A DNA stretch of 64,000 bases from Clostridiaceae bacterium BL-3 (GTDB taxonomy: Bacteria; Bacillota; Clostridia; Clostridiales; Clostridiaceae): contig CADDXC010000001.1 of assembly GCA_902809985.1 (NCBI GenBank), positions 1-64,000 of the forward strand, given 5' to 3'. Positions 1-64,000 of the stretch are shown one piece after another (the first letter of the stretch is position 1; each line of letters opens with the position of its first letter). The notes below the pieces were generated by a model. That model saw only the letters and a list, made by a program, of their open reading frames with translations, was not told the DNA's origin and searched no databases. The position numbers were made by a program, and so were the translations under genes.

Positions 1-1197
1 GAAGCCTATGGAGACAAGCAGGGTTTTATGGTATCCTGGTTGAATTGGACGGCAAAGATATTCTGGTATACTTCTTTTTTAACATTTTTAATGGTAAACG
101 TATCCTATGCAATAGGACAACCTGCTCTGGCAGAAAATAAAATATTTGTAATGGCAGCGTCCCTGGTTATTTTCTGGATCTTATCGGTAATAAGTACAAA
201 AGGTATGGCTTTTGGAAAGATATTTACGAATATTGGAGCACTGGGGTCAACTGTTCCTACAATACTGTTGATTGCCATGGCATTCATATCTGTTCTTATA
301 TTTGGACATAAACCTGCATCTGTTTACACAGTTCAGACAATTATGCCCAAAATGGACGTGAATTCATTTGCTGCTATTTCTTCTGTGATGTTTGCTCTTG
401 CTGGTGCTGAAACTACAGCTAATTTTGTGACGGAAATGGATAATCCAAAGAAAAATTTCCCCAAAGCTATACTGATTGCTGCGGCTTTTGTGGCAGGCCT
501 TTATGTCCTGGGTTCAATTGCAATAACCCTTGTTCTTCCTACAGATAAGATAACTGCTTCACAGGGCGTACTTGTAGCACTTTCACAGGTTGCAGCCAAT
601 CTTGGAATTGGAAGCTGGTTCATAAAGCTCGTTGCACTTGGAATATCCCTTTCAATTCTCGGGTCCATAATACTCTATATTGCTTCACCAATAAAGATGC
701 TTTTCGGAAGCGTCAATAAGGGAATATTTTCTAAATCATTTACTGAAGTCAATGAACACAACATACCCACAAAGGCGGTTTATTTGCAGGCAGCCATAGT
801 GACAGTGATATTGCTTGCTACATCTCTGCTGCCTTCAGTCGATACTATATATAACGTACTTGTCACTATGACTGCACTCACTGCGTTATTTCCCTATGTA
901 CTGCTGCTTACTTCATATATTAGACTCAGGAAAACAAGGCCTAATGAAGAAAGACCTTATGAAATCTCAAAGAAAAACAGCAGAGCAGTCAATATAGCGT
1001 ATGTAGTTCTAGTAGTGGTATCATTGGGTATTGTCCTATCGGCGACACCGGTTATGCCGAGCCTGAAGGAAAATATAATATATGAAGTTGAAATGATAGG
1101 CGGAGCGCTGATTGTAATATTTAGCGGGATTGCCATCTGGAATAACTTTGTAAAAAGGACTGGATTTAAACAGGATAAAGACAAATTAATATTATAA
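1..1197 (+). CDS. APC-family amino acid permease, 5' end cut by window
   Basis: The reading frame is open from base 1, so the N-terminus lies outside the window; the internal ATG at 28 is not the true start. About 398 residues remain. They contain roughly nine or ten hydrophobic helices and the run GAETTANFVTEMDNPKKNFP, typical of APC-superfamily amino-acid transporters of the glutamate:GABA-antiporter/YjeM group (family knowledge). It is an inner-membrane carrier; the substrate cannot be read from the sequence. The C-terminal tail after the last helix is short and basic. An M24 peptidase follows about 20 bp downstream in the same direction, suggesting a shared transcript for peptide or amino-acid use. 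Confidence 0.85.
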   Translation, partial: EAYGDKQGFMVSWLNWTAKIFWYTSFLTFLMVNVSYAIGQPALAENKIFVMAASLVIFWILSVISTKGMAFGKIFTNIGALGSTVPTILLIAMAFISVLIFGHKPASVYTVQTIMPKMDVNSFAAISSVMFALAGAETTANFVTEMDNPKKNFPKAILIAAAFVAGLYVLGSIAITLVLPTDKITASQGVLVALSQVAANLGIGSWFIKLVALGISLSILGSIILYIASPIKMLFGSVNKGIFSKSFTEVNEHNIPTKAVYLQAAIVTVILLATSLLPSVDTIYNVLVTMTALTALFPYVLLLTSYIRLRKTRPNEERPYEISKKNSRAVNIAYVVLVVVSLGIVLSATPVMPSLKENIIYEVEMIGGALIVIFSGIAIWNNFVKRTGFKQDKDKLIL

Positions 1198-1220
1198 AAT
1201 AAAAAGACGGAGGGATTTTG

Positions 1221-2321
1221 ATGTTATTGTATAAAAAAATTGATAGATTGACGGAGCTTATGAAAAATGGAGGGATTGATGTACTTATAGTAGGACCTTC
1301 TGCTGACCTGGAATATCTTACTGGACTTCACCCGTTGATGGATGAAAGATTCAAAGCATTATTCGTGTTTAGTGATAAGAGACACTTTTATATAGCACCT
1401 GAACTGTACTATGAAGAGACAAGAGAAGCGCTGGGAGAGGATATGGACATATTTAAATGGAGTGATGGAAAAGGCTTTATTCCAGCTATTTTAAAGGCAA
1501 ATAAAAAATATGGTCTGGAAGGTAAAAAAATAGGAATAAACGACGGAATACGGGCGGTAGATATGATTGATGTCTCCAATGAGATCGATGTGAAGTTTAT
1601 AAATGGAGTTAGCATAATGGAAAACTTGAAGATAATAAAAGATGAAGAAGAAAAAAATAATTTGAGAAAAGCTGCCAATATTGCAGATAAAGCTTTTGAA
1701 AATGTCCTAAAATTCGTAAAGCCTGGAATAACTGAAGGTGATATTAAAGATAAACTTGAGGAATTAATGGCAGAGTATGGAGGTGAAGGACTGGCATTTC
1801 AAACTATTATAGCATCAGGGCCAAATAGCGCCAGACCGCATTATAATGATTATGACAGGGTTATCCAGGACAGAGATGTAATCATAATGGATTTTGGATG
1901 CAGATATCATGGATATTGCTCTGACGAATCCAGAACCGTATTTGTAGGAGAACCTACGGAAGAGCAGAAAAAAATCTACAGTATTGTCTTAGAAGCTAAT
2001 GAAAAGGGTGAAAATGTTGTAAAGGAAGGTATCAAAGCAGGAGATGTAGATCGTGCTTCTAGAGACATTATAAAAGATGCCGGATATGGAGAATATTTTA
2101 TAAACAGAACGGGGCATGGTATTGGAACTGCTGATCATGAAGCACCATATATAAGTGAAGGGAATAAGCAGGTACTCAAAAATGGGATGGCATTTAGTGT
2201 AGAGCCTGGTATATACATTGCCGGGAAGTTTGGTATGAGAGTAGAGGATATTGTATTATTAAATGAAGGAAAAGGTGAGATATTAAATAAAGTTACAAAA
2301 GATATGATTATAATCAGATAG
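1221..2321 (+). CDS. M24-family Xaa-Pro peptidase (aminopeptidase P/prolidase type)
   Basis: Cytosolic metallopeptidase that would release residues next to proline. It has an N-terminal creatinase-like domain (about 1-130) and a C-terminal pita-bread domain. All five metal ligands are visible (numbered from the TTG at 1218): D225 in IIMDFG, D236 in SDESRT, H300 in GHGIG, E329 in VEPG and E343 in RVEDIV. Length (about 366 aa) fits the family. The frame also allows TTG at 1218, but CGGAGGGA at 1207-1214 lies only 3 nt from it and 6 nt from the ATG at 1221, so ATG is preferred. Downstream of an amino-acid permease, it probably serves proline-peptide utilisation. Confidence 0.88.
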   Translation: MLLYKKIDRLTELMKNGGIDVLIVGPSADLEYLTGLHPLMDERFKALFVFSDKRHFYIAPELYYEETREALGEDMDIFKWSDGKGFIPAILKANKKYGLEGKKIGINDGIRAVDMIDVSNEIDVKFINGVSIMENLKIIKDEEEKNNLRKAANIADKAFENVLKFVKPGITEGDIKDKLEELMAEYGGEGLAFQTIIASGPNSARPHYNDYDRVIQDRDVIIMDFGCRYHGYCSDESRTVFVGEPTEEQKKIYSIVLEANEKGENVVKEGIKAGDVDRASRDIIKDAGYGEYFINRTGHGIGTADHEAPYISEGNKQVLKNGMAFSVEPGIYIAGKFGMRVEDIVLLNEGKGEILNKVTKDMIIIR

Positions 2322-2345
2322 AACCGCCAGTTCATTACACTGTGA

Positions 2346-2390
2346 GCCCGCCTTAGTCCCGCAACTAAATATTGCGGTGGCTTGACGGGC
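2346..2390. other. GC-rich nested inverted repeat between convergent genes
   Basis: An outer stem GCCCG (2346-2350) / CGGGC (2386-2390) encloses an inner stem CCGCAA (2359-2364) / TTGCGG (2372-2377). It is unusually GC-rich for this AT-rich chromosome and lies between the ends of the peptidase and TerC genes. There is no T-run after it, so it is not a standard terminator. Function unknown. Confidence 0.4.
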
Positions 2391-2409
2391 CTGTTATGGA
2401 TTGTAAATT

Positions 2410-3270
2410 CTATTCTACAGTGTTTTTAGAAATTCTAGAACAGAGGGTTTTTCTTTTTTTATTTAAGATGAAAGAAATTAAAATGCTGATAATCATAATT
2501 GAGAATATAATTGCTAGGGATACTGCAACTGAAACATTTATGTGGAAAAATGTAATGGAGAGTTTGATTCCCGTAAATATCAATATACATGCAACTCCGT
2601 ATTTTACATAGGCAAAGTTTTGATGGAGTTTTTCAAGTAAAAAGTACATATTTCTAAGTCCCAATATGGCAAAGATATTAGAAGTATACACTATAAAAGG
2701 ATCGGTAGTTATGGAAAATACGGCGGGAATTGAATCTATGGCAAAAATTATATCTGAAGACTCTATCAATATGAGTATTGCAAACAATGGAGTTGCATAA
2801 AGCATTTTGTTTTTTTTGACGAAGAATTTTTCACCTTCTAGTTCTTTAGAAACAGGAACTATTTTATTTACAAGCCTGATTATCTTACTGTCGTTGAAGT
2901 TGTTTGATTTTTCCTTTTTTATAATCATTTTTATGCCGCTTATTATGAGAATAAGGCCGAATATATAGAGCATCCAGTGAAACTTATTGACAATGGTCAC
3001 ACCTAAAACTACAAATATCAATCTCAATAGTACTGCACCAAAAATTCCGTAAGTCAGCACTCTTCTCTGATATTGGGGTTTTATAGAAAAACTTTCAAAT
3101 ATAAGCAGAAATAAGAAAAGATTGTCTAGGCTAAGACTTTGTTCGATTACATATCCTCCTAGAAAAGATAGGGCTTTTTCCTGTCCCATGAAGATATAAA
3201 TTCCGATATTGAAGAGCAAAGCTGATCCTACCCAGAAGCAAAGATGGAGTAGTGATTTTTTTGTAGACAT
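2410..3270 (-). CDS. TerC-family integral membrane protein (probable metal exporter)
   Basis: Multi-pass membrane protein with about eight or nine helices. It carries the TerC hallmarks: EQSLSLDNLFLFLLIFE near the N-terminus and IESSDIIFAIDSIPAVFSIT in the middle, whose acidic residues within the membrane are thought to bind metal. TerC/Alx relatives export Mn2+ or help metallate secreted enzymes (family knowledge). The frame extends to 3309, but an AAGGAGGT ribosome site sits just before the ATG at 3268-3270, giving MSTKK and 286 aa. The leader contains a riboswitch-like structure with a terminator, so control by Mn2+ is likely. Confidence 0.87.
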   Translation of the reverse strand: MSTKKSLLHLCFWVGSALLFNIGIYIFMGQEKALSFLGGYVIEQSLSLDNLFLFLLIFESFSIKPQYQRRVLTYGIFGAVLLRLIFVVLGVTIVNKFHWMLYIFGLILIISGIKMIIKKEKSNNFNDSKIIRLVNKIVPVSKELEGEKFFVKKNKMLYATPLFAILILIESSDIIFAIDSIPAVFSITTDPFIVYTSNIFAILGLRNMYFLLEKLHQNFAYVKYGVACILIFTGIKLSITFFHINVSVAVSLAIIFSIMIISILISFILNKKRKTLCSRISKNTVE

Positions 3271-3324
3271 AAATTTACCTCCTTGTAATTTAATAATTGA
3301 TATCTGCACTTTGAAGCAAAAATA

Positions 3325-3453
3325 AAGACTCCTAACATAATTCGTATTTAAAATAGAATTATGTTAAAAGTCTTATTACCCTTAGGTTTATAAAGCCAGA
3401 TTTAAAAATAAATCGAAATGTTGACTTTATAATTTAAATTACTCCCTTTTAAC
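3325..3453 (-). promoter_or_regulatory. Probable yybP-ykoY manganese riboswitch with terminator, upstream of terC
   Basis: On the minus strand, GTTAAAAG (3453-3446) pairs exactly with CTTTTAAC (3370-3363), closing a P1 helix. Just inside are AAGGGAGTAA and GTCAACAT, matching conserved segments of the yybP-ykoY family. The 3' P1 strand is also part of the 5' arm of an 18-bp hairpin (AAGACTTTTAACATAATT at 3374-3357 against 3342-3325, two mismatches) followed by TTTATTTTT. This is a mutually exclusive P1/terminator arrangement: ligand binding would hold P1 and let transcription into terC proceed. Family assignment is from memory of the consensus; the pairing is seen directly. Confidence 0.72.
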
Positions 3454-3559
3454 TACAAATATATAATTGTTGGAGCTTATGTTTATATAATAATATAGAT
3501 TTTGAATATTATCAAGTTAATAATATAATATTAATAAAAGAACTTTTGAAGGTGGGAGT

Positions 3560-4762
3560 ATGAAGAAGGTAATTTTTCTTGTAGATATGAATGCTTTTTT
3601 TATAAGCTGTGAAACAATAAGGCATCCTGAAATTATTGATAAACCTGCGGCAGTAGCAGGAGATCCCAAAGATAGGAGAGGGATTATTTTGACTGCAAAT
3701 TATAGGGCCCGAAAATTTGGAGTTAAAACCACCATGGTTTTAGGTGAAGCATTAAAGCTTTGCCCCGATTTAATTCTCATTCCTCCTGACAGGGATTTCT
3801 ATGCACAAAAATCCAGACAGATTATGGATATACTTTCCTCATATACACCTATTATTGAACAGAACAGTATTGATGAAGCATGGCTTGATATGACGGGCTG
3901 TGATAGAATATTTGGAAGACCTTTGAGATCAGCAGAACTTATCAGCCGCCATATTGACAGCGAACTGGGATTGGGATGCTCCATAGGTATATCAGAAAAT
4001 AAATTTCTTTCAAAAATGGCTTCTGAAATGAAAAAACCTCTTGGAATTACAGAACTTTGGAGGAAGGATATTAAATCAAAGCTGTGGCCTCTTGACATTC
4101 AATCCATGTATGGAGTCGGGAAAAAAACTTCCCGAAAATTACAGTATATGGGAATTAAAACTATTGGAGATCTGGCGCTTTTTAACCGGGAATATCTTAT
4201 AAAAAAGTTTGGAAGGGTTGGAGGAAAAATTCATGAATTTGCCAATGGCATTGACGATTCGAACTTAAAACGACGGATGAAAAACGATGTAAAATCCATT
4301 GGAAAATCCATTACAGTATCTCATGATGTTTTCAATATGGAAGAAGCCAAGGTTATTTTAATGAAGCTTTCTGATGAAATAGCAATGACTGCTAGAAAAT
4401 ATGGCAAAAAGGGCCGTATAGTGCAGATAAGTATTAAATATTCAAATTTTAAATCCATTACCAGGCAAGAACCTGTTGTTCCAACATGCTTGTCCAAAGA
4501 TATTTATTCGGCGGGGATTGATCTGCTTGAAAAAAGCTGGAATATGCAACTGCCGATACGTCTGCTTGGAATAAGTATAAGCGGATTTCAGGAGGACTGT
4601 AAAATGAGGCAGATATCCATGTTTGACATGATGAAAAGTGATTTCGGAAAAGATAATTTGGATAGGGAACAGAAAATAGAAAATGTTATTGATTCTATAC
4701 GTCAAAAATATGGATCCTCCATAATAAACAGGGCAGCATTGATAAAAAATATGGAAAAATAA
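3560..4762 (+). CDS. dinB: Y-family DNA polymerase (Pol IV/DinB-like)
   Basis: Translesion DNA polymerase of 400 aa. The catalytic acidic residues are in place: D9 (VDMNAFF) and D105-E106 within NSIDEAWLD. The little-finger domain follows after about residue 240. Near the C-terminus, RQISMFD fits the sliding-clamp binding motif (QxSxF), so it probably works with the beta clamp. GGTGGGAG lies before the ATG. Upstream is the divergent terC leader; downstream is hsp20. In clostridia there are often two Y-family enzymes (DinB-like and UmuC-like), and I cannot separate them here. No LexA box was recognised in the short upstream region. Confidence 0.88.
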   Translation: MKKVIFLVDMNAFFISCETIRHPEIIDKPAAVAGDPKDRRGIILTANYRARKFGVKTTMVLGEALKLCPDLILIPPDRDFYAQKSRQIMDILSSYTPIIEQNSIDEAWLDMTGCDRIFGRPLRSAELISRHIDSELGLGCSIGISENKFLSKMASEMKKPLGITELWRKDIKSKLWPLDIQSMYGVGKKTSRKLQYMGIKTIGDLALFNREYLIKKFGRVGGKIHEFANGIDDSNLKRRMKNDVKSIGKSITVSHDVFNMEEAKVILMKLSDEIAMTARKYGKKGRIVQISIKYSNFKSITRQEPVVPTCLSKDIYSAGIDLLEKSWNMQLPIRLLGISISGFQEDCKMRQISMFDMMKSDFGKDNLDREQKIENVIDSIRQKYGSSIINRAALIKNMEK

Positions 4763-4902
4763 AGATTTTATATATTTTTTATACTATGGCATAAAAATGA
4801 TGAAAATTCTAGATATATAGGTAAAAATTTTTTTATTATTAAATTATATAGTATTATCTCAAAATAGCTTCTTTTTGCTATACAAATCTAAATGTTTTAG
4901 AC

Positions 4903-4919
4903 TTTGACTTTCTTTGACC
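4903..4919 (+). promoter_or_regulatory. CtsR-like operator upstream of hsp20
   Basis: Two direct heptads, TTTGACT (4903-4909) and TTTGACC (4913-4919), separated by 3 nt. This is the reverse complement of the CtsR consensus (GGTCAAA-N3-GGTCAAA type). The heptads contain TTGAC -35-like hexamers, and TATAAT occurs at 4930-4935, so a bound repressor would overlap the promoter. CtsR is the class III heat-shock repressor of Firmicutes. Confidence 0.7.
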
Positions 4920-4947
4920 TTAGTTGTATTATAATAACTGTAATAAG

Positions 4948-4970
4948 GATTACCTCTATGAAAGGTAATC
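4948..4970 (+). promoter_or_regulatory. 8-bp inverted repeat in the hsp20 leader
   Basis: GATTACCT (4948-4955) and AGGTAATC (4963-4970) are perfect inverted arms with a 7-nt loop, located between the probable promoter and the ribosome binding site of hsp20. It could be a second operator or an mRNA hairpin in the leader. There is no T-run, so termination is unlikely. Confidence 0.45.
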
Positions 4971-5008
4971 ATAACAACATAATAATAATTTATGAGGAGG
5001 TATGTGTT

Positions 5009-5455
5009 ATGTTTGATATGGTTCCATTTAGAAGGAATAATTCTTTGGCGAGAGGTGATATATTCGATAATTTTGTGAATTCATTTTTCAATGATGACTT
5101 TTTTGCACCGGTTAATGTAAATGGATTTGGAAAGGGATTTAGAGTAGACCTTAAAGAAGATGACGATAAGTATATAGTTGAAGCTGATCTTCCAGGCATT
5201 AATAAAGATGCAATAGATGTCGATTATAACAATAATTATTTAACTATATCTGCAAAGAGAGAAGATTCGAAAGAAGATAAAAATGAAAACTTTATAAGAC
5301 AAGAGAGAAGTTATGGAGAGCTTAAAAGAAGTTTTTATGTTGATAATGTAGATGAAAATGCTATAAGTGCTTCTTTCAAGGATGGAGTTTTGACAGTAAA
5401 TTTGCCAAAAACTGAAAAAGGCAGAAATAATGTTAAAAAGATAGATATTAAGTAG
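5009..5455 (+). CDS. hsp20: Small heat shock protein, Hsp20/alpha-crystallin family
   Basis: Cytosolic ATP-independent chaperone of 148 aa that holds unfolding proteins. It contains an alpha-crystallin domain with VDLKEDDDKYIVEADLPGI and the closing strand FKDGVLTVNLPK. A start at 5009 (MFDMVPF) is chosen because TGAGGAGG ends at 5000; the open frame runs further up to 4904 but has no ribosome site there and would translate across the CtsR operator. The N-terminal arm and short charged C-terminal tail are normal for the family. A hairpin with a T-run follows the stop. Confidence 0.93.
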   Translation: MFDMVPFRRNNSLARGDIFDNFVNSFFNDDFFAPVNVNGFGKGFRVDLKEDDDKYIVEADLPGINKDAIDVDYNNNYLTISAKREDSKEDKNENFIRQERSYGELKRSFYVDNVDENAISASFKDGVLTVNLPKTEKGRNNVKKIDIK

Positions 5456-5471
5456 TTTTTAATCAAAGATG

Positions 5472-5505
5472 GGTACTACTGTGGGGGTAGTACCTTCTTT
5501 TTATT
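5472..5505 (+). terminator. Rho-independent terminator after hsp20
   Basis: GGTACTAC (5472-5479) pairs with GTAGTACC (5487-5494), followed by TTCTTTTTATTTT. It also lies at the end of the leftward B3/4 gene. Confidence 0.8.
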
Positions 5506-6253
5506 TTATCACATGGGTATATAGGATTTCGCCTTCTGCGTATTTTATCAAAAGGTCTTTAGAATAGCTCATATATTTTTCTAAATTTTTGTCTCCGTTG
5601 AAAGAAACTATGTTCATTAGAAGCTTTCTAGTACCTTCTGTTATCATAGCCCTTGTGGAATCAGAAGTAGTGCTTCCAAACTTACCTCTGCTGTCCTCAA
5701 ACACAGGCATGTTCGACAGATTTACCTGGCCTTTACCTATACCTCTGTAAGATTCTCCTTCCTTCCCCAGGGTAAAATAAATTTCCGTATCTATTTTATC
5801 CATATCGTAGGAACATACTGAATGAGAAGAGTATATGGAAATTAAATTGTTTATGTCTACTATGTTATTGACTTTATAAAGTCCGTTTCCCTTAACTATA
5901 CGGCGTGTCAGGGATTCAGAAGAAACTCTGTATCTGCTGGGATCTTTTCCAAATCCTTTATAGGCTTCTCTTGCAGCATGTATGTTGTCGATTTTTGAAA
6001 TCTCAGGCAGACTGTATAGAGCAGCTATTTTATTTGATAGGAGAGATATTTCTTCTGTTAGTGCAGGGTCTGATTCCTTTACCTTTACCGCTGCTTCTAT
6101 AGCACCGATGGCAATTTGAGAGCCAATTATGTCTTTTATACAATCTTGAATTTCTATGTTTATCATATTTATATTAAAGTGGCACCCCTTTTCTCTATAA
6201 AATGGTTTTATAGAATTATTATAACATATATTACTGGGAACCTGAATTTTCAC
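5501..6253 (-). CDS. B3/B4 tRNA-binding-domain protein, coupled to bioY
   Basis: Protein of 250 aa with the B3/4 domain otherwise found in the phenylalanyl-tRNA synthetase beta subunit (region with NIHAAREAYKGFGKDPSRYR and SSESLTRRIVKG, about 90-125). Stand-alone B3/4 proteins are common in Firmicutes and their job is not settled; editing of mischarged tRNA or amino-acid binding has been suggested. The GTG start follows the bioY stop codon by one base (TAA-T-GTG), so translation is probably coupled. An internal ATG (residue 30) is an alternative start without a well-placed ribosome site. The link to biotin uptake is unexplained. Confidence 0.8.
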   Translation of the reverse strand: MKIQVPSNICYNNSIKPFYREKGCHFNINMINIEIQDCIKDIIGSQIAIGAIEAAVKVKESDPALTEEISLLSNKIAALYSLPEISKIDNIHAAREAYKGFGKDPSRYRVSSESLTRRIVKGNGLYKVNNIVDINNLISIYSSHSVCSYDMDKIDTEIYFTLGKEGESYRGIGKGQVNLSNMPVFEDSRGKFGSTTSDSTRAMITEGTRKLLMNIVSFNGDKNLEKYMSYSKDLLIKYAEGEILYTHVIK

Positions 6254-6254
6254 A

Positions 6255-6806
6255 TTATAGTTTTATCAGTTTTGCCCTTAAGAGAGATCCTTTTATTTTA
6301 CATCCTGCTATATAGGCAACTACGACTTTTATTATATCAAGCGGAATAAAGGGAAGTACACAGAGGAATATTGCTTTTTGTATAGATATATTTGTTACAA
6401 AATGGAATTGAATTGTCCCAGCAGCATAACACATCACCAGGGTACCCATAAGCTCTGCTATGGAAAGTATATGATTTGAATCTTTTTCTGAAATTTTACC
6501 TATCAGATAGGCTATTATTGGATAACTTAACAAATAGCCTCCATTAGGACCAGCCAGAATTTGAAATCCGCCTGAAAAATTTGCAAAAACAGGTATTCCT
6601 ATTCCACCTAAAAGTAAATAGATAAGTTGGGACAATGCTCCAAGCCTGCCTCCTAAAATTATGGCTGATAAATATACTGCAAATACCTGCATGGTGATGG
6701 GAACAGGAGTAAAAGGCAGTGGTATTGAAATTTGGGCCAGTATAGCTGTTATGGCAGTAAAAATAGCTGCGGTGCTCATCTCTTTAATGGAAAATTTTAA
6801 ATTCAT
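6255..6806 (-). CDS. bioY: Biotin transporter BioY (ECF S component)
   Basis: Six-helix membrane protein of 183 aa. It carries BioY hallmarks: PLPFTPVPITMQVFAVYLS early and FQILAGPNGGYLLSYP in the middle, which form the biotin pocket. It would work with the shared ECF energising module, which is not in this window. GAGGAGATG precedes the ATG at 6804-6806. A BirA-like palindrome upstream indicates repression by biotin-loaded BirA. The gene shares a transcript with the downstream B3/4 gene. Confidence 0.93.
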   Translation of the reverse strand: MNLKFSIKEMSTAAIFTAITAILAQISIPLPFTPVPITMQVFAVYLSAIILGGRLGALSQLIYLLLGGIGIPVFANFSGGFQILAGPNGGYLLSYPIIAYLIGKISEKDSNHILSIAELMGTLVMCYAAGTIQFHFVTNISIQKAIFLCVLPFIPLDIIKVVVAYIAGCKIKGSLLRAKLIKL

Positions 6807-6828
6807 GGTTACATCTCCTCAAAGTTAA

Positions 6829-6860
6829 TTGTTAACATATAAAATAATAATGGTTAACAA
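6829..6860 (-). promoter_or_regulatory. BirA-like operator upstream of bioY
   Basis: TTGTTAAC (6829-6836) and GGTTAACAA (6852-6860) form an inverted repeat with a 15-bp spacer, the arrangement used by the biotin repressor BirA in Firmicutes. It lies just before the ribosome binding site of a biotin transporter gene, which agrees with the assignment. Confidence 0.78.
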
Positions 6861-6920
6861 TAACAGTATAGCTTCAATTCAAATCTTTGTCAATAAGATG
6901 TTCTATATATGAATATATAC

Positions 6921-6951
6921 AAAATAAGCACCTTGTATCAGTGCTTATTTT
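6921..6951 (-). terminator. Terminator downstream of map
   Basis: AAAATAAGCAC (6921-6931) pairs with GTGCTTATTTT (6941-6951) around a 9-nt loop; the T-rich arm gives the U-tract when read leftward after map. Confidence 0.7.
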
Positions 6952-6961
6952 ATGATTTCCA

Positions 6962-7717
6962 CTATATATTATCCTGATCTGTCAAGATCCTAGGGCCCTC
7001 GTCTGTTATGGCAATGGTGTGCTCGTATTGTGCGGACAGACTGCCGTCTGCAGTGCGTGCAGTCCAGTCATTACTGTCAACTGTAACCTCATAAGTGCCT
7101 GTATTTATCATTGGTTCTATGGTGATTACCATGCCATCTTTTAATTTAAGACCTCTTCCCGGTTTTCCGTAATGCGGCACAGCTACATCATCATGCATTA
7201 CTTTACCTATACCGTGACCTGTATAGTCTCTTACAACTGAATATCCAAGAGATTCTGCATAGGTCTGTATCTCATGGCCTATGTCGCCTATTCGGTTTCC
7301 GACTACTGCTTTATCAATGCCCTTGTAAAGGCATTCTTTTGTAACCTTCATGAGATCCCGGGCTTCTTTTGATATATTGCCCACTGCATAGGACCACGCG
7401 GAGTCTGCCAGCCAACCATTTAGGTTTACAACCATGTCGATGGTTACAATATCTCCCTCCTTTAAAGGCTTCTTATTTGGGAATCCATGACAAACTTCAT
7501 CATTTACAGAAGCACAGGTGGCATAGGGAAATCCCATATACCCCTTTTGTTCCGGACTAGCATGATGCTGCTCCAGATATTTTTCTACAAAGGAGTCTAT
7601 TTCCATGGTGGTTATGCCGGGTTTTATCATTTTTTTTATTTCCCTGTGGCAGGATGCAAGTATTTTACCTGCTGCTGCCATATAGCCTATTTCCTTTTTA
7701 GTTTTTATATATATCAC
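6962..7717 (-). CDS. map: Type I methionine aminopeptidase
   Basis: Cytosolic enzyme of 251 aa that removes the initiator methionine. All five dinuclear metal ligands are visible: D94 (VTIDMVV), D105 (LADSAWSY), H168 (YTGHGIG), E201 (TIEPMI) and E232 (YEHTIA). H77 (CHGFP) is the usual active-site histidine. There is no N-terminal extension, as in type Ia. It stands alone with its own terminator, not beside adk-secY, so it may be a second copy in this genome (inference). Upstream bases contain a weak GAGGCGAT ribosome site. Confidence 0.93.
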   Translation of the reverse strand: MIYIKTKKEIGYMAAAGKILASCHREIKKMIKPGITTMEIDSFVEKYLEQHHASPEQKGYMGFPYATCASVNDEVCHGFPNKKPLKEGDIVTIDMVVNLNGWLADSAWSYAVGNISKEARDLMKVTKECLYKGIDKAVVGNRIGDIGHEIQTYAESLGYSVVRDYTGHGIGKVMHDDVAVPHYGKPGRGLKLKDGMVITIEPMINTGTYEVTVDSNDWTARTADGSLSAQYEHTIAITDEGPRILTDQDNI

Positions 7718-7784
7718 AATTATCGCCTCTATTTTAAAAATTAATGCATAAGCACTTATTATTTTAACATATTATTTTATAAAA

Positions 7785-7815
7785 AAACTCTTATTGAGTT
7801 TCTTTTTTATAATTT
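7785..7815 (-). terminator. Terminator at the end of the three-gene leftward operon
   Basis: AAACTC (7795-7790 region) and GAGTTT flank a 5-nt loop, with A/T runs on both sides so it could act in either direction. It lies between the flavodoxin-like gene and map. Confidence 0.6.
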
Positions 7816-7838
7816 TGTATTATACCGTGGATGAAGAG

Positions 7839-8885
7839 TTATAAGCTGTTCATTATAGTAGCTGCAAAAGCTTTTGCCTTTAGCTCTATATCTGGCACTT
7901 CGAATATGGCTTTTGGGTTGTTGGCAGTTTCTGTAATTATTGAATTCGGAGGCAGTCTAAAGCCCTTATTTATATTGAGAGCTCCTATAAGCTGTTTTGC
8001 CACAGAATCACTTCCTGAATTTCCAGAAATAACTATTCCAAAAAGGGCCTTATTATAAAAGCTTATTTTATGGTACAGGACAGTTAATCTATTTATGGTG
8101 GCAGTTAGATTTGCGCCGATGGAGTCATTATAATTTGGACAAAGCCATACTACCGCATCTGAAGATTCTATGGAAGGTAATACATTTTCTACCATGAAGC
8201 CGCCGTAAAAACAGCTGTTTTGTTTGCCGTAATGCAGGCAGAGTCTGTAATGACAACCTTTGCAGTCAAGTATTTTGCCGTTTTCTATCTGCAGCTCTTC
8301 TATGGATATCTTTTTTAGATATTTAGAAATCAGGTGCCAGAGATCAAGGGTATTGGATATTTTATGTGGAGATGAATATAAAACCGTTATTTTTTTTATT
8401 GCTTCTGAAGCTTCATATTCTGCAAGCCTCTTCCCGAGTTTAGAGCTTAGATTTATACATATTTCTTTCAGTGGAAGCCGGAGGGATTTTTGCCAGGTTA
8501 AGAAATTTTTTAAATTGACAGTGGCTTCTACCAGCGGATGCCCTATAAAATTGCAGCCCAGGTTATTTGCCATAAAAATTATATCCTGGGCAGCTCTTTT
8601 CGTTCCAAGTTCGGAATTGCTGTGGATGAGAAGTGCTGCAGTGGAGCCTTGGAAAATATTCCTGGATTTTGAATCTAAGTTGTTGAAAAAGTTGAGCATG
8701 GGAATGTCAAAATAAGTACTGCTGTCTAGTTCCAGTAAAAATAGTATTTTTTTATTCTGAAAATCGGTATAGTATGCACTGCTTATATAGTGTGCAATAT
8801 CAAATCCTTCTATAAAACTATCTAGCATTTTCTTTAGCTGAGTGGATATTTTGTCATTTGGGCATATAACATAAACCTCTTTCAT
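7839..8885 (-). CDS. Flavodoxin-like/NADPH-dependent FMN-reductase-like protein with two domains
   Basis: 348 aa. The C-terminal half (about 165-348) resembles iron-sulfur flavoproteins and FMN reductases: TVLYSSPHKISNTLDL could bind FMN phosphate, and C208, C211, C216 and C225 form a cysteine cluster that might hold a metal or Fe-S centre. The N-terminal half (1-160) looks like a degenerate copy of the same fold: SNSELGTKRAAQDIIFMANN (89-108) mirrors SGNSGSDSVAKQLIGALN (287-304). So it is probably a tandem redox protein with one working site. It is the last gene of an operon with the LDH-like and NadD/HD genes, 34 bp after the former, with GGGGGTGA before the ATG. Electron partner unknown. 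Confidence 0.65.
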   Translation of the reverse strand: MKEVYVICPNDKISTQLKKMLDSFIEGFDIAHYISSAYYTDFQNKKILFLLELDSSTYFDIPMLNFFNNLDSKSRNIFQGSTAALLIHSNSELGTKRAAQDIIFMANNLGCNFIGHPLVEATVNLKNFLTWQKSLRLPLKEICINLSSKLGKRLAEYEASEAIKKITVLYSSPHKISNTLDLWHLISKYLKKISIEELQIENGKILDCKGCHYRLCLHYGKQNSCFYGGFMVENVLPSIESSDAVVWLCPNYNDSIGANLTATINRLTVLYHKISFYNKALFGIVISGNSGSDSVAKQLIGALNINKGFRLPPNSIITETANNPKAIFEVPDIELKAKAFAATIMNSL

Positions 8886-8919
8886 GATTTCACCCCCGTA
8901 AAGAAGAATTATAGCAAGG

Positions 8920-10164
8920 CTATGGTTTGAATTTTAACAGCTGTTTGTAGCTTTCTTCCAGTTTGCAAAATAATGGTTCTTTCATATCTTTGTAATATTC
9001 TAACTGAGTTCCGTAAGGCAGCAGCCTGTTTCTGCATCCCATGAAAGCTCCCCCAAGAAAAGTACTACTGTAATTCCAGTCGCCCTTTATGGTATTTATG
9101 ATGGAAAAAGCACCTGAAGATAAGGCAGGAGCAATATAGGGTTTAAAGCCGATTGATCTCATGTAAATATTGGCTTTTTTAGCCTTTTCGGTTAGATAAT
9201 TCGATATTTCTTCATTGTAATTTTTGATGCTGTTGGCAACTACAAGCCCCTCTCCATGAGGGCCGAAAGATCTTCCCTCCTCAAGAAAATTTTCATGACC
9301 ATTTAGTTTCTGCGAGTAATAGTTGGCTCTGGCGTTCATTACACCTAAGCCATATCCCCTTATCTGATCCGGCAATAATCCAGTACTTACTGCGGATTTG
9401 CAAAGTAAGTCCACTGGATCTGAAACTACTGCGAATGTACCGTGAAAATCACAATCTTTAGCTTTTTGAGCATAACTTTTTACTATCTTTGAATTACCTT
9501 CAAATTGTATAAGTCTTACATCAGATACTTTTTTACCAATTTCAGGTACACCCGTGGAAATACAGAATATGAACATGTCGCTTTTAAATAAGTCCTCTTC
9601 ACTTTTTAAAGGCAGTATTCTGGGAAATAGAGAATTGGTATTGGAATCTGTAACTTGATTACATTCATATTCCCATCTTTTTATCTTGTTTTTATCGCGG
9701 TCGTATATGGATATAGTATTTATATATTTTCCACCTAATATCCTGAGTCCAGTAATTAAGCTTCCTCCTACATCTCCTAAACCAACTACAGTTAAATTCC
9801 ATTTACGAAAACCGATATTATCATGGAAGACTGGAAAGATATGATCCAATTTTTCAGTCCAATCCGGGTAAGCTGTATTTAAACATATTAACCTGTTTTC
9901 TTCAATGGATTTTAAAAGCCAGTCTGGCAGGTTATAGTCCACAGAGCCTTTATACCATATGAGCTTTAAACTCTCCCTGTGTGAAAATATTTGAGAAGGA
10001 TGGGTTACATAATAGCACATTTTGGAACTATCTGTATTTTCATTCACCAGTCTGTAGATATATCCTCTATAAGTGGAAACGGTTTTTTCTTCAATGGATC
10101 TAAAGGGAAGATGTGTATCGGATATAAGCAGCTTGTTTTTATAATAATAATAGTAAAATTGCAT
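8920..10164 (-). CDS. Lactate/malate-dehydrogenase-superfamily protein with extra N-terminal domain
   Basis: 414 aa. Residues 1-120 are a tyrosine-rich segment I do not recognise. From about 122 a Rossmann fold begins with VVGLGDVGGSLITGL (G128, G130, G133), followed by VSDPVDLL (248-255, matching NPVD of LDH), GYGLGVMNARANYYS (271-284, in place of GTxLDSARF) and FGPHGEGLVV (300-309, with H303 where LDH has the catalytic histidine of GEHG). The usual substrate arginine cannot be placed with confidence, so it may be an altered dehydrogenase or an NAD-binding protein. It is the middle gene of a three-gene operon, 36 bp after the NadD/HD mega-gene, with GAGGTG before the ATG. Confidence 0.65.
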   Translation of the reverse strand: MQFYYYYYKNKLLISDTHLPFRSIEEKTVSTYRGYIYRLVNENTDSSKMCYYVTHPSQIFSHRESLKLIWYKGSVDYNLPDWLLKSIEENRLICLNTAYPDWTEKLDHIFPVFHDNIGFRKWNLTVVGLGDVGGSLITGLRILGGKYINTISIYDRDKNKIKRWEYECNQVTDSNTNSLFPRILPLKSEEDLFKSDMFIFCISTGVPEIGKKVSDVRLIQFEGNSKIVKSYAQKAKDCDFHGTFAVVSDPVDLLCKSAVSTGLLPDQIRGYGLGVMNARANYYSQKLNGHENFLEEGRSFGPHGEGLVVANSIKNYNEEISNYLTEKAKKANIYMRSIGFKPYIAPALSSGAFSIINTIKGDWNYSSTFLGGAFMGCRNRLLPYGTQLEYYKDMKEPLFCKLEESYKQLLKFKP

Positions 10165-10200
10165 TTTAACACCTCATTCTCCAAAAGTAATATATATTGA

Positions 10201-13200
10201 TTATTCAAAAGCATGCTCCATTCGGATTAAAAGCTCCAGATCATTTTTAAGGTAGCCTGATGCAGGCAAGTTGAGATTGAAACTGATATTTTCTCCAAGG
10301 TCGGGGCATCTTGGTGTGGCAAATACCTGACCCAGGCAGGATAGAGTCAAATTCTTCTCATGGATAATGTGATATTCTTCCTCTATTGTTTCCAATATAT
10401 TCAGGCTGTTTTCCAGGCAGGTCTTTGATAAATTATATATATTGGATTTGGAAGTATTTTTTATAAATGCAGGATAAGTATAAGGTAAAATTAGGTTTAT
10501 CGATGGAAGAAGGTTCCTCTCGGGATAACTTCCCCTATAAAGTGCATCTCCACCTATAAATGGATACAGAGAATTTTCATTAAACCACAGCTTTAACCTT
10601 GGAATAAAATATACGCTTTCGACGGATCTGCCCTGCATATCCATGAGATCCTTGCCTCTTCCAGATAGTACTGCTACGATAATTTTTTTTACTTCTACAG
10701 CTTCTTTTTTAAAAATAGGATCCACTGCTTTTATCCGGTATCCTTTGTGGAGCAGATTATCCACTAATATTACAGGCCTTTGGAAAGCTTTTATCATTTT
10801 TATCTGTGTATTTAGGTCCAAATAATGTGGGAATTCGCCTATTATGAATTTTCTCATGTTAGGGAAAAATAGTTTTTCTGTATGCAGTGCCTTGGTTACA
10901 GTATTTGGAATAACATATCGCTCCAGTATATCACCGTAGGGTACACACATGGCTTTACCCAATTTCCTTGGCACCAAATTGTATGTGGGGACTAGATTTT
11001 CTTTACAGATTTTTCTTATTAAACATTGATATACAAAATTCACGTTGAAAGAAAGTATGAGCTCTCCAGGATATAACCTGGCTATACTTTCAATTAACTT
11101 TTTACGGCATTTGCAGAGAGTGTTTAACACTTTAGGATTGCTCCTAAAAGGTTCTTTGATGACATTCTGTGCGTCAAAATTTATTATACAGGGAGTATTC
11201 ATGTTAACTGCATATATAGGATTATTTTCATTACAAAAGGGAACCTTTATAAATCCGTATAATTTCAATAGAGAAGAAATATCGCTGTCGTATATTTCCC
11301 TGTTAAAAGCATTTTTGTATACAGCGTATTCATAGTCTTTAGATACGTATAGAGAAATAGCTTCTGTAAAAAGAATTTGTGCAAGTTCTTCTTTTTTGTA
11401 TACATTCTTAATATAGAGTCCGTCTATTGATATGATTCTTCCTGTACTGTTTTCACGTATATACTGAGATACATCTTTATTTTCAAATTCATTATACAGT
11501 GTAGAGGGACGAATCCAGTGTAAAATACAGAAACCCAGTATCTCTCCAGTGGTGGTATTCTTAAGGAATACGATACAAAAATAGGATTTAAAAGATATCT
11601 CTCTGAGTTTATTTATAAATTCACCTGTACAATTGGGCATACACTTGCTTATTCTGTCCAGGACTTCGTTGTTAAAATCTTTGAATATTTCTCTGTCGAG
11701 CCACAGTGATTTTATGAAATCTTTGTCCTGGGATTCCCGTTGATAAAATCCATTTACATATATGTACTGCTCTGCCATAGGATCTACCAAGCTAGAAATG
11801 TCTCTGTTGTTGTCGATAGAAGTCCTGATTTGACTGGAACTTATGTTTGAATAATTTGAAGTTAAACTGAGTACTAATACATTCCCATCTATTTTTTTTG
11901 CAGCCAGCTTCAATAGATCCTTGTCTTTTCCCCTCTCAAATATTATATGAGAAAAAGTATGAATTGAATTCGGGGTTTTTGGAGCTTTATAGCTGGATGC
12001 ATTCAAAAGAACATCGCTGCCTATGCACATGTAGACTTTTGAATTAGGAAAATTTTCTTTTAATGTTTTTAAATTTGATTCATTGGATATGTTTGTAGGG
12101 TACATATCAGGGTAAAGGTATATGTTTAATTCACTGGCCATAGACATAGTCACTAAATTTCGCCTCAAGAGATTTGGCAGGGTCTTTTTGGACCAGGAAA
12201 ATTCATCTATGGATAAATATACTTCAAAATCTAAATCACGAATGTATTTTGCTATTTCCTTATGGCTCAGGGAGAATGGATCAAAGGTTCCAGGGAAAAA
12301 AGCTACTTTTTGAGGAACGGGTATATCTATATTGCCATAAAAAAAGTTGTAGTCTGATATAAATCTGTATATGTGATTTAAACTGGCGGATCTAGTTAAG
12401 AACAATAACTCTTGATTTTCATTGTCTGTAATCAATGTAAGCATCTTTTTAGCTATGAGTTTAAATATAAGTTCTTTTTTAGTCAGATCCATGGAATCTG
12501 TATCAAAGATTTCCTTGCCTATAACGCTGAACGCAGATTGTTTGACTTGAGAGTTGTAATCTCCTAGGCCATTTAGCAATATTCCAAGCATTTTATTCAA
12601 TCTTTTTAAATAATTTAATTCAGATTCTTCAAAGCGGTCTTTATAGACCCAATAGTGTTCTATAATAGTTCCCACAGTTTTAAATATGAGGGATTTTAAA
12701 TTTGAGTTTGAAGTTTTAACCTTGTAGATTGAATCATCTATAAATTCATCTAGTTCTTTTGGCTGGAGCCATAGGGCTGCCTGACCTGTGTATCTGGGGA
12801 TGTATTCTGTAAATCTGTTTCCCTCTATTTCCAGGGCTCTTAAAAGTTCCACTGCAACTTCATTTCTTTCAGCCAGTGAAAGATAGGGCATGATCTCTAG
12901 TACAGCTGATCCAGCTGTATTTCTAACTGTTTCTACAGCACTTACCTTTAATAAATTGCAGAAATGTATAGCTGTGTGAAGGCCTGTTAACTGAGGGTCA
13001 TCAAGTGCGTGATACAAAAGCAGTTCCACCTGGTTCTTTTTTCTTATCCAGTCTGTAGCAGTCTTCAAATTGCTTAAAAATATATTCGTTACCACTTTGT
13101 TGTCCAGATCACAGTAATATTCAAATATGTCGATGTCATTTAAATTTAGTTTTTTATTTATCTTGAACATGAGAAAATTTTCAGCTGGAATTTTGCTCTT

Positions 13201-15063
13201 TGTAGTTATTGAAATAAAATGAGCCTTTATTTTTTCCATGAAACTTTGATTTTGTATAATGTTATCTGAAAATATTAAGATAGTTTCCAGAGCTTCCATT
13301 CTTATGGTGCTGTTTCTCTTTTTTATCCCGGAAAATATATAGTTGAACAGAATTTCCTCATTTACTTTGGAAAGGTAACCCCAGGGGATATATTTACAAG
13401 CTTCAAGTAGAAAAATTTCGCAAGTTATATTTTTATATTTTTCCTCTTTGTAAAATTCTATGAGTACATCAATGTATTTTGGCATCAACGATTTTTTGCA
13501 GTTTGCAAAAAGAGAATTTATCATAATGCTTATGCTGTACCCTATATTGAATTTATGTTCAGAAATCACTTTATAACTAGGTGACAGCATGATTTCCATG
13601 TACTTTTTAAGGAGGCTTATCCCGGATGTAATAGGAGGTGGTATTTTTACATCCTGTGGTAATTCCTTCCTGTAGTCTTCATCAAAGGTGGCTATAAGAG
13701 TTCCCATTAATTCCGCACAATGCCTTCTTATATCATCTTCTGGATGAATCAGGTTTTCGTATAGAAATTTTAATGTTTGAAGTTTTTGCTTCTGGGTAAG
13801 ATAAGTGGAGTATTCCTGAAATATTCGTATATATTCACGAAAGATTTTCCAGTCATTTTCACTTCTGGCCATTTCAAGTATGGCATCTAGAGAGTATTCA
13901 TCCCTTAACTGATACATGAGATTTATATTATGATTTATCGATAGATATTTCAGATTTTGGACTATATCATTTCCCTGAAGCAGAGTATAATTTTTGTTTT
14001 TTATCTTGACAGGACTGAATATGTGTTTTGGTTCTATGTCAATTCCTATATCCAGGAGAAAATTTTCAAAGTCCTTTAATTTGGCATAAACTCTTCTGTA
14101 TCGTTTACTTTTTTGTGAATTCATGTTTTCCAGCTTGCTTGAAATTATGTAAAATGATTCATCTAGGGAAAATAATTTCATATAGGTCTGACTATTTTTA
14201 AATTCATTTTTTATCCTAAAATCAGAGTATATGAGAATTAGAGATTCCAGAGAAAGATTTTCTAATTCTAAATCCCATACGGAGTGGTTTATAGCTACAT
14301 TTCTTATATAGTTTATTCCACATCTTTTAAACCACTGATCTGTATAGTAATAATGTAAATGGGGAACTTTTTTGGATTCCGCATATTTACACCCGTATTT
14401 TCCTATGTCATGACCGGCAGCAGCTCCGGATACTCTTCCCAGATCGACGGGGATATTTATACTTTTTAATTGTCTTGCTATGTAGAGAGATAAAAAATGT
14501 ACACCACACACATGCTGCAGCGTGGTAAAACCTGTTAATTCACCGTTTATTTTCATCATCTCATAGGTATATTGTGATACAAAAGATTTTACAAATTTTT
14601 TGTATTCTTCAGGATGTTCCAGTTCGGATTCTTCTTTTGAAGTTAAAAATTGCAGTGGATAATGACTTTCCCATGTTCCATCATCAGAACTTTTTTGTAT
14701 TTTACACAGTATATTGAATATGACCAGGTACAGTTCACAGGGAGCGGTTAACTGGGGAATCATTTTTACAGTTACATTTTCTGGAAAATTTTTTTGCAGG
14801 GTATATTGGTATAAATATAGAAGCCAATTGTCAGGTACTTTATGTTCCGAAAGTGACTCCAGCATAGATTGACATAGTATTAATGTACTTTTAGCTGAAA
14901 AGTCTTTGTTGAGTAATTGATTTTTAAGGGCGTCTCTGAATTTGTTACTTTTTATGCTCTTGTTTATCATATATTTATTTATATTATATTTTTTAAGCCA
15001 CTTTACATTTGTAATTTTCCTGAATATTTTATTATAACTTTCTGTATAAGATATGGTATTCAT
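10201..15063 (-). CDS. 1620-aa multidomain protein: HD, helical repeats, NadD-like nucleotidyltransferase, GNAT-like, PRTase-like
   Basis: GGAGGT precedes the ATG at 15063. Domains seen in order: HD-type phosphohydrolase at about 180-285 (H184, H218-D219, D281); leucine-rich helices resembling HEAT repeats at about 380-900; a NadD-type adenylyltransferase at 918-1108 with GTFDPFSLSH (925-934), IGSDVLL (1014-1020), ISSSQIR (1074-1080) and a NadD-like end LVDPMAEQYIYVNGFY; a GNAT-like region at about 1110-1290; and a type I phosphoribosyltransferase-like region at about 1340-1500 with VILVDNLLHKG (1431-1441), degenerate in the PRPP loop. Function is unknown; handling of NAD-type or other nucleotides is inferred from the domains. 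It leads the operon with the LDH-like and flavodoxin-like genes. NadD joined or adjacent to HD (YqeK) is known; this full architecture is unusual. Confidence 0.75.
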   Translation of the reverse strand: MNTISYTESYNKIFRKITNVKWLKKYNINKYMINKSIKSNKFRDALKNQLLNKDFSAKSTLILCQSMLESLSEHKVPDNWLLYLYQYTLQKNFPENVTVKMIPQLTAPCELYLVIFNILCKIQKSSDDGTWESHYPLQFLTSKEESELEHPEEYKKFVKSFVSQYTYEMMKINGELTGFTTLQHVCGVHFLSLYIARQLKSINIPVDLGRVSGAAAGHDIGKYGCKYAESKKVPHLHYYYTDQWFKRCGINYIRNVAINHSVWDLELENLSLESLILIYSDFRIKNEFKNSQTYMKLFSLDESFYIISSKLENMNSQKSKRYRRVYAKLKDFENFLLDIGIDIEPKHIFSPVKIKNKNYTLLQGNDIVQNLKYLSINHNINLMYQLRDEYSLDAILEMARSENDWKIFREYIRIFQEYSTYLTQKQKLQTLKFLYENLIHPEDDIRRHCAELMGTLIATFDEDYRKELPQDVKIPPPITSGISLLKKYMEIMLSPSYKVISEHKFNIGYSISIMINSLFANCKKSLMPKYIDVLIEFYKEEKYKNITCEIFLLEACKYIPWGYLSKVNEEILFNYIFSGIKKRNSTIRMEALETILIFSDNIIQNQSFMEKIKAHFISITTKSKIPAENFLMFKINKKLNLNDIDIFEYYCDLDNKVVTNIFLSNLKTATDWIRKKNQVELLLYHALDDPQLTGLHTAIHFCNLLKVSAVETVRNTAGSAVLEIMPYLSLAERNEVAVELLRALEIEGNRFTEYIPRYTGQAALWLQPKELDEFIDDSIYKVKTSNSNLKSLIFKTVGTIIEHYWVYKDRFEESELNYLKRLNKMLGILLNGLGDYNSQVKQSAFSVIGKEIFDTDSMDLTKKELIFKLIAKKMLTLITDNENQELLFLTRSASLNHIYRFISDYNFFYGNIDIPVPQKVAFFPGTFDPFSLSHKEIAKYIRDLDFEVYLSIDEFSWSKKTLPNLLRRNLVTMSMASELNIYLYPDMYPTNISNESNLKTLKENFPNSKVYMCIGSDVLLNASSYKAPKTPNSIHTFSHIIFERGKDKDLLKLAAKKIDGNVLVLSLTSNYSNISSSQIRTSIDNNRDISSLVDPMAEQYIYVNGFYQRESQDKDFIKSLWLDREIFKDFNNEVLDRISKCMPNCTGEFINKLREISFKSYFCIVFLKNTTTGEILGFCILHWIRPSTLYNEFENKDVSQYIRENSTGRIISIDGLYIKNVYKKEELAQILFTEAISLYVSKDYEYAVYKNAFNREIYDSDISSLLKLYGFIKVPFCNENNPIYAVNMNTPCIINFDAQNVIKEPFRSNPKVLNTLCKCRKKLIESIARLYPGELILSFNVNFVYQCLIRKICKENLVPTYNLVPRKLGKAMCVPYGDILERYVIPNTVTKALHTEKLFFPNMRKFIIGEFPHYLDLNTQIKMIKAFQRPVILVDNLLHKGYRIKAVDPIFKKEAVEVKKIIVAVLSGRGKDLMDMQGRSVESVYFIPRLKLWFNENSLYPFIGGDALYRGSYPERNLLPSINLILPYTYPAFIKNTSKSNIYNLSKTCLENSLNILETIEEEYHIIHEKNLTLSCLGQVFATPRCPDLGENISFNLNLPASGYLKNDLELLIRMEHAFE

Positions 15064-15291
15064 AGATTACCTCCAAATACACTCTTTACAGAAATTATAT
15101 ACTTTTCATAAACTTTTTTCAAAAGAAAGTTAGTTATGTCAGGTAATATTTCAATTATTTTAATTTACGATTTACAATTGATAGTAGACATAGATACAAA
15201 AAATAACTATAATATAGAAAAAAACTGATTTGAACTCAAGAATCATTTGATTTGATATTTTAAATTATATAATATAATGGGGGTAATGTAT

Positions 15292-16254
15292 ATGAAACCG
15301 ACAAAAAATAAGCTTGTAATAGTAGGTACAGGACATGTAGGCTCTGCAGTATTGAATTGTGCATTGTCACTTGATCTGATGTCTGAGATTGTAACTATTG
15401 ACAAAATAAAGGGAAAGGCCGAAGGGGAAGCACTGGATTCTACACATACTACGTCTTTTACTTATAGCCCTAATGTGAGAATTCATTCAGGTGGTTATGA
15501 AGAATGTAGTGACGCTAGAGTTATCATAATAGCTGCCGGACCAAGCATAATGCCAGATGACAAATCCGATAGAACAGTTTTAGCGGAGAAAAATGTTGAG
15601 ACCATGAAAGATGTGATGTCTTCTATAAGCAAGTATACAAAGGATGCAGTGATTATAATAATAACCAATCCATTGGACACCATGGTATATTATGCTCAAA
15701 ATTATTTTGGATATCCTAAGAATAAAATATTTGGCACGGGAACTAGTCTTGATTCCTCACGTTTCAGAAGAATCATCGCCAATAAATACAATGTGGACCC
15801 TAAAGATGTTCATGGATATATGCTTGGAGAACATGGCAATTCAGCTTTTCCTACCTGGAGTCTTTTGAATATTGGGGGAGTTTCCTGCGATAGATTGGAT
15901 GAATACTTTAGACCAAAGGAACCACTGGATCGGGAAAAAGTAGCTTCCGAAGTGGTGAATGTGGCTTATGACGTCCTTCACCTTAAAGGATTTACCAGTG
16001 CAGGAATTGCTATGGCAGCCTGCAGACTTGCAAAGGCAGTTTTGCTAGATGAGCACAGTATCATGCCTGTTTCCACTACCTTGGAGGGTGAATATGGTCT
16101 AAAGGATGTGGCATTAAGCCTTCCATGTATTATAACTGAAAATGGAGTTGAGAGGAGAATAGAAGTACCTCTTTCTGAGGATGAAATAGAGAAATTAAAA
16201 TTCAGTGCTGGAAATATTTTAAAGACAATGAAGGCTGCGGGGTTGACAAAATAG
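15292..16254 (+). CDS. L-2-hydroxyacid dehydrogenase of the LDH family
   Basis: NAD-dependent dehydrogenase of 320 aa, reducing a 2-oxoacid in the cytosol. It has the Rossmann motif VGTGHVGSA, NPLDTMV, GTGTSLDSSRFRR and the catalytic histidine in LGEHGNSAF. The active-site loop that reads like NQKPGETR in classical LDH is GPSIMPDDKSDR here: longer and lacking the usual glutamine. So the substrate may be a bulkier oxoacid, as in hydroxyisocaproate dehydrogenases, rather than pyruvate (inference). The frame extends to 15277, but GGGGGT (15279-15284) is the ribosome site for ATG 15292. It is divergent from the NadD/HD operon across 228 bp. Confidence 0.85.
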   Translation: MKPTKNKLVIVGTGHVGSAVLNCALSLDLMSEIVTIDKIKGKAEGEALDSTHTTSFTYSPNVRIHSGGYEECSDARVIIIAAGPSIMPDDKSDRTVLAEKNVETMKDVMSSISKYTKDAVIIIITNPLDTMVYYAQNYFGYPKNKIFGTGTSLDSSRFRRIIANKYNVDPKDVHGYMLGEHGNSAFPTWSLLNIGGVSCDRLDEYFRPKEPLDREKVASEVVNVAYDVLHLKGFTSAGIAMAACRLAKAVLLDEHSIMPVSTTLEGEYGLKDVALSLPCIITENGVERRIEVPLSEDEIEKLKFSAGNILKTMKAAGLTK

Positions 16255-16371
16255 TTTTTAATGATAACAGTGTGTAATGAATATCTAATAGTAAATAATT
16301 AAAGTATCTTGAGTTAAGAGACAACCAGATGCCGGTTCACTGATTGCCTATTCTTGGATGGAGGAATATGA

Positions 16372-17142
16372 ATGAAGCCAGTTATAGGAATATGTGCAAA
16401 TTATTTTAACGGATTGGATGAACTCTATGGCGGATTGGGAGGCAAGTTGGATTGGCAGCTTGTGCCTGATGATTATATAAGTTCAGTTGAAAAAGCAGGG
16501 GGAATTCCTCTGATCATTCCAATATATAATGATGAAGATAATATCTATAATATTATTAATGATATAGATGGTTTGATATTGACGGGAGGAAATGATATTT
16601 TCCCTGAGTACTATGGACAGTTTACAAGTACTAAAATTGGAGCCATAAATCCCAGGAGAGATAAGCATGAACTTACTTTGGTGAAAAATATTATAGATAA
16701 AAGCAATATTCCTGTTTTGGGAATTTGCAGGGGTAATCAGCTTTTGAATGTGGCTTATGGTGGTACTCTTTATCAGGATTTTAGTGAAATACCTCTTAAG
16801 TTGAGAAATAACATAGATATAAATCACTCTATGAGAGAAATTGAGAAATATATTCCAGTCCATCAAGTTTTCGTGGATAAAAAAAGTAAAATTTTTAGTA
16901 TTTTCAAAGAAGAGGAAATACGGGTAAATTCCTATCATCATCAGGTTATTAAAGATCCAGCTCATGTTTTTGAAGTTTCGGGTAGATCTCCTGACGGGAT
17001 AATTGAATCCATAGAGATGAGAGGAAACAGGTTTGTAGTGGGAGTTCAATGGCATCCTGAAATGATGTGGGAACATTATGAGAAACAATTTTCTATTTTT
17101 AAGTTTTTTGTGAATGAATGCAGTAAAAGTATTAGTGAATAA
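16372..17142 (+). CDS. Peptidase C26 / gamma-glutamyl-GABA hydrolase family (PuuD-like)
   Basis: Class I glutamine-amidotransferase-like hydrolase of 256 aa that cleaves gamma-glutamyl amide bonds. The catalytic triad is visible: C119 in LGICRGNQ, H228 and E230 in WHPE. TGGNDIFPEYYG marks the oxyanion region. GGAGG precedes the ATG. Family members act on gamma-glutamyl-GABA, polyglutamate or similar compounds; the true substrate is not evident. No polyamine genes are near. Its neighbours are a hydroxyacid dehydrogenase upstream and a YopX-like gene downstream. Confidence 0.87.
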   Translation: MKPVIGICANYFNGLDELYGGLGGKLDWQLVPDDYISSVEKAGGIPLIIPIYNDEDNIYNIINDIDGLILTGGNDIFPEYYGQFTSTKIGAINPRRDKHELTLVKNIIDKSNIPVLGICRGNQLLNVAYGGTLYQDFSEIPLKLRNNIDINHSMREIEKYIPVHQVFVDKKSKIFSIFKEEEIRVNSYHHQVIKDPAHVFEVSGRSPDGIIESIEMRGNRFVVGVQWHPEMMWEHYEKQFSIFKFFVNECSKSISE

Positions 17143-17214
17143 AGTCAAGCAGAGTTTGCTGAAAAGCTCACAGTAATGGTGAATCAAATTAAAATATAAA
17201 GGAGTGAGTATTGT

Positions 17215-17592
17215 ATGAGAAAATTTAAATTTAGAATTTGGGACAGTAAAAATAAATGTTTTTATATAAGTGAAAATCCTTATCTTGAAGATGGAGTAAA
17301 AGAAGAAGGTAGATTTATAACTACAGAATTTACAGGTTTGAACGATAAAAATGGAAATGATATCTATGAAGAGGATATTATAGGGATAAATCAAGAGGAA
17401 AATTCCTTGAGATTACCTGTCAAGTTTGGCAGATATTCCTTTGATAAATTGATAGGCGAGTGTGGAGAGATCAGTGAGGCCACGGAACTGTATGGTTTTT
17501 ATGTAGAAAATGAATATTTATACATACAAATGCTCAAGGGGAATGTGGAGGTGCTAGGAAATACTTTCCAGAATAAAGAGGTTTTGGAATAG
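17215..17592 (+). CDS. YopX-family protein
   Basis: Small protein of 125 aa with the YopX signature: MRKFKFRIWDSKNKCFY at the start and FTGLNDKNGNDIYEEDI at about 41-57. YopX proteins are typical of Firmicute phages and their function is unknown. Here it stands alone, with AAAGGAGTG before the ATG, a strong terminator after it, and no capsid, integrase or replication genes around. It may be a relic of a prophage or a domesticated gene. Confidence 0.85.
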   Translation: MRKFKFRIWDSKNKCFYISENPYLEDGVKEEGRFITTEFTGLNDKNGNDIYEEDIIGINQEENSLRLPVKFGRYSFDKLIGECGEISEATELYGFYVENEYLYIQMLKGNVEVLGNTFQNKEVLE

Positions 17593-17609
17593 TTAAAATA
17601 TAAGAAAGG

Positions 17610-17660
17610 GAGTGCTGTAAAACTATTTTTTGAAATAGTTTTACAGCACTCTATTTTTAT
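17610..17660. terminator. Strong bidirectional terminator
   Basis: A near-perfect 20-bp stem begins GAGTGCTGTAAAACTATTTT (from 17610) and closes at 17651, with TATTTTTAT after it. It separates the rightward YopX gene from the leftward macro-domain gene. Confidence 0.85.
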
Positions 17661-17662
17661 AT

Positions 17663-18199
17663 CTAGATATATTTTTTACCCTCCTTGAGGAAAATATCTG
17701 TAGTTTTGTCATCATGGTTGCACATGACAATAGTTTTCAAATCTATATCATCTTTTCTGAGAAATTCTACTGAAGTTTTAAGAAGTATTTCTGCACATTT
17801 TTCTTTTGGAAATCTGAATACACCGGAGCTTATGGCCGGAATTGATATAGAAGTTAAATTATAGGACTCCGCCAGATTAAGTACGCTGGTCATGGCTTTT
17901 CTCAGTTTATTTTCTTCATTTCCCTCTCCCATTATTGGCCCTACAGTGTGTATTACAAATTTGGCTTTTAAATTATGACCATATGTTATGACAGCTTTTC
18001 CCACAGGCAGAGTGCCTATTTTTTTTATCATTTTATCGCTGTCTTTTTGTATTTCAATTCCACCTGCCCTCACTATGGCTAAAGCTGCCCCTCCACCATG
18101 ACTTAGAGAGCTGTTTGCAGGATTTACTATTGCATCACTTTGCTCTTTGGTTATGTCTCCTTTTTTGATTAAAATTTTTTTATTACCTATTTTAATCAT
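17663..18199 (-). CDS. Macro-domain (ADP-ribose-binding) protein
   Basis: Macro-domain protein of 178 aa, of the kind that binds ADP-ribose and may hydrolyse O-acetyl-ADP-ribose or ADP-ribosyl esters. Key motifs: GDITKEQSDAIVNPANSSLS near the N-terminus, GGGAALAIVRAGG, and SSGVFRFPKEKCAEIL. The frame extends to 18292, but GAGGAGGT directly precedes the ATG at 18197-18199. It follows the Ldh_2 gene by 64 bp and may share its transcript. Together with the NadD-like protein and several NAD-dependent dehydrogenases nearby it gives this region an NAD/ADP-ribose flavour (inference). Confidence 0.9.
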   Translation of the reverse strand: MIKIGNKKILIKKGDITKEQSDAIVNPANSSLSHGGGAALAIVRAGGIEIQKDSDKMIKKIGTLPVGKAVITYGHNLKAKFVIHTVGPIMGEGNEENKLRKAMTSVLNLAESYNLTSISIPAISSGVFRFPKEKCAEILLKTSVEFLRKDDIDLKTIVMCNHDDKTTDIFLKEGKKYI

Positions 18200-18263
18200 A
18201 CTCGTTACCTCCTCTAAAAATATTTTGAGATAGGAAATGGTTAATAGCTGAGATTGAAATCTC

Positions 18264-19364
18264 CTAACTCTTGACTTTAATGATATAGTCATTGGAATTT
18301 ATATGGAAGAATTGGCATATATCATCTATTTCATGAAGAGTTGCATCATTTATCGGAATTCCATTTTTAATTTTGTCATTATAAGATTCCACTTCTTTTT
18401 CACCATGGGTATATATCCTGACGGCTCCTTTTGCTTTTTTGGAACTTCTAAGTTCATCTAAATATTTTGAAAGTCTGCTTTCAATGGATTTTTTATCCCC
18501 AAATATACCATAGTCTACTGCACATAAAAAGTGACAGGTACCTGAACCACCAGATCCGTCAAGATGGACATAATTTCCAGTAGAGCCCCCTGATAGAATT
18601 GCTGTGAATATTTCAACCGCTAGAGCAAAACCGTATCCCTTATGTCCTCCTGTTAATTCTTTAGAACCTCCAAGTGGGAGCAATCCGCCTCCCAGCTTTC
18701 TTGGTACATTGTACAGTATATCATAGGGGTCAGTGGTTTCTTCTCCATCTTTATTCAATGCCAGGCCCAAAGGAAGGGGTTCATGTTTTTTATTATAGAC
18801 TTCAATTTTACCTCTAGTTACTACACTAGTGGCCATGTCCATTAAAAATGGATAGGGTTCAGCTGGTATAGATATAGCGATGGGATTTGTGCCGAGCATG
18901 GCTTCTTTGCCAAAAGTGGGTACTATGACAGCTGGTGAATTTGTCATTGAAATTCCCATGAGGCCTGATTCCTCTGCCATCTTAGCATAGTATCCTGCAA
19001 TACCGTAGTGATTGGAGTTTCTTACAGAAACCATGCCAATCCCTGAAGCCTTAGCTTTTTCTATGGCAAGATTCATGGCTCTTTTACCTGTTAATTGTCC
19101 CATGCCGGCCTGACCGTCTATAACTGCGGATATGGGTGTTTCTTTTATGATTTTTGGACTGGAGTCAACTATTATCAAACCCTGTTTTATTTCACTGTAA
19201 TATTTTACTAATCTCTGAATGCCGTGGGATTCAATGCCATATAGATCTGATAATAACAATACATCTGTAATAGTTTTACTGTCCTCCGGGTTAAATCCAA
19301 ATTTTTCAAAGACAATGTGGCACAGCTTTTTTAGTCCTTCATATTTGACTTTTGAATATGTCAT
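18264..19364 (-). CDS. Malate/L-lactate dehydrogenase, Ldh_2 (YlbC/sulfolactate type) family
   Basis: NAD(P)-dependent 2-hydroxyacid dehydrogenase of 366 aa, unrelated in fold to classical LDH. It shows family marks ESHGIQRL (catalytic histidine), NSNHYGIAGYYA, GTNPIAISIPA and GGHKGYGFALAVEI. Members use malate, lactate, sulfolactate, ureidoglycolate and similar compounds; the substrate cannot be told from sequence. AGGAGG lies before the ATG. The macro-domain gene follows. Three other dehydrogenase-like genes lie within 11 kb. Confidence 0.88.
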   Translation of the reverse strand: MTYSKVKYEGLKKLCHIVFEKFGFNPEDSKTITDVLLLSDLYGIESHGIQRLVKYYSEIKQGLIIVDSSPKIIKETPISAVIDGQAGMGQLTGKRAMNLAIEKAKASGIGMVSVRNSNHYGIAGYYAKMAEESGLMGISMTNSPAVIVPTFGKEAMLGTNPIAISIPAEPYPFLMDMATSVVTRGKIEVYNKKHEPLPLGLALNKDGEETTDPYDILYNVPRKLGGGLLPLGGSKELTGGHKGYGFALAVEIFTAILSGGSTGNYVHLDGSGGSGTCHFLCAVDYGIFGDKKSIESRLSKYLDELRSSKKAKGAVRIYTHGEKEVESYNDKIKNGIPINDATLHEIDDICQFFHINSNDYIIKVKS

Positions 19365-19633
19365 TTTTATCCTCCTATAAACACAATAATGTAGTTAATG
19401 GCTGGGGTTTAAACTTTTAATGAAGTTAAAAATTTCTTCATCAATTTTAGTTCTTAACTCTTAACTGCATAATAATATATTACATATTATAATAGTATAT
19501 TTTGGTGTTTAATTCCAGTATGTTTTATACAGTAAATAGCATTATATTGAAATAATTGAAGCTATCAACTATAATAATGTTAATCATTTAAGGAAATTGG
19601 TGTAATTAATATTATTTGGGTATTGATATTTCA

Positions 19634-20497
19634 ATGAGGGAGATGTTTGATACTATGGGCGGAGGGTACAATTATGTAAAGGTTAATCCAGCAGAAAATA
19701 TGACTATATTTGTATTGGACAAGGTTAACAGAAACCAACAGCCCAAAATGGCAAATAAATTGATGAATTATAATAGTATTCATGGAGAACAGGTAGGGTT
19801 TATTGAAAGCCCAAAGACATTAGAAGGTAAAAGACAAGATGTTATCAGGCTGCAGATGATGGGTGGGGAATTTTGTGGAAATGCCGCTAGATCTTTTGCC
19901 GCATGTATGGTATTTTTTCATAATTCGACTATAAAGAAAATAAAAGAAAGATATTTTACCAGTTTTGAAATATCAGGAGTGAATGAATTAATAAACTGTG
20001 AGGTAAGGAATACCGAAAAAGAAAATGTTTTCTACTCCAAAGTTCAAATGCCTTTGCCGCAAAAAATTGAAAAATGTAGTTTTTCAATTGATGGCAAAAA
20101 TATAGAAGTAAAAAAAATTGAGCTCTGCGGAATTACACATTTTATTGTGGATGCAGATGAAATTGAAAATAATGATGATTTGTTTTCAATGATAAAAAGA
20201 TATATGGATAGAGAAAAATATGATGCATTTGGTATAATGTATTATGATCCACTGAAATATTTTTTGACACCTTTAGTGTATGTTAAAGCTACTGACAGTT
20301 TGTTATGGGAAAGAAGTTGTGCATCTGGAACTACAGCTTTGGCAGTTTCACTTACTTCTAATGAAGGTGAACATAATTATACCATAAATCAGCCTGGAGG
20401 AATTTTAGAAGTTTCGACATTCTATAAAAATAATAATATTAAAGAATTGACATTGGCTGGACCAGTGGAGATAGTAGCAAAGGGAGTATTTTATTAA
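19634..20497 (+). CDS. DapF-fold epimerase resembling histidine racemase CntK
   Basis: Cofactor-independent racemase/epimerase fold with two catalytic cysteines: one in GGEFCGNAARSF (about 84-95 of the longest frame) and one in ERSCASGTTALA (about 232-243). Segments VNPAENMTIFV, EQVGFIES, GGEFCGNA, SLLWERSC and INQPGG closely match my memory of the staphylopine enzyme CntK, and fit less well with diaminopimelate epimerase. So an L/D amino-acid racemase is inferred, perhaps histidine. No cntL/cntM metallophore genes are nearby. The start is unclear: TTG 19616, ATG 19634, ATG 19643 or ATG 19655 are possible, with AGGGAG at 19637-19642 as a candidate ribosome site for the last. Confidence 0.75.
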   Translation: MREMFDTMGGGYNYVKVNPAENMTIFVLDKVNRNQQPKMANKLMNYNSIHGEQVGFIESPKTLEGKRQDVIRLQMMGGEFCGNAARSFAACMVFFHNSTIKKIKERYFTSFEISGVNELINCEVRNTEKENVFYSKVQMPLPQKIEKCSFSIDGKNIEVKKIELCGITHFIVDADEIENNDDLFSMIKRYMDREKYDAFGIMYYDPLKYFLTPLVYVKATDSLLWERSCASGTTALAVSLTSNEGEHNYTINQPGGILEVSTFYKNNNIKELTLAGPVEIVAKGVFY

Positions 20498-20657
20498 AGA
20501 ACATACACATAGTAGTGATTATCTCCTACTTTGAGAAGTTTGGGAGTATTAACACTTGTAGCGTTCGGATAAAATAGAATTGTTTAAAGGACAACGGTGA
20601 TTAAGTGTGTTTTTGCATTTGCATCTGCAAAATAAAAAATGATGGAAGGTAAAAATA

Positions 20658-21476
20658 ATGAGTAAGATATTAAGAATAGGTGATAAAAATTTTGAAATTG
20701 GTAAAAAAACCCATATCATGGGTATACTAAATGTTACACCGGATTCTTTTTCCGACGGCGGAAAGTTTAATAGTATAGAGCGTGCTATAGAACATGCTAG
20801 AAAGATGGAAGCTGAAGGTGCGGACATAATAGATGTGGGAGGAGAATCCACAAGGCCAGGTCATATGCCAGTGGATCAGGAGGAAGAAATTGAAAGAGTG
20901 ATTCCTGTAATAGGTGCGCTTAAAAAATATATAGATATACCTATTTCAGTAGATACTTACAAGGGAAAAGTGGCAGAGGAAGCTTTAAAAGCTGGAGCAA
21001 ACTTCATAAATGATGTATGGGGCTTCAAAAAAGATCAGTATATGGCTGAAGTGGCAGCTCATTATAAAGTTCCATGTTGTCTTATGCACAATAGAAATAA
21101 TAGAAATTACAAAAATTTAATGGAAGATCTGTTGAGCGATTTAAAGGAAAGTGTGGATATAGCTTTAAAAGCTGGAGTAGATCCGGAAAATATAATATTG
21201 GATCCAGGTATAGGCTTTGCTAAAGACTATGAACAAAATTTAGATGTCATGAATAACTTGGAACAGCTTTCAAAGCTGGGATATCCGGTTCTTCTGGGAA
21301 CATCCAGAAAATCCATGATAGGAAATGCATTAAAACTTCCCACAGATGAAAGAGTTGAAGGTACTATAGCTACAACGGTGATAGGCATAATGAAAAATTG
21401 TGATTTTGTGAGAGTTCATGATGTGAAAGAAAATAAAAGAGCGGTAATGATGGCAGATGCAATATTGAGAAGATAA
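20658..21476 (+). CDS. folP: Dihydropteroate synthase
   Basis: Folate biosynthesis: joins 6-hydroxymethyl-dihydropterin pyrophosphate to p-aminobenzoate. TIM-barrel protein of 272 aa with all signatures: MGILNVTPDSFSDGG, DIIDVGGESTRPGH, FINDVWGF, DPGIGFAKDYEQN and LGTSRKSMIG, which contact pterin and the sulfonamide/pABA site. GGAAGG precedes the ATG. It is the first gene of folP-folE-HD-folBK; the next start is about 83 bp on. Confidence 0.95.
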   Translation: MSKILRIGDKNFEIGKKTHIMGILNVTPDSFSDGGKFNSIERAIEHARKMEAEGADIIDVGGESTRPGHMPVDQEEEIERVIPVIGALKKYIDIPISVDTYKGKVAEEALKAGANFINDVWGFKKDQYMAEVAAHYKVPCCLMHNRNNRNYKNLMEDLLSDLKESVDIALKAGVDPENIILDPGIGFAKDYEQNLDVMNNLEQLSKLGYPVLLGTSRKSMIGNALKLPTDERVEGTIATTVIGIMKNCDFVRVHDVKENKRAVMMADAILRR

Positions 21477-21515
21477 AGTGTCTGAAAGGTATATTGTAAT
21501 CTATTTTAGATGCAT

Positions 21516-21563
21516 GGGAGGGGAGAATATTGAGTATTCACTGCTCAATATAACTTATTGTGA
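21516..21563 (+). promoter_or_regulatory. Hairpin between a ribosome binding site and the folE start
   Basis: GGGAGGGGAG (21516-21525) is the only good ribosome site before folE, yet the start codon is 35 nt or more away. Between them ATATTGAG and CTCAATAT (about 21527-21552) form a perfect 8-bp hairpin with a 9-nt loop. An in-frame TAA at 21551 rules out an earlier folE start. Folding would bring the site to about 11-14 nt from the start. A 7-codon TTG mini-ORF also begins just after the site. Confidence 0.55.
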
Positions 21564-22120
21564 TGGATGATAATAAAATTAAAAAGGCAGTAAAGATGAT
21601 TATTGAAGCTATAGGGGAAGATCCCGAAAGAGAAGGGCTTATTGAAACTCCAGATAGAATTGCCAGAATGTATAGAGAAATTTTTTCAGGATACAATGAG
21701 AGTCCTGAAAAACATCTAAAAAAGGTATTTACGGTGAACAGTACTGATATAGTATTGGAAAAGGATATTGTATTTTATTCCATTTGTGAACACCATCTTA
21801 TGCCTTTTTATGGTAAAGTACATATTGCCTATGTTCCCAATGACAAAGTGGTTGGCTTGAGCAAATTGGCCAGGACTGTGGAGGTCTTTGCGAAAAGGCT
21901 CCAGCTCCAGGAGAGAATGACCGTTCAAATTGCTGATTCAATAATGAGATATTTGGATGCCAAAGGAGTTATGGTAGTTGTAAAGGCTGAACACATGTGC
22001 ATGACCATGAGGGGAGTAAAAAAACCTGGAAGCAAGACTGTTACTACGGCTACCAGAGGAATATTCAAAGAGGACTCCAGATATAGGGAAGAAGTATATA
22101 AAATGCTCAATGTAGAATAA
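21560..22120 (+). CDS. folE: GTP cyclohydrolase I
   Basis: Converts GTP to 7,8-dihydroneopterin triphosphate, the first folate step. 186 aa, with [17 protein letters not shown], zinc-binding [18 protein letters not shown], and a second zinc cysteine in [14 protein letters not shown]. The start is GTG 21560 or ATG 21563, since TAA at 21551 closes the frame. The ribosome site is displaced upstream by a hairpin (see separate entry). The HD gene follows after 4 bp. Confidence 0.94.
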
Positions 22121-22124
22121 AAGT

Positions 22125-22613
22125 GTGGTGCTTATTGTGGAAAAGGTCAATGCCATATTGAAAAATCATGATTTTTGCAGATATCTGTCTCGGATAGATG
22201 ATATGGAAAGAACCAGGAAATTTTGCAGGCACGGCATCTGCCATCTTATGGATGTCGCCAGGATTGCATATATAATGGTGCTTGAAAAAAATATAAAAGT
22301 GGAAAAACAAATAATATATGCAGCTGCACTGCTCCATGATATAGGAAGAGGGGAGCAGTATGAAAAAGGTACACCTCATGAAATTGCAGGTGTTAAAATT
22401 GCCAAGGATATATTGGAAAAATGCGGGTTTGATGAATATGAGAAAAAGCAAGTGCTGGATCTTATAGGCAGTCATAGAAAATCAGATAATTGGGATTCAT
22501 TAAAGAAGATATTTTATAAAAGTGATAAGATATCAAGAAAATGTTTTATGTGCAGTGTATTTTCCGACTGCAGCTGGCCGGAGGAAAAGAAAAATTACGG
22601 TATTGAGTATTGA
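22125..22613 (+). CDS. HD-domain phosphohydrolase in the folate operon
   Basis: 162 aa with an HD metal-binding set: H40 (GICHLMDVAR), H71-D72 (ALLHDIGRG), H85 (TPHEIAG), H117 (IGSHRKSDN) and D134 (YKSDKISR). A cysteine cluster CFMCSVFSDC (140-149) sits at the C-terminus. It starts 4 bp after folE and ends 21 bp before folBK, so it is surely co-transcribed. The pathway needs removal of pyrophosphate or phosphate from dihydroneopterin triphosphate, and no Nudix FolQ is present here; this protein is a candidate for that step (inference). The GTG start is used for want of a better one. Confidence 0.82.
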   Translation: MVLIVEKVNAILKNHDFCRYLSRIDDMERTRKFCRHGICHLMDVARIAYIMVLEKNIKVEKQIIYAAALLHDIGRGEQYEKGTPHEIAGVKIAKDILEKCGFDEYEKKQVLDLIGSHRKSDNWDSLKKIFYKSDKISRKCFMCSVFSDCSWPEEKKNYGIEY

Positions 22614-22634
22614 TGCGCAGTTAGGAGGTCCCAG

Positions 22635-23462
22635 ATGGATGTTATATATATAGAAGATTTAGAGGTTTATGCACATCACGGAGTAAATCAAGCTGAAAAA
22701 GATATGGGCCAAAAATTTTTGATATCTTTAAAATTGTATCTTGATTTAAGAGATGCCGGGAAGCATGATGATCTCAGCAGTACCATAAATTATGCAGTGC
22801 TCTGCAATGATGTGGAAGGGGAATTCAAAAAGAAAAAATATGATCTTATTGAAACATCGGCAGAAGTTCTGTCAGAATTTATATTAAAAAAATATGCAAG
22901 GGTGAAACGGGTAAAAGTGAGAGTTAAAAAACCCTGGGCACCCATAGGCAAGCCGCTTAAATGGGCAGCAATTGAAGTGGACAGGCGTTGGCACAGAACT
23001 TATATTTCTGTGGGCTCCAATTTGGGAGACAGAGAACAGAATATAAAAGATGCTGTCCATATTATAAATTCTTCTGATTCGAGCAGAATAGTCAAAATGT
23101 CCAAATTATATGAAACAAAGCCTGTAGGATATTTAAAACAAGGTGATTTTTTAAATGGAGCCCTGGAGTTGGAAACCTTACTGACTCCGGAAGAACTTAT
23201 AGATTTTTTAATGCAGGTGGAAAAGAAGTTAAAGAGAGAAAGAAAAATAAAGTGGGGTCCCAGAACTCTGGATCTGGATGTGGTTTTATATGATAATCTG
23301 GTTACTGCAGATGAAAAGATAGTCATACCCCATCCGAGAATGCATAAAAGGTTGTTTGTATTAAAACCTCTGTGTGATATTGCACCCTATGTTGTGCATC
23401 CTGTTTTAAATGCCAGATTAATAGATTTGACCACTGAATTGGAAAAAACAGAAAAAATGTAA
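22635..23462 (+). CDS. folBK: Bifunctional dihydroneopterin aldolase / HPPK (FolB-FolK fusion)
   Basis: 275 aa. Residues 1-118 are FolB (IEDLEVYAHHGVNQAEKDMG, and KKPWAPIGKPLKWAAIEVDR), which cleaves dihydroneopterin. Residues 120-275 are FolK (ISVGSNLGDREQNI, RKIKWGPRTLDLDVVLY, IPHPRMHKRLFVLKPL), which pyrophosphorylates hydroxymethyl-dihydropterin. The fusion is common in Firmicutes. AGGAGG precedes the ATG. Its product feeds FolP, encoded at the head of the operon. Confidence 0.95.
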   Translation: MDVIYIEDLEVYAHHGVNQAEKDMGQKFLISLKLYLDLRDAGKHDDLSSTINYAVLCNDVEGEFKKKKYDLIETSAEVLSEFILKKYARVKRVKVRVKKPWAPIGKPLKWAAIEVDRRWHRTYISVGSNLGDREQNIKDAVHIINSSDSSRIVKMSKLYETKPVGYLKQGDFLNGALELETLLTPEELIDFLMQVEKKLKRERKIKWGPRTLDLDVVLYDNLVTADEKIVIPHPRMHKRLFVLKPLCDIAPYVVHPVLNARLIDLTTELEKTEKM

Positions 23463-23468
23463 AGTAAT

Positions 23469-23508
23469 CCAGCCCTTTGAATTTATACTCTTCAAAAGGC
23501 TGCTTTTT
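23469..23508. terminator. Terminator between folBK and the S41 gene
   Basis: AGCCCTTTGAA pairs with TTCAAAAGGCT around a 9-nt loop, followed by GCTTTTTACTT. It ends the folate operon and may also serve the convergent leftward operon. Confidence 0.7.
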
Positions 23509-24751
23509 ACTTGTTCGTGATATAGTTGAGCACAGGATCTCTTTTGTTTATATAATCCTCTATGGAGATTTCAACTATCTTATCAGGACTAAAGGTATTG
23601 TCATTATCTCTGGAGATTCTGTTGAACTGGGTGGAATATTGTATACTTATTTTTGAATTGGGAAGATCAAAAGTTCTTACAGCTCCAAAATGATTTGGTT
23701 TTCCGCTGGTTTCCTCACCTACAAAACTGGCGTTGGTTTCATCTCTCAATTGAACCAGGTTTATTAGTGCAGAGGAAAAAGTTGCCCTTCCGGTTATCAC
23801 AAAAAATCTGTCTTTATTATTGAGTTTATTGCTTTTTATCCACTGTATAATTGAATTCATGTATTTGTCACTGCCGCCGGGATTGTCCCGCATGTCAATT
23901 ACAAATTTATCCACAGGGTGAGTATCCATGAATTTAAGCATTTTGTTTGTAAAGTCCTCCAGGGATTCATTTTCTTCCTCCTCGCATTTGTTGTATTTGA
24001 AGTACAGCAGCTTTTTACTTTCCACATATTCATACCAGTAATTCAAATTGCTTTTTTGCCGGTAAAGGGGATAGGAGCTGTCAGGTTTACCTGCTGCAAT
24101 AAATTTGCCTTTTAAGTCATGGGCAGGTTTGGGATCTATATTCAAATCAAATATGTTTCCATGTATATCTTTAAAAGTGAAAGCAGTGTTTTTTGCAGGA
24201 TTTACAATTTTGAGCCCATGAAGGATGTCTGCATTCATAAGGTATTTTGGAAGGCTCTTTTTTATCATGGCATAATTGTCTTTCACAATAAGAGGCAAAA
24301 TATGTTCTTTTACTTTTTCCACATCCATGTCATCTATTTTCAAAAGCTTTCCATAGAGGGATCTTTTGTATTGAGCGGTGGTGTTTATGACGTAAATACC
24401 ATCCTTGAAATAATAAAATTCAAAAGGATAGATATGATCTGGCTTTTTATAGGCAGAAGTATGACTGTCTCCCAGTGAAGCGGTTATTCTGTAAATTCCT
24501 GCAGTTATTTCGTCGTCGTTAAGCTTTGATATGGAATTTTTCAAATTCTCCATTTCGCTGTTGAAATTATTTTCACTGATTTTTGGAAAAGCATCCACGT
24601 GTTTTTGGGGAAGGGCATTTTGCAGGTAGTTTAAGTCCTTTTCCCATCGGGTATCCCTGCTGCCGCCCAGATATTGAGTTTCACAGGCTGCAAGTGACAA
24701 AGCAGAACATATAATGGATATACATATGATGATTTTTATGAATTTATTCAT
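23507..24751 (-). CDS. S41-peptidase-like lipoprotein
   Basis: 414 aa. The N-terminus is a lipoprotein signal with lipobox LSLAAC (lipidated C23). The C-terminal half resembles the tail-specific protease fold: FVIDMRDNPGGSDKYMN (about 285-300) and FFVITGRATFSSALINLV with a candidate nucleophilic serine in ATFSSA. No clear PDZ domain is seen. It probably acts on the outer face of the membrane. It is the last gene of the leftward response regulator/kinase/ABC operon, 32 bp after a permease, so it may add a protease step to antimicrobial-peptide defence (inference). Confidence 0.75.
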   Translation of the reverse strand: MNKFIKIIICISIICSALSLAACETQYLGGSRDTRWEKDLNYLQNALPQKHVDAFPKISENNFNSEMENLKNSISKLNDDEITAGIYRITASLGDSHTSAYKKPDHIYPFEFYYFKDGIYVINTTAQYKRSLYGKLLKIDDMDVEKVKEHILPLIVKDNYAMIKKSLPKYLMNADILHGLKIVNPAKNTAFTFKDIHGNIFDLNIDPKPAHDLKGKFIAAGKPDSSYPLYRQKSNLNYWYEYVESKKLLYFKYNKCEEEENESLEDFTNKMLKFMDTHPVDKFVIDMRDNPGGSDKYMNSIIQWIKSNKLNNKDRFFVITGRATFSSALINLVQLRDETNASFVGEETSGKPNHFGAVRTFDLPNSKISIQYSTQFNRISRDNDNTFSPDKIVEISIEDYINKRDPVLNYITNK

Positions 24752-24783
24752 TTCAAACTCCTTTTCATGTTTAAGTATAAGCT

Positions 24784-25509
24784 CTAGACTATATCCTGAC
24801 TGCAGAAGCTGTACAGAGAGGCGGAAATAAATAATATAAAAATGGAGACAGTGCCTATTATAATACAGCTTAAGCGGATGTCTCTTAAATTGTAGATGTA
24901 TGCTGCTGAAAGATAGGGGTAGGCAGTAGGTATGTATTCAAGATGCTCTGTCTTATCCATCAGTAGGGTGTTCAATACAAAGGATAGAATTCCGTATAAA
25001 GAAGGTATTGTCATATTTTTGCTCATATTTACGATCAGTACTGGAATGGGAATCAGCAAGAACTGAAAAAGCAGGGAACATGCCTGGGCTTTAACAGTGG
25101 TTATCATCAGGGAATACTCTGGTATAGCTCCGTGTAAAAAATAATAACTGACAGGTATGGACAAGCTTTCGACTATGTATGTAATGAATATGAGAACATA
25201 AATTGAAATTAATTTTCCCATAAAAATTTTAAACCTGCTTACAGGGTAGGTATACAATGTGCTGGCAGTCTTGTCTGAGAATTCCCTTGAGAAAACATAG
25301 GCTGCAGCAAGTGTAAAAAGTATGGGATATATCATTAGAAAATTTATCTGGTCTATGTTGTAGGCATATTTTTCGTAAATCATCTCACTTTCTGTAATAA
25401 ATCTTGCCAGAAACATGAGTATTGTCATGGCCGTGCCTCCGATTAAGATAAGGGAAGATGTATAGCTTCTTTTTAATTTCAAGAGTTCACAGTATATTAT
25501 GTTTGGCAT
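24784..25509 (-). CDS. ABC-2 type permease, lantibiotic-immunity (LanG/LanE) class
   Basis: 241 aa with six membrane helices. It starts MPNIIYCELLKLKRSYTSSL and has YVFSREFSDKTASTLYTYPV in the first half, a run shared with the next permease gene. Small ABC-2 permeases of this form pair with each other in LanFEG and CprABC transporters that expel lantibiotics. AAGGAGG precedes the ATG. It lies 66 bp after the partner permease. Confidence 0.82.
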   Translation of the reverse strand: MPNIIYCELLKLKRSYTSSLILIGGTAMTILMFLARFITESEMIYEKYAYNIDQINFLMIYPILFTLAAAYVFSREFSDKTASTLYTYPVSRFKIFMGKLISIYVLIFITYIVESLSIPVSYYFLHGAIPEYSLMITTVKAQACSLLFQFLLIPIPVLIVNMSKNMTIPSLYGILSFVLNTLLMDKTEHLEYIPTAYPYLSAAYIYNLRDIRLSCIIIGTVSIFILFISASLYSFCSQDIV

Positions 25510-25575
25510 TTCAAGGCCTCCTTATTTATTCTGAAATTCAAAGTGCAAAAAGTAAGTTTCACAGAAATCTGACAA

Positions 25576-26328
25576 TCACTCCATATCCATGAATTTGCAG
25601 CAATAAATGCAGAAAAGGATGGATATGGAAAGGATGAATATAATATTTGTGAAAAGAAGTATAAAGTCAATGGGATCTCCCTTGTAAAAGAAGTATATGG
25701 GAAGTGAGGGAAGCATCAAAGGTGACATCTGGAGATATATGCCTCCTGCAGCCATGAAGAATGAAGATGAAACTGCTGCCAGTATTCCGTAAACCAGGGG
25801 AAAGACAATATTCTTTGTAATTATTCCAATGAATACAGGTATAGAAATTATTAAAAACTGAAATAACATGGAATAAAGATTGACTTTTATATCCGTAATT
25901 ATAAAACTCAGAGATGGAAGTTCCCCCCAAGCTATGTACAAGGCAGCGTAAACAGCGGCAAACTGGCATATGTACACAAACAGGATTATCAAATATATGG
26001 CAATTAGTTTGCCTGCAAATATCTTTATCCTTCCAAAGGGGTAGGAGTAGAGAACATTGGCGGTTTTATCCGAGAATTCCCTTGAGAAAATATAACCTGA
26101 TATAAAGGCAAAAAATATAATATACAAAAATTGAAAACACAATAATTCTGTACTGGTTCTGTAATCTTTAACCAGGGTACTTTTAAGTGCATCAGATATA
26201 CCTGTGTAGTCGTTGGAAAGGGACATAACACATTGAACAAGGGGTATGAAGATGGAAGCAATAATAGATGCAATGATCAGGTAGGATCTTTTGAGTTTTA
26301 AAAATTCACCATATATTATATTGAACAT
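25576..26328 (-). CDS. ABC-2 type permease, lantibiotic-immunity (LanE/LanG) class
   Basis: 250 aa, six helices, similar to the following permease (MFNIIYGEFLKLKRSYLII, and YIFSREFSDKTANVLYSYPF). The ATG directly abuts the stop codon of the ATPase gene and its ribosome site lies inside that gene, so the two are translationally coupled. The two permeases probably form the heterodimeric channel. Confidence 0.83.
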   Translation of the reverse strand: MFNIIYGEFLKLKRSYLIIASIIASIFIPLVQCVMSLSNDYTGISDALKSTLVKDYRTSTELLCFQFLYIIFFAFISGYIFSREFSDKTANVLYSYPFGRIKIFAGKLIAIYLIILFVYICQFAAVYAALYIAWGELPSLSFIITDIKVNLYSMLFQFLIISIPVFIGIITKNIVFPLVYGILAAVSSSFFMAAGGIYLQMSPLMLPSLPIYFFYKGDPIDFILLFTNIIFILSISILFCIYCCKFMDME

Positions 26329-27237
26329 CTATTTTCCTCCTGTAAGCCTGAGAAAATGATCCTCAAGGCTGTCTATCTTCAAACATATCTCTTCTACAGA
26401 CAAGTTATTTGAAACTAAAATCCTGTTTATATTTGAAATTTCCTGAAGCTTTTCATAAACCCGCAGATTATTCTTCTCCCAGATAATGTAGTCATGTATG
26501 TTCAGCTTTTCCTCCAGAACAAAAGAAGCTTTTTTATCGTCATTTATTTTTATGTTTATATAGTGCCTGTTTCTCTTCTGGAGTTCATCATAGGATATTT
26601 CCTCCAGAAGAGAACCTCTGTGGATTATCCCAATTTTTGTGGCCATAAGCTGAATTTCACTTAGAACATGACTTGAGATCAAAAATGTAATATTCTGCTT
26701 GTGGCACAGCTCCAGTATAAGTTCTCTGATTTCCTTTATGCCAGTTGGGTCAAGGCCGTTGGTGGGCTCGTCAAGTATGAGAAATTCAGGGTGATGAAGG
26801 AGGGCTCTTGCTATTCCAAGTCTCTGCTTCATGCCAAGAGAAAATTCCTTTACTTTTTTATTTTTAACATCCCTTATATCCACCAATTTCAGGGCTTCAT
26901 CTATACAGTTCTTTCCCTGAATGCCCATCATTCTCCTGTGTATTTCCAGATTTTCGTCTGCTGTGAGATTTGGGTAAAATCCGGGATATTCTATTATGGA
27001 GCCTATTTTCTGGAGAAGATATCTACTGTTTGCCGATTTTTGTGAAAACAGTTCTATTTCTCCGGAACTTGGTTTTACCAGCTGCATTATCATACGTATG
27101 GTGGTGGTTTTGCCGGCACCGTTTTCTCCAAGAAAACCGTATATGTCACCTTTTTCTATGGTCATGTTTAAATTGTCCACGGCAGTGAAATTTTTAAAAT
27201 ATCTGGTTAAATTATAAGTTTTTAGTATGGTGTCCAT
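26329..27237 (-). CDS. ABC transporter ATP-binding protein, LanF/CprA/BcrA class
   Basis: 302 aa. Walker A is GENGAGKTTTIRM, the signature is FSLGMKQRLGIARAL, and Walker B is FLILDEPTNGLDPTG followed by a switch histidine in ISSHVLSEI. The C-terminal extension is typical of bacitracin/lantibiotic exporters. The frame extends to 27303, but CTGGAGG precedes the ATG at 27235-27237. Its two permeases follow and the two-component genes precede it. Export or removal of cell-envelope antibiotics is likely. Confidence 0.88.
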   Translation of the reverse strand: MDTILKTYNLTRYFKNFTAVDNLNMTIEKGDIYGFLGENGAGKTTTIRMIMQLVKPSSGEIELFSQKSANSRYLLQKIGSIIEYPGFYPNLTADENLEIHRRMMGIQGKNCIDEALKLVDIRDVKNKKVKEFSLGMKQRLGIARALLHHPEFLILDEPTNGLDPTGIKEIRELILELCHKQNITFLISSHVLSEIQLMATKIGIIHRGSLLEEISYDELQKRNRHYINIKINDDKKASFVLEEKLNIHDYIIWEKNNLRVYEKLQEISNINRILVSNNLSVEEICLKIDSLEDHFLRLTGGK

Positions 27238-27362
27238 TTTATTTCCTCCAGTTTTTTTGATTCCTGATATTGCAAAAAGGATTATGTCTATAATATACAA
27301 CATAATCCTTACATAGTTTTTACAGGGCTCTTACAATTTTCTTACATTATGGGTAATTATGA

Positions 27363-28280
27363 TCACTTGGTTTTGAAGGTGATTTTGAATTCTGTTTTTT
27401 TGAGAGGGATACTGGACAGGTCAATACGGCCATTCAAGGATTTTACCAGTTTTTTTACTATACTTAAGCCGATACCGCTGCTTTTGGTGTTTGAATTTCT
27501 CGATTTCTCCACAGTATATAACCTGTCAAATATATAATCTATTTCATCTTCAGGTATTCCAATACCGTTGTCCCACACAGATATAAAGATCATATTCTCG
27601 TTATAATTGATGTCTATACCTATTTTTGTAGCTTTTTCTGCATATTTCAATGAATTACCTATTAAATTGCTGAAAATCCTGTTTAGAGATTTTTCGTCTG
27701 AATTCATGTATATGTTTTCCTCTTGAAAATTCAATTCAGGTTCAATGTTCAAGCTTCTCAATTCATTGAAGAATGAAATTATATTCTTTCGTGCAGTCTC
27801 GCATATGTTGATCTTGTTTATATCCAGTTTAAAATCATTTGAATCTATTTTTGAAAGCTGGAAAAATTCCTCCAGGGTGCTGTAAAGATAGTTACCTTTA
27901 TCACATATTATTTTCATGTATTTTTCTTTTTCAAAAGGCTGTAGTTTTGAATCACTCATCAGGAGCTCCATATACCCTAGAATGGATGTAAGCGGAGTTC
28001 TCAAGTCGTGAGATATATTTGAAATCATTTTTTTATGGGATTCTTCATTTAATTTGTTCTTTACGTCAACCTTCTGAAGCTTTTCTGCCAATGCGTTTAT
28101 TTTCACCACAAGTCTGCTGATAAAACTTATGTGAGTCTGAAGCCGTATTCTCTGATTCAAATTTCCATGGAGTATTTTATCAATATAACAGCAGATATGA
28201 TTTAATGCTTTATAAATATAAAGAATAATGAGGACCATAAGAATTAATGTAATTATTAAAATACAATCAAATATATCCAT
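27363..28280 (-). CDS. Sensor histidine kinase
   Basis: About 305 aa. One or two closely spaced N-terminal membrane helices with almost no outside loop, then a HAMP-like linker, HisKA with ISHDLRTPLTSILGYMELL (phosphorylated histidine) and an HATPase domain with NLIGNSLKYA (N box), VWDNGIGIPEDE (G1) and SSGIGLSIVKKL (G2). The lack of a sensory domain suggests it senses through the membrane or through the ABC transporter, as in BceS/CprK-type systems (inference). Start ATG 28280 is chosen because GGAG lies 7 nt before it; TTG 28286 overlaps the response regulator stop. Confidence 0.88.
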   Translation of the reverse strand: MDIFDCILIITLILMVLIILYIYKALNHICCYIDKILHGNLNQRIRLQTHISFISRLVVKINALAEKLQKVDVKNKLNEESHKKMISNISHDLRTPLTSILGYMELLMSDSKLQPFEKEKYMKIICDKGNYLYSTLEEFFQLSKIDSNDFKLDINKINICETARKNIISFFNELRSLNIEPELNFQEENIYMNSDEKSLNRIFSNLIGNSLKYAEKATKIGIDINYNENMIFISVWDNGIGIPEDEIDYIFDRLYTVEKSRNSNTKSSGIGLSIVKKLVKSLNGRIDLSSIPLKKTEFKITFKTK

Positions 28281-28282
28281 AA

Positions 28283-28972
28283 TCAATCTCCAAGTTTATA
28301 GCCTATTCCCCATACAGTCAATATATATTTTGGCTGTTTCGGCATATCTTCAATTTTATCTCTGAGTCTTTTTATAGTTACCATGACAGTATTGTCATCC
28401 TTAAGGTAATCGTCTCCCCATACTCTGCTGAATATTTGTGCCTTAGTAAATACCTGCTTTGGGTTCTCCAAAAATAGTTTTAAAAGCTCAAATTCCTTTG
28501 GAGTGAGGTTTAATTCCCTGTTGGTCTTGAACACTTTGTGGGCAAGAGTGTCTAATTCCAATTTTTCATGCTGGAGGCAGGAGTATGAAGAGGTATTTTG
28601 ATTGTATTTTATGTACCTTCTGAGTTGGGATTTTACTCTTGCTGTTAATTCTTTCGGGGAAAAAGGTTTTATCATATAGTCATCGGCACCAAGAGTGAGT
28701 CCTGTTATTCTGTCACATTCCTCAGTTTTAGCAGAGAGAATTATAATTGGAAGGGTGCTTTTTTTCCGTATTTCTCTTAGAACATCAATGCCATCCACAT
28801 AGGGCAGCATTATATCAAGTATGATCAGCTGAAAGTCATTGTAATTTTTACAAAGTGCATCTCTTCCATTAAAACATTGTGTGATATCGTAATTTTCTTT
28901 TTTTAAAGTCTCACATATAAGGTCGTTTATTTGTTCGTCATCTTCTATTATTAATATTTTAGGTATATTCAT
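28283..28972 (-). CDS. OmpR/PhoB-family response regulator
   Basis: 229 aa. The receiver domain has IIEDDEQIND, phospho-acceptor D53 (LDIMLPYVDG), the T/S-bearing ILSAKTEE and the lysine in IKPFSPKEL. The winged helix follows with LTPKEFELLKLFLENPKQVF and DDNTVMVTIKRLRDKIE. The open frame continues to 29191, but AGAGAGG lies before the ATG at 28972. It is the first gene of the operon kinase-ABC-protease and probably activates it. Confidence 0.92.
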   Translation of the reverse strand: MNIPKILIIEDDEQINDLICETLKKENYDITQCFNGRDALCKNYNDFQLIILDIMLPYVDGIDVLREIRKKSTLPIIILSAKTEECDRITGLTLGADDYMIKPFSPKELTARVKSQLRRYIKYNQNTSSYSCLQHEKLELDTLAHKVFKTNRELNLTPKEFELLKLFLENPKQVFTKAQIFSRVWGDDYLKDDNTVMVTIKRLRDKIEDMPKQPKYILTVWGIGYKLGD

Positions 28973-29340
28973 ATAAGGGCCTCTCTGTTTTTTACTTATA
29001 TTATATAAGAATAAAAAGGTATTTATCAATAATTGTATTTTAATTAAGGTGAAATTAACGTAACCTGAACCTGGCGTGTCAATATAAGAATATTGAAGAA
29101 AAAAGTAGTTTATATCGGAAAAACATAAGATAAATTTATATAATAAATGCATATTATGAAGAAAGTAGGAGAAAATATGATAGAATATCAACTGTTGTTG
29201 AAAGCAGATGTGATGCCGTGAGGCTCATATCCAATATGTATTTAGTTTTATTTTGATAATTATCTAAAATATATTGACAAAAATGCAAACAGATGATATA
29301 CTATAAAAGCTGTCTTAAAGAAGAACAGGCAGCTTGAGAT

Positions 29341-29366
29341 GATCCTTGAAAATTGAACAGAATAAA
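29341..29366 (+). other. 5' arm of the 16S precursor processing stem
   Basis: GATCCTTGAAAATTGAACAG and following bases pair with 31305-31330 downstream of 16S (CTGTTTAATTTTGAAGGATC region), with a few mismatches. This is the usual RNase III substrate around 16S rRNA. The TTGAAAA part is also boxA-like. Confidence 0.75.
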
Positions 29367-29452
29367 TATAGGGAAACTTATATGAGAATAAACCAGCAAT
29401 TCTTTTGAGCTGCGATGAGCAGCAAAGAAAGTAATTTCGTAAGTAATATGCT

Positions 29453-29572
29453 TGAAATTGACAGTAACGAGTACAGCAAGGAAAAGGCCGAATGAGGAGC
29501 AGAGTTTACTTAGGTAAATGAGCACCGGAATGAAGCATTTGACGAAGCTGGACGAAGTTAATGGCAATTTCC
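29453..29572 (+). repeat. rRNA-spacer repeat, copy 1 (of 7)
   Basis: About 120 bp running from AAATTGACAGTAACGAG to GTTAATGGCAATTT, with central GAGTTTACTT/GTAAATGAGCACCG. The ends are imperfect inverted repeats, so the RNA can fold into a long hairpin. Confidence 0.8.
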
Positions 29573-29589
29573 AACAAAGGCAGTAAGTC

Positions 29590-29709
29590 TAAAATTGTTA
29601 GTGACGAGCAAGACAAGGAAAAATGCGAAGGAGGAACAGAGTTTACTTGAGTAAATGAGTACCGCAGTGAGTATTTTGACACAGTATTGCGAAGTTAATA
29701 ACAATTTTC
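29590..29709 (+). repeat. rRNA-spacer repeat, copy 2
   Basis: Same unit as copy 1, from AAAATTGTTAGTGACGAG to GTTAATAACAATTTTC, ending shortly before 16S. Confidence 0.8.
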
Positions 29710-29731
29710 AACAGAGTCAAAGACAACTTTT

Positions 29732-31241
<1,510 letters not shown>

Positions 31242-31447
31242 TAGGGAGTCGAAAGGGAGCCTGAGAAAGGCTTTCTTAAAAGGTTTGTCTTATGTAAGTA
31301 TCCGTTTATTCTGTTTAATTTTGAAGGATCAGAAGTCAGTTGACAATCAAGAATTGACAGTTGAATTCTTCACCCAATTGTGCAGTGTGAATTAAACACT
31401 GCAGATTGAAAGAAATTTGTTCTTTGAAAATTGCACAGTAAATATAA

Positions 31448-31567
31448 TAGAGTTGGCAGTAACGAGCATATCGAGGAAAAACTGGAGCGAGGAGTGGAGT
31501 TTACTTATGTAAATGAACACCGGAACGAGAGTTTTGACGAAGAGATGCGAAGTTAATGGCAATTTTA
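31448..31567 (+). repeat. rRNA-spacer repeat, copy 3
   Basis: From GAGTTGGCAGTAACGAG to GTTAATGGCAATTTT, with the shared core GAGTTTACTTATGTAAATGA. Confidence 0.8.
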
Positions 31568-31570
31568 GAG

Positions 31571-31692
31571 CTAAAATTGGCAGCAGCGAGTACAGCAAGG
31601 AAAAGGCCAAAGGAGGAGCGGAGTTTACTTAGTGTAAATGAGCACCGCAGTGAGGCATTTGACGCAGTTGTAGGAAGCTAATGGTAATTTTA
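31571..31692 (+). repeat. rRNA-spacer repeat, copy 4
   Basis: From TAAAATTGGCAGCAGCGAG to GCTAATGGTAATTTTA, directly after copy 3. Confidence 0.8.
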
Positions 31693-31787
31693 GAGCTAAG
31701 GTTAGAAATAACCTTTGTAGTAAAGCAAGTTATAACTAAGATTGAAGTTAAAAAAACATTTAAGGTAAGATTTATAACTAAGTAATA

Positions 31788-31906
31788 GAAAATTGGCAGT
31801 AACGAGCAGTTCGAGGAAAGGCTTGAGGGAGGAGCAGAGCTTACTTATGTAAGTGAGCACCGCAGCGAAAGACTTGACGATGAAATGCAAAGTTAGTAGC
31901 AATTTT
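31788..31906 (+). repeat. rRNA-spacer repeat, copy 5
   Basis: From AAAATTGGCAGTAACGAG to GTTAGTAGCAATTTT; the core reads GAGCTTACTTATGTAAGTGA, a paired change in the central palindrome relative to copy 3. Confidence 0.8.
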
Positions 31907-31921
31907 TCAATCAGAGTAATA

Positions 31922-32041
31922 GAAAATTGGCAGCAGCGAACAAGACAAGGAAAGACTCGATAGAGGAGCGGAGTTTACTTATGTAAATGAGCACCGGAAA
32001 GAGAGTTTTGACGAAATATTGTGAAGCTGATGGTAATTTTC
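31922..32041 (+). repeat. rRNA-spacer repeat, copy 6
   Basis: From GAAAATTGGCAGCAGCGAA to GCTGATGGTAATTTTC, ending about 8 bp before the 23S gene. Confidence 0.8.
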
Positions 32042-32049
32042 GAAGCAAA

Positions 32050-34944
<2,895 letters not shown>

Positions 34945-35066
34945 AAAGAAGACATGGATGGGATATTTACTGTGCAATTTTGAGAGAACAGGGTTCTCTA
35001 AACTCACTCAGCTGAAGCTGAGGAGTAGTGATTTATACCTTTGGTAATAATAAGGTAATATGTCAA

Positions 35067-35186
35067 GAAAATTGATAATAGCGAGCAGTTCAAGGAAAGA
35101 CTCGAGTGAGGAGCAGAGCTTACTCATGTAAGTGAGCACCGCAGCGAAAGACTTGACGAAGGAATGCGAAGTTAGTAGTAATTTTC
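35067..35186 (+). repeat. rRNA-spacer repeat, copy 7, between 23S and 5S
   Basis: From AAAATTGATAATAGCGAG to GTTAGTAGTAATTTTC. It lies just outside the 23S processing stem (3' arm 34963-34989). Confidence 0.8.
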
Positions 35187-35196
35187 GGTAAAAATA

Positions 35197-35313
35197 TCTG
35201 GTGGCAATAACGTGAAGGCAACACCCCTTACCATTTCGAACAGGAAGGTTAAGCTTCACAGTGCCCATGGTACTGCAGGGGAGGCCCTGTGGGAGAGCAG
35301 GTCGTCGCCAGAT
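35197..35313 (+). rRNA. rrf: 5S ribosomal RNA
   Basis: About 117 nt from TCTGGTGGCAATAACG to CGTCGCCAGATA; the two ends pair to form helix I. CCATTTCGAACAGG and GGGAGAGCAGGTCG are typical 5S segments. Confidence 0.96.
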
Positions 35314-35321
35314 AAAGCTGT

Positions 35322-35396
35322 TCCGTGGTAGCTCAATGGTTGAGCATTCGGCTGTTAACCGAAGGGTTGGAGGTTCGAGCCCTCTCCACGGAGCCA
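35322..35396 (+). tRNA. tRNA-Asn (anticodon GTT)
   Basis: 75 nt cloverleaf. The acceptor TCCGTGG pairs with CCACGGA, discriminator G, and CCA is encoded. The D arm is GCTC/GAGC, the anticodon stem TTCGG/CCGAA has loop CTGTTAA giving anticodon GTT, and the T loop is TTCGAGC. It is the last gene of the rRNA operon. Confidence 0.97.
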
Positions 35397-35421
35397 TTTT
35401 ATTTTTTAAAATGTTAATTAT

Positions 35422-35453
35422 GCAGACCAAATAAATTTTGGTCTGCTTTTTAT
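35422..35453 (+). terminator. rRNA operon terminator
   Basis: GCAGACCAAA (from 35422) pairs with TTTGGTCTGC (to 35446), followed by TTTTTATT. Confidence 0.9.
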
Positions 35454-35505
35454 TATGTAACAGTACTTAATTAATAGGACTGATTTCCGACAAGGGTTGA
35501 AGCTC

Positions 35506-35530
35506 TTCATTAACGTGCATCGTTAATGAA
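35506..35530. repeat. Perfect 10-bp inverted repeat downstream of the MBL-fold gene
   Basis: TTCATTAACG (35506-35515) and CGTTAATGAA (35521-35530) with loop TGCAT. No T-run on either strand; it may be a weak terminator or an operator-like site. Confidence 0.5.
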
Positions 35531-35555
35531 ATCGAATAATACTTTCTTACATAAA

Positions 35556-36422
35556 TTATTCTTTACTTATCTTGTTGCCATCGCTTATAAGCAGCACAGT
35601 TCCATCTACGTCAGTTCTGTATATCTGTATGTTTTTTCTTTTAAGTTTATTTATTGTATTTTTAGTAGGATGACCATACTTGTTGTTTTTGCCACAGCTT
35701 ATTATAGCTATTTTAGGGTTGACTTTATCTAAAAATTTTTCTGAAGTGGAAGTTGAACTTCCATGATGTCCAACTTTTAGCACATCTGCCGAGAGATCAT
35801 AATTTTTATCTATCATTTCGTCTTCACTCTTATTTTCAGCATCGCCTGTAAATAAAAATTTAGTATTTCCGTAGGTGATTTTTAAAACTATGGAATAGTT
35901 GTTGGTGTCTTCATACATAGTGCTGTTTGGAGCTATTATTTCAGCTGTGGTTTTTTTACCTAAATTCAATTCAGTGGCACGTGGAATTGGAACGTTTATT
36001 TTCATATTCTTATTTCTTAGTGCAGTTATCATGCTCTCAAAGGTTATGGTGTTAGCTGTTTTTTTGGGAGCATAGAATTTATATATGTCATATTTTCTTA
36101 TTATTGAACTCATGCCACCTATGTGATCCTCATCTGGATGAGTTGCAATTACATAATCCAATTTTTTTATACCTTGTTTCCTTAAATAGGACATTAGTTT
36201 ATCTTTACTGTCATTTGGGCCTGCATCTATTAGAAGGTTTTTACCGTTTACTTGAATAAGCTCGCTGTCACCTTGCCCTACATCTATGTAATGTACTATG
36301 ATTTGAGATGATTTAACTTTTGAATTCAATACATTGCTGGTACTATTGGTACACCCAGAGAGTAGAAAAAGTACTGCCAGGAATACACTTATCATGTTTA
36401 AATGTTTTTTTATGAAATTCAC
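35556..36422 (-). CDS. MBL-fold lipoprotein, ComEC C-terminal-domain-like hydrolase
   Basis: 288 aa. A lipoprotein signal ends in LLSGC, placing it outside the membrane. The metallo-beta-lactamase fold has IDVGQGDSELIQ, the metal motif THPDEDHIGG, FLFTGDAE and VGHHGSSTST, as in the ComEC/Rec2 nuclease-like domain. Stand-alone secreted versions are common in clostridia; the substrate may be nucleic acid or a phosphoester (family-based guess). GTG start with GGAG 11 nt upstream. It lies 37 bp after plsC in the same direction. Confidence 0.87.
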   Translation of the reverse strand: MNFIKKHLNMISVFLAVLFLLSGCTNSTSNVLNSKVKSSQIIVHYIDVGQGDSELIQVNGKNLLIDAGPNDSKDKLMSYLRKQGIKKLDYVIATHPDEDHIGGMSSIIRKYDIYKFYAPKKTANTITFESMITALRNKNMKINVPIPRATELNLGKKTTAEIIAPNSTMYEDTNNYSIVLKITYGNTKFLFTGDAENKSEDEMIDKNYDLSADVLKVGHHGSSTSTSEKFLDKVNPKIAIISCGKNNKYGHPTKNTINKLKRKNIQIYRTDVDGTVLLISDGNKISKE

Positions 36423-36458
36423 TATTGTAACAGCTCCTTTAGTTATTTGGAAAATGTA

Positions 36459-37184
36459 TTAGCCTTTAAGGTATATTTTTTCGGATATTTTTTGTTTTAT
36501 AATATTTGACAAGTTTGAAAGCTCTTCCTTTGACATATTATCGATATATATGGGTTCACATATGGTCATTTTCACATCTGCAGGTTTTAGTATGCTGTGT
36601 TTATTACCCTCTCTTAATCTATAGCTTCCATCTATGGCAATGGGAACTATGGGCACTTTGGATTTTAAAGCCAATTTTAAGCTGCCTTTTTTGAATTCAC
36701 CTATTTTAGGTCCTTTGCTTCTGGTACCTTCTGGAAATACCACCATACTGTGTCCGCTTTTCAAAATTTTAATACCTTCATTTATGGATTTTATGGATTC
36801 CCGAATATTTTGTCTGTTCATGAAGACACAGTTTATCTGCCGCATCCAATAAGTAAGCAATCCAATTTTAGTGATTTCTTTTTTAGCTATAAATCCAACC
36901 GTTCTATTGAGGGATGAGATTATTATTGGTATATCAAAAAACCCCTGATGATTGGCGACAAAAAGGCAGGGAACCTGCGGCAAATGTTCTTTTCCTTCCA
37001 ATTTAATTCTGGCATTTACGAGATTTAAAATAAAATTTGCCCAATTTTTTACAGCAACATATATATAATTTTCAACTTGTTCTTTGTCTCCTGTTTTTTT
37101 TATTCCCTCCAATTTGATTTTTTTTGTTACAGTACCAATCATATAGAGAATAAAAATAAAATAAAATAAAATGGTTTTTAACAT
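36459..37184 (-). CDS. plsC: 1-acylglycerol-3-phosphate O-acyltransferase (PlsC family)
   Basis: Membrane-bound enzyme of 241 aa that makes phosphatidic acid from lysophosphatidic acid. It has an N-terminal hydrophobic anchor, the catalytic NHX4D box as NHQGFFD, and FPEGTRSKGPKIGEFKKG for substrate binding, then VPIVPIAIDGS. AGGAGG precedes the ATG. It reads into the MBL-fold lipoprotein gene. Confidence 0.92.
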   Translation of the reverse strand: MLKTILFYFIFILYMIGTVTKKIKLEGIKKTGDKEQVENYIYVAVKNWANFILNLVNARIKLEGKEHLPQVPCLFVANHQGFFDIPIIISSLNRTVGFIAKKEITKIGLLTYWMRQINCVFMNRQNIRESIKSINEGIKILKSGHSMVVFPEGTRSKGPKIGEFKKGSLKLALKSKVPIVPIAIDGSYRLREGNKHSILKPADVKMTICEPIYIDNMSKEELSNLSNIIKQKISEKIYLKG

Positions 37185-37645
37185 AAATCGATTCCTCCTT
37201 GTAGAATTCTATTGATGAGTTCGTAAATATTACCTGTCTATTATATCATATCCAATTATCATATATATTGAATAAATAATTTAGCTTTTAGTGCAAATAT
37301 TGGCTAAAATAATAAAAAATATGGTTTTAATTAATTTAATTTTGCCAGAAATATTCATAGGTCCAATATGTACAATAAAAAATCCTATTTTATAGGACAA
37401 TTGCATAAAATAAATGAGATCATTCAATTAGAGCAAAAATAAAAATATCTATTTGCTAATGGAAAATAAAAGTGTTACAATATAGATAATTTGTTATTAA
37501 ACAAGTTAATATACTGTAATTATTAAAATGGATATTTAAAATACATATAAAAATAAAAGTTACATATGAAATGAGTAAATAATAATAATTCAAAAATCCA
37601 TTTAAAATTATAGATCCAATATTTTAAACCAAGGAGATGATTTCA
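37185..37645 (+). promoter_or_regulatory. Promoter region of the Re-citrate synthase operon
   Basis: AT-rich gap of about 450 bp without a gene. It contains the palindrome TCCTATTTTATAGGA (about 37382-37397) and a promoter candidate TTGCTA (37453-37458), 17-bp spacer, TACAAT (37476-37481). No riboswitch or T-box was recognised. Confidence 0.5.
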
Positions 37646-39007
37646 TTGAAAAATAATTCAGCCAATTATAAATTGGACAATGTAAACAGCCCTAATCTTT
37701 ATAAAGATATGTTTCCTTATGATGAAGTCCCAAAAGTAGTTTTTGATAATGTACAAGTTCCTATGGATATTCCAGAAAAAATATATATTACAGATACAAC
37801 TTTTAGGGATGGACAGCAGTCTATGCCCCCTTATACAAGTAAGCAGATAATAAAAATTTTTGATTATCTTCATCAATTGGACAATAATTCTGGTATAATT
37901 AAACAGACGGAATTTTTCTTATATACAGAAAAGGACAGGAAAGCAGCTGAAGCCTGCATTGAAAAAGGATATAAATTTCCTGAAGTGACTTCCTGGATAA
38001 GAGCCAATAAGAAAGATTTCAAGTTGGTGAAGCAGATGGGGATTAGAGAAACTGGAATGCTTATGTCGTGTTCAGATTACCATATATTCAAAAAACTCAA
38101 AATGACAAGACAGGAAGCTATGGACATGTATTTGGACATAGTTAGAGAGGTGTTGAATAATGGAATTTACCCCAGATGTCATCTGGAAGATATTACTAGA
38201 GCTGACTTCTATGGATTTGTAGTTCCTCTTGTAACTAAATTGATGGAACTGTCTAGAGAGGCCAATATTCCTGTGAAAATAAGAGCCTGTGATACTCTTG
38301 GTTTGGGTGTATCCTACAATGGAGTGACTGTCCCAAGAAGTGTCCAGAAAATTATTCATGGGCTTAGAACTATCTGTGGAGTTCCTTCAGATATGATAGA
38401 ATGGCATGGGCATAATGATTTTTATAGTGTAGTAGATAATTCTACAACTGCCTGGTTATATGGAGCATCTTCTGTAAATACGTCTCTCCTGGGGATAGGC
38501 GAGAGAACGGGAAATTGTCCCCTGGAGGCCATGGTATTTGAATATGCACAATTAAAAGGCAATACTGGAAATATGAATTTGCATGTTATAACGGAATTGG
38601 CGCAGTATTTCAGTAAAGAAATGAAATATGATATACCTACAAGAACTCCATTTGTCGGTAAAGAATTTAATGAAACCAGGGCGGGGATACACGCAGATGG
38701 TATATTAAAAGATGAAGAGATCTACAATGCTTTTGATACGGACAAAATTTTGGGAAAGCCAATTGTTGTAGCTGTAAATCAATATTCAGGACATGCAGGA
38801 ATTGCAGCTTGGATCAATACCTATTATAGATTGAAGGGTGACGATAGGGTTGATAAGAAGGATGAGAGAATTAATGATATAAAATTATGGGTAGATGAAC
38901 AATATAAGTCGGGAAGAACTACCATGATAGGAAACAATGAGCTTGAGCTGCTGGTAAAAGAGTTGATGCCGGAAGTTATGAGAAAGAATGAAGAGAGAGC
39001 GAGTTAA
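37646..39007 (+). CDS. Re-citrate synthase (homocitrate/isopropylmalate-synthase fold)
   Basis: About 453 aa. It makes citrate from acetyl-CoA and oxaloacetate with re-face specificity, the anaerobe-type enzyme first assigned in Clostridium kluyveri. HMGL-like TIM barrel with ITDTTFRDGQQSMPPYTS (metal aspartate), CHLEDITRADFYGF, RACDTLGLG and EWHGHNDFYSVV (metal histidines). An ATG at 37637 abuts AAGGAG (37631-37636) with no spacing, so the TTG at 37646, 9 nt beyond it, is the likelier start. The identity is firmly supported by the aconitase and isocitrate dehydrogenase genes that follow. Confidence 0.88.
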   Translation: MKNNSANYKLDNVNSPNLYKDMFPYDEVPKVVFDNVQVPMDIPEKIYITDTTFRDGQQSMPPYTSKQIIKIFDYLHQLDNNSGIIKQTEFFLYTEKDRKAAEACIEKGYKFPEVTSWIRANKKDFKLVKQMGIRETGMLMSCSDYHIFKKLKMTRQEAMDMYLDIVREVLNNGIYPRCHLEDITRADFYGFVVPLVTKLMELSREANIPVKIRACDTLGLGVSYNGVTVPRSVQKIIHGLRTICGVPSDMIEWHGHNDFYSVVDNSTTAWLYGASSVNTSLLGIGERTGNCPLEAMVFEYAQLKGNTGNMNLHVITELAQYFSKEMKYDIPTRTPFVGKEFNETRAGIHADGILKDEEIYNAFDTDKILGKPIVVAVNQYSGHAGIAAWINTYYRLKGDDRVDKKDERINDIKLWVDEQYKSGRTTMIGNNELELLVKELMPEVMRKNEERAS

Positions 39008-39045
39008 TCAGTCGAATAGAATATTTGCGGAAATGAGGGATTTAT

Positions 39046-40971
39046 GTGGGATTGAACGCAGCAAAAAAGATAATAAAGAATCATCTCGTTAAAGGTGAAA
39101 TGATACCAGGAGAGGAGATTGCAATAAAAATAGATAGAACTCTTACCCAGGATTCTACAGGCACTATGGCCTATCTTCAGTTTGAAGCACTTGGAATAGA
39201 TAGGGTAAAAACCAAGAAATCCATAGCCTATATAGATCACAACATGTTACAGTCAGGTCCTGAAAATGCAGATGATCATGCTTATATTCAAACTGTAGCA
39301 AAAAAGCATGGTATATATTTTTCAAGGCCTGGAAATGGGATATGTCATCAAGTTAATCTGGAGAGGTTTGGAGTACCGGGAGATACTCTTTTGGGATCCG
39401 ACAGCCATACTCCTACAGCAGGTGGGATAGGAATGCTTGCCATTGGAGCAGGCGGACTTGATGTAGCAGTGGCCATGGGCGGTGGAGAGTATTATTTGAA
39501 TATGCCTAAGATAGTCAAAGTTAATTTAAAAGGCAGATTGGGAGAATGGATTACAGCCAAGGATATAATTTTGGAGATGTTAAAAAGGCTCAGTGTTAAA
39601 GGTGGAATTGGAAAGATATTTGAGTATGTTGGAGAGGGAGCAAAGACACTGTCTGTTCCTGAAAGGGCAACCATAACCAATATGGGAGCAGAACTTGGTG
39701 CCACTACATCAATATTTCCCAGTGATAATGTAGTTCGTGAATTTTTAAGAGCTCAGGGGAGAGAAAAAGATTTTTCTTTTATTGAACCGGATGAAGATGC
39801 AAGCTATGATGAGGAGATGGAAATAGATTTATCATCCCTGGAACCTATGGTAGCATGTCCGCATAGTCCGGACAAAGTGGTTGCTGTTTCAGAATTGAAA
39901 GATGTTAAAGTAAATCAAGTATGTATAGGGAGTTGTACCAATTCATCTTATGTGGATATGATGAAAGTGGCACATATATTAAAGGGAAATACAGTAAGTG
40001 AAGATGTTTCTCTTACCATATCTCCGGGTTCAAGACAGGTTCTGACCATGCTGTCCCAAAATGGAGCATTGTCCTATATGATAGAGGCAGGTGCAAGAGT
40101 GTTGGAGAGTGCCTGCGGACCCTGTATAGGAATGGGGCAATCACCTTCTACTGGTGCTGTATCTCTCAGAACTTTTAACAGAAATTTTGAGGGAAGATCA
40201 GGTACTAAGTCCGCAAAAGTATATCTGGTAAGTCCGGAAATTGCAGCTGTTTCTGCATTGACAGGTTATATTACGGATCCAAGACAGATGGGGACGCCTT
40301 TTAAAGTTGAAATGCCTGCAAAATTTTTAATAGATGACAATATGGTAGTTGAGCCCAGCAGGGCCGGAGAAGATGTCAGAGTGGTAAGAGGACCTAATAT
40401 AAAGCCATTTCCTGTGGCAAAGCCACTGAAAGATGTTTTGAATGGAAAAGTGCTTACAAAAGTAGGAGACAATATAACTACAGATCATATAATGCCTTCT
40501 AATTCAAAATTGCTGCCCTATAGATCCAATATCCCATACTTGTCTGATTACTGTCTGACACCCTGCGATGAAGAATTTCCCGCAAAGGCAAAGAAAAATT
40601 CAGGGGGTTTTATAGTGGCGGGAGAAAATTATGGACAGGGTTCCAGCAGAGAACATGCGGCATTGGCTCCTCTTTACCTGGGAATAAAGGCAGTATTTGC
40701 GAGGTCTTTTGCTAGAATCCACAGGCAGAATCTTATAAATAATGGAATACTTCCTCTGGTTTTTCAAAATGTGAAGGATTATGAAGAGATAGATGTAATG
40801 GATGAACTTGAAATGGGAGATATGCTCAAACAAATTGACGGTGATACAATCATAGTGAAAAACAAGACAAAGAACAAAGAATATAATATGCTATTTGATG
40901 TTACCCAAAGGCAGAGAAATATGATAAAATATGGTGGATTGATAAATTTGATGAAAAGGAATAGTCTATAA
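39046..40971 (+). CDS. acnA: Aconitate hydratase
   Basis: 641 aa, the single-chain bacterial aconitase of the shorter clostridial type. It interconverts citrate and isocitrate. The [4Fe-4S] ligands are C297 (IGSCTNSS) and C357, C360 (ACGPCIG). SDSHTPTAGGIGM (118-130) and the swivel-domain GENYGQGSSREHAALAP are also present. The GTG start follows AGGGA by a few bases. Second gene of the citrate-to-2-oxoglutarate operon. Confidence 0.93.
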   Translation: MGLNAAKKIIKNHLVKGEMIPGEEIAIKIDRTLTQDSTGTMAYLQFEALGIDRVKTKKSIAYIDHNMLQSGPENADDHAYIQTVAKKHGIYFSRPGNGICHQVNLERFGVPGDTLLGSDSHTPTAGGIGMLAIGAGGLDVAVAMGGGEYYLNMPKIVKVNLKGRLGEWITAKDIILEMLKRLSVKGGIGKIFEYVGEGAKTLSVPERATITNMGAELGATTSIFPSDNVVREFLRAQGREKDFSFIEPDEDASYDEEMEIDLSSLEPMVACPHSPDKVVAVSELKDVKVNQVCIGSCTNSSYVDMMKVAHILKGNTVSEDVSLTISPGSRQVLTMLSQNGALSYMIEAGARVLESACGPCIGMGQSPSTGAVSLRTFNRNFEGRSGTKSAKVYLVSPEIAAVSALTGYITDPRQMGTPFKVEMPAKFLIDDNMVVEPSRAGEDVRVVRGPNIKPFPVAKPLKDVLNGKVLTKVGDNITTDHIMPSNSKLLPYRSNIPYLSDYCLTPCDEEFPAKAKKNSGGFIVAGENYGQGSSREHAALAPLYLGIKAVFARSFARIHRQNLINNGILPLVFQNVKDYEEIDVMDELEMGDMLKQIDGDTIIVKNKTKNKEYNMLFDVTQRQRNMIKYGGLINLMKRNSL

Positions 40972-41001
40972 AATTCGACATATTAGGGGGTAATTGATTT
41001 T

Positions 41002-42006
41002 ATGAAGCACAGACACAGAGTAACTCTTATTCCGGGCGACGGTATAGGTCCAGAGGTTAGTGAAGCGGCAACAAAAATTATAAATGCCAGTGGTGTGGAT
41101 ATAGATTGGGATATAGCTGAAGCTGGAGCGGCTTTTATAGATAAATATGGCACTCCTATTCCGGAGAAGGTCATTGACAGTATAAAGAGAAACAAAGTGG
41201 CATTGAAGGGTCCCGTAACCACGCCAGTGGGGAAAGGTTTCAAAAGCGTAAATGTAACCTTGAGAAAAAGTTTGAATTTATATGCCAATATAAGGCCTAT
41301 AAAAACGTATGAAGGGGTAAAGTCCAGGTATGATAATGTTGATTTGGTTATATTCAGGGAAAATACTGAGGATCTATATGCGGGAATAGAGTTTATGGTA
41401 AATGATGAGACAGCACAAAGTGTGAAGATAATATCCAAGAATGCCAGCAGAAAAATAGTAAAAGCAGCTTTTGAATATGCGGTTAATAATGGAAGAAGGA
41501 AAGTAACCGCAGTTCACAAGGCCAATATAATGAAATTGTCAGATGGACTTTTTTTAAGAACTGCCAGAGAAGTAGCTGAAGAATATGATGATATAGAATT
41601 TGATGATGTGATAGTAGATGCCATGAGCATGAAACTGGTGTTGAATCCTGAAAAATATGACGTGCTTGTAATGCCAAACTTGTATGGCGATATATTGTCT
41701 GATCTGGCATCCGGACTGGTAGGGGGACTGGGGCTAGTTCCCGGGGCCAACATGGGAGAAGAGCGAGCTGTATTTGAGCCTGCCCATGGTTCAGCTCCTG
41801 ATATTGCAGGACAGAACAAGGCGAATCCTACTGCTATAATATTGTCTTCAGTTATGATGTTGAAATATTTACATGAAAGTGAAGCTGCGGATAGAATTGA
41901 AAGGGCAGTGGAAAATGTGTTAAAAGAGGGAAAGTATATAACCCCTGATCTAGGAGGAAATTCAACTACTGATGAATTCACCAATGCTGTAATTTCAGAA
42001 TTGTAA
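41002..42006 (+). CDS. icd: Isocitrate dehydrogenase (probably NAD+-dependent)
   Basis: 334 aa of the isocitrate/isopropylmalate dehydrogenase family. It has [11 protein letters not shown], substrate loop [43 protein letters not shown], and [19 protein letters not shown], with [17 protein letters not shown] at the coenzyme site. The operon with citrate synthase and aconitase argues for isocitrate rather than isopropylmalate. Length and sequence fit the NAD-type enzymes; the coenzyme is an inference. Product 2-oxoglutarate feeds glutamate synthesis. Confidence 0.9.
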
Positions 42007-42035
42007 TAGTATTTTTGATATTAAAGTGTAAAATA

Positions 42036-42074
42036 AGCTGCTGCACAAATTTAATTGTGCAGCAGCTCTTTATA
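42036..42074 (+). terminator. Terminator of the citrate operon
   Basis: GCTGCTGCACAA (42037-42048) pairs perfectly with TTGTGCAGCAGC (42055-42066), followed by TCTTTAT. Confidence 0.85.
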
Positions 42075-42130
42075 ATTAAATTATATAAAAAATTAGGGAA
42101 TTTAAAGTAATTAGGGAACTTTGTTTATTA

Positions 42131-43414
42131 TCAAGCTTTAGCTAGAGCTTGGTCTAAATCATATATAATATCATCAATGTTTTCCACACCAATTGAAAGC
42201 CTTATGAGATCAGGAGTTACTCCGGCAGCTTTCTGTTGTTCTTCGTTCAACTCTGCATGAGTAGTACTTGATGGGTGGATTACAAGGGACTTTGCATCTG
42301 CTACATTTGCAAGTAAAGAGAATAATTTTACGCTGTTTATAAATTTCTTTCCAGCTTCAAATCCGCCTTTTATTCCAAAAGTAAATATGGAACCTGCTCC
42401 CTTTGGAAGATATTTTTTAGCTAGTTCTCTATATGGGCTTCCTTCAAGTTCAGGATAGTTTATCCATGCAACCTTCGGGTGTTTACTTAAAAATTCAACT
42501 ACTTTTCTTGTATTTTCAACATGTCTTTCAACTCTCAGTGAAAGTGATTCAAGTCCAAGCAAGAAATAAAATGCACTTTGAGGACTCAGTGTTGCACCTG
42601 TATTTCTTAAAAGTTGTACTCTGGCTTTTGTAGCAAATGCCACAGGACCTTGATCAGCATATACAAGTCCATTGTAGCTCTCATCAGGTGTAGTGAAATC
42701 AGGAAATTTACCACTTGCTCTCCAGTCAAATTTTCCACCGTCAACTATGACTCCACCTATGGTAGTTCCATGTCCACCTATGAATTTAGTTGCAGAGTGA
42801 ACAACTACATCTGCCCCGTATTCTATTGGTCTTACCAGGTATGGAGTACCAAAAGTATTATCTATGATAAGTGGTATTTTATTTTCATGGGCTATATTTG
42901 CCACTGCTTCTATATCCAGTACATTTATTCTCGGGTTTCCTATGGTTTCAGCATAGACTGCTTTTGTATTGTCCTTGATTGCTTTTCTGATATTTTCAGG
43001 ATCATCAGGATCTACAAATGTTACGTCGATTCCAAGTTTCTTTAAAGTTACTGAGAACAATTCATAAGTTCCACCGTAGAGGGTGCTGGCTGAAACTATG
43101 TTGTCCCCTGCATTTGCCACGTTTAATATAGAATATAATATTGCTGCCAAACCTGATGCTGTAGCAAGACCTGCACTTCCACCTTCAAGAGCTGCTATCC
43201 TCTGTTCAAATACATCTTCTGTGGGGTTCATTATTCTTGCATAAACGTTTCCTGGTTTTTTAAGCTGGAAAAAGTCTGCAGCTTCATCTGCATCTTTGAA
43301 TACAAAAGATGTTGTCTGATAAATTGGAACTGCCCTTGCTCCCGTTGTTGGATCAGGCACTTGACCTGCATGTACCTGTAATGTTTCAAAACCTAATTTT
43401 CTCTCTTCACTCAT
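42131..43414 (-). CDS. metY: O-acetylhomoserine sulfhydrylase (MetY)
   Basis: PLP enzyme of 427 aa that makes homocysteine from O-acetylhomoserine and sulfide. It belongs to the Cys/Met-metabolism family: [18 protein letters not shown] at the start, [20 protein letters not shown], and the PLP lysine in [19 protein letters not shown]-terminal [14 protein letters not shown] is usual. GAGGAGG precedes the ATG. A SAM-I riboswitch in the leader controls it. It is divergent from the metH-type gene, which uses the homocysteine. Confidence 0.94.
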
Positions 43415-43489
43415 TTTTACTTCCTCCTCATATTTCTTTATAATATATTAAATATTCTGGACGAAACTTCTATATATTTTGGCAAAATA

Positions 43490-43645
43490 AAAAATCTTCT
43501 TGTAGATGAGATACAAGAAGATTTTTCCTCATGCTCCTCATCTTTCAGGTTATACACCTGCTGGAATTAGCACCGTTGAATGAAAGTTATCATTCAGGTT
43601 GCCGGGCATCATAGGGCCAGTCCCTCAGCCGCTCTGGATAAGAAG
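43490..43645 (-). promoter_or_regulatory. SAM-I riboswitch (S box) and terminator of metY
   Basis: On the minus strand from about 43645: CTTATCCAGAGCGGCTGAGG, then GGCCC, GATGCCCGGCAACC, CGGTGCTAATTCC and AGATGAGG, the full S-box series of conserved segments. It is followed by a hairpin with arms AAAATCTTCTTGTA/TACAAGAAGATTTTT (43490-43526) ending in a T-run, so SAM binding stops transcription of metY. Confidence 0.93.
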
Positions 43646-43773
43646 TTCCGTATTTAATTGAGAAAATCATAACAGATCATGGGGGGGTTTGTCAAGGGGA
43701 AAATGAAAAAAAATGAAAAAATTTTATGTATTAAGTAATTGACAATTTCGATTTTAAGTATTAATATTAAAAT

Positions 43774-43862
43774 ATTCTTATCACGAGAGATTGAGGGACA
43801 GGCCCTATGAAATCCGACAACCGGCAATTGTGTATCGGTGTCAATTCCTGCAGAATAGAATC
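43774..43862 (+). promoter_or_regulatory. SAM-I riboswitch upstream of the metH-type gene
   Basis: Plus-strand series TTCTTATCACGAGAG, TTGAGGGACAGGCCC, ATGAAATCCGACAACCGG, CGGTGTCAATTCCTGC and AATAGAA matches the S-box aptamer. A terminator lies about 155 nt on. The aptamer is back to back with the metY riboswitch, about 130 bp apart. Confidence 0.9.
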
Positions 43863-44015
43863 AAACAAGTTTTGCTGTTTATGTAAAAAAAGTTTTTAAG
43901 CGTTGAACTTGTTATTTGCAGCATAGTTGATTTTAAAAGAATCTAAAGTTAACATGAATCTGCTGTGAAATTAATTCTGAAAGATAAGAAGGATTGGCTT
44001 TTTATGAAGTTATAA

Positions 44016-44050
44016 GCTGCTTTTCTTTCTTGTAGGAAGGCAGTTTTTTT
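44016..44050 (+). terminator. Riboswitch-associated terminator before the metH-type gene
   Basis: GCTGCTTTTC (from 44016) and GGAAGGCAG (to 44043) form a stem with one mismatch, followed by TTTTTTT. The rest of 43863-44270 is gene-free and would hold the antiterminator. Confidence 0.65.
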
Positions 44051-44270
44051 ATATGATTAATTGAAAATTCAGAGTCCCAACTATATTTAAATACCAAATC
44101 TGGCTGATTTTTATATATTGTGAATTGGATAAGTGTGGTGACCTTCGAATAGATCAATGTCTAAATGATAAAAAATGTATTATAATTATGACTATAATGT
44201 TAAAGAGAAATTAGTCGTCTATTATAGATATATGAGAAGTATAAGTTGTATTTGAAAAGGGGTGGAGTAA

Positions 44271-46667
44271 ATGGTATTCAGAAATCCATTGGACAAATTT
44301 GACAAAAAATTTATTTTCTTTGACGGAGCTATGGGAACCATGCTTCAAAGATCAGGTCTTCAACCTGGAGAACTTCCAGAGATCCTAAATGTGACCAATG
44401 CTGAAATAATAAAAAAAATACATAGAGGATATCTGGAGGCAGGAGCGGATATAATAATATCCAATACTTTCGGAGCTAATGAACTTAAGTACAATTCTTC
44501 AAATTATAATATAGAAGATGTTATTACGGCCGGAGTGAAAATTGCAAAGGAAGAGGCGGCCTGCATGGGAAAATTAGTTGCTCTGGATCTGGGTCCAATA
44601 GGCCAAATAATGGAGCCAGCAGGTAATTTGAGCTTTGAAACGGCATATAAATTATTTAAAAATCAGGTTATTGTAGGTAAAAAAGCTGGAGCAGATTTGG
44701 TTTTAATAGAAACTATGTCTGATCTTTATGAAACCAAAGCAGCTATTCTTGCAGCCAAGGAAAATACAACTCTGCCGGTGTTTTGTACAATGACTTTTCA
44801 GCAGGACGGCAGAACTCTTATGGGTACGGATCCCAAAACAATGGTGGTTACATTGGAAGCGCTTGGGGTGGATGCACTTGGTGTAAATTGTTCTCTTGGA
44901 CCATCTGAACTTCAGGGAATTGTAGATGAAATATTGGAGTATTCATCTATACCTGTTATGGTGCAGCCTAATGCGGGATTACCTAGGTATGATGGAAAGA
45001 ATACAATCTATGATATAACACCAGAAGAATTTTCAAGAAATATGGCTATTATGGCGAAAAAAGGAGTTAGAATTTTTGGAGGATGCTGTGGTACCGATCC
45101 TGAATTTATAAAAGCTACTGTCAGTGCCCTTGAAAATATACAGCCTATTGATATAAAAGAAAAGGACTATACTGCAATTTGCTCTTCTACCAATACTGTA
45201 ATTTTAGGGGAAGGTATAAAGATTATTGGTGAAAGGATCAACCCTACAGGAAGAGAGATATATAAAAAACAGTTAAAAAGTGGAGATGTAAGCTATATAG
45301 AAAAAGAAGCTGTAACTCAAAAGGAAGAGGGAGCTCATATATTGGGACTTAATGTAGGACTTCCTGAAATTGATGAAGTTAAAATGATGGAAAAAGCTAT
45401 AAAGGCTATACAAAAGGTAGTGCGATTGCCTATAGATATCGATAGTCCAAATCCTAGTGTATTGGAGGCGGGAGCTAGAGTATACAATGGAAAGCCCATA
45501 ATAAATTCTGTTAATGGAAGAAAAAATATCATGGAGAAAGTATTCCCAATAGTAAAAAAATATGGGGGATGTATAATAGCACTTACTATAGATGAAAAAG
45601 GAATACCAGACAGTGCGGAGGGAAGAGTTAAAATTGCAGAAAAGATAATTAAAACTGCAGCCTGTTATGGAATTAATAAAAAGGATATAATAGTTGACTG
45701 TCTTACGCTTACTGCTTCGGCACAGCAGAGGGAAGTCATGGAAACGGTAAAAGCTGTAAAACTTGTAAAAGAAAAATTTGGAGTAAAAACTGTATTGGGA
45801 GTGAGCAATATATCTTATGGACTTCCAAGAAGATGTATATTAAATAGGACTTTTCTTGCTATGGCGCTTGATGCTGGTTTGGATCTCCCCATTATAAATA
45901 CTCAAGATCAGGGGGTTAAAGATGTTGTAGCTGCTTTTGAAGTTTTGGCGAATCTGGATAAAGAAGCAGATAATTATATATCCATATATGGGAGCAAAAA
46001 TGATGTATTATCCAAGAATGATAAAGAAGATAAGGGTGAAAGTGAAGAAGATTTGAAATCGGCCATTATTGACGGAATAGAAGATCGGGCTGTAAGAATA
46101 ACGTCACAGCTGTTAAAAAATAAAATGGCAGAGGAAATAGTTAATTATAATATAATTCCTGCCCTGGATGAAGTGGGGAGAATGTATGAGTCACAGGATA
46201 TATTTTTACCACAGCTCATACAGTCAGCGGAGACAGTGAAAAAATCTTTTGAGATAATAAAGAAGAAAATACTAGAAGATGGAGAAAAAAATATAGAAAA
46301 GGGGAATATAGTATTAGCTACGGTAAAAGGCGACATACATGACATTGGAAAAAACATAGTGAAAGTACTTATGGAAAATTATGGATTTGACGTAATAGAT
46401 TTAGGCAGAGATGTGGATATAGAGAAGATAGTGAATACTGTAAGAGAAAATGATATAAAGCTGGTAGGGCTCAGCGCACTTATGACCACTACTGTGATAA
46501 ATATGAAAAAAACCATAGATGCTTTAAGAGAAAATGAGCTTCAATGTAAAATTGTAGTGGGAGGGGCAGTATTAAATCAAAATTATGCAGATATGATAGG
46601 GGCAGATTACTATGCGAAGGATGCCAGAGAAGCTGTAAAAATAGCAGAAGAAGTTTTTTCGGTATAG
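44271..46667 (+). CDS. metH: Corrinoid-dependent methionine synthase, lacking the reactivation domain
   Basis: 798 aa. Homocysteine methyltransferase module (about 1-290) with FDGAMGTMLQ, NTFGAN and the zinc cysteines GVNCSLGP and GGCCGTDP; pterin-binding module (about 315-570) with IGERINPTGRE and IDIDSPNP; cap and B12-binding modules (about 600-798) with VKGDIHDIGKNIVKVL, where the histidine ligates cobalt. No SAM-binding activation domain, as usual in clostridia, where a separate protein would reactivate the cobalt. It sits behind a SAM-I riboswitch. GGGGTGGAG precedes the ATG. Confidence 0.93.
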   Translation: MVFRNPLDKFDKKFIFFDGAMGTMLQRSGLQPGELPEILNVTNAEIIKKIHRGYLEAGADIIISNTFGANELKYNSSNYNIEDVITAGVKIAKEEAACMGKLVALDLGPIGQIMEPAGNLSFETAYKLFKNQVIVGKKAGADLVLIETMSDLYETKAAILAAKENTTLPVFCTMTFQQDGRTLMGTDPKTMVVTLEALGVDALGVNCSLGPSELQGIVDEILEYSSIPVMVQPNAGLPRYDGKNTIYDITPEEFSRNMAIMAKKGVRIFGGCCGTDPEFIKATVSALENIQPIDIKEKDYTAICSSTNTVILGEGIKIIGERINPTGREIYKKQLKSGDVSYIEKEAVTQKEEGAHILGLNVGLPEIDEVKMMEKAIKAIQKVVRLPIDIDSPNPSVLEAGARVYNGKPIINSVNGRKNIMEKVFPIVKKYGGCIIALTIDEKGIPDSAEGRVKIAEKIIKTAACYGINKKDIIVDCLTLTASAQQREVMETVKAVKLVKEKFGVKTVLGVSNISYGLPRRCILNRTFLAMALDAGLDLPIINTQDQGVKDVVAAFEVLANLDKEADNYISIYGSKNDVLSKNDKEDKGESEEDLKSAIIDGIEDRAVRITSQLLKNKMAEEIVNYNIIPALDEVGRMYESQDIFLPQLIQSAETVKKSFEIIKKKILEDGEKNIEKGNIVLATVKGDIHDIGKNIVKVLMENYGFDVIDLGRDVDIEKIVNTVRENDIKLVGLSALMTTTVINMKKTIDALRENELQCKIVVGGAVLNQNYADMIGADYYAKDAREAVKIAEEVFSV

Positions 46668-46769
46668 AAGATATATTCTTTAAATTAATGAAATTTTTAT
46701 AGAATATTGCTTGCATTTAATGTAAAATATATTTGAGAAAAAAATTAAAACCGGTTTGGGGAGATAAAG

Positions 46770-47456
46770 ATGAGTGAAAAAATTAATGAAAAAATTGCAA
46801 AGTATGTACCGGAAATAAGAGGGACACTTAGAGATCATATGATAAATCTCCCTCTTGTTATGAGAGAAGCTAGTGGAATAAAGGTTTTTGGAAAGAGAAT
46901 AAAATCTCTTGCGTTTACTACTGATATAGCAATCATAAAGAACATAAATGCAGATGCAATTTTGGCGGTATATCCTTTTACGCCTCAGTCCGTTATAACG
47001 GAAGCTCTTGTTGCGGCTTCTGACGTACCCATATTTTGTGGTGTAGGAGGAGGACTTACCACGGGAAAACGTGTTATAAATCTGGCTCTTAATGCTGAAT
47101 TTACGGGGGCTATGGGGGTAGTGGTCAATAGTCCTACATCTAATGAAATTGTAAGAGCTGTAAGAGATTCCATTGATATTCCAATTATAGTTACGGTAGT
47201 TTCTGAAAGGGATGATATTGGAAAGAGGATAGAAGCAGGTGCTTCAATATTAAATGTGTCTGCGGGTAAAAACAGTGCGGATTTGGTAAGAAAAATAAGA
47301 CAACAATATGCTGAATTTCCTATAATAGCCACAGGAGGAAAAACAGAGGACAGTATCAGAGAAACTATAAGGGCAGGTGCAAATGCCATTTCATATACAC
47401 CACCTTCGACGGCTGAATTATTTAAGGAAACCATGGAACGATACAGAAAAGCGTGA
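46770..47456 (+). CDS. TIM-barrel protein of unknown function
   Basis: 228 aa. The pattern of repeated strand-helix units with GVGGGLTTGKR (about 90-100), VVNSPTSNEIVRAV, NVSAGKN and IATGGKTEDSIRETIRAGAN looks like a phosphate-binding (ribulose-phosphate-type) barrel. It is often called hydrolase in Firmicute genomes with no proven reaction. GGGGAG precedes the ATG. It follows the metH-type gene by about 100 bp and could be co-transcribed, but no functional link is evident. Confidence 0.6.
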   Translation: MSEKINEKIAKYVPEIRGTLRDHMINLPLVMREASGIKVFGKRIKSLAFTTDIAIIKNINADAILAVYPFTPQSVITEALVAASDVPIFCGVGGGLTTGKRVINLALNAEFTGAMGVVVNSPTSNEIVRAVRDSIDIPIIVTVVSERDDIGKRIEAGASILNVSAGKNSADLVRKIRQQYAEFPIIATGGKTEDSIRETIRAGANAISYTPPSTAELFKETMERYRKA

Positions 47457-47527
47457 GAACAATGTATAGTACTATTTCATCACATCAAGTTTAAATAAAA
47501 ATTGAATCTTTTTAGATTACGGGAATT

Positions 47528-47572
47528 AAACTGGAAATATAAATTTTAGATTATATTTTCAGTTTTTTTGTT
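47528..47572 (+). terminator. Terminator after the TIM-barrel gene
   Basis: AACTGGAAATATAA and TTATATTTTCAGTT form a stem with one G-T pair, followed by TTTTTTG. Confidence 0.65.
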
Positions 47573-47669
47573 ACTAAAAGTATTGCATAATTATAATAAT
47601 ATATGTATAATTATTATATATTTAACCTAAGGAGTTAAAGTTTTTATTATTTGAAAAGAGGAGATATAA

Positions 47670-48491
47670 ATGAAAAAATTGAAAAAAGTGATGACAATAG
47701 TATTGTCAATAGCCTTTACAACAGTGTTATTAGCAGGCTGCGGCAGCAGTAGTAATTCACAAAGCGGACAAGATTCGCAAAATACTTTGGAAAAGGTAAA
47801 AAAAGCAGGTGTTTTAAAAGTAGGGTTGGAGGATTCTTTTCCGCCAATGGAATTTAGGGACAACCAAAATGCACTTAAGGGATTTGATATAGATATGGCA
47901 AATGCTATAGCTAAAAAAATGGGAGTAAAAGCTCAGTTCGTTGGTACTGAATTCAATGGAATAGTTCTGGCACTTAAATCCGGAAAATTTGATGTAATAA
48001 TATCAGGAATGAGCATAACCGATGATAGAAAAAAACAAATAGATTTTTCTGAGCCCTATGTACAAAATTATCAGATTATAGTTACCAAGACCGGAAATAC
48101 TTCTATTAAAGGTTCAAAGGATTTAGACGGTAAGAAGGTGGGGGTAGGACTTGGTACCACCAGTGAAGAAGTAGTTAAAAAGTTTAAGAATATAAAGGAA
48201 GTAAAAAAATATGACAAGACTACAGAGGAACTTCAGGATCTTTTAATAGGAAGACTTGATGCAGTAGTAGTAGATGAACCCGTTGGAAAATACTATATAT
48301 CCAAGTCTGATAAAAAGGATCAATATACTGTTCTAAATGAAAGGTTGAGTAAGGAGCCTATGGGAATAGGATTTAAGAAAGGCGACAAAGAGTTAGAAGC
48401 TGAGGTACAAAAAGCATTTAACGAATTGAAGAAGGATGGAACTATGTCTAAGATTTCCACAAAGTGGTTTGGAGAAGACATATATAAATAA
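47670..48491 (+). CDS. Amino-acid ABC transporter, substrate-binding lipoprotein
   Basis: 273 aa. Lipoprotein signal with lipobox LLAGC. SBP family 3 fold: LKVGLEDSFPPMEFRDNQNA, LKGFDIDMANAIAKKMG, IISGMSITDDRKKQIDFSEP and LDGKKVGVGLGTT. It captures a polar or cationic amino acid outside the membrane and hands it to the permease that follows. Arginine is tempting given argGH downstream, but this is not shown by the sequence. GAGGAG precedes the ATG. Confidence 0.92.
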   Translation: MKKLKKVMTIVLSIAFTTVLLAGCGSSSNSQSGQDSQNTLEKVKKAGVLKVGLEDSFPPMEFRDNQNALKGFDIDMANAIAKKMGVKAQFVGTEFNGIVLALKSGKFDVIISGMSITDDRKKQIDFSEPYVQNYQIIVTKTGNTSIKGSKDLDGKKVGVGLGTTSEEVVKKFKNIKEVKKYDKTTEELQDLLIGRLDAVVVDEPVGKYYISKSDKKDQYTVLNERLSKEPMGIGFKKGDKELEAEVQKAFNELKKDGTMSKISTKWFGEDIYK

Positions 48492-48520
48492 TATATACGA
48501 AGAGGAAGTGGATTGGATCA

Positions 48521-49171
48521 GTGAATATAGGATTTATTAATGATATACTGCCTATTTTATTAAAGGGCAGTGTAATGACTATGGAGCTTACAGTAATTAC
48601 TTTGATATTGGGAACACTTCTTGGTATATTTTTAGCACTTTTGAAATTATCTAAAAATATTGTGCTTAAATCACTATCAGGTTTTTATACATGGATATTC
48701 AGAGGCACACCTCTATTATTGCAATTGTTTTTCTTTTATTATGGATTACCTTTTGTTGGAGTAGAACTTACGCCTTTTTCAGCGGCAATACTGGGACTTG
48801 GACTCAACTGCGGAGCCTATATGGCGGAGATAATAAGGGGAGGAATTCAATCTGTAAACAAGGGACAATTTGAAGCGGCAAAGGCACTTGGATTTAGTTA
48901 TGGAGAAACTATGAGAAAGATAATACTTCCCCAAACCTGGAAAATCATAATACCGCCTGTTGGAAATGAATTCATATCCATATTAAAGGACACTTCCTTA
49001 GTATCTACTATAGCAATGGTGGAGCTCATGAGATCGGCCCAACAGATATATGCCAGCAGTTTTGATCCAATATCAGTGTTTCTTACGGCAGCAGTGTTGT
49101 ATCTTGTAATGACCACTGTATTTACCACTGTATTTGGAATGTTTGAGAAAAAATTGGCCGTTTACAGTTAA
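48521..49171 (+). CDS. Amino-acid ABC transporter permease (HisM type)
   Basis: 216 aa, about five helices, with the conserved EAA loop EAAKALGFSYGETMRKIILPQ at about 110-130 that touches the ATPase. N-terminal FIFRGTPLLLQLFFFYYGLP-like region is typical of the His/Glu/Gln/Arg/opine family. The GTG start follows GAGGAAGTGG. Middle gene of the three-gene importer. Confidence 0.92.
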   Translation: MNIGFINDILPILLKGSVMTMELTVITLILGTLLGIFLALLKLSKNIVLKSLSGFYTWIFRGTPLLLQLFFFYYGLPFVGVELTPFSAAILGLGLNCGAYMAEIIRGGIQSVNKGQFEAAKALGFSYGETMRKIILPQTWKIIIPPVGNEFISILKDTSLVSTIAMVELMRSAQQIYASSFDPISVFLTAAVLYLVMTTVFTTVFGMFEKKLAVYS

Positions 49172-49208
49172 CTGTAGAACATTTAAATTTAATTTGGAGG
49201 TGTAATCT

Positions 49209-49988
49209 ATGGAAAATACAGCTTTAGACAATCACATGGATTTAGATAAAAATAAATATATGATAGAAGCCACTCATTTAACCAAGAGTTTTAATAATTT
49301 GATGGTTTTTAAGGATCTCAGCATAAAAGTGAAAAAAGGTGAGGTTTTAGTGGTAATAGGAGCTTCTGGTTCAGGAAAAAGTACTCTATTGAGGTGCTTA
49401 AATCATTTAGAGGAATTGGACAGTGGTTCTGTAATTATAGAAGGAGAAAAATTAAATCCTAAGGATAAAAAGATGATAAGAAGAATAACTACAAAGATGG
49501 GGATGGTCTTTCAAAGTTTTAATCTGTTTCCACATATGACAGCTATTCAAAATGTTATGGAGGCTCCACTGGTAGTCAAAAAGGAGAAAAAATCAGAAGC
49601 ACAGCTAAAAGCCAGAAAGCTGTTGGCTAAAGTTGGCTTAAAAGACAAAGAAAATTTTTATCCTTCAAAGCTTTCAGGAGGTCAGCAGCAGAGAGTCGCT
49701 ATTGCAAGAGCTCTTGCAATGAATCCAGATATAATGCTTTTTGATGAACCTACGTCTGCACTGGATCCAGAGCTTGTAGGAGAAGTTTTAAATGTAATGA
49801 AGGATTTGGCTAAGGATGGGATGACTATGGTAGTTGTAACTCACGAGATGGGTTTTGCAAAAGAGGTTGCTGACAGAGTTATATTTATGGATGGTGGAAA
49901 AATACTGGAGCAGGGTACTCCAGAACAGGTATTTTCACATCCGAAAGAGGACAGAACAAAAGCTTTTTTGGATAAGGTTATTAAGTGA
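49209..49988 (+). CDS. Amino-acid ABC transporter ATP-binding protein
   Basis: 259 aa, GlnQ/HisP family. Walker [17 protein letters not shown] loop [11 protein letters not shown], signature [15 protein letters not shown], Walker [15 protein letters not shown] and switch histidine VVTHEMGF. An N-terminal tail of about 15 residues precedes the first strand. TTGGAGGTG precedes the ATG. Powers uptake through the preceding permease. Confidence 0.94.
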
Positions 49989-50000
49989 TCTTTAGATTTT

Positions 50001-50092
50001 ATCAGAGTTCAAATATCAGAGTTAAATTCTGGTATGTTTTTGGATGTTGCCGAAAATAATCATTAATTGTGCATTGTTAATTGTGAATTTAT
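50001..50092. repeat. Intergenic palindromic repeat, degenerate copy C
   Basis: CAGAGTTCAAAT, GGAT..CCGAAAAT and CATTAATTGTGCATTG match copy A at 54771-54914. It fills the gap before argG and may carry argG's promoter. Confidence 0.55.
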
Positions 50093-50113
50093 AATAAATT
50101 GGAGGTTAAATTT

Positions 50114-51319
50114 ATGAAGGATAAAGTGGTATTGGCGTATTCAGGAGGATTAGATACTTCAGTTATCATTCCTTGGCTAAAGGAAAATTATGATATGGAG
50201 GTTATTGCGGCTTGTATAGATGTAGGACAAGATGATGACATGGAGCAAGTGAGGAAAAAGGCTCTCGAAACAGGTGCTTCTAAAGTATACATTGAAGATA
50301 TGAAAGAGGAGTTTGTAAAAGATTATCTTTTTAAGGCAGTAAAGGCTAGCTTATTGTATGAAGGAGCTTATATGCTTGGGACATCTCTTGCAAGACCTCT
50401 TATGGCAAAAAAACTTGTAGAGATAGCACATAAAGAAGGGGCTAAATATATATCTCATGGATGTACTGGTAAGGGAAATGATCAGGTGCGTTTTGAAGTT
50501 GGGATAGCAAGCTTTGATCCAACAATAAAGATAATAGCTCCATGGAGATTATGGAATATAAAATCAAGAGAAGATGCCATAGATTATGCAAACTCCAAAG
50601 GAGTGGAAGTAGCTGCAACTAAAGAGAAAATATATTCAAACGACAAAAATATTTGGCATGTAAGTCATGAGGGCGGAGATCTAGAGGATCCGCGAAATGA
50701 GCACAAAACAAGTATGTATTTTATGACTACTACACCTGAAAAGGCAAAAGATGAAGACACATATATAGAGCTCTATTTTGAAAAGGGAGAACCTAAAAAA
50801 TTAAATGGACAGGAATTAGATCCTGTTACCATGATGGAAAAGTTAAATAAAATAGGCGGCGAAAATGGAATAGGAATAGTGGATATGGTGGAAAATAGAC
50901 TGGTTGGGATGAAATCCAGAGGGGTATATGAAACTCCAGGTGGAACCATACTCTATGCTGCTCATACTGCTCTTGAAAGGTTGACCATAGATAAAGATAC
51001 TTTTCATTATAAACAACTGGTATCCCAAAAATATGGGGAACTTGTATATGACGGGCTTTGGTTTGGAAGCCTGAGAAAGGCATTGGATGCTTTTGTTGAA
51101 GCTACTCAGGAAAATGTAACCGGAAATGTAAAATTGAAATTATACAAGGGGAATATATTGACAGCATCGATAGACGCTCAATATCCTCTATTTAATGAGA
51201 GTATATCTTCTTTTGGAGCCAGTGATTTATATGACCATAAGGATGCGGACGGCTTTATTAAATTATTCGGCCTTCCCTATAAAATTAAGGCTGCAATAGA
51301 TAAAGATAGGAAAAATTAA
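50114..51319 (+). CDS. argG: Argininosuccinate synthase
   Basis: 401 aa. Joins citrulline and aspartate with ATP. The N-type ATP pyrophosphatase loop is [27 protein letters not shown] and [14 protein letters not shown] follow. The frame extends to TTG 50099, but that TTG is part of TTGGAGGT, the ribosome site of the ATG at 50114. The argH start comes 2 bp after its stop, so the genes are coupled. Last steps of arginine biosynthesis. Confidence 0.96.
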
Positions 51320-51321
51320 CC

Positions 51322-52638
51322 ATGAAACTTTGGGGTGGAAGATTTAAAAAATCTGAGAGCAAGCTCATGGAAGATTTCAACAGTTCTCTGGGTTTTGACA
51401 GACGGCTTTACAAAGAGGATATAGAGGGAAGCATGGCCCATGTAAAGATGCTTTCCAAATGTGGGATTTTAACTCAGGAAGAGGTCAGAAGTATATTAGA
51501 GGGATTGAAGTCCATATTAAAAGATATAGAAAGTGGAAAATTGAAAGTAGAGGGAGACTATGAGGATATACACAGTTTTGTGGAGATAAATTTAATAGAT
51601 AGAATAGGTCAGGTGGCAAAAAAATTACACACTGCCAGAAGCAGAAATGATCAAGTTGCAGTGGACTTTAGATTGTACGTTAAGAAAGAAGCTCAGGAGG
51701 TAGTTCAAAGTATAGAGATACTTCAAACTGCAATAAAAGATTTAGGTGAACGAAATAATGTTATAATGCCAGGATATACTCATCTTCAGAGGGCTCAAGT
51801 AGTAACATTTAAGCACTATATAATGGCGTATTATTCTATGTTATCAAGGGACAAAAATAGAATTTTAAATGCTGTTGAAATTATGGATGAAAGCCCTCTT
51901 GGATGCTGTGCACTGGCAGGTACGACTTATGATATAGATAGATATTTTACTGCTAAAGAACTGGGATTTAGAAAACCAGTAGATAATTTTTTAGATGGTG
52001 TAAGTGACAGGGATTACGTCCTGGAGATGTTATCAGACTTTTCCATATTGATGATGCATTTAAGCCGTCTTAGTGAGGAACTTATATTGTGGAGCAGCAA
52101 AGAGTTTGATTTTGTACAAATAGATGATGAATTTTCCACAGGAAGCAGCATAATGCCTCAAAAAAAGAATCCTGACGCTGCAGAACTCATAAGAGGCAAA
52201 ACTGGGAGAGTATATGGTTCACTTATGGCACTGCTTACCACTATGAAGGGCATTCCTCTTGCCTATAATAAGGATATGCAGGAAGATAAAGAACAGTTTT
52301 TTAACTCCTTAGATACTATATTAAGCTGTTTGAAAATAATGAATGGTATACTCTCCACATTAAAAGTCAATAAAGACAATACTTTTAATGCTGTTAAGAA
52401 AGGGTTTCTAAATGCTACAGAAGCAGCAGATTATTTAGTAAATAAAGGTATGGCTTTTAGAGATGCCCATAAGGTTATTGGCGAAATTGTACTTTACTGT
52501 GAGAATAAAAATAAATCCATTGAAGATCTTCAACTGGAGGAGCTGAAAAATTTCAGCACTTTGTTTTCGGAAGATGTATATGAATTTATAGATTATAGAA
52601 ATACGTTAAACAGAGGAATCAAAAAAAATCTTAAATAA
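51322..52638 (+). CDS. argH: Argininosuccinate lyase
   Basis: 438 aa, fumarase/aspartase superfamily. Splits argininosuccinate to arginine and fumarate. Starts MKLWGGRFKKSESKLMEDFN; signature loop GSSIMPQKKNPDAAELIRGK with catalytic serine; TARSRNDQVAVDFRLY and GYTHLQRAQ also present. The ATG is 2 bp after argG. Its helical homotetramer fold is normal in length. Confidence 0.96.
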   Translation: MKLWGGRFKKSESKLMEDFNSSLGFDRRLYKEDIEGSMAHVKMLSKCGILTQEEVRSILEGLKSILKDIESGKLKVEGDYEDIHSFVEINLIDRIGQVAKKLHTARSRNDQVAVDFRLYVKKEAQEVVQSIEILQTAIKDLGERNNVIMPGYTHLQRAQVVTFKHYIMAYYSMLSRDKNRILNAVEIMDESPLGCCALAGTTYDIDRYFTAKELGFRKPVDNFLDGVSDRDYVLEMLSDFSILMMHLSRLSEELILWSSKEFDFVQIDDEFSTGSSIMPQKKNPDAAELIRGKTGRVYGSLMALLTTMKGIPLAYNKDMQEDKEQFFNSLDTILSCLKIMNGILSTLKVNKDNTFNAVKKGFLNATEAADYLVNKGMAFRDAHKVIGEIVLYCENKNKSIEDLQLEELKNFSTLFSEDVYEFIDYRNTLNRGIKKNLK

Positions 52639-52648
52639 GGGTATATTA

Positions 52649-52689
52649 AAAAGTGGAAAGTTTTTAAAAATTAACTTTCCACTTTTTAA
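52649..52689. terminator. Bidirectional terminator after argH
   Basis: AAGTGGAAAGTT pairs with AACTTTCCACTT around about 10 nt; A-run before and T-run after serve both argH and the leftward DUF378 gene. Confidence 0.85.
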
Positions 52690-52692
52690 TAC

Positions 52693-52908
52693 CTAAACTT
52701 CTTTTGTATGTCTGCTTTCTGTTTCTTTTCCAAAAAACGAAAGAGCATATAATCCTCCAAGACCTACTAGAGCATACAATATTCTTGTAAATGAAGACAT
52801 TGTACCAAATAGTGATGCTATAAGATCATATCTAAAAAATCCAATTAGTCCCCAGTTGAGAGCACCTATTACCACCAATATTAGTGCAATAATGTCTAAT
52901 GTTCTCAT
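52693..52908 (-). CDS. DUF378 (YuzA-like) small membrane protein
   Basis: 71 aa with two helices and the family pattern IALILVVIGALNWGLIGF then YALVGLGGLYAL. Function unknown. ATG 52908 is preferred, 8 nt after GGAG; GTG 52914 is the longer alternative. Stand-alone gene between argH and the Lrp-type regulator. Confidence 0.88.
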   Translation of the reverse strand: MRTLDIIALILVVIGALNWGLIGFFRYDLIASLFGTMSSFTRILYALVGLGGLYALSFFGKETESRHTKEV

Positions 52909-52993
52909 ATTCACATCTCCTTTTTATTTTATATAAACTATTATTTACAAATTGTATGAAATTTATAAGGTAAAATAAAAAGAAGATGAAAGA

Positions 52994-53491
52994 CTAATTT
53001 TTGTTATATGACTCATTACTTAATATATCTATATTTATGCTCCTATCCACAGGCTGAAATAGGGATATTATAGTGTCAGTCCTCTGTATTCCATCTACAG
53101 ATTGAATCTTGTTCATAAGTAGATTCTGTAAATCTGTTATATTTTTACATACAACTTTTACAAAAATAGAGTAAACTCCAGTAGTATAGTGAATTTCAAC
53201 AATTTCTTTTATATTTTCCAATTGCTCGAGGACACCTTTAAAAGATTTGGCTTTATCTAAATAAATACCTATAAAGCCACATACATCATAGCCTATCTTG
53301 GAATTATCTATTATAAGCTTAGTACCTTTTATTATATTCATGTCCTGCATTTTTTTCATTCTAACATGAATGGTTCCACCACTCACATGGCATTTTCTAG
53401 CTATCTCTAAAAAAGGAGTTCTAGAATCCTTTAAAAGAATATCAAGAATTTGCAGATCTAAATCATCTAATCCAGAAACTTTTAAACTCAA
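52994..53491 (-). CDS. asnC: Lrp/AsnC-family transcriptional regulator
   Basis: About 165 aa. N-terminal helix-turn-helix (LDDLDLQILDILLKDSRTPF, ARKCHVSGGTIHVRMKKM) and a C-terminal RAM ligand domain. AAGGAGGGG spaced 7 nt from TTG 53491 favours that start; GTG 53509 would place the ribosome site inside the gene. It is divergent from asnA, like E. coli asnC-asnA, which suggests asparagine-responsive control of asnA (inference). Confidence 0.87.
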   Translation of the reverse strand: MSLKVSGLDDLDLQILDILLKDSRTPFLEIARKCHVSGGTIHVRMKKMQDMNIIKGTKLIIDNSKIGYDVCGFIGIYLDKAKSFKGVLEQLENIKEIVEIHYTTGVYSIFVKVVCKNITDLQNLLMNKIQSVDGIQRTDTIISLFQPVDRSINIDILSNESYNKN

Positions 53492-53773
53492 TTGAATCCC
53501 CTCCTTCACGATCTAATTATTTTAATTTTTATTCCCCCAAATAATATTATAGCAGAAATTTTTATTAAATTAATAATTTAAAACGTTATCATTGATTAAT
53601 AATTTATAAACTTTTAATGAATCATGTATATAAATATTATATTGATAACAAAATACAAATTCTATTATTAATATTGCAAGATACTTAAAAAAGTATTATT
53701 ATATTGTTAATGAAGAACATAAAAAAGTAAATGAGTAGTAAATTTATATAACTATCAAAGGGGGACGTATGTA

Positions 53774-54745
53774 ATGAAGACGTATGTATTAAAGGATGAA
53801 AGAAAAAAGGAGTTAAAGCTTTTGGACAAGGCATTACAGAAAATATCGAGAAAAGAACTGCCTCATATACTTCATGTGCAGCAGGCTATATTGAGAGCAT
53901 CCGATGAATATATGTATAAAAAAGGTGTGACTAGGATCATGCCTATAATGATAGCACCTATTACGGATACATTAAATCATGATGTAGAGGATTGTGAATT
54001 AAAATATGAGGGACAAAAATTTAATATAACGAAATCGATGATATTTCATAAACAGATAATGTTATCCAGCCCATATCTTGATAAAATATATATAGTATCT
54101 CCTAATGTAAGGCTTGAGCAGGAAGAGGAAGGAGATAAGAGACATTTATTTGAATTTACTCAGGTTGATTTTGAATTCAAGGGAGCAAGTATGGATGATG
54201 TATTTGAATTTCAGGAGGGACTTGTCAAATATGTATTTGATTATATAAAGAAAGAATGTGCAGATGAATTCAAAACTTTGGGAATTGGAACATCACATCT
54301 AGATGTAACTATACCGTTCAAGAGATATACTACTCAGGAACTTAAAGCAAAATATGGAGATGATTTCGAAGAGATAGCTTCAAAAAAGGCAACTCAACCA
54401 TTCTGGCTCATAAATCACAAGAGAGAATTTTATGATGCTGAGGATCTGGAAAAGCCGGGTACTTATAGAAACTATGATCTGATATGGCCTTATGGATATA
54501 TAGAAGGTCTGAGCGGAGGAGAAAGAGAGTACAAGTATGATAGAATACTTACTAGAATGAGAGAACTTGGTGTAGATGAAAATGCTTTTAGAAATTATAT
54601 TGAACTTGCAAAAGAGGGTAAAATACCTAAAACTGCAGGAGCTGGTTTTGGAGTAGAGAGAATGACTAGATTTGTATGTCAGCAGAAGGAAATTGATGAT
54701 GTCACTGTGTTTACAAGGAAACCTGGGGAAACTTACTTATTTTAA
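53774..54745 (+). CDS. asnA: Aspartate-ammonia ligase (AsnA)
   Basis: 323 aa. Makes asparagine from aspartate, ammonia and ATP; structure akin to class II aminoacyl-tRNA synthetases. QVDFEFKGASMDDVFEFQE, WPYGYIEGLSGGEREYKYDR and GAGFGVERMTRFVCQ are diagnostic. It lies behind a 280-bp AT-rich gap shared with the divergent Lrp-type regulator. No T-box was seen in that gap. Confidence 0.95.
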   Translation: MKTYVLKDERKKELKLLDKALQKISRKELPHILHVQQAILRASDEYMYKKGVTRIMPIMIAPITDTLNHDVEDCELKYEGQKFNITKSMIFHKQIMLSSPYLDKIYIVSPNVRLEQEEEGDKRHLFEFTQVDFEFKGASMDDVFEFQEGLVKYVFDYIKKECADEFKTLGIGTSHLDVTIPFKRYTTQELKAKYGDDFEEIASKKATQPFWLINHKREFYDAEDLEKPGTYRNYDLIWPYGYIEGLSGGEREYKYDRILTRMRELGVDENAFRNYIELAKEGKIPKTAGAGFGVERMTRFVCQQKEIDDVTVFTRKPGETYLF

Positions 54746-54770
54746 ATAAAGTGGCTGTTATATAAAATAT

Positions 54771-54914
54771 TAAAGTTCAGAGTTCAAACTTCATTCAAAT
54801 ATCATGGTTCAGAGTTCAATTGTCAAATTTGGCGGATTTTTGGGTTTAACCGAAAATCTTCATAAATTGTGCATTGTGAACTGGGAATTGTCTAAGTTTG
54901 CACTTTGAACTTTA
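54771..54914. repeat. Intergenic palindromic repeat, copy A
   Basis: 144 bp with inverted ends TAAAGTTCAGAGTTCA and CACTTTGAACTTTA and inner segments GGTTCAGAGTTCAATTG and AATTGTGCATTGTGAACTGG. Related to 57941-58040 and 50001-50092. Confidence 0.65.
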
Positions 54915-54994
54915 TTTATTATCAAAGGGTATTGATATAAACTGTAAAGTATATGATAATATAAAGGACAGAAAAATTTAAGGGAGGTAATAAA

Positions 54995-55366
54995 ATGCCT
55001 TTATGGTTAAATGTAGTAATACAGATATTGTTTATTGCAGTAATATTTTTAGTAGTGTATAATTTTTTAAAATCTCATGTGTTATATAAATTTCACCCTA
55101 ATAGATGGTTGATTCTAGCCTTATCTATAGCATCGTTTATTTTACCACCAGTTGTAGCAGCTTATTTTAGATATAATTTAAATGGGACGGTATGGCAGTA
55201 TGTGTTTTCTGCTGCATTTTTAATTTTTTTCCTGTGGTTTATAGATCTAAAAAGCGGAGCTATATACAATACTGGTAAAAAGAATGCAAAAGATATAAAG
55301 ATAAAACCTAAAGCCAAGCCAAATAGAGTTAATCATAAAAAGAATAATAAGAAAAATAAAAGGTAA
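54995..55366 (+). CDS. Small membrane protein with basic C-terminal tail
   Basis: 123 aa. Three predicted helices (about 5-25, 38-60 and 66-86) followed by a lysine/asparagine-rich tail (about 95-123, KAKPNRVNHKKNNKKNKR) that would face the cytosol and could touch nucleic acid or lipid head groups. I do not recognise a family. AGGGAGG precedes the ATG. It stands alone before the methyltransferase island. Confidence 0.75.
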   Translation: MPLWLNVVIQILFIAVIFLVVYNFLKSHVLYKFHPNRWLILALSIASFILPPVVAAYFRYNLNGTVWQYVFSAAFLIFFLWFIDLKSGAIYNTGKKNAKDIKIKPKAKPNRVNHKKNNKKNKR

Positions 55367-55388
55367 TTTTACATATTTTTCAATAGAT

Positions 55389-55437
55389 CGCATCAAATAT
55401 CGCTTTTTCATAAGAGATCTTGATGCGTTTTATATTA
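55389..55437 (+). terminator. Terminator after the small membrane protein gene
   Basis: CGCATCAA and TTGATGCG form an 8-bp stem around a long loop, followed by TTTTATATT. Confidence 0.65.
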
Positions 55438-55465
55438 TTCTGAACATTTAAAATATTACAATAAA

Positions 55466-55531
55466 ATCGTTGACAAAGTAAGAAAATACACATATAATTG
55501 AGATAACATATAGATAACCTGTATATACATG
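55466..55531 (+). promoter_or_regulatory. Island promoter P1 with GTATATAC operator-like site
   Basis: AAATCG then TTGACA (55470-55475), a 17-bp spacer and TATAAT (55493-55498). CCTGTATATACATG lies at 55518-55531, just past the expected transcription start. Same layout as P2 and P3. Confidence 0.8.
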
Positions 55532-55603
55532 ACTATTTGTAATTTCGGGGGTTATTAATTGATATTTGTTTGATATTATTTATTTATAAGGGGAGGTTAT
55601 AAT

Positions 55604-56770
55604 ATGGGGAAATGCAGCGGGGAACTACAGCAAGAAAGACAGGAGATTTTTCATAATTTGTATGAAGGAAAAATTCCCAAAAGAGTACCTATTGCAGCTT
55701 GGGTGACAGTAGAATTTGCGATTCAATATGCGGGGCTTGATATTTTGAAAGCACAGTGGAATCCAGGGCTGCTGGAAGATGCATTTAGAAAAGTTGCTGA
55801 TGATTTTTATTCAGATATATTTCCAATACGTGATGCCGTGCGGTTTCCAGTGTTTTATCAAATGTTAGGTGCTAAAAATTTTGTAATGGGATCCAATGGT
55901 TTTTTGCAGCATCCAGAAATATCAGCTATGCATTCTGACGAATATGAAGCTTTTATAAAGTCACCTATGGATTTCATTTTAGAAACTATTCTTCCAAGAA
56001 TATATTCGGCACTTGACACAAATCCAATCAGTCGATCTTTAGTAATGGCAAAGGCTTATAAAGCTCATTGTGATACGGTGGGATTCTTAAATGGTGTGAT
56101 TATTCCCGATCTTGAAAGGGAATATGGAAAATATCAGGCTCCGTTGCAGTCTTATGCTATGACTGCAGTTCCAATGGACTTTATTGCCGATCAGCTTCGA
56201 GGATTTAAAGAAATCAGCCTGGATATACGTAGGAAACCTAAACAGCTTACTGAGGCCTGTGAAGCAGTTTGTGATATTATGTTGAAACGAGGTATACCAG
56301 CACATCCGTCAATTTATAATTATACTTTTATTCCATTACATATGCCGCCTTATATGCGTACAAGGGATTATGAAAAAATTTTTTATCCAACTTTTAAACG
56401 TACCATAGATGGAATTGCTGCAGCGGGTGGAAAATCTTATCTTTTTCTTGAACAAGATTGGTCTAGATTTCTTGATTCACTTTATGATTTACCGGAAAAT
56501 ACGATTTTACGTTTTGAATACGGAGATCCAAAAGAAATAAAGAAGAAATTAGGAGAACGTCATATTATTACAGGACTTTATCCTCTAGGACTATTGCAGA
56601 CCGGTACGAAACAACAGTGTGTTGACAAGGCAAAAGAACTCATTGATATTCTTGCACCGGGAGGAAAATATTTTTTTGATTTTGATAAAAATATTATTAC
56701 TGTCAATAGTGTAAACATTGATAATTTGCATGCTGTTTTAGAGACATACCATACCTATGGTGTATATTGA
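55604..56770 (+). CDS. UroD-type corrinoid methyltransferase I, copy 1
   Basis: 388 aa of the uroporphyrinogen-decarboxylase superfamily. Genes of this sort encode methyltransferase I of O-demethylase systems, moving a methyl group from a donor to a corrinoid protein (family knowledge, MtvB/VdmB). The conserved runs with its two paralogues are FVMGSNGFLQHPEI, PRIYSAL, DQLRGF, IPLHMPPYMRTRDYE, EYGDPKEIKKKLG and DILAPGGKYFF. No HxC...C zinc motif of MtaA/CmuA is seen, so the zinc site must differ. Heme synthesis is unlikely because corrinoid and pterin methyltransferase genes surround it. GGGGAGG precedes the ATG. Donor unknown. Confidence 0.82.
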   Translation: MGKCSGELQQERQEIFHNLYEGKIPKRVPIAAWVTVEFAIQYAGLDILKAQWNPGLLEDAFRKVADDFYSDIFPIRDAVRFPVFYQMLGAKNFVMGSNGFLQHPEISAMHSDEYEAFIKSPMDFILETILPRIYSALDTNPISRSLVMAKAYKAHCDTVGFLNGVIIPDLEREYGKYQAPLQSYAMTAVPMDFIADQLRGFKEISLDIRRKPKQLTEACEAVCDIMLKRGIPAHPSIYNYTFIPLHMPPYMRTRDYEKIFYPTFKRTIDGIAAAGGKSYLFLEQDWSRFLDSLYDLPENTILRFEYGDPKEIKKKLGERHIITGLYPLGLLQTGTKQQCVDKAKELIDILAPGGKYFFDFDKNIITVNSVNIDNLHAVLETYHTYGVY

Positions 56771-56790
56771 GAAATAGAGGAGGAGAGAAA

Positions 56791-56946
56791 ATGAACAGCA
56801 AATATTTGCAAGATTGGGAAGAATATAAGAGAATGTGTGAGAAAGTAGGTTATCCAATTCAGGAGAGGGAAGAAATCTACATGAAACCAGTTCTTGAAAG
56901 TTATGATATGGAAATTAGAGATTTTATCATTACTTTATTGCTCTGA
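56791..56946 (+). CDS. Microprotein 1 following UroD-type methyltransferase (51 aa)
   Basis: Unrecognised small gene with a strong ribosome site GAGGAGGAGAG before the ATG, 20 bp after the methyltransferase gene. The protein starts MNSKYLQDWEEYK and ends FIITLLL. Y5, W9, E10, Y12 and K13 are at the same positions in microprotein 2 (59865-60008), and the ending F-x-x-x-L-L-[LM] is shared with it and with the C-terminal tail of the third UroD-type enzyme (61632-62996). No signal peptide or membrane helix beyond the hydrophobic end. Probably a small partner of the methyltransferase (inference). Confidence 0.75.
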   Translation: MNSKYLQDWEEYKRMCEKVGYPIQEREEIYMKPVLESYDMEIRDFIITLLL

Positions 56947-56970
56947 ATAAAATTTTCATATATTGATGAA

Positions 56971-57032
56971 ATCGTTGACAAAACAGAATATCAAGTATAT
57001 AATTTAAGTAATATATAACAAGTATATACAAG
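56971..57032 (+). promoter_or_regulatory. Island promoter P2 with GTATATAC operator-like site
   Basis: GAAATCG then TTGACA (56975-56980), 17-bp spacer, TATAAT (56998-57003), and CAAGTATATACAAG at 57019-57032. Confidence 0.8.
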
Positions 57033-57069
57033 TTGAGGTTTACTAGAAACTAGGAATGGGGGATTTCAA

Positions 57070-57879
57070 GTGATTATTATTGGAGAAAAGATCAATGGAA
57101 CAATTCCAAGCGTAAAAAAAGCTATAGAAAACAAAGATGAAGAATTTATCAGAAATAGGGCAGTTAAACAGGCGGAAGCTGGGGCAGATTACATTGATGT
57201 ATGTGCAAGTACTGCTCCTGAAGTGGAACTTGAAACATTAAAGTGGCTTATGGATATTGTTCAAGATGCCGTAGATAAACCTCTATCTATAGATAGTCCT
57301 AATCCCAGGACCATTGAAGCTGCTTTTAAATATGCTAAAAAACCTGGGATAATAAATTCTGTGTCAAAAGAGGGTGATAAATGCAGCATTATATATCCTA
57401 TGATTAAAGGTACGGAATGGCAGGTAATTGCACTTACCTGTGACAATAAGGGTATTCCATCTGATGTGAAAACCAAGGTGAATATAGCCAGAGATTTAGT
57501 AGAAGAGGCGCAAAAATATGATATAAAGCCAGAGAGAATTCATATAGACCCACTGGTTATGGCTCTTGCTACAGAAAATACTTCTCTGCTTGATTTTATT
57601 GAAGCCATGAAATCTATAAAATCCATATATTCTACTATTAAAATCACATCGGGTTTAAGCAATATTTCATTTGGAATGCCTCTTAGAAAATTTGTGAATC
57701 AAAATTTCTTGACCATTGCCACTTTTATGGGTATGGATTCTGCCATTATGGATCCCTGTAATAGAGAAATTATGACGGCTCTTCTTGCAACTGAAGCACT
57801 TATGGGAAAAGATAAATACTGCAGAAAATTCTCAAATGCCTATAGAAAAAATAAAATTGGACCAGTAAGGGAGAAATAA
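57070..57879 (+). CDS. Pterin-binding methyltransferase (MtvA/AcsE-like methyltransferase II)
   Basis: 269 aa, TIM-barrel of the pterin-binding family, resembling the pterin module of MetH and methyl-THF:corrinoid methyltransferases. IIIGEKINGTIPSV at the start, AGADYIDVCAS, LSIDSPNPRTIEAA, PGIINSVS, ALTCDNKGIP, HIDPLVMALA and ITSGLSNISFGMP mark the folate pocket. It would pass the methyl group from the corrinoid protein to tetrahydrofolate, feeding the Wood-Ljungdahl methyl branch (inference from family and context). GTG start after GGGGGAT. Promoter P2 lies just upstream. Confidence 0.88.
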   Translation: MIIIGEKINGTIPSVKKAIENKDEEFIRNRAVKQAEAGADYIDVCASTAPEVELETLKWLMDIVQDAVDKPLSIDSPNPRTIEAAFKYAKKPGIINSVSKEGDKCSIIYPMIKGTEWQVIALTCDNKGIPSDVKTKVNIARDLVEEAQKYDIKPERIHIDPLVMALATENTSLLDFIEAMKSIKSIYSTIKITSGLSNISFGMPLRKFVNQNFLTIATFMGMDSAIMDPCNREIMTALLATEALMGKDKYCRKFSNAYRKNKIGPVREK

Positions 57880-57940
57880 GTATTTTGAAATATTTTTGGT
57901 ATGTTTAAGTAAAAGAAACTTATTTAGAAAGTATACTATT

Positions 57941-58040
57941 GTCAAAGTTCAGAGTTCAGAATATTTGAGGTTTGATGAATTTTTGATATCGTTCGAACAT
58001 TTTCATTAAGCCATATTTGGTCTTTGTACTTTGAACTTTA
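57941..58040. repeat. Intergenic palindromic repeat, copy B
   Basis: 100 bp between inverted ends CAAAGTTCAGAGTTCAG and GTACTTTGAACTTTA. It separates the methyltransferase II gene from the corrinoid protein gene and could fold as a long hairpin in the transcript. Confidence 0.65.
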
Positions 58041-58060
58041 AAATATAGGGGGATTAGATT

Positions 58061-58696
58061 ATGGATTATAAATTGTTAACACAAGCAGTAGGGGATTTGG
58101 ATGAAGACAAAGTTTTTGAGATGTTGAAAGAATTTGTGAATTCAAATCCGGAAGAGAAAGAGGCTCAAAAAGTTGTAAGTGCATGTCAGGATGGTATGGG
58201 AATAGTAGGTGATCTGTTTGACAAGGGTGAATACTTTGTAGGGGATTTGATTTTTGCAGGAGAACTTCTCACAAATGCCATTGATATCTTAAAACCTGTA
58301 ATAGGTTCAGGAAGTTCCAAGAAAGTGGGAACTATTGTTTTAGGTACGGTACAGGGAGATCTTCATGACATAGGCAAAAATATATTTAAGAGTATGGCAG
58401 AAGCGGCAGGATTTGAGGTATATGATATAGGAATAGATCAGCCTGCATCGGCTTTTATAGACAAAATAAGAGAAGTGAATCCTCAGATTGTGGGAATGAG
58501 TGGAGTGCTTACACTCGCTATTGACTCTATGAAGAATATAGTGGATGAATTTGAAAAGCAAAATGTAAAGGACAAGGTAAAGATAATTATAGGCGGGAAT
58601 CCCGTTACGAAGGAAGCTTGCGAACATGTTAGAGCTGATGCCTTCACCACAAATGCTGCAGAAGGTGTAAAAATTTGTCAAGGGTGGGTGAGTTAA
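58061..58696 (+). CDS. Corrinoid protein (MtbC/MtvC family)
   Basis: 211 aa. Helical cap domain at 1-85, then a Rossmann-like B12 domain with GTVQGDLHDIGKNIF, where H102 is the lower cobalt ligand, followed by MSGVLTLAIDSM and IIIGGNPVT. It carries the methyl group as methyl-Co(III) between methyltransferase I and II. Its stop is one base before the ATG of the next UroD-type gene (TAA-T-ATG), so the two are coupled and probably a cognate pair. Confidence 0.93.
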   Translation: MDYKLLTQAVGDLDEDKVFEMLKEFVNSNPEEKEAQKVVSACQDGMGIVGDLFDKGEYFVGDLIFAGELLTNAIDILKPVIGSGSSKKVGTIVLGTVQGDLHDIGKNIFKSMAEAAGFEVYDIGIDQPASAFIDKIREVNPQIVGMSGVLTLAIDSMKNIVDEFEKQNVKDKVKIIIGGNPVTKEACEHVRADAFTTNAAEGVKICQGWVS

Positions 58697-58697
58697 T

Positions 58698-59852
58698 ATG
58701 GCAGATGTAAAAACTTTGGCGCGAGAGAGAACTCAATTATTTAAGGATTTATTTGATGGTAAGATTCCAAAGAGGGTACCCATAAGTGTAAATTTTCCTC
58801 TTGAATTTTCCATACAGTATGCAGGTGAGGATCTGGCAGAATCACAGTGGGATACTTCCATGCTTGAAGGAATATTTGAAAAAGTATGTGAAAATTTCGT
58901 TTCCGATATACTTCCTGTACAAGCTCTTAGATTTCCACTGTACTACACAATTTTAGGGGCTAGAAATTTTGTAATGAGCTCCAGTGGTTTTTTGCAGCAT
59001 CCAGAGATCAGTGGTCTGGAGGCAGAGGAATATGATGAATTCATTGAATCGCCCTATAATTGTATTATGGAAAAAATACTGCCTAGAATTTACACTGAGT
59101 TAAATACCAATCCAGTTCAAAGATCTCTTGTAATGGCGAAAGCCTTTAAGGCGTTTTATGATGAAGTTAATAATGTGACTGCACTCTATGAGAAACTAAT
59201 TAAAAAATATGGTTATTCTTCCGCGGGAAATACCAACGGATTTGTCGAAGCACCTTTTGATTTCATGTCAGATCAATTGAGGGGATTTAGAGGTATAACA
59301 GGCGACATAAGAAGACGCGCTGATAAGGTAGCAGCAGCTTGTGAGGCTGTAACCCCAATAATGGTAAAGGGTGGAATACCTGCATCGCCTTCAAAATATG
59401 GAGGAACTTTCATTCCACTTCATATGGCGCCATATATTCGTACTAAGGATTTTGAAAAATTATATTGGCCTAGTTTTAAGAGAGAAGTTGAAGAATTGGC
59501 TGCAGCCGGACAGCCGTCTCTGCTGTTTGTTGAAAATGATTGGACACGTTATGTGGACTATCTATATGAACTGCCTGAAAATACTAGAATGTGGTTTGAG
59601 TATGGAGATCCTAAGTTTATAAAAGAGAAGTTAGGGAAAAAACATATTCTTACAGGTTTTTATCCGATTTCCATACTTAAGACAGGAACAAAGCAGCAGT
59701 GTATAGATAAAGCTAAGGAGCTTGTGGATATTCTTGCACCAGGCGGGAAATATATGTTTGGTTTTGACAAGGCCATTATAACTGCAGATAGTGTCAAAAT
59801 TGAAAATCTACAGGCAGTATTGGAATATGTAGCTGAAAATACTGATTATTAG
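58698..59852 (+). CDS. UroD-type corrinoid methyltransferase I, copy 2
   Basis: 384 aa, paralogue of the gene at 55604 (many shared runs: SSSGFLQHPEISG, NPVQRSLVMAKAFKAF, SDQLRGFRG, FIPLHMAPYIRTKDFEK, DILAPGGKYMFGFDKA). It is translationally coupled to the corrinoid protein gene, so it most likely loads methyl groups onto that protein. A 12-residue segment between about 155 and 190 differs in length from copy 1, in the region that may shape the donor pocket. Followed at once by microprotein 2. Confidence 0.85.
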   Translation: MADVKTLARERTQLFKDLFDGKIPKRVPISVNFPLEFSIQYAGEDLAESQWDTSMLEGIFEKVCENFVSDILPVQALRFPLYYTILGARNFVMSSSGFLQHPEISGLEAEEYDEFIESPYNCIMEKILPRIYTELNTNPVQRSLVMAKAFKAFYDEVNNVTALYEKLIKKYGYSSAGNTNGFVEAPFDFMSDQLRGFRGITGDIRRRADKVAAACEAVTPIMVKGGIPASPSKYGGTFIPLHMAPYIRTKDFEKLYWPSFKREVEELAAAGQPSLLFVENDWTRYVDYLYELPENTRMWFEYGDPKFIKEKLGKKHILTGFYPISILKTGTKQQCIDKAKELVDILAPGGKYMFGFDKAIITADSVKIENLQAVLEYVAENTDY

Positions 59853-59864
59853 GGGGAATTTGAT

Positions 59865-60008
59865 ATGGAAACAGAATACTATAAAACATGGGAAAAGTAT
59901 AAGGAAAAACATCCTGAAATCGACGAAAAGCTTGAAGGAAAAATGGCTCCTAAAATGCAGCAATATGAAGAAATGATGTTTATATTTGTTCTCAATTTAT
60001 TGATGTAG
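59865..60008 (+). CDS. Microprotein 2 following UroD-type methyltransferase (47 aa)
   Basis: The ribosome site GGGGGAA overlaps the stop codon of the methyltransferase gene, 12 bp before the ATG. The protein begins METEYYKTWEKYKEKHPEI and ends FVLNLLM. It is a homologue of microprotein 1 by Y5, W9, E10, Y12, K13 and the C-terminal F-x-x-x-L-L-[LM]. A terminator follows, so it is the last gene of the corrinoid protein operon. Charged helix plus hydrophobic end suggests a protein-protein or membrane contact. Confidence 0.78.
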   Translation: METEYYKTWEKYKEKHPEIDEKLEGKMAPKMQQYEEMMFIFVLNLLM

Positions 60009-60038
60009 TAAAAATTCTCAGGGATTTCGTGTTATTAT

Positions 60039-60081
60039 AGCTGCAATTTTCTTACTAAAATTGAAATTGCAGCTTTTTTAA
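60039..60081 (+). terminator. Terminator after microprotein 2
   Basis: AGCTGCAATTT (60039-60049) pairs with AAATTGCAGCT (60064-60074), followed by TTTTTTA. Confidence 0.88.
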
Positions 60082-60156
60082 TGTGAGTTCTATAAAAAAG
60101 ACAGGATTGTTCTGATGTTTTCTAATTATAAATTAAAGAGGGGATGTAGAGTTAAT

Positions 60157-61551
60157 ATGAATAATCAAGTGTCTAAGTCCAGAAGAATTACCCAAAAGAT
60201 AAAGGTATGGTTTGGCATTGGTGATGCTGGATTTTCTTTTATGACTACTGTTGAAACGGCATACTTTCCTGCCTTCCTCACAAATTATGCACTTTTATCA
60301 AATGCATATGTTATTTTAATAACATCAATTACAGGGGCTGTTGATATCGTCAGTTCTTTAATTGCAGGTATAGTTTTAGATAAAACTAATTTTAAATGGG
60401 GAAAGTATAGATCCTGGTTAGTTATAGGACCACCGGCGGTAATAATATTATTCATGCTTCAATTTTCGAAAATAGGTTCTCCATCTGTAGCGGCAGTACT
60501 GATATGTACAGGTTTTATTTTAAGTCACTTTATTTGGAATATGTCCTGGACTGCAAATATGTCACTGGTACCGATTTTAACTGATGATCCTAAAGAAAGA
60601 GCTTTTTTATCGGGGAGAAGGGCAGCGGGTTCAAATCTTGGTAAAGTAATTGCATCCTATGCAACCCTTCCCGTTGTAACTGCTATTGCTGCTTTTTTCC
60701 CGAAAGGTTCCAGCATGGCTTTTACTATTACAGCAGGCCTGTTTGCTTTTATCATGGGTATCACGTATTATATACATTTTATCATATCGAAAGGTTATGA
60801 AGATGTTAAAGTAAATATCAAAACTTCAGGTAGTGTAGTAAGTACCGATAAAAAAAGAAACCCATCTTTAGCTGACATGTTTAAAGCGATATTTTTAAAT
60901 AAACCATTGTTGATTTTTGTATTATCAGATTTTTGCAAACTTATAGGTTATTACTTGTTAATGGCAGCAGCTTTTTATTATTTCAAATATGTGACCAATA
61001 GTATTTCTTTACAGCCAATATTTTTATTGGTATTTAATATTGCGGGTCTATTGGGAGCTCTATTTGCAAAAAACATAGTAGCGAGAATTGGAACAAAAAT
61101 GTCCTATATCGTAGGAGTTAGTGGATATATTATATCTATTGTAGTAGCGTATTTATTTGCAGAAAATCCAGTGGCAGTAATTGCCATAATGGGTGTGGGT
61201 CAAGTACTGTTTGGAATATCATACGGACTTACATCTTCATTTTATTCAAATGGGGCCACATATAGTCAATGGAAAACTGGAGCAGATACTAAAGGAGTCA
61301 TTATGGCATTCTCATCATTTTCTATTAAAGTAAGTATATTGGTTAGAGGTGTTATATTAACAGCTGGATTAGCCGTATTAGATTTTAATGCAAATATGAC
61401 AAATGTTTTGCCAGAGGTCATATCTGGATTCAAAGTTATATTTTTTGGAGCACCGTTTATATTTGGTCTAGTAGCTTTAATTGCAATTTTATTCTATAAT
61501 CTTCCTGATGGTAAAGTAAAGGAAATGGAAAATGAAATAGCAGCAAGATAA
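60157..61551 (+). CDS. GPH-family (MelB-like) cation symporter
   Basis: About 464 aa, twelve helices. N-terminal KVWFGIGDAGFSFMTTVETA and DIVSSLIAGIVLDKTNFKWGKYRSW match the glycoside-pentoside-hexuronide:cation family, with the conserved aspartates in the second helix pair. In this island it probably imports the methylated substrate of the methyltransferases, perhaps a glycoside or an aromatic methyl ether (inference). The frame extends to ATG 60115 with AGGA before it; ATG 60157 fits the family start better. Confidence 0.82.
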   Translation: MNNQVSKSRRITQKIKVWFGIGDAGFSFMTTVETAYFPAFLTNYALLSNAYVILITSITGAVDIVSSLIAGIVLDKTNFKWGKYRSWLVIGPPAVIILFMLQFSKIGSPSVAAVLICTGFILSHFIWNMSWTANMSLVPILTDDPKERAFLSGRRAAGSNLGKVIASYATLPVVTAIAAFFPKGSSMAFTITAGLFAFIMGITYYIHFIISKGYEDVKVNIKTSGSVVSTDKKRNPSLADMFKAIFLNKPLLIFVLSDFCKLIGYYLLMAAAFYYFKYVTNSISLQPIFLLVFNIAGLLGALFAKNIVARIGTKMSYIVGVSGYIISIVVAYLFAENPVAVIAIMGVGQVLFGISYGLTSSFYSNGATYSQWKTGADTKGVIMAFSSFSIKVSILVRGVILTAGLAVLDFNANMTNVLPEVISGFKVIFFGAPFIFGLVALIAILFYNLPDGKVKEMENEIAAR

Positions 61552-61553
61552 AG

Positions 61554-61577
61554 TCCAGCGTCTTAAATGACGCTGGA
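61554..61577 (+). terminator. Hairpin after the transporter gene
   Basis: TCCAGCGTC and GACGCTGGA form a perfect 9-bp stem with a 6-nt loop; only a weak A/T tail follows. Confidence 0.6.
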
Positions 61578-61631
61578 AATAAATATCTCTTATGGACTTA
61601 GAACAAATTAATTATTCTAAGAGAGTTATGG

Positions 61632-62996
61632 CTATAGTAAAAGAAAAATGAGAAATTGAAAAATTTTATCTTGAAATACAGACATTTTGTCTATACCTGC
61701 TTCTGTTATTTGGGGATTTTCTGCGATCATGGTTTTTTTTGTCTGGTAGTATTTACTTTTAATATCTCTACTTTTGGAAGCAGTGTAATCTGCTTTGTTA
61801 AATGCTAAACCAGCTGTTTTTCCTATATTATCCTTATATACTCCATAATCTCTCACTGTTTCTGTTACTGCATTGAAATTTTCAATAACTACATCGCCTA
61901 TTAAGGCACTCTTATCAAGGCCAAAAATGTATTTTCCACCTGGGGCTAGAATGTCAATATATTTTTTAGCTAGATCAATACATTCCTGTTTTGTATGTGA
62001 TTTTAAATACGAAATAGGATATAAACCAGTGATTATATGTTTTTTCCCAAGCTTGTCTTTAATTAGTTTAGGATCGCCGTATTCAAACTGAATGTACGTA
62101 TTCGTTGGGAGATCTTGTAAATAATCTAAGTATCTATCCCAGTTATCTTCACAGAAAATTCTGCAGTGAATTCCCATAGAAGCGTATTCATCAAGAAGTT
62201 TCTTAAAACTTGGCCACCAGTACTTGGCAAAATATTTTTCTCTCATGAAGGTTGGCATATGAAGTGGAAGAAAAACATGACCATAATCTGATATTACAGA
62301 AGGCATTCCTTTTTTCAACACAATTGGGTATAAAGCTTCACATGCATCTGCAACTTTTTGAGGCATTCTTCGAATATCCAGTGATATTCCTTTAAAACTT
62401 CGAAGTTGATCTGCTAGAAAATCATAAGGTGCTTCAGTAAATCCACTGGACCCAGAGGGAGGACCTATATAATATCCATACTTTTCAATCATTTTTTTAA
62501 CAATTGATCCAGTTATATTGTTGTCGTTATTGAAACCTAGAAATGCTTTCATAAAATTAGTCATCATATTTATCGGATCTTTTAAATTCAGAGCTTTATA
62601 TTGCCTGGGAATTACTTTTTCCATAATACAATCTAAGGGCCTTTCTATCAAATAATCGTATTCATCTTCAAACATGCCGATTACTTCTGGATGTTGGAAA
62701 AAACCATTGGATCCCATGACGAAAGATTGGGATTTTAATGTCTGATAATAGGATGGATATCTTAATGCTGACCCCATAGGTACTATATCTGAATATATTA
62801 GAGGTACGATATTTTCAACAGCTTTTTCAATTATACTTGGATTCCATTGTGCTTCAATTAAATCTAAGCCACCTAATTTTGCTAATGTTTCAAAATTAAA
62901 TGATACATTGATTGGAACTCTTTTTGGAATCTTATTGTCAAACACATCAATAAAATTTTGTGTTTTTTCTGCCTGTATTGATTTTATATTACTCAT
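61632..62996 (-). CDS. UroD-type corrinoid methyltransferase I, copy 3, with microprotein-like C-terminal tail
   Basis: 454 aa. Residues 1-388 match copies 1 and 2 (FVMGSNGFFQHPEV, DQLRSFKGISLDIRR, LPLHMPTFMREKYF, EYGDPKLIKDKLGKKHIITG, DILAPGGKYIFG). A 66-residue tail follows; its last about 44 residues (from 411) contain SKYYQT, NPQI, DKM and end FLIFLLL, resembling the separate microproteins. So the small protein is fused to the enzyme here. It reads leftward from promoter P3. No corrinoid protein is in its operon; the rightward one at 63357 is divergent and may be its partner. Confidence 0.85.
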   Translation of the reverse strand: MSNIKSIQAEKTQNFIDVFDNKIPKRVPINVSFNFETLAKLGGLDLIEAQWNPSIIEKAVENIVPLIYSDIVPMGSALRYPSYYQTLKSQSFVMGSNGFFQHPEVIGMFEDEYDYLIERPLDCIMEKVIPRQYKALNLKDPINMMTNFMKAFLGFNNDNNITGSIVKKMIEKYGYYIGPPSGSSGFTEAPYDFLADQLRSFKGISLDIRRMPQKVADACEALYPIVLKKGMPSVISDYGHVFLPLHMPTFMREKYFAKYWWPSFKKLLDEYASMGIHCRIFCEDNWDRYLDYLQDLPTNTYIQFEYGDPKLIKDKLGKKHIITGLYPISYLKSHTKQECIDLAKKYIDILAPGGKYIFGLDKSALIGDVVIENFNAVTETVRDYGVYKDNIGKTAGLAFNKADYTASKSRDIKSKYYQTKKTMIAENPQITEAGIDKMSVFQDKIFQFLIFLLL

Positions 62997-63096
62997 TTAC
63001 ATCACCAACCTAAAAATATTTTTAAAAATTTTTAATAAATGGATTTGAATTCTGTAAATTGTATTGTTTTATGAGAGGAAATTTTATAATTCAGAT

Positions 63097-63160
63097 CTTG
63101 TATATACTAGTTATTTATAAGTTTATTATACATACGCATCTTTAATTTGTCAACGATTTC
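63097..63160 (-). promoter_or_regulatory. Island promoter P3 with GTATATAC operator-like site
   Basis: Read on the minus strand: GAAATCG, TTGACA (63153-63148), 17-bp spacer, TATAAT (63130-63125), then CTAGTATATACAAG (63110-63097). Drives UroD-type copy 3. Confidence 0.8.
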
Positions 63161-63245
63161 AATAAAATGAAAATTATAAATTTTATAAAAATAATATTAT
63201 TACTGAAAATTTGCTATTTATTTTTGTAGATCATATCGGAGTACT

Positions 63246-63276
63246 GACAAACTGAAAAATTAGATATATAATAAAA
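63246..63276 (+). promoter_or_regulatory. Probable promoter P4 of the second corrinoid protein gene
   Basis: CTGACA, a 17-bp spacer and TATAAT lie within GAGTACTGACAAACTG to ATATATAATAAA. No GTATATAC site follows, unlike P1-P3. The gap 62997-63356 holds P3 and P4 and nothing else recognised. Confidence 0.6.
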
Positions 63277-63356
63277 TAAAATACACAGCTGCATAAGTAT
63301 TTCAATAAAAAGATGATTGAATAGAGACAATGTATTATGTATTGATGGAGGAAAAG

Positions 63357-64000
63357 ATGCATAATTTAAGTGAATTGAAAAAATTGATCATAAAATATGT
63401 GGAACAGTTAGATGAAGAAAAGGTAATAAATCTGGCAGATGAAGCTTTGGATAAGGGAATGGATCCTATAACCTTGCTGGAAACTGTCAATACAGGTATG
63501 GAGAAAGTTGGGAAATTATACGAAAATAAAGATTACTATATAGCGGATTTAATACTTTCAGGACTTATTTTCAGAAATATCTTAGAACTGGATAAGATGA
63601 AAAAGTATTTTCTTCAAAATAAGGATAAGGGATTGGGAAAAGTAGTTTTAGGGACAGTAAAAGGTGATATTCATGATATTGGAAAGGATATTTTTAAAGG
63701 TATGCTGGAAGCTAATGGATTTGAGGTAATCGATTTAGGTGTAGATGTTCCAAAAGAAGAATTTGTGAAAGCAGTTAAGGAGAACAAACCGGATATCGTA
63801 GCTATGAGTGCGGCACTTACAAATACAATAGAAACAATGAGGGATGTGGTAAAGGCTTTTTTAAAAGCTGGGATAAGGGATAAAGTGAAGGTTATTGCAG
63901 GTGCCAATCATATGAATGCAGATATAAGTAAGTATATTGGAGCAGATGATTTTTCCAATGAGGCTTCTACTGGGACTAAAATATGTTTGAAATGGATGAA
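63357..64000 (+). CDS. Second corrinoid protein, 3' end cut by window
   Basis: ATG with GGAGG before it; 214 codons are visible and the frame is still open at the window end. Helical cap (about 1-85) then B12 domain with GTVKGDIHDIGKDIFKGM (cobalt-binding histidine), LGVDVPKEEFV and AMSAALTNT. Homologous to the protein at 58061. Length suggests it is almost complete. Divergent from UroD-type copy 3 and likely part of a further methyltransferase operon beyond the window. Confidence 0.92.
   Translation, partial: MHNLSELKKLIIKYVEQLDEEKVINLADEALDKGMDPITLLETVNTGMEKVGKLYENKDYYIADLILSGLIFRNILELDKMKKYFLQNKDKGLGKVVLGTVKGDIHDIGKDIFKGMLEANGFEVIDLGVDVPKEEFVKAVKENKPDIVAMSAALTNTIETMRDVVKAFLKAGIRDKVKVIAGANHMNADISKYIGADDFSNEASTGTKICLKWM

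Follow-up and report, generated by a model that had tools for sequence, protein, structure and literature searches.

The window analysed here, a stretch of 64,000 nucleotides from Clostridiaceae bacterium BL-3, contains three genes for UroD-type corrinoid methyltransferases (MT-I), referred to below as enzymes A, B and C. Two of them are followed by a small gene, and the third carries the small domain as a C-terminal fusion. The features of the locus are the following:

55470..55498, + strand: promoter of enzyme A, perfect TTGACA-N17-TATAAT, with GTATATAC at 55521
55604..56770, + strand: enzyme A, UroD-type corrinoid methyltransferase (MT-I), 388 aa, free small protein behind it (PF01208, 24.7 bits)
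56791..56946, + strand: free small protein A, 51 aa, own ATG, AGGAGG upstream, 20 nt past the enzyme A stop
56975..57003, + strand: perfect promoter ahead of the MT-II, corrinoid protein and enzyme B genes, with GTATATAC at 57022
57070..57879, + strand: methyltetrahydrofolate:corrinoid methyltransferase (MT-II like; NF005719 / PRK07535, 370.5 bits, cut-off 259)
58061..58696, + strand: corrinoid protein (B12-binding PF02310 and PF02607, both above cut-off)
58698..59852, + strand: enzyme B, UroD-type corrinoid methyltransferase (MT-I), 384 aa, free small protein behind it (CdmB homology)
59865..60008, + strand: free small protein B, 47 aa, own ATG, AGGGGG upstream, 12 nt past the enzyme B stop
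60039..60079, + strand: likely intrinsic terminator by folding, a 12-bp stem then a T run, right behind small protein B
60115..61551, + strand: GPH/MFS_2 transporter adjoining the cluster (PF13347, 231.9 bits)
61632..62996, − strand: enzyme C, UroD-type corrinoid methyltransferase (MT-I), 454 aa, small domain fused C-terminally
61635..61760, − strand: fused copy of the small domain, enzyme C residues 413-454, behind a linker
63125..63153, − strand: perfect promoter of enzyme C, with GTATATAC at 63100

A first-pass annotation of this DNA had drawn attention to ORFs of 51 and 47 codons directly 3' of two of the enzyme genes, with good ribosome sites, and the coordinates and the AGGAGG and AGGGGG motifs bear this out. 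We likewise confirmed the residues common to small proteins A and B (Y5, W9, E10, Y12 and K13), their ends FIITLLL and FVLNLLM, and, in the tail of enzyme C, the motif SKYYQT and the end FLIFLLL; among the five common residues, this tail keeps only Y5. Enzyme C had been described as 66 residues longer than its paralogues, which holds against enzyme A, while against enzyme B the difference is 70 residues.

Enzymes A and B are 57% identical. Using hmmscan, enzyme A passes the PF01208 cut-off (23.9 bits), while enzymes B and C give no URO-D match. Their membership of the UroD superfamily is based on homology to CdmB, the chloromethane:corrinoid methyltransferase of Acetobacterium dehalogenans (PDB 9rui, 9rul, 9ruo), which belongs to that superfamily (PMC13222342) and, like the enzymes bearing a small protein, is an MT-I; the family alignment of enzyme B matches CdmB (9rui) with 128 bits (E = 3.8e-36). 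Genes for a corrinoid protein (TIGR02370, 144.7 bits, under the cut-off of 215.3) and an MT-II lie in the same cluster, the gene company expected of a corrinoid-dependent MT-I. The window enzymes would transfer a methyl group to Co(I), from what may be a methoxyaromatic substrate (an O-demethylase role). Regarding the likely terminator, the surrounding 82 nt fold with −19 kcal/mol (z = −3.34, equalled by 0 of 200 shuffles), and a scan for consensus terminators did not list the hairpin; the gene for small protein B would close the operon.

One small protein per enzyme, under coding constraint

All 66 free copies examined have a start codon and a ribosome-site match of at least 4 nt, the start codons being picked partly by this site. 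They lie 11-65 nt behind their enzymes and occur in all three frames relative to them (17, 17 and 32 copies). Given these own starts and the three frames, we rejected stop-codon readthrough or frameshifting as the origin of the free copies. Lack of coding constraint had been named in advance as a finding that would speak against a real gene family; comparing related free copies, we found pN below pS in 328 out of 328 pairs (equal length, at least 60% identity, pairs not mutually independent). The same was true for the 12 pairs computed in divergent groups, two more being left out for their unequal length, and small protein B gave a pS of 0.54 and 0.61 and a pN of 0.11 against its two nearest relatives. 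Judged by these substitutions, the free copies are under strong purifying selection.

As the first-pass annotation had proposed, a profile was built and the DNA downstream of relatives of the UroD-type enzymes was inspected, which revealed the small domain far beyond the window. It is present in 17 of the first 17 relatives, as a free gene just downstream (8) or as a C-terminal tail (9), and none of the 128 first-census relatives that score over 400 bits lacks it (4 called by eye), so that the other foreseen objection, absence of conservation in relatives, does not apply. In the pooled set, each of the 208 evaluable UroD-type enzymes of at least 300 bits has a small protein, 123 as a downstream ORF and 85 as a tail of at least 40 residues; one further enzyme in this range was cut off and stands outside the 208. 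By comparison, a similar small ORF lies behind 24 of 830 other genes of at least 200 aa in the same loci, which puts the pairing far beyond chance. The pairing also holds within genomes. A CdmB query finds 30 paralogues in Eubacterium callanderi, and 29 of them come with a small protein of their own (23 free, 6 fused); the lone exception is the CdmB orthologue (L199). In a genome with a 100%-identical CdmB, five of the six relatives bear one, as do all five enzyme B relatives from the genome to which the window belongs.

Among low-scoring enzymes, the DNA behind 22 from both censuses was read. Small ORFs of other sequence were found behind 11 of the 13 that the first census had called bare, and none was found behind L098 and L035. 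Two mechanical calls below 300 bits, outside the 208, were changed: L209, counted as free through an MT-II-like remnant, became none, and L169, with a copy 88 nt away, became free. L191 and L194, readable for 201 nt downstream, were treated as none. The first census gave no convincing orphan small protein: L027 and L087 are truncated at the locus ends, a broken enzyme C-terminus precedes the small protein of L079, one L030 hit is marginal (E = 0.049), and the weak hits of L126-L128 (E = 8e-4 to 7e-3), which fall in long frames and where the census found no enzyme core, were taken as chance.

The small proteins have approximately 40-60 residues and are mostly acidic, with a fixed, hydrophobic C-terminal end. 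A profile of 17 members found small protein A in its genome with E = 1.6e-19, and the small-domain profile matched the tail of enzyme C with E = 3.9e-17; A and the tail are themselves in the respective profiles, and both window small proteins took part in building the main family. Among 37 divergent small proteins, 20 passed a self-shuffle test against the main profile. The other 17 did not score above their own shuffles and are counted in the census by their size, their position and their coding constraint; common ancestry of all the small proteins is unproven. Searching the 17 main-family members gave no curated family over cut-off. The best Pfam match (E = 0.0055, two members, a phage tape-measure model) and the best NCBIfam match (E = 0.0063, one member, a biotin carboxylase model) are unrelated and not common to all. 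Seven divergent copies gave one weak Pfam match (DUF3144, E = 0.078, 13.8 bits against 25) and none in NCBIfam, and the best PDB match of the small protein had an E of only 0.36.

Free and fused copies and the internal insertion of CdmB

A clade made up of 47 fused enzymes, with a support of 100, includes enzyme C, and S414 and Y416 (enzyme C numbering) are invariant across 48 aligned fused enzymes. In a tree of 227 rows, the starred branches force at least three changes of the fused label. When L345, L346 and L349, distantly related fused enzymes, are added in a thinned tree of 139 rows, the minimum is four switches between free and fused. Both trees were quickly built and carry one support value. 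The free copy L193, inside a fused clade, looks like a frameshift. The genes for the small protein and the enzyme have been joined in several lineages. The free and fused pattern had been read as the mark of a subunit or a chaperone, and the presence of one small protein per enzyme and the repeated joining at the same end support that reading.

The enzymes without a small protein differ in the core. Region 55-145 has 91-99 aa in 213 bearers, the window enzymes among them, in contrast to 118-126 aa in seven non-bearers of the same branch (two of the seven readable for 201 nt downstream), which carry an extension of approximately 25-30 residues in this region, as CdmB does. A prediction written beforehand held when checked on 59 rows, of which 57 were new (L339 repeats L167, and L351 repeats L169). 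All 19 new enzymes without the insertion have a small protein, or 21 of 21 with the repeats (at most 99 aa), including L333, where it was found on a second look 174 nt from the enzyme. Regarding the 38 enzymes with at least 118 aa, 36 have no small protein, one was cut off and one, L295, had been scored as free for a chance ORF that runs through masked bases, leaving none credible in the 37 evaluable. Looking up to 300 nt downstream, any small ORF was present behind 4 of 45 insertion-class enzymes, compared to 91 of 843 control genes, and none of these four looked family-like by eye. The small protein and the internal insertion are mutually exclusive, and this exclusion is close to a clade-level contrast, since the trees need one or two changes to account for it.

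CdmB and the cores bearing a small protein have the same terminal tyrosine. Unlike the bearers, the E. callanderi orthologue has no small ORF within 300 nt downstream, and its region 55-145 has 125 aa; L249, a 100% match to CdmB, has none within about 100 nt. According to PMC13222342, the extensions between the first three strands of CdmB form the dimer contact and a hydrophobic, tunnelled core, and the enzyme is active when expressed without a small partner. The same paper places OdmB, VdmB, MtvB and MtoB, the MT-I enzymes of methoxyaromatic O-demethylases, among the CdmB relatives in the UroD superfamily. The genome with the identical CdmB should count OdmB and VdmB among its five bearers, and the size of MtoB, given as 47-48 kDa in PMC8630106, would fit the insertion class.

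Role of the small protein

We consider it likely that the small proteins are dedicated structural subunits, one per UroD-type corrinoid MT-I enzyme. The small protein would be made from its own start codon right behind its enzyme and, we infer, would bind that enzyme through its C-terminal segment, which is probably helical and may pack against the N-terminal half of the barrel. There, it would fill in trans the slot of the CdmB-like internal hydrophobic extension, possibly helping to build the substrate channel, the dimer face or both, and in several lineages the two genes would have merged to encode one chain. Covariation gave no clear sign of contact, its signal coming mostly from fused enzymes. 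The best pair, core position 149 with small-protein position 41, had a z of 9.8 from the fused enzymes, and using free copies only it fell to 2.9 (rank 295 of 16632). The pre-set region 55-145 accounted for 15 of the 60 best pairs, as many as its share of columns would give, and a test on independent pairs gave two same and none opposite, too few for significance.

A folding chaperone or assembly factor, aiding the folding or dimerisation of its enzyme and then leaving, would fit the gene position and a small, mostly acidic protein that is hydrophobic at one end. Yet 29 paralogues in one genome have each their own copy and 85 enzymes keep the tail, which makes a stoichiometric part likelier, disfavours a shared chaperone in particular, and leaves this explanation improbable. 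We give a similarly low chance to a docking or gating module for the corrinoid protein, MT-II or the activating enzyme, lying outside the enzyme's own fold. The adjoining corrinoid protein and MT-II genes and the fixed, hydrophobic end agree with it, but the small proteins diverge faster than the enzymes (median 40% identity where the cores have 50-60%), unlike a shared docking face, and CdmB works with its corrinoid protein without a small protein.

One could also argue for a regulator that inhibits or tunes the enzyme. In Methanosarcina, MtrI and MtrR (PMC12774963, PMC13370731) are small proteins that act on a corrinoid methyltransferase. However, their target is a different, membrane-bound enzyme, the Mtr complex, the titles of the papers speaking of the oxygen-stress response and H2-dependent modulation, and a protein encoded right behind its enzyme, and often fused to it, could hardly be supplied on demand; we regard this as very unlikely. 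Finally, functionless chance ORFs or remnants might be suspected from the very short and divergent sequences, but a pN below pS in every pair and the presence behind every one of the 208 enzymes, compared to 24 of 830 controls, make this reading almost negligible.

The dedicated subunit is probably the small working part of these enzymes, and we found no description of it in the literature searched. O-demethylation systems are presented as four proteins (MT-I, corrinoid protein, MT-II and activating enzyme) in PMC12915777; neither its examined passages nor those of PMC10989822, PMC8630106, PMC13222342, PMC10418091 and PMC9768040 name such a subunit. The first-pass annotation knew of none in O-demethylase-type systems. 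More tentatively, and with the odds somewhat against it, the O-demethylase branch may consist of two-part enzymes, in which a conserved barrel is combined with a small subunit that diverges fast, forms the substrate channel and so helps to set the methylated substrate; evolution would have traded this subunit, in trans, for the internal hydrophobic insertion of the CdmB class and would have fused it to the barrel several times. MT-I enzymes from Acetobacterium and Moorella have reportedly shown activity when produced on their own; should they belong to the bearers, the small protein would not be strictly essential.

Should full activity or specificity depend on a fifth component that has gone unnoticed, substrates may have escaped assays of the large protein on its own, or rates may have come out too low, and attempts to engineer lignin or drug demethylation would have to include it. 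The family also offers a ready test case in which part of a barrel pocket may come from a separate small protein, a tail or an internal insertion. Such enzymes give acetogens and other anaerobes access to the methyl groups of methylated compounds, and E. callanderi, with its 30 CdmB relatives, is a gut bacterium.

The methyltransferase cluster and its promoters

The two small open reading frames (ORFs) and the long third enzyme described by the first-pass annotation are present in the window as stated: small proteins A and B follow enzymes A and B, and enzyme C carries a tail, all three enzymes being UroD-type corrinoid methyltransferases (MT-I). We call the small protein free when its own gene lies downstream of the enzyme and fused when it forms a C-terminal tail, and an enzyme with either is a bearer.

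55604-56946, enzyme A and free small protein A
58698-60008, enzyme B and free small protein B
strand opposite to enzymes A and B, fused enzyme C, 454 aa
55470-55528, perfect promoter with GTATATAC, before enzyme A
56975-57030, perfect promoter with GTATATAC, before the MT-II/corrinoid/enzyme B genes
63099-63153, perfect promoter with GTATATAC, before enzyme C

The cluster also contains a methyltransferase similar to MT-II (methyltetrahydrofolate:corrinoid methyltransferase), a corrinoid protein and a GPH-type transporter, and directly 3' of small protein B lies a strong hairpin with a T run behind it. Read by eye, a second corrinoid protein gene apparently begins beyond enzyme C (63358-64000, forward strand) and runs off the end of the window. 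Regarding the promoters, the window holds three perfect TTGACA-N17-TATAAT sequences, with 0.02 expected, and GTATATAC sits 17-22 nt downstream of each, with extra copies at 2209 and 11457. Judging from this arrangement, GTATATAC is likely an operator common to the three methyltransferase units, which are probably under joint regulation.

Distribution and properties of the small protein

Using enzyme B as query, we obtained 17 relatives in 4 of the 194 genomes of the order, every one with the small domain; 8 had it free and 9 as a C-terminal tail. The window's own genome accounts for five of the 17 (three free, two fused). From the species genomes, the best 78 loci of 270 relatives were taken. 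In the first census of 141 unique enzyme cores, the domain was present in 128/128 above 400 bits: 66 had it free, the profile showed it fused in 58, and 4 had tails recognised by eye. Further genomes added 28/28 enzymes above that score. We then pooled 230 unique cores and rescored them with a broader profile, counting as free either a profile match or, within 75 nt, an ORF that has a ribosome site and encodes 34-66 aa, and as fused a tail of at least 40 residues. A small protein or tail accompanied 173/173 cores at 450 bits or more and 35/35 evaluable cores at 300-450 bits (one was cut off), while cores below 300 bits were mixed; such a small ORF followed 24 of 830 control genes. Since enzymes entered the sample for their resemblance to those of the window or to CdmB, the chloromethane:corrinoid methyltransferase of Acetobacterium dehalogenans, these numbers describe this branch and not all UroD proteins. 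Across the phylum, the small-domain profile matched in 26/398 genomes, at least three of these matches being weak and probably due to chance, and UroD relatives at E <= 1e-20 to an insertion-class (CdmB-like, with a longer core) query were found in 79/398, so the enzyme branch is common there.

The pairing holds paralogue by paralogue. In Eubacterium callanderi, the CdmB segment retrieved 30 UroD relatives at E <= 1e-8 (L199, L205, L210, L215, L219, L223, L227 and L229-L246), of which 29 had a small ORF (23) or a tail (6), some unrecognised by the main profile; the only one with neither was the CdmB orthologue. A 2026 paper cites six putative O-demethylation systems for this species (PMC12915777), as against the 30 CdmB relatives here. 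Likewise, an Acetobacterium-genus genome with a 100% identical CdmB encodes six such enzymes, five with a small protein and CdmB itself without. Those five should include OdmB and VdmB, two methoxyaromatic O-demethylase enzymes of A. dehalogenans.

The free copies (n = 126) have a median length of 47 aa and a median net charge of -5 (negative in 118), and the ten C-terminal residues average out as hydrophobic in 124/126 free copies and 82/85 tails. The end of the chain falls no more than one residue (net) from the profile end in 203 of 253 copies. The small proteins diverge faster than their enzymes. Coding constraint holds in the main family, and it was seen in 12/12 pairs from the divergent groups compared (2 skipped). 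Pfam gave no match for small proteins A or B, and NCBIfam none for B and a single weak one for A (oxalate oxidoreductase delta, E 0.028, 13.6 bits against 230). A profile of 17 small-domain copies found nothing better than E 0.36 in the PDB, and seven divergent copies matched no family above cut-off. Among 37 divergent copies, 20 outscored every one of 200 self-shuffles and the other 17 did not; a common ancient family is a likely reading.

Internal insertion and small protein

Core region 55-145 spans 118-126 residues in seven branch enzymes without a small protein and 91-99 in 213 bearers; six distant outgroup proteins, with 84-93 residues, have neither insertion nor small protein. We wrote this length rule down beforehand as a prediction for newly found enzymes. 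From the matches listed for two insertion-class queries we took 30 loci each, and these 60 loci yielded 59 rows, including 57 new ones. Among these matches, all 21 rows with 99 residues or fewer (19 new) had a small protein: the rule classed 17 as free and 3 as fused, and it missed L333 because the copy there starts 174 nt away. Of the 38 listed rows with at least 118 residues, 36 had none, one was cut off and one had nothing but a chance ORF running across masked bases. As L333 had received a second, longer look, the insertion class was also searched to 300 nt, and any small ORF was found behind 4/45 enzymes (the 38 and the first 7) compared with 91/843 control genes; by eye, none of the four was family-like. 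Within these 38 rows, positions 61-80 hold the insertion in 9 cases and positions 121-140 in 29. Changes between the two classes numbered one on the 227-row tree or two on the 139-row tree, and one of the places involved is weakly supported; the mutual exclusion is thus a strong pattern with few independent events.

The published description of CdmB places extensions between its first three strands; they make the dimer contact and a hydrophobic core pierced by tunnels (PMC13222342). In a simple reading, the small protein would supply from outside the hydrophobic element that CdmB has as extensions. Covariation was calculated from 218 pairs (effective number about 117). The top link, enzyme 149 with small-protein 41, reached z 9.8 (6th of 86736 pairs), with at most 5.1 in four re-pairings with relatives and at most 4.3 in two full shuffles. 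This signal reflects an exchange from A/F to S/Y, seen mostly in fused enzymes (z 2.9 in free enzymes alone), enzyme region 55-145 was not enriched and the phylogenetic test of the link had low power; hence, we do not count it as proof of contact.

The subunit or chaperone role proposed by the first-pass annotation is supported and widened. We consider a dedicated structural subunit the best reading, and a rather probable one; the bolder idea that the small protein builds the channel and replaces the insertion is tentative, and we consider it less likely than not. The published account of O-demethylation systems names MT-I, a corrinoid protein, MT-II and an activating enzyme (PMC12915777; compare PMC13222342). 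In the papers covered by our literature search no small subunit is described, and we regard the small protein as a new part of an enzyme system of known type.

Free and fused forms

On the 227-row tree, fused enzymes fall in groups of 47, 30, 6 and 1 amid free ones, and its well-supported branches require no fewer than three changes of label; a thinned 139-row tree with a distant fused clade (L345, L346 and L349) added requires at least four. Both trees were built quickly and contain long branches; an individual fork may therefore be misplaced. Each such change may be a join or a split, and with the outgroup root used the free state would be ancestral and each change a separate fusion. Repeated fusion at one and the same end is a classic sign of parts working together. 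The tails of the distant clade are of another type (PWE...WIWQWVL or similar), and resemble free proteins ending FIWFWVQR or similar, such as that of L339; this clade is apparently a separate joining. Finally, inside a fused clade, the enzyme frame of L193 (1434-2535) is broken early and the small domain follows about 197 nt later in a different frame, probably by a frameshift in the gene or the assembly.
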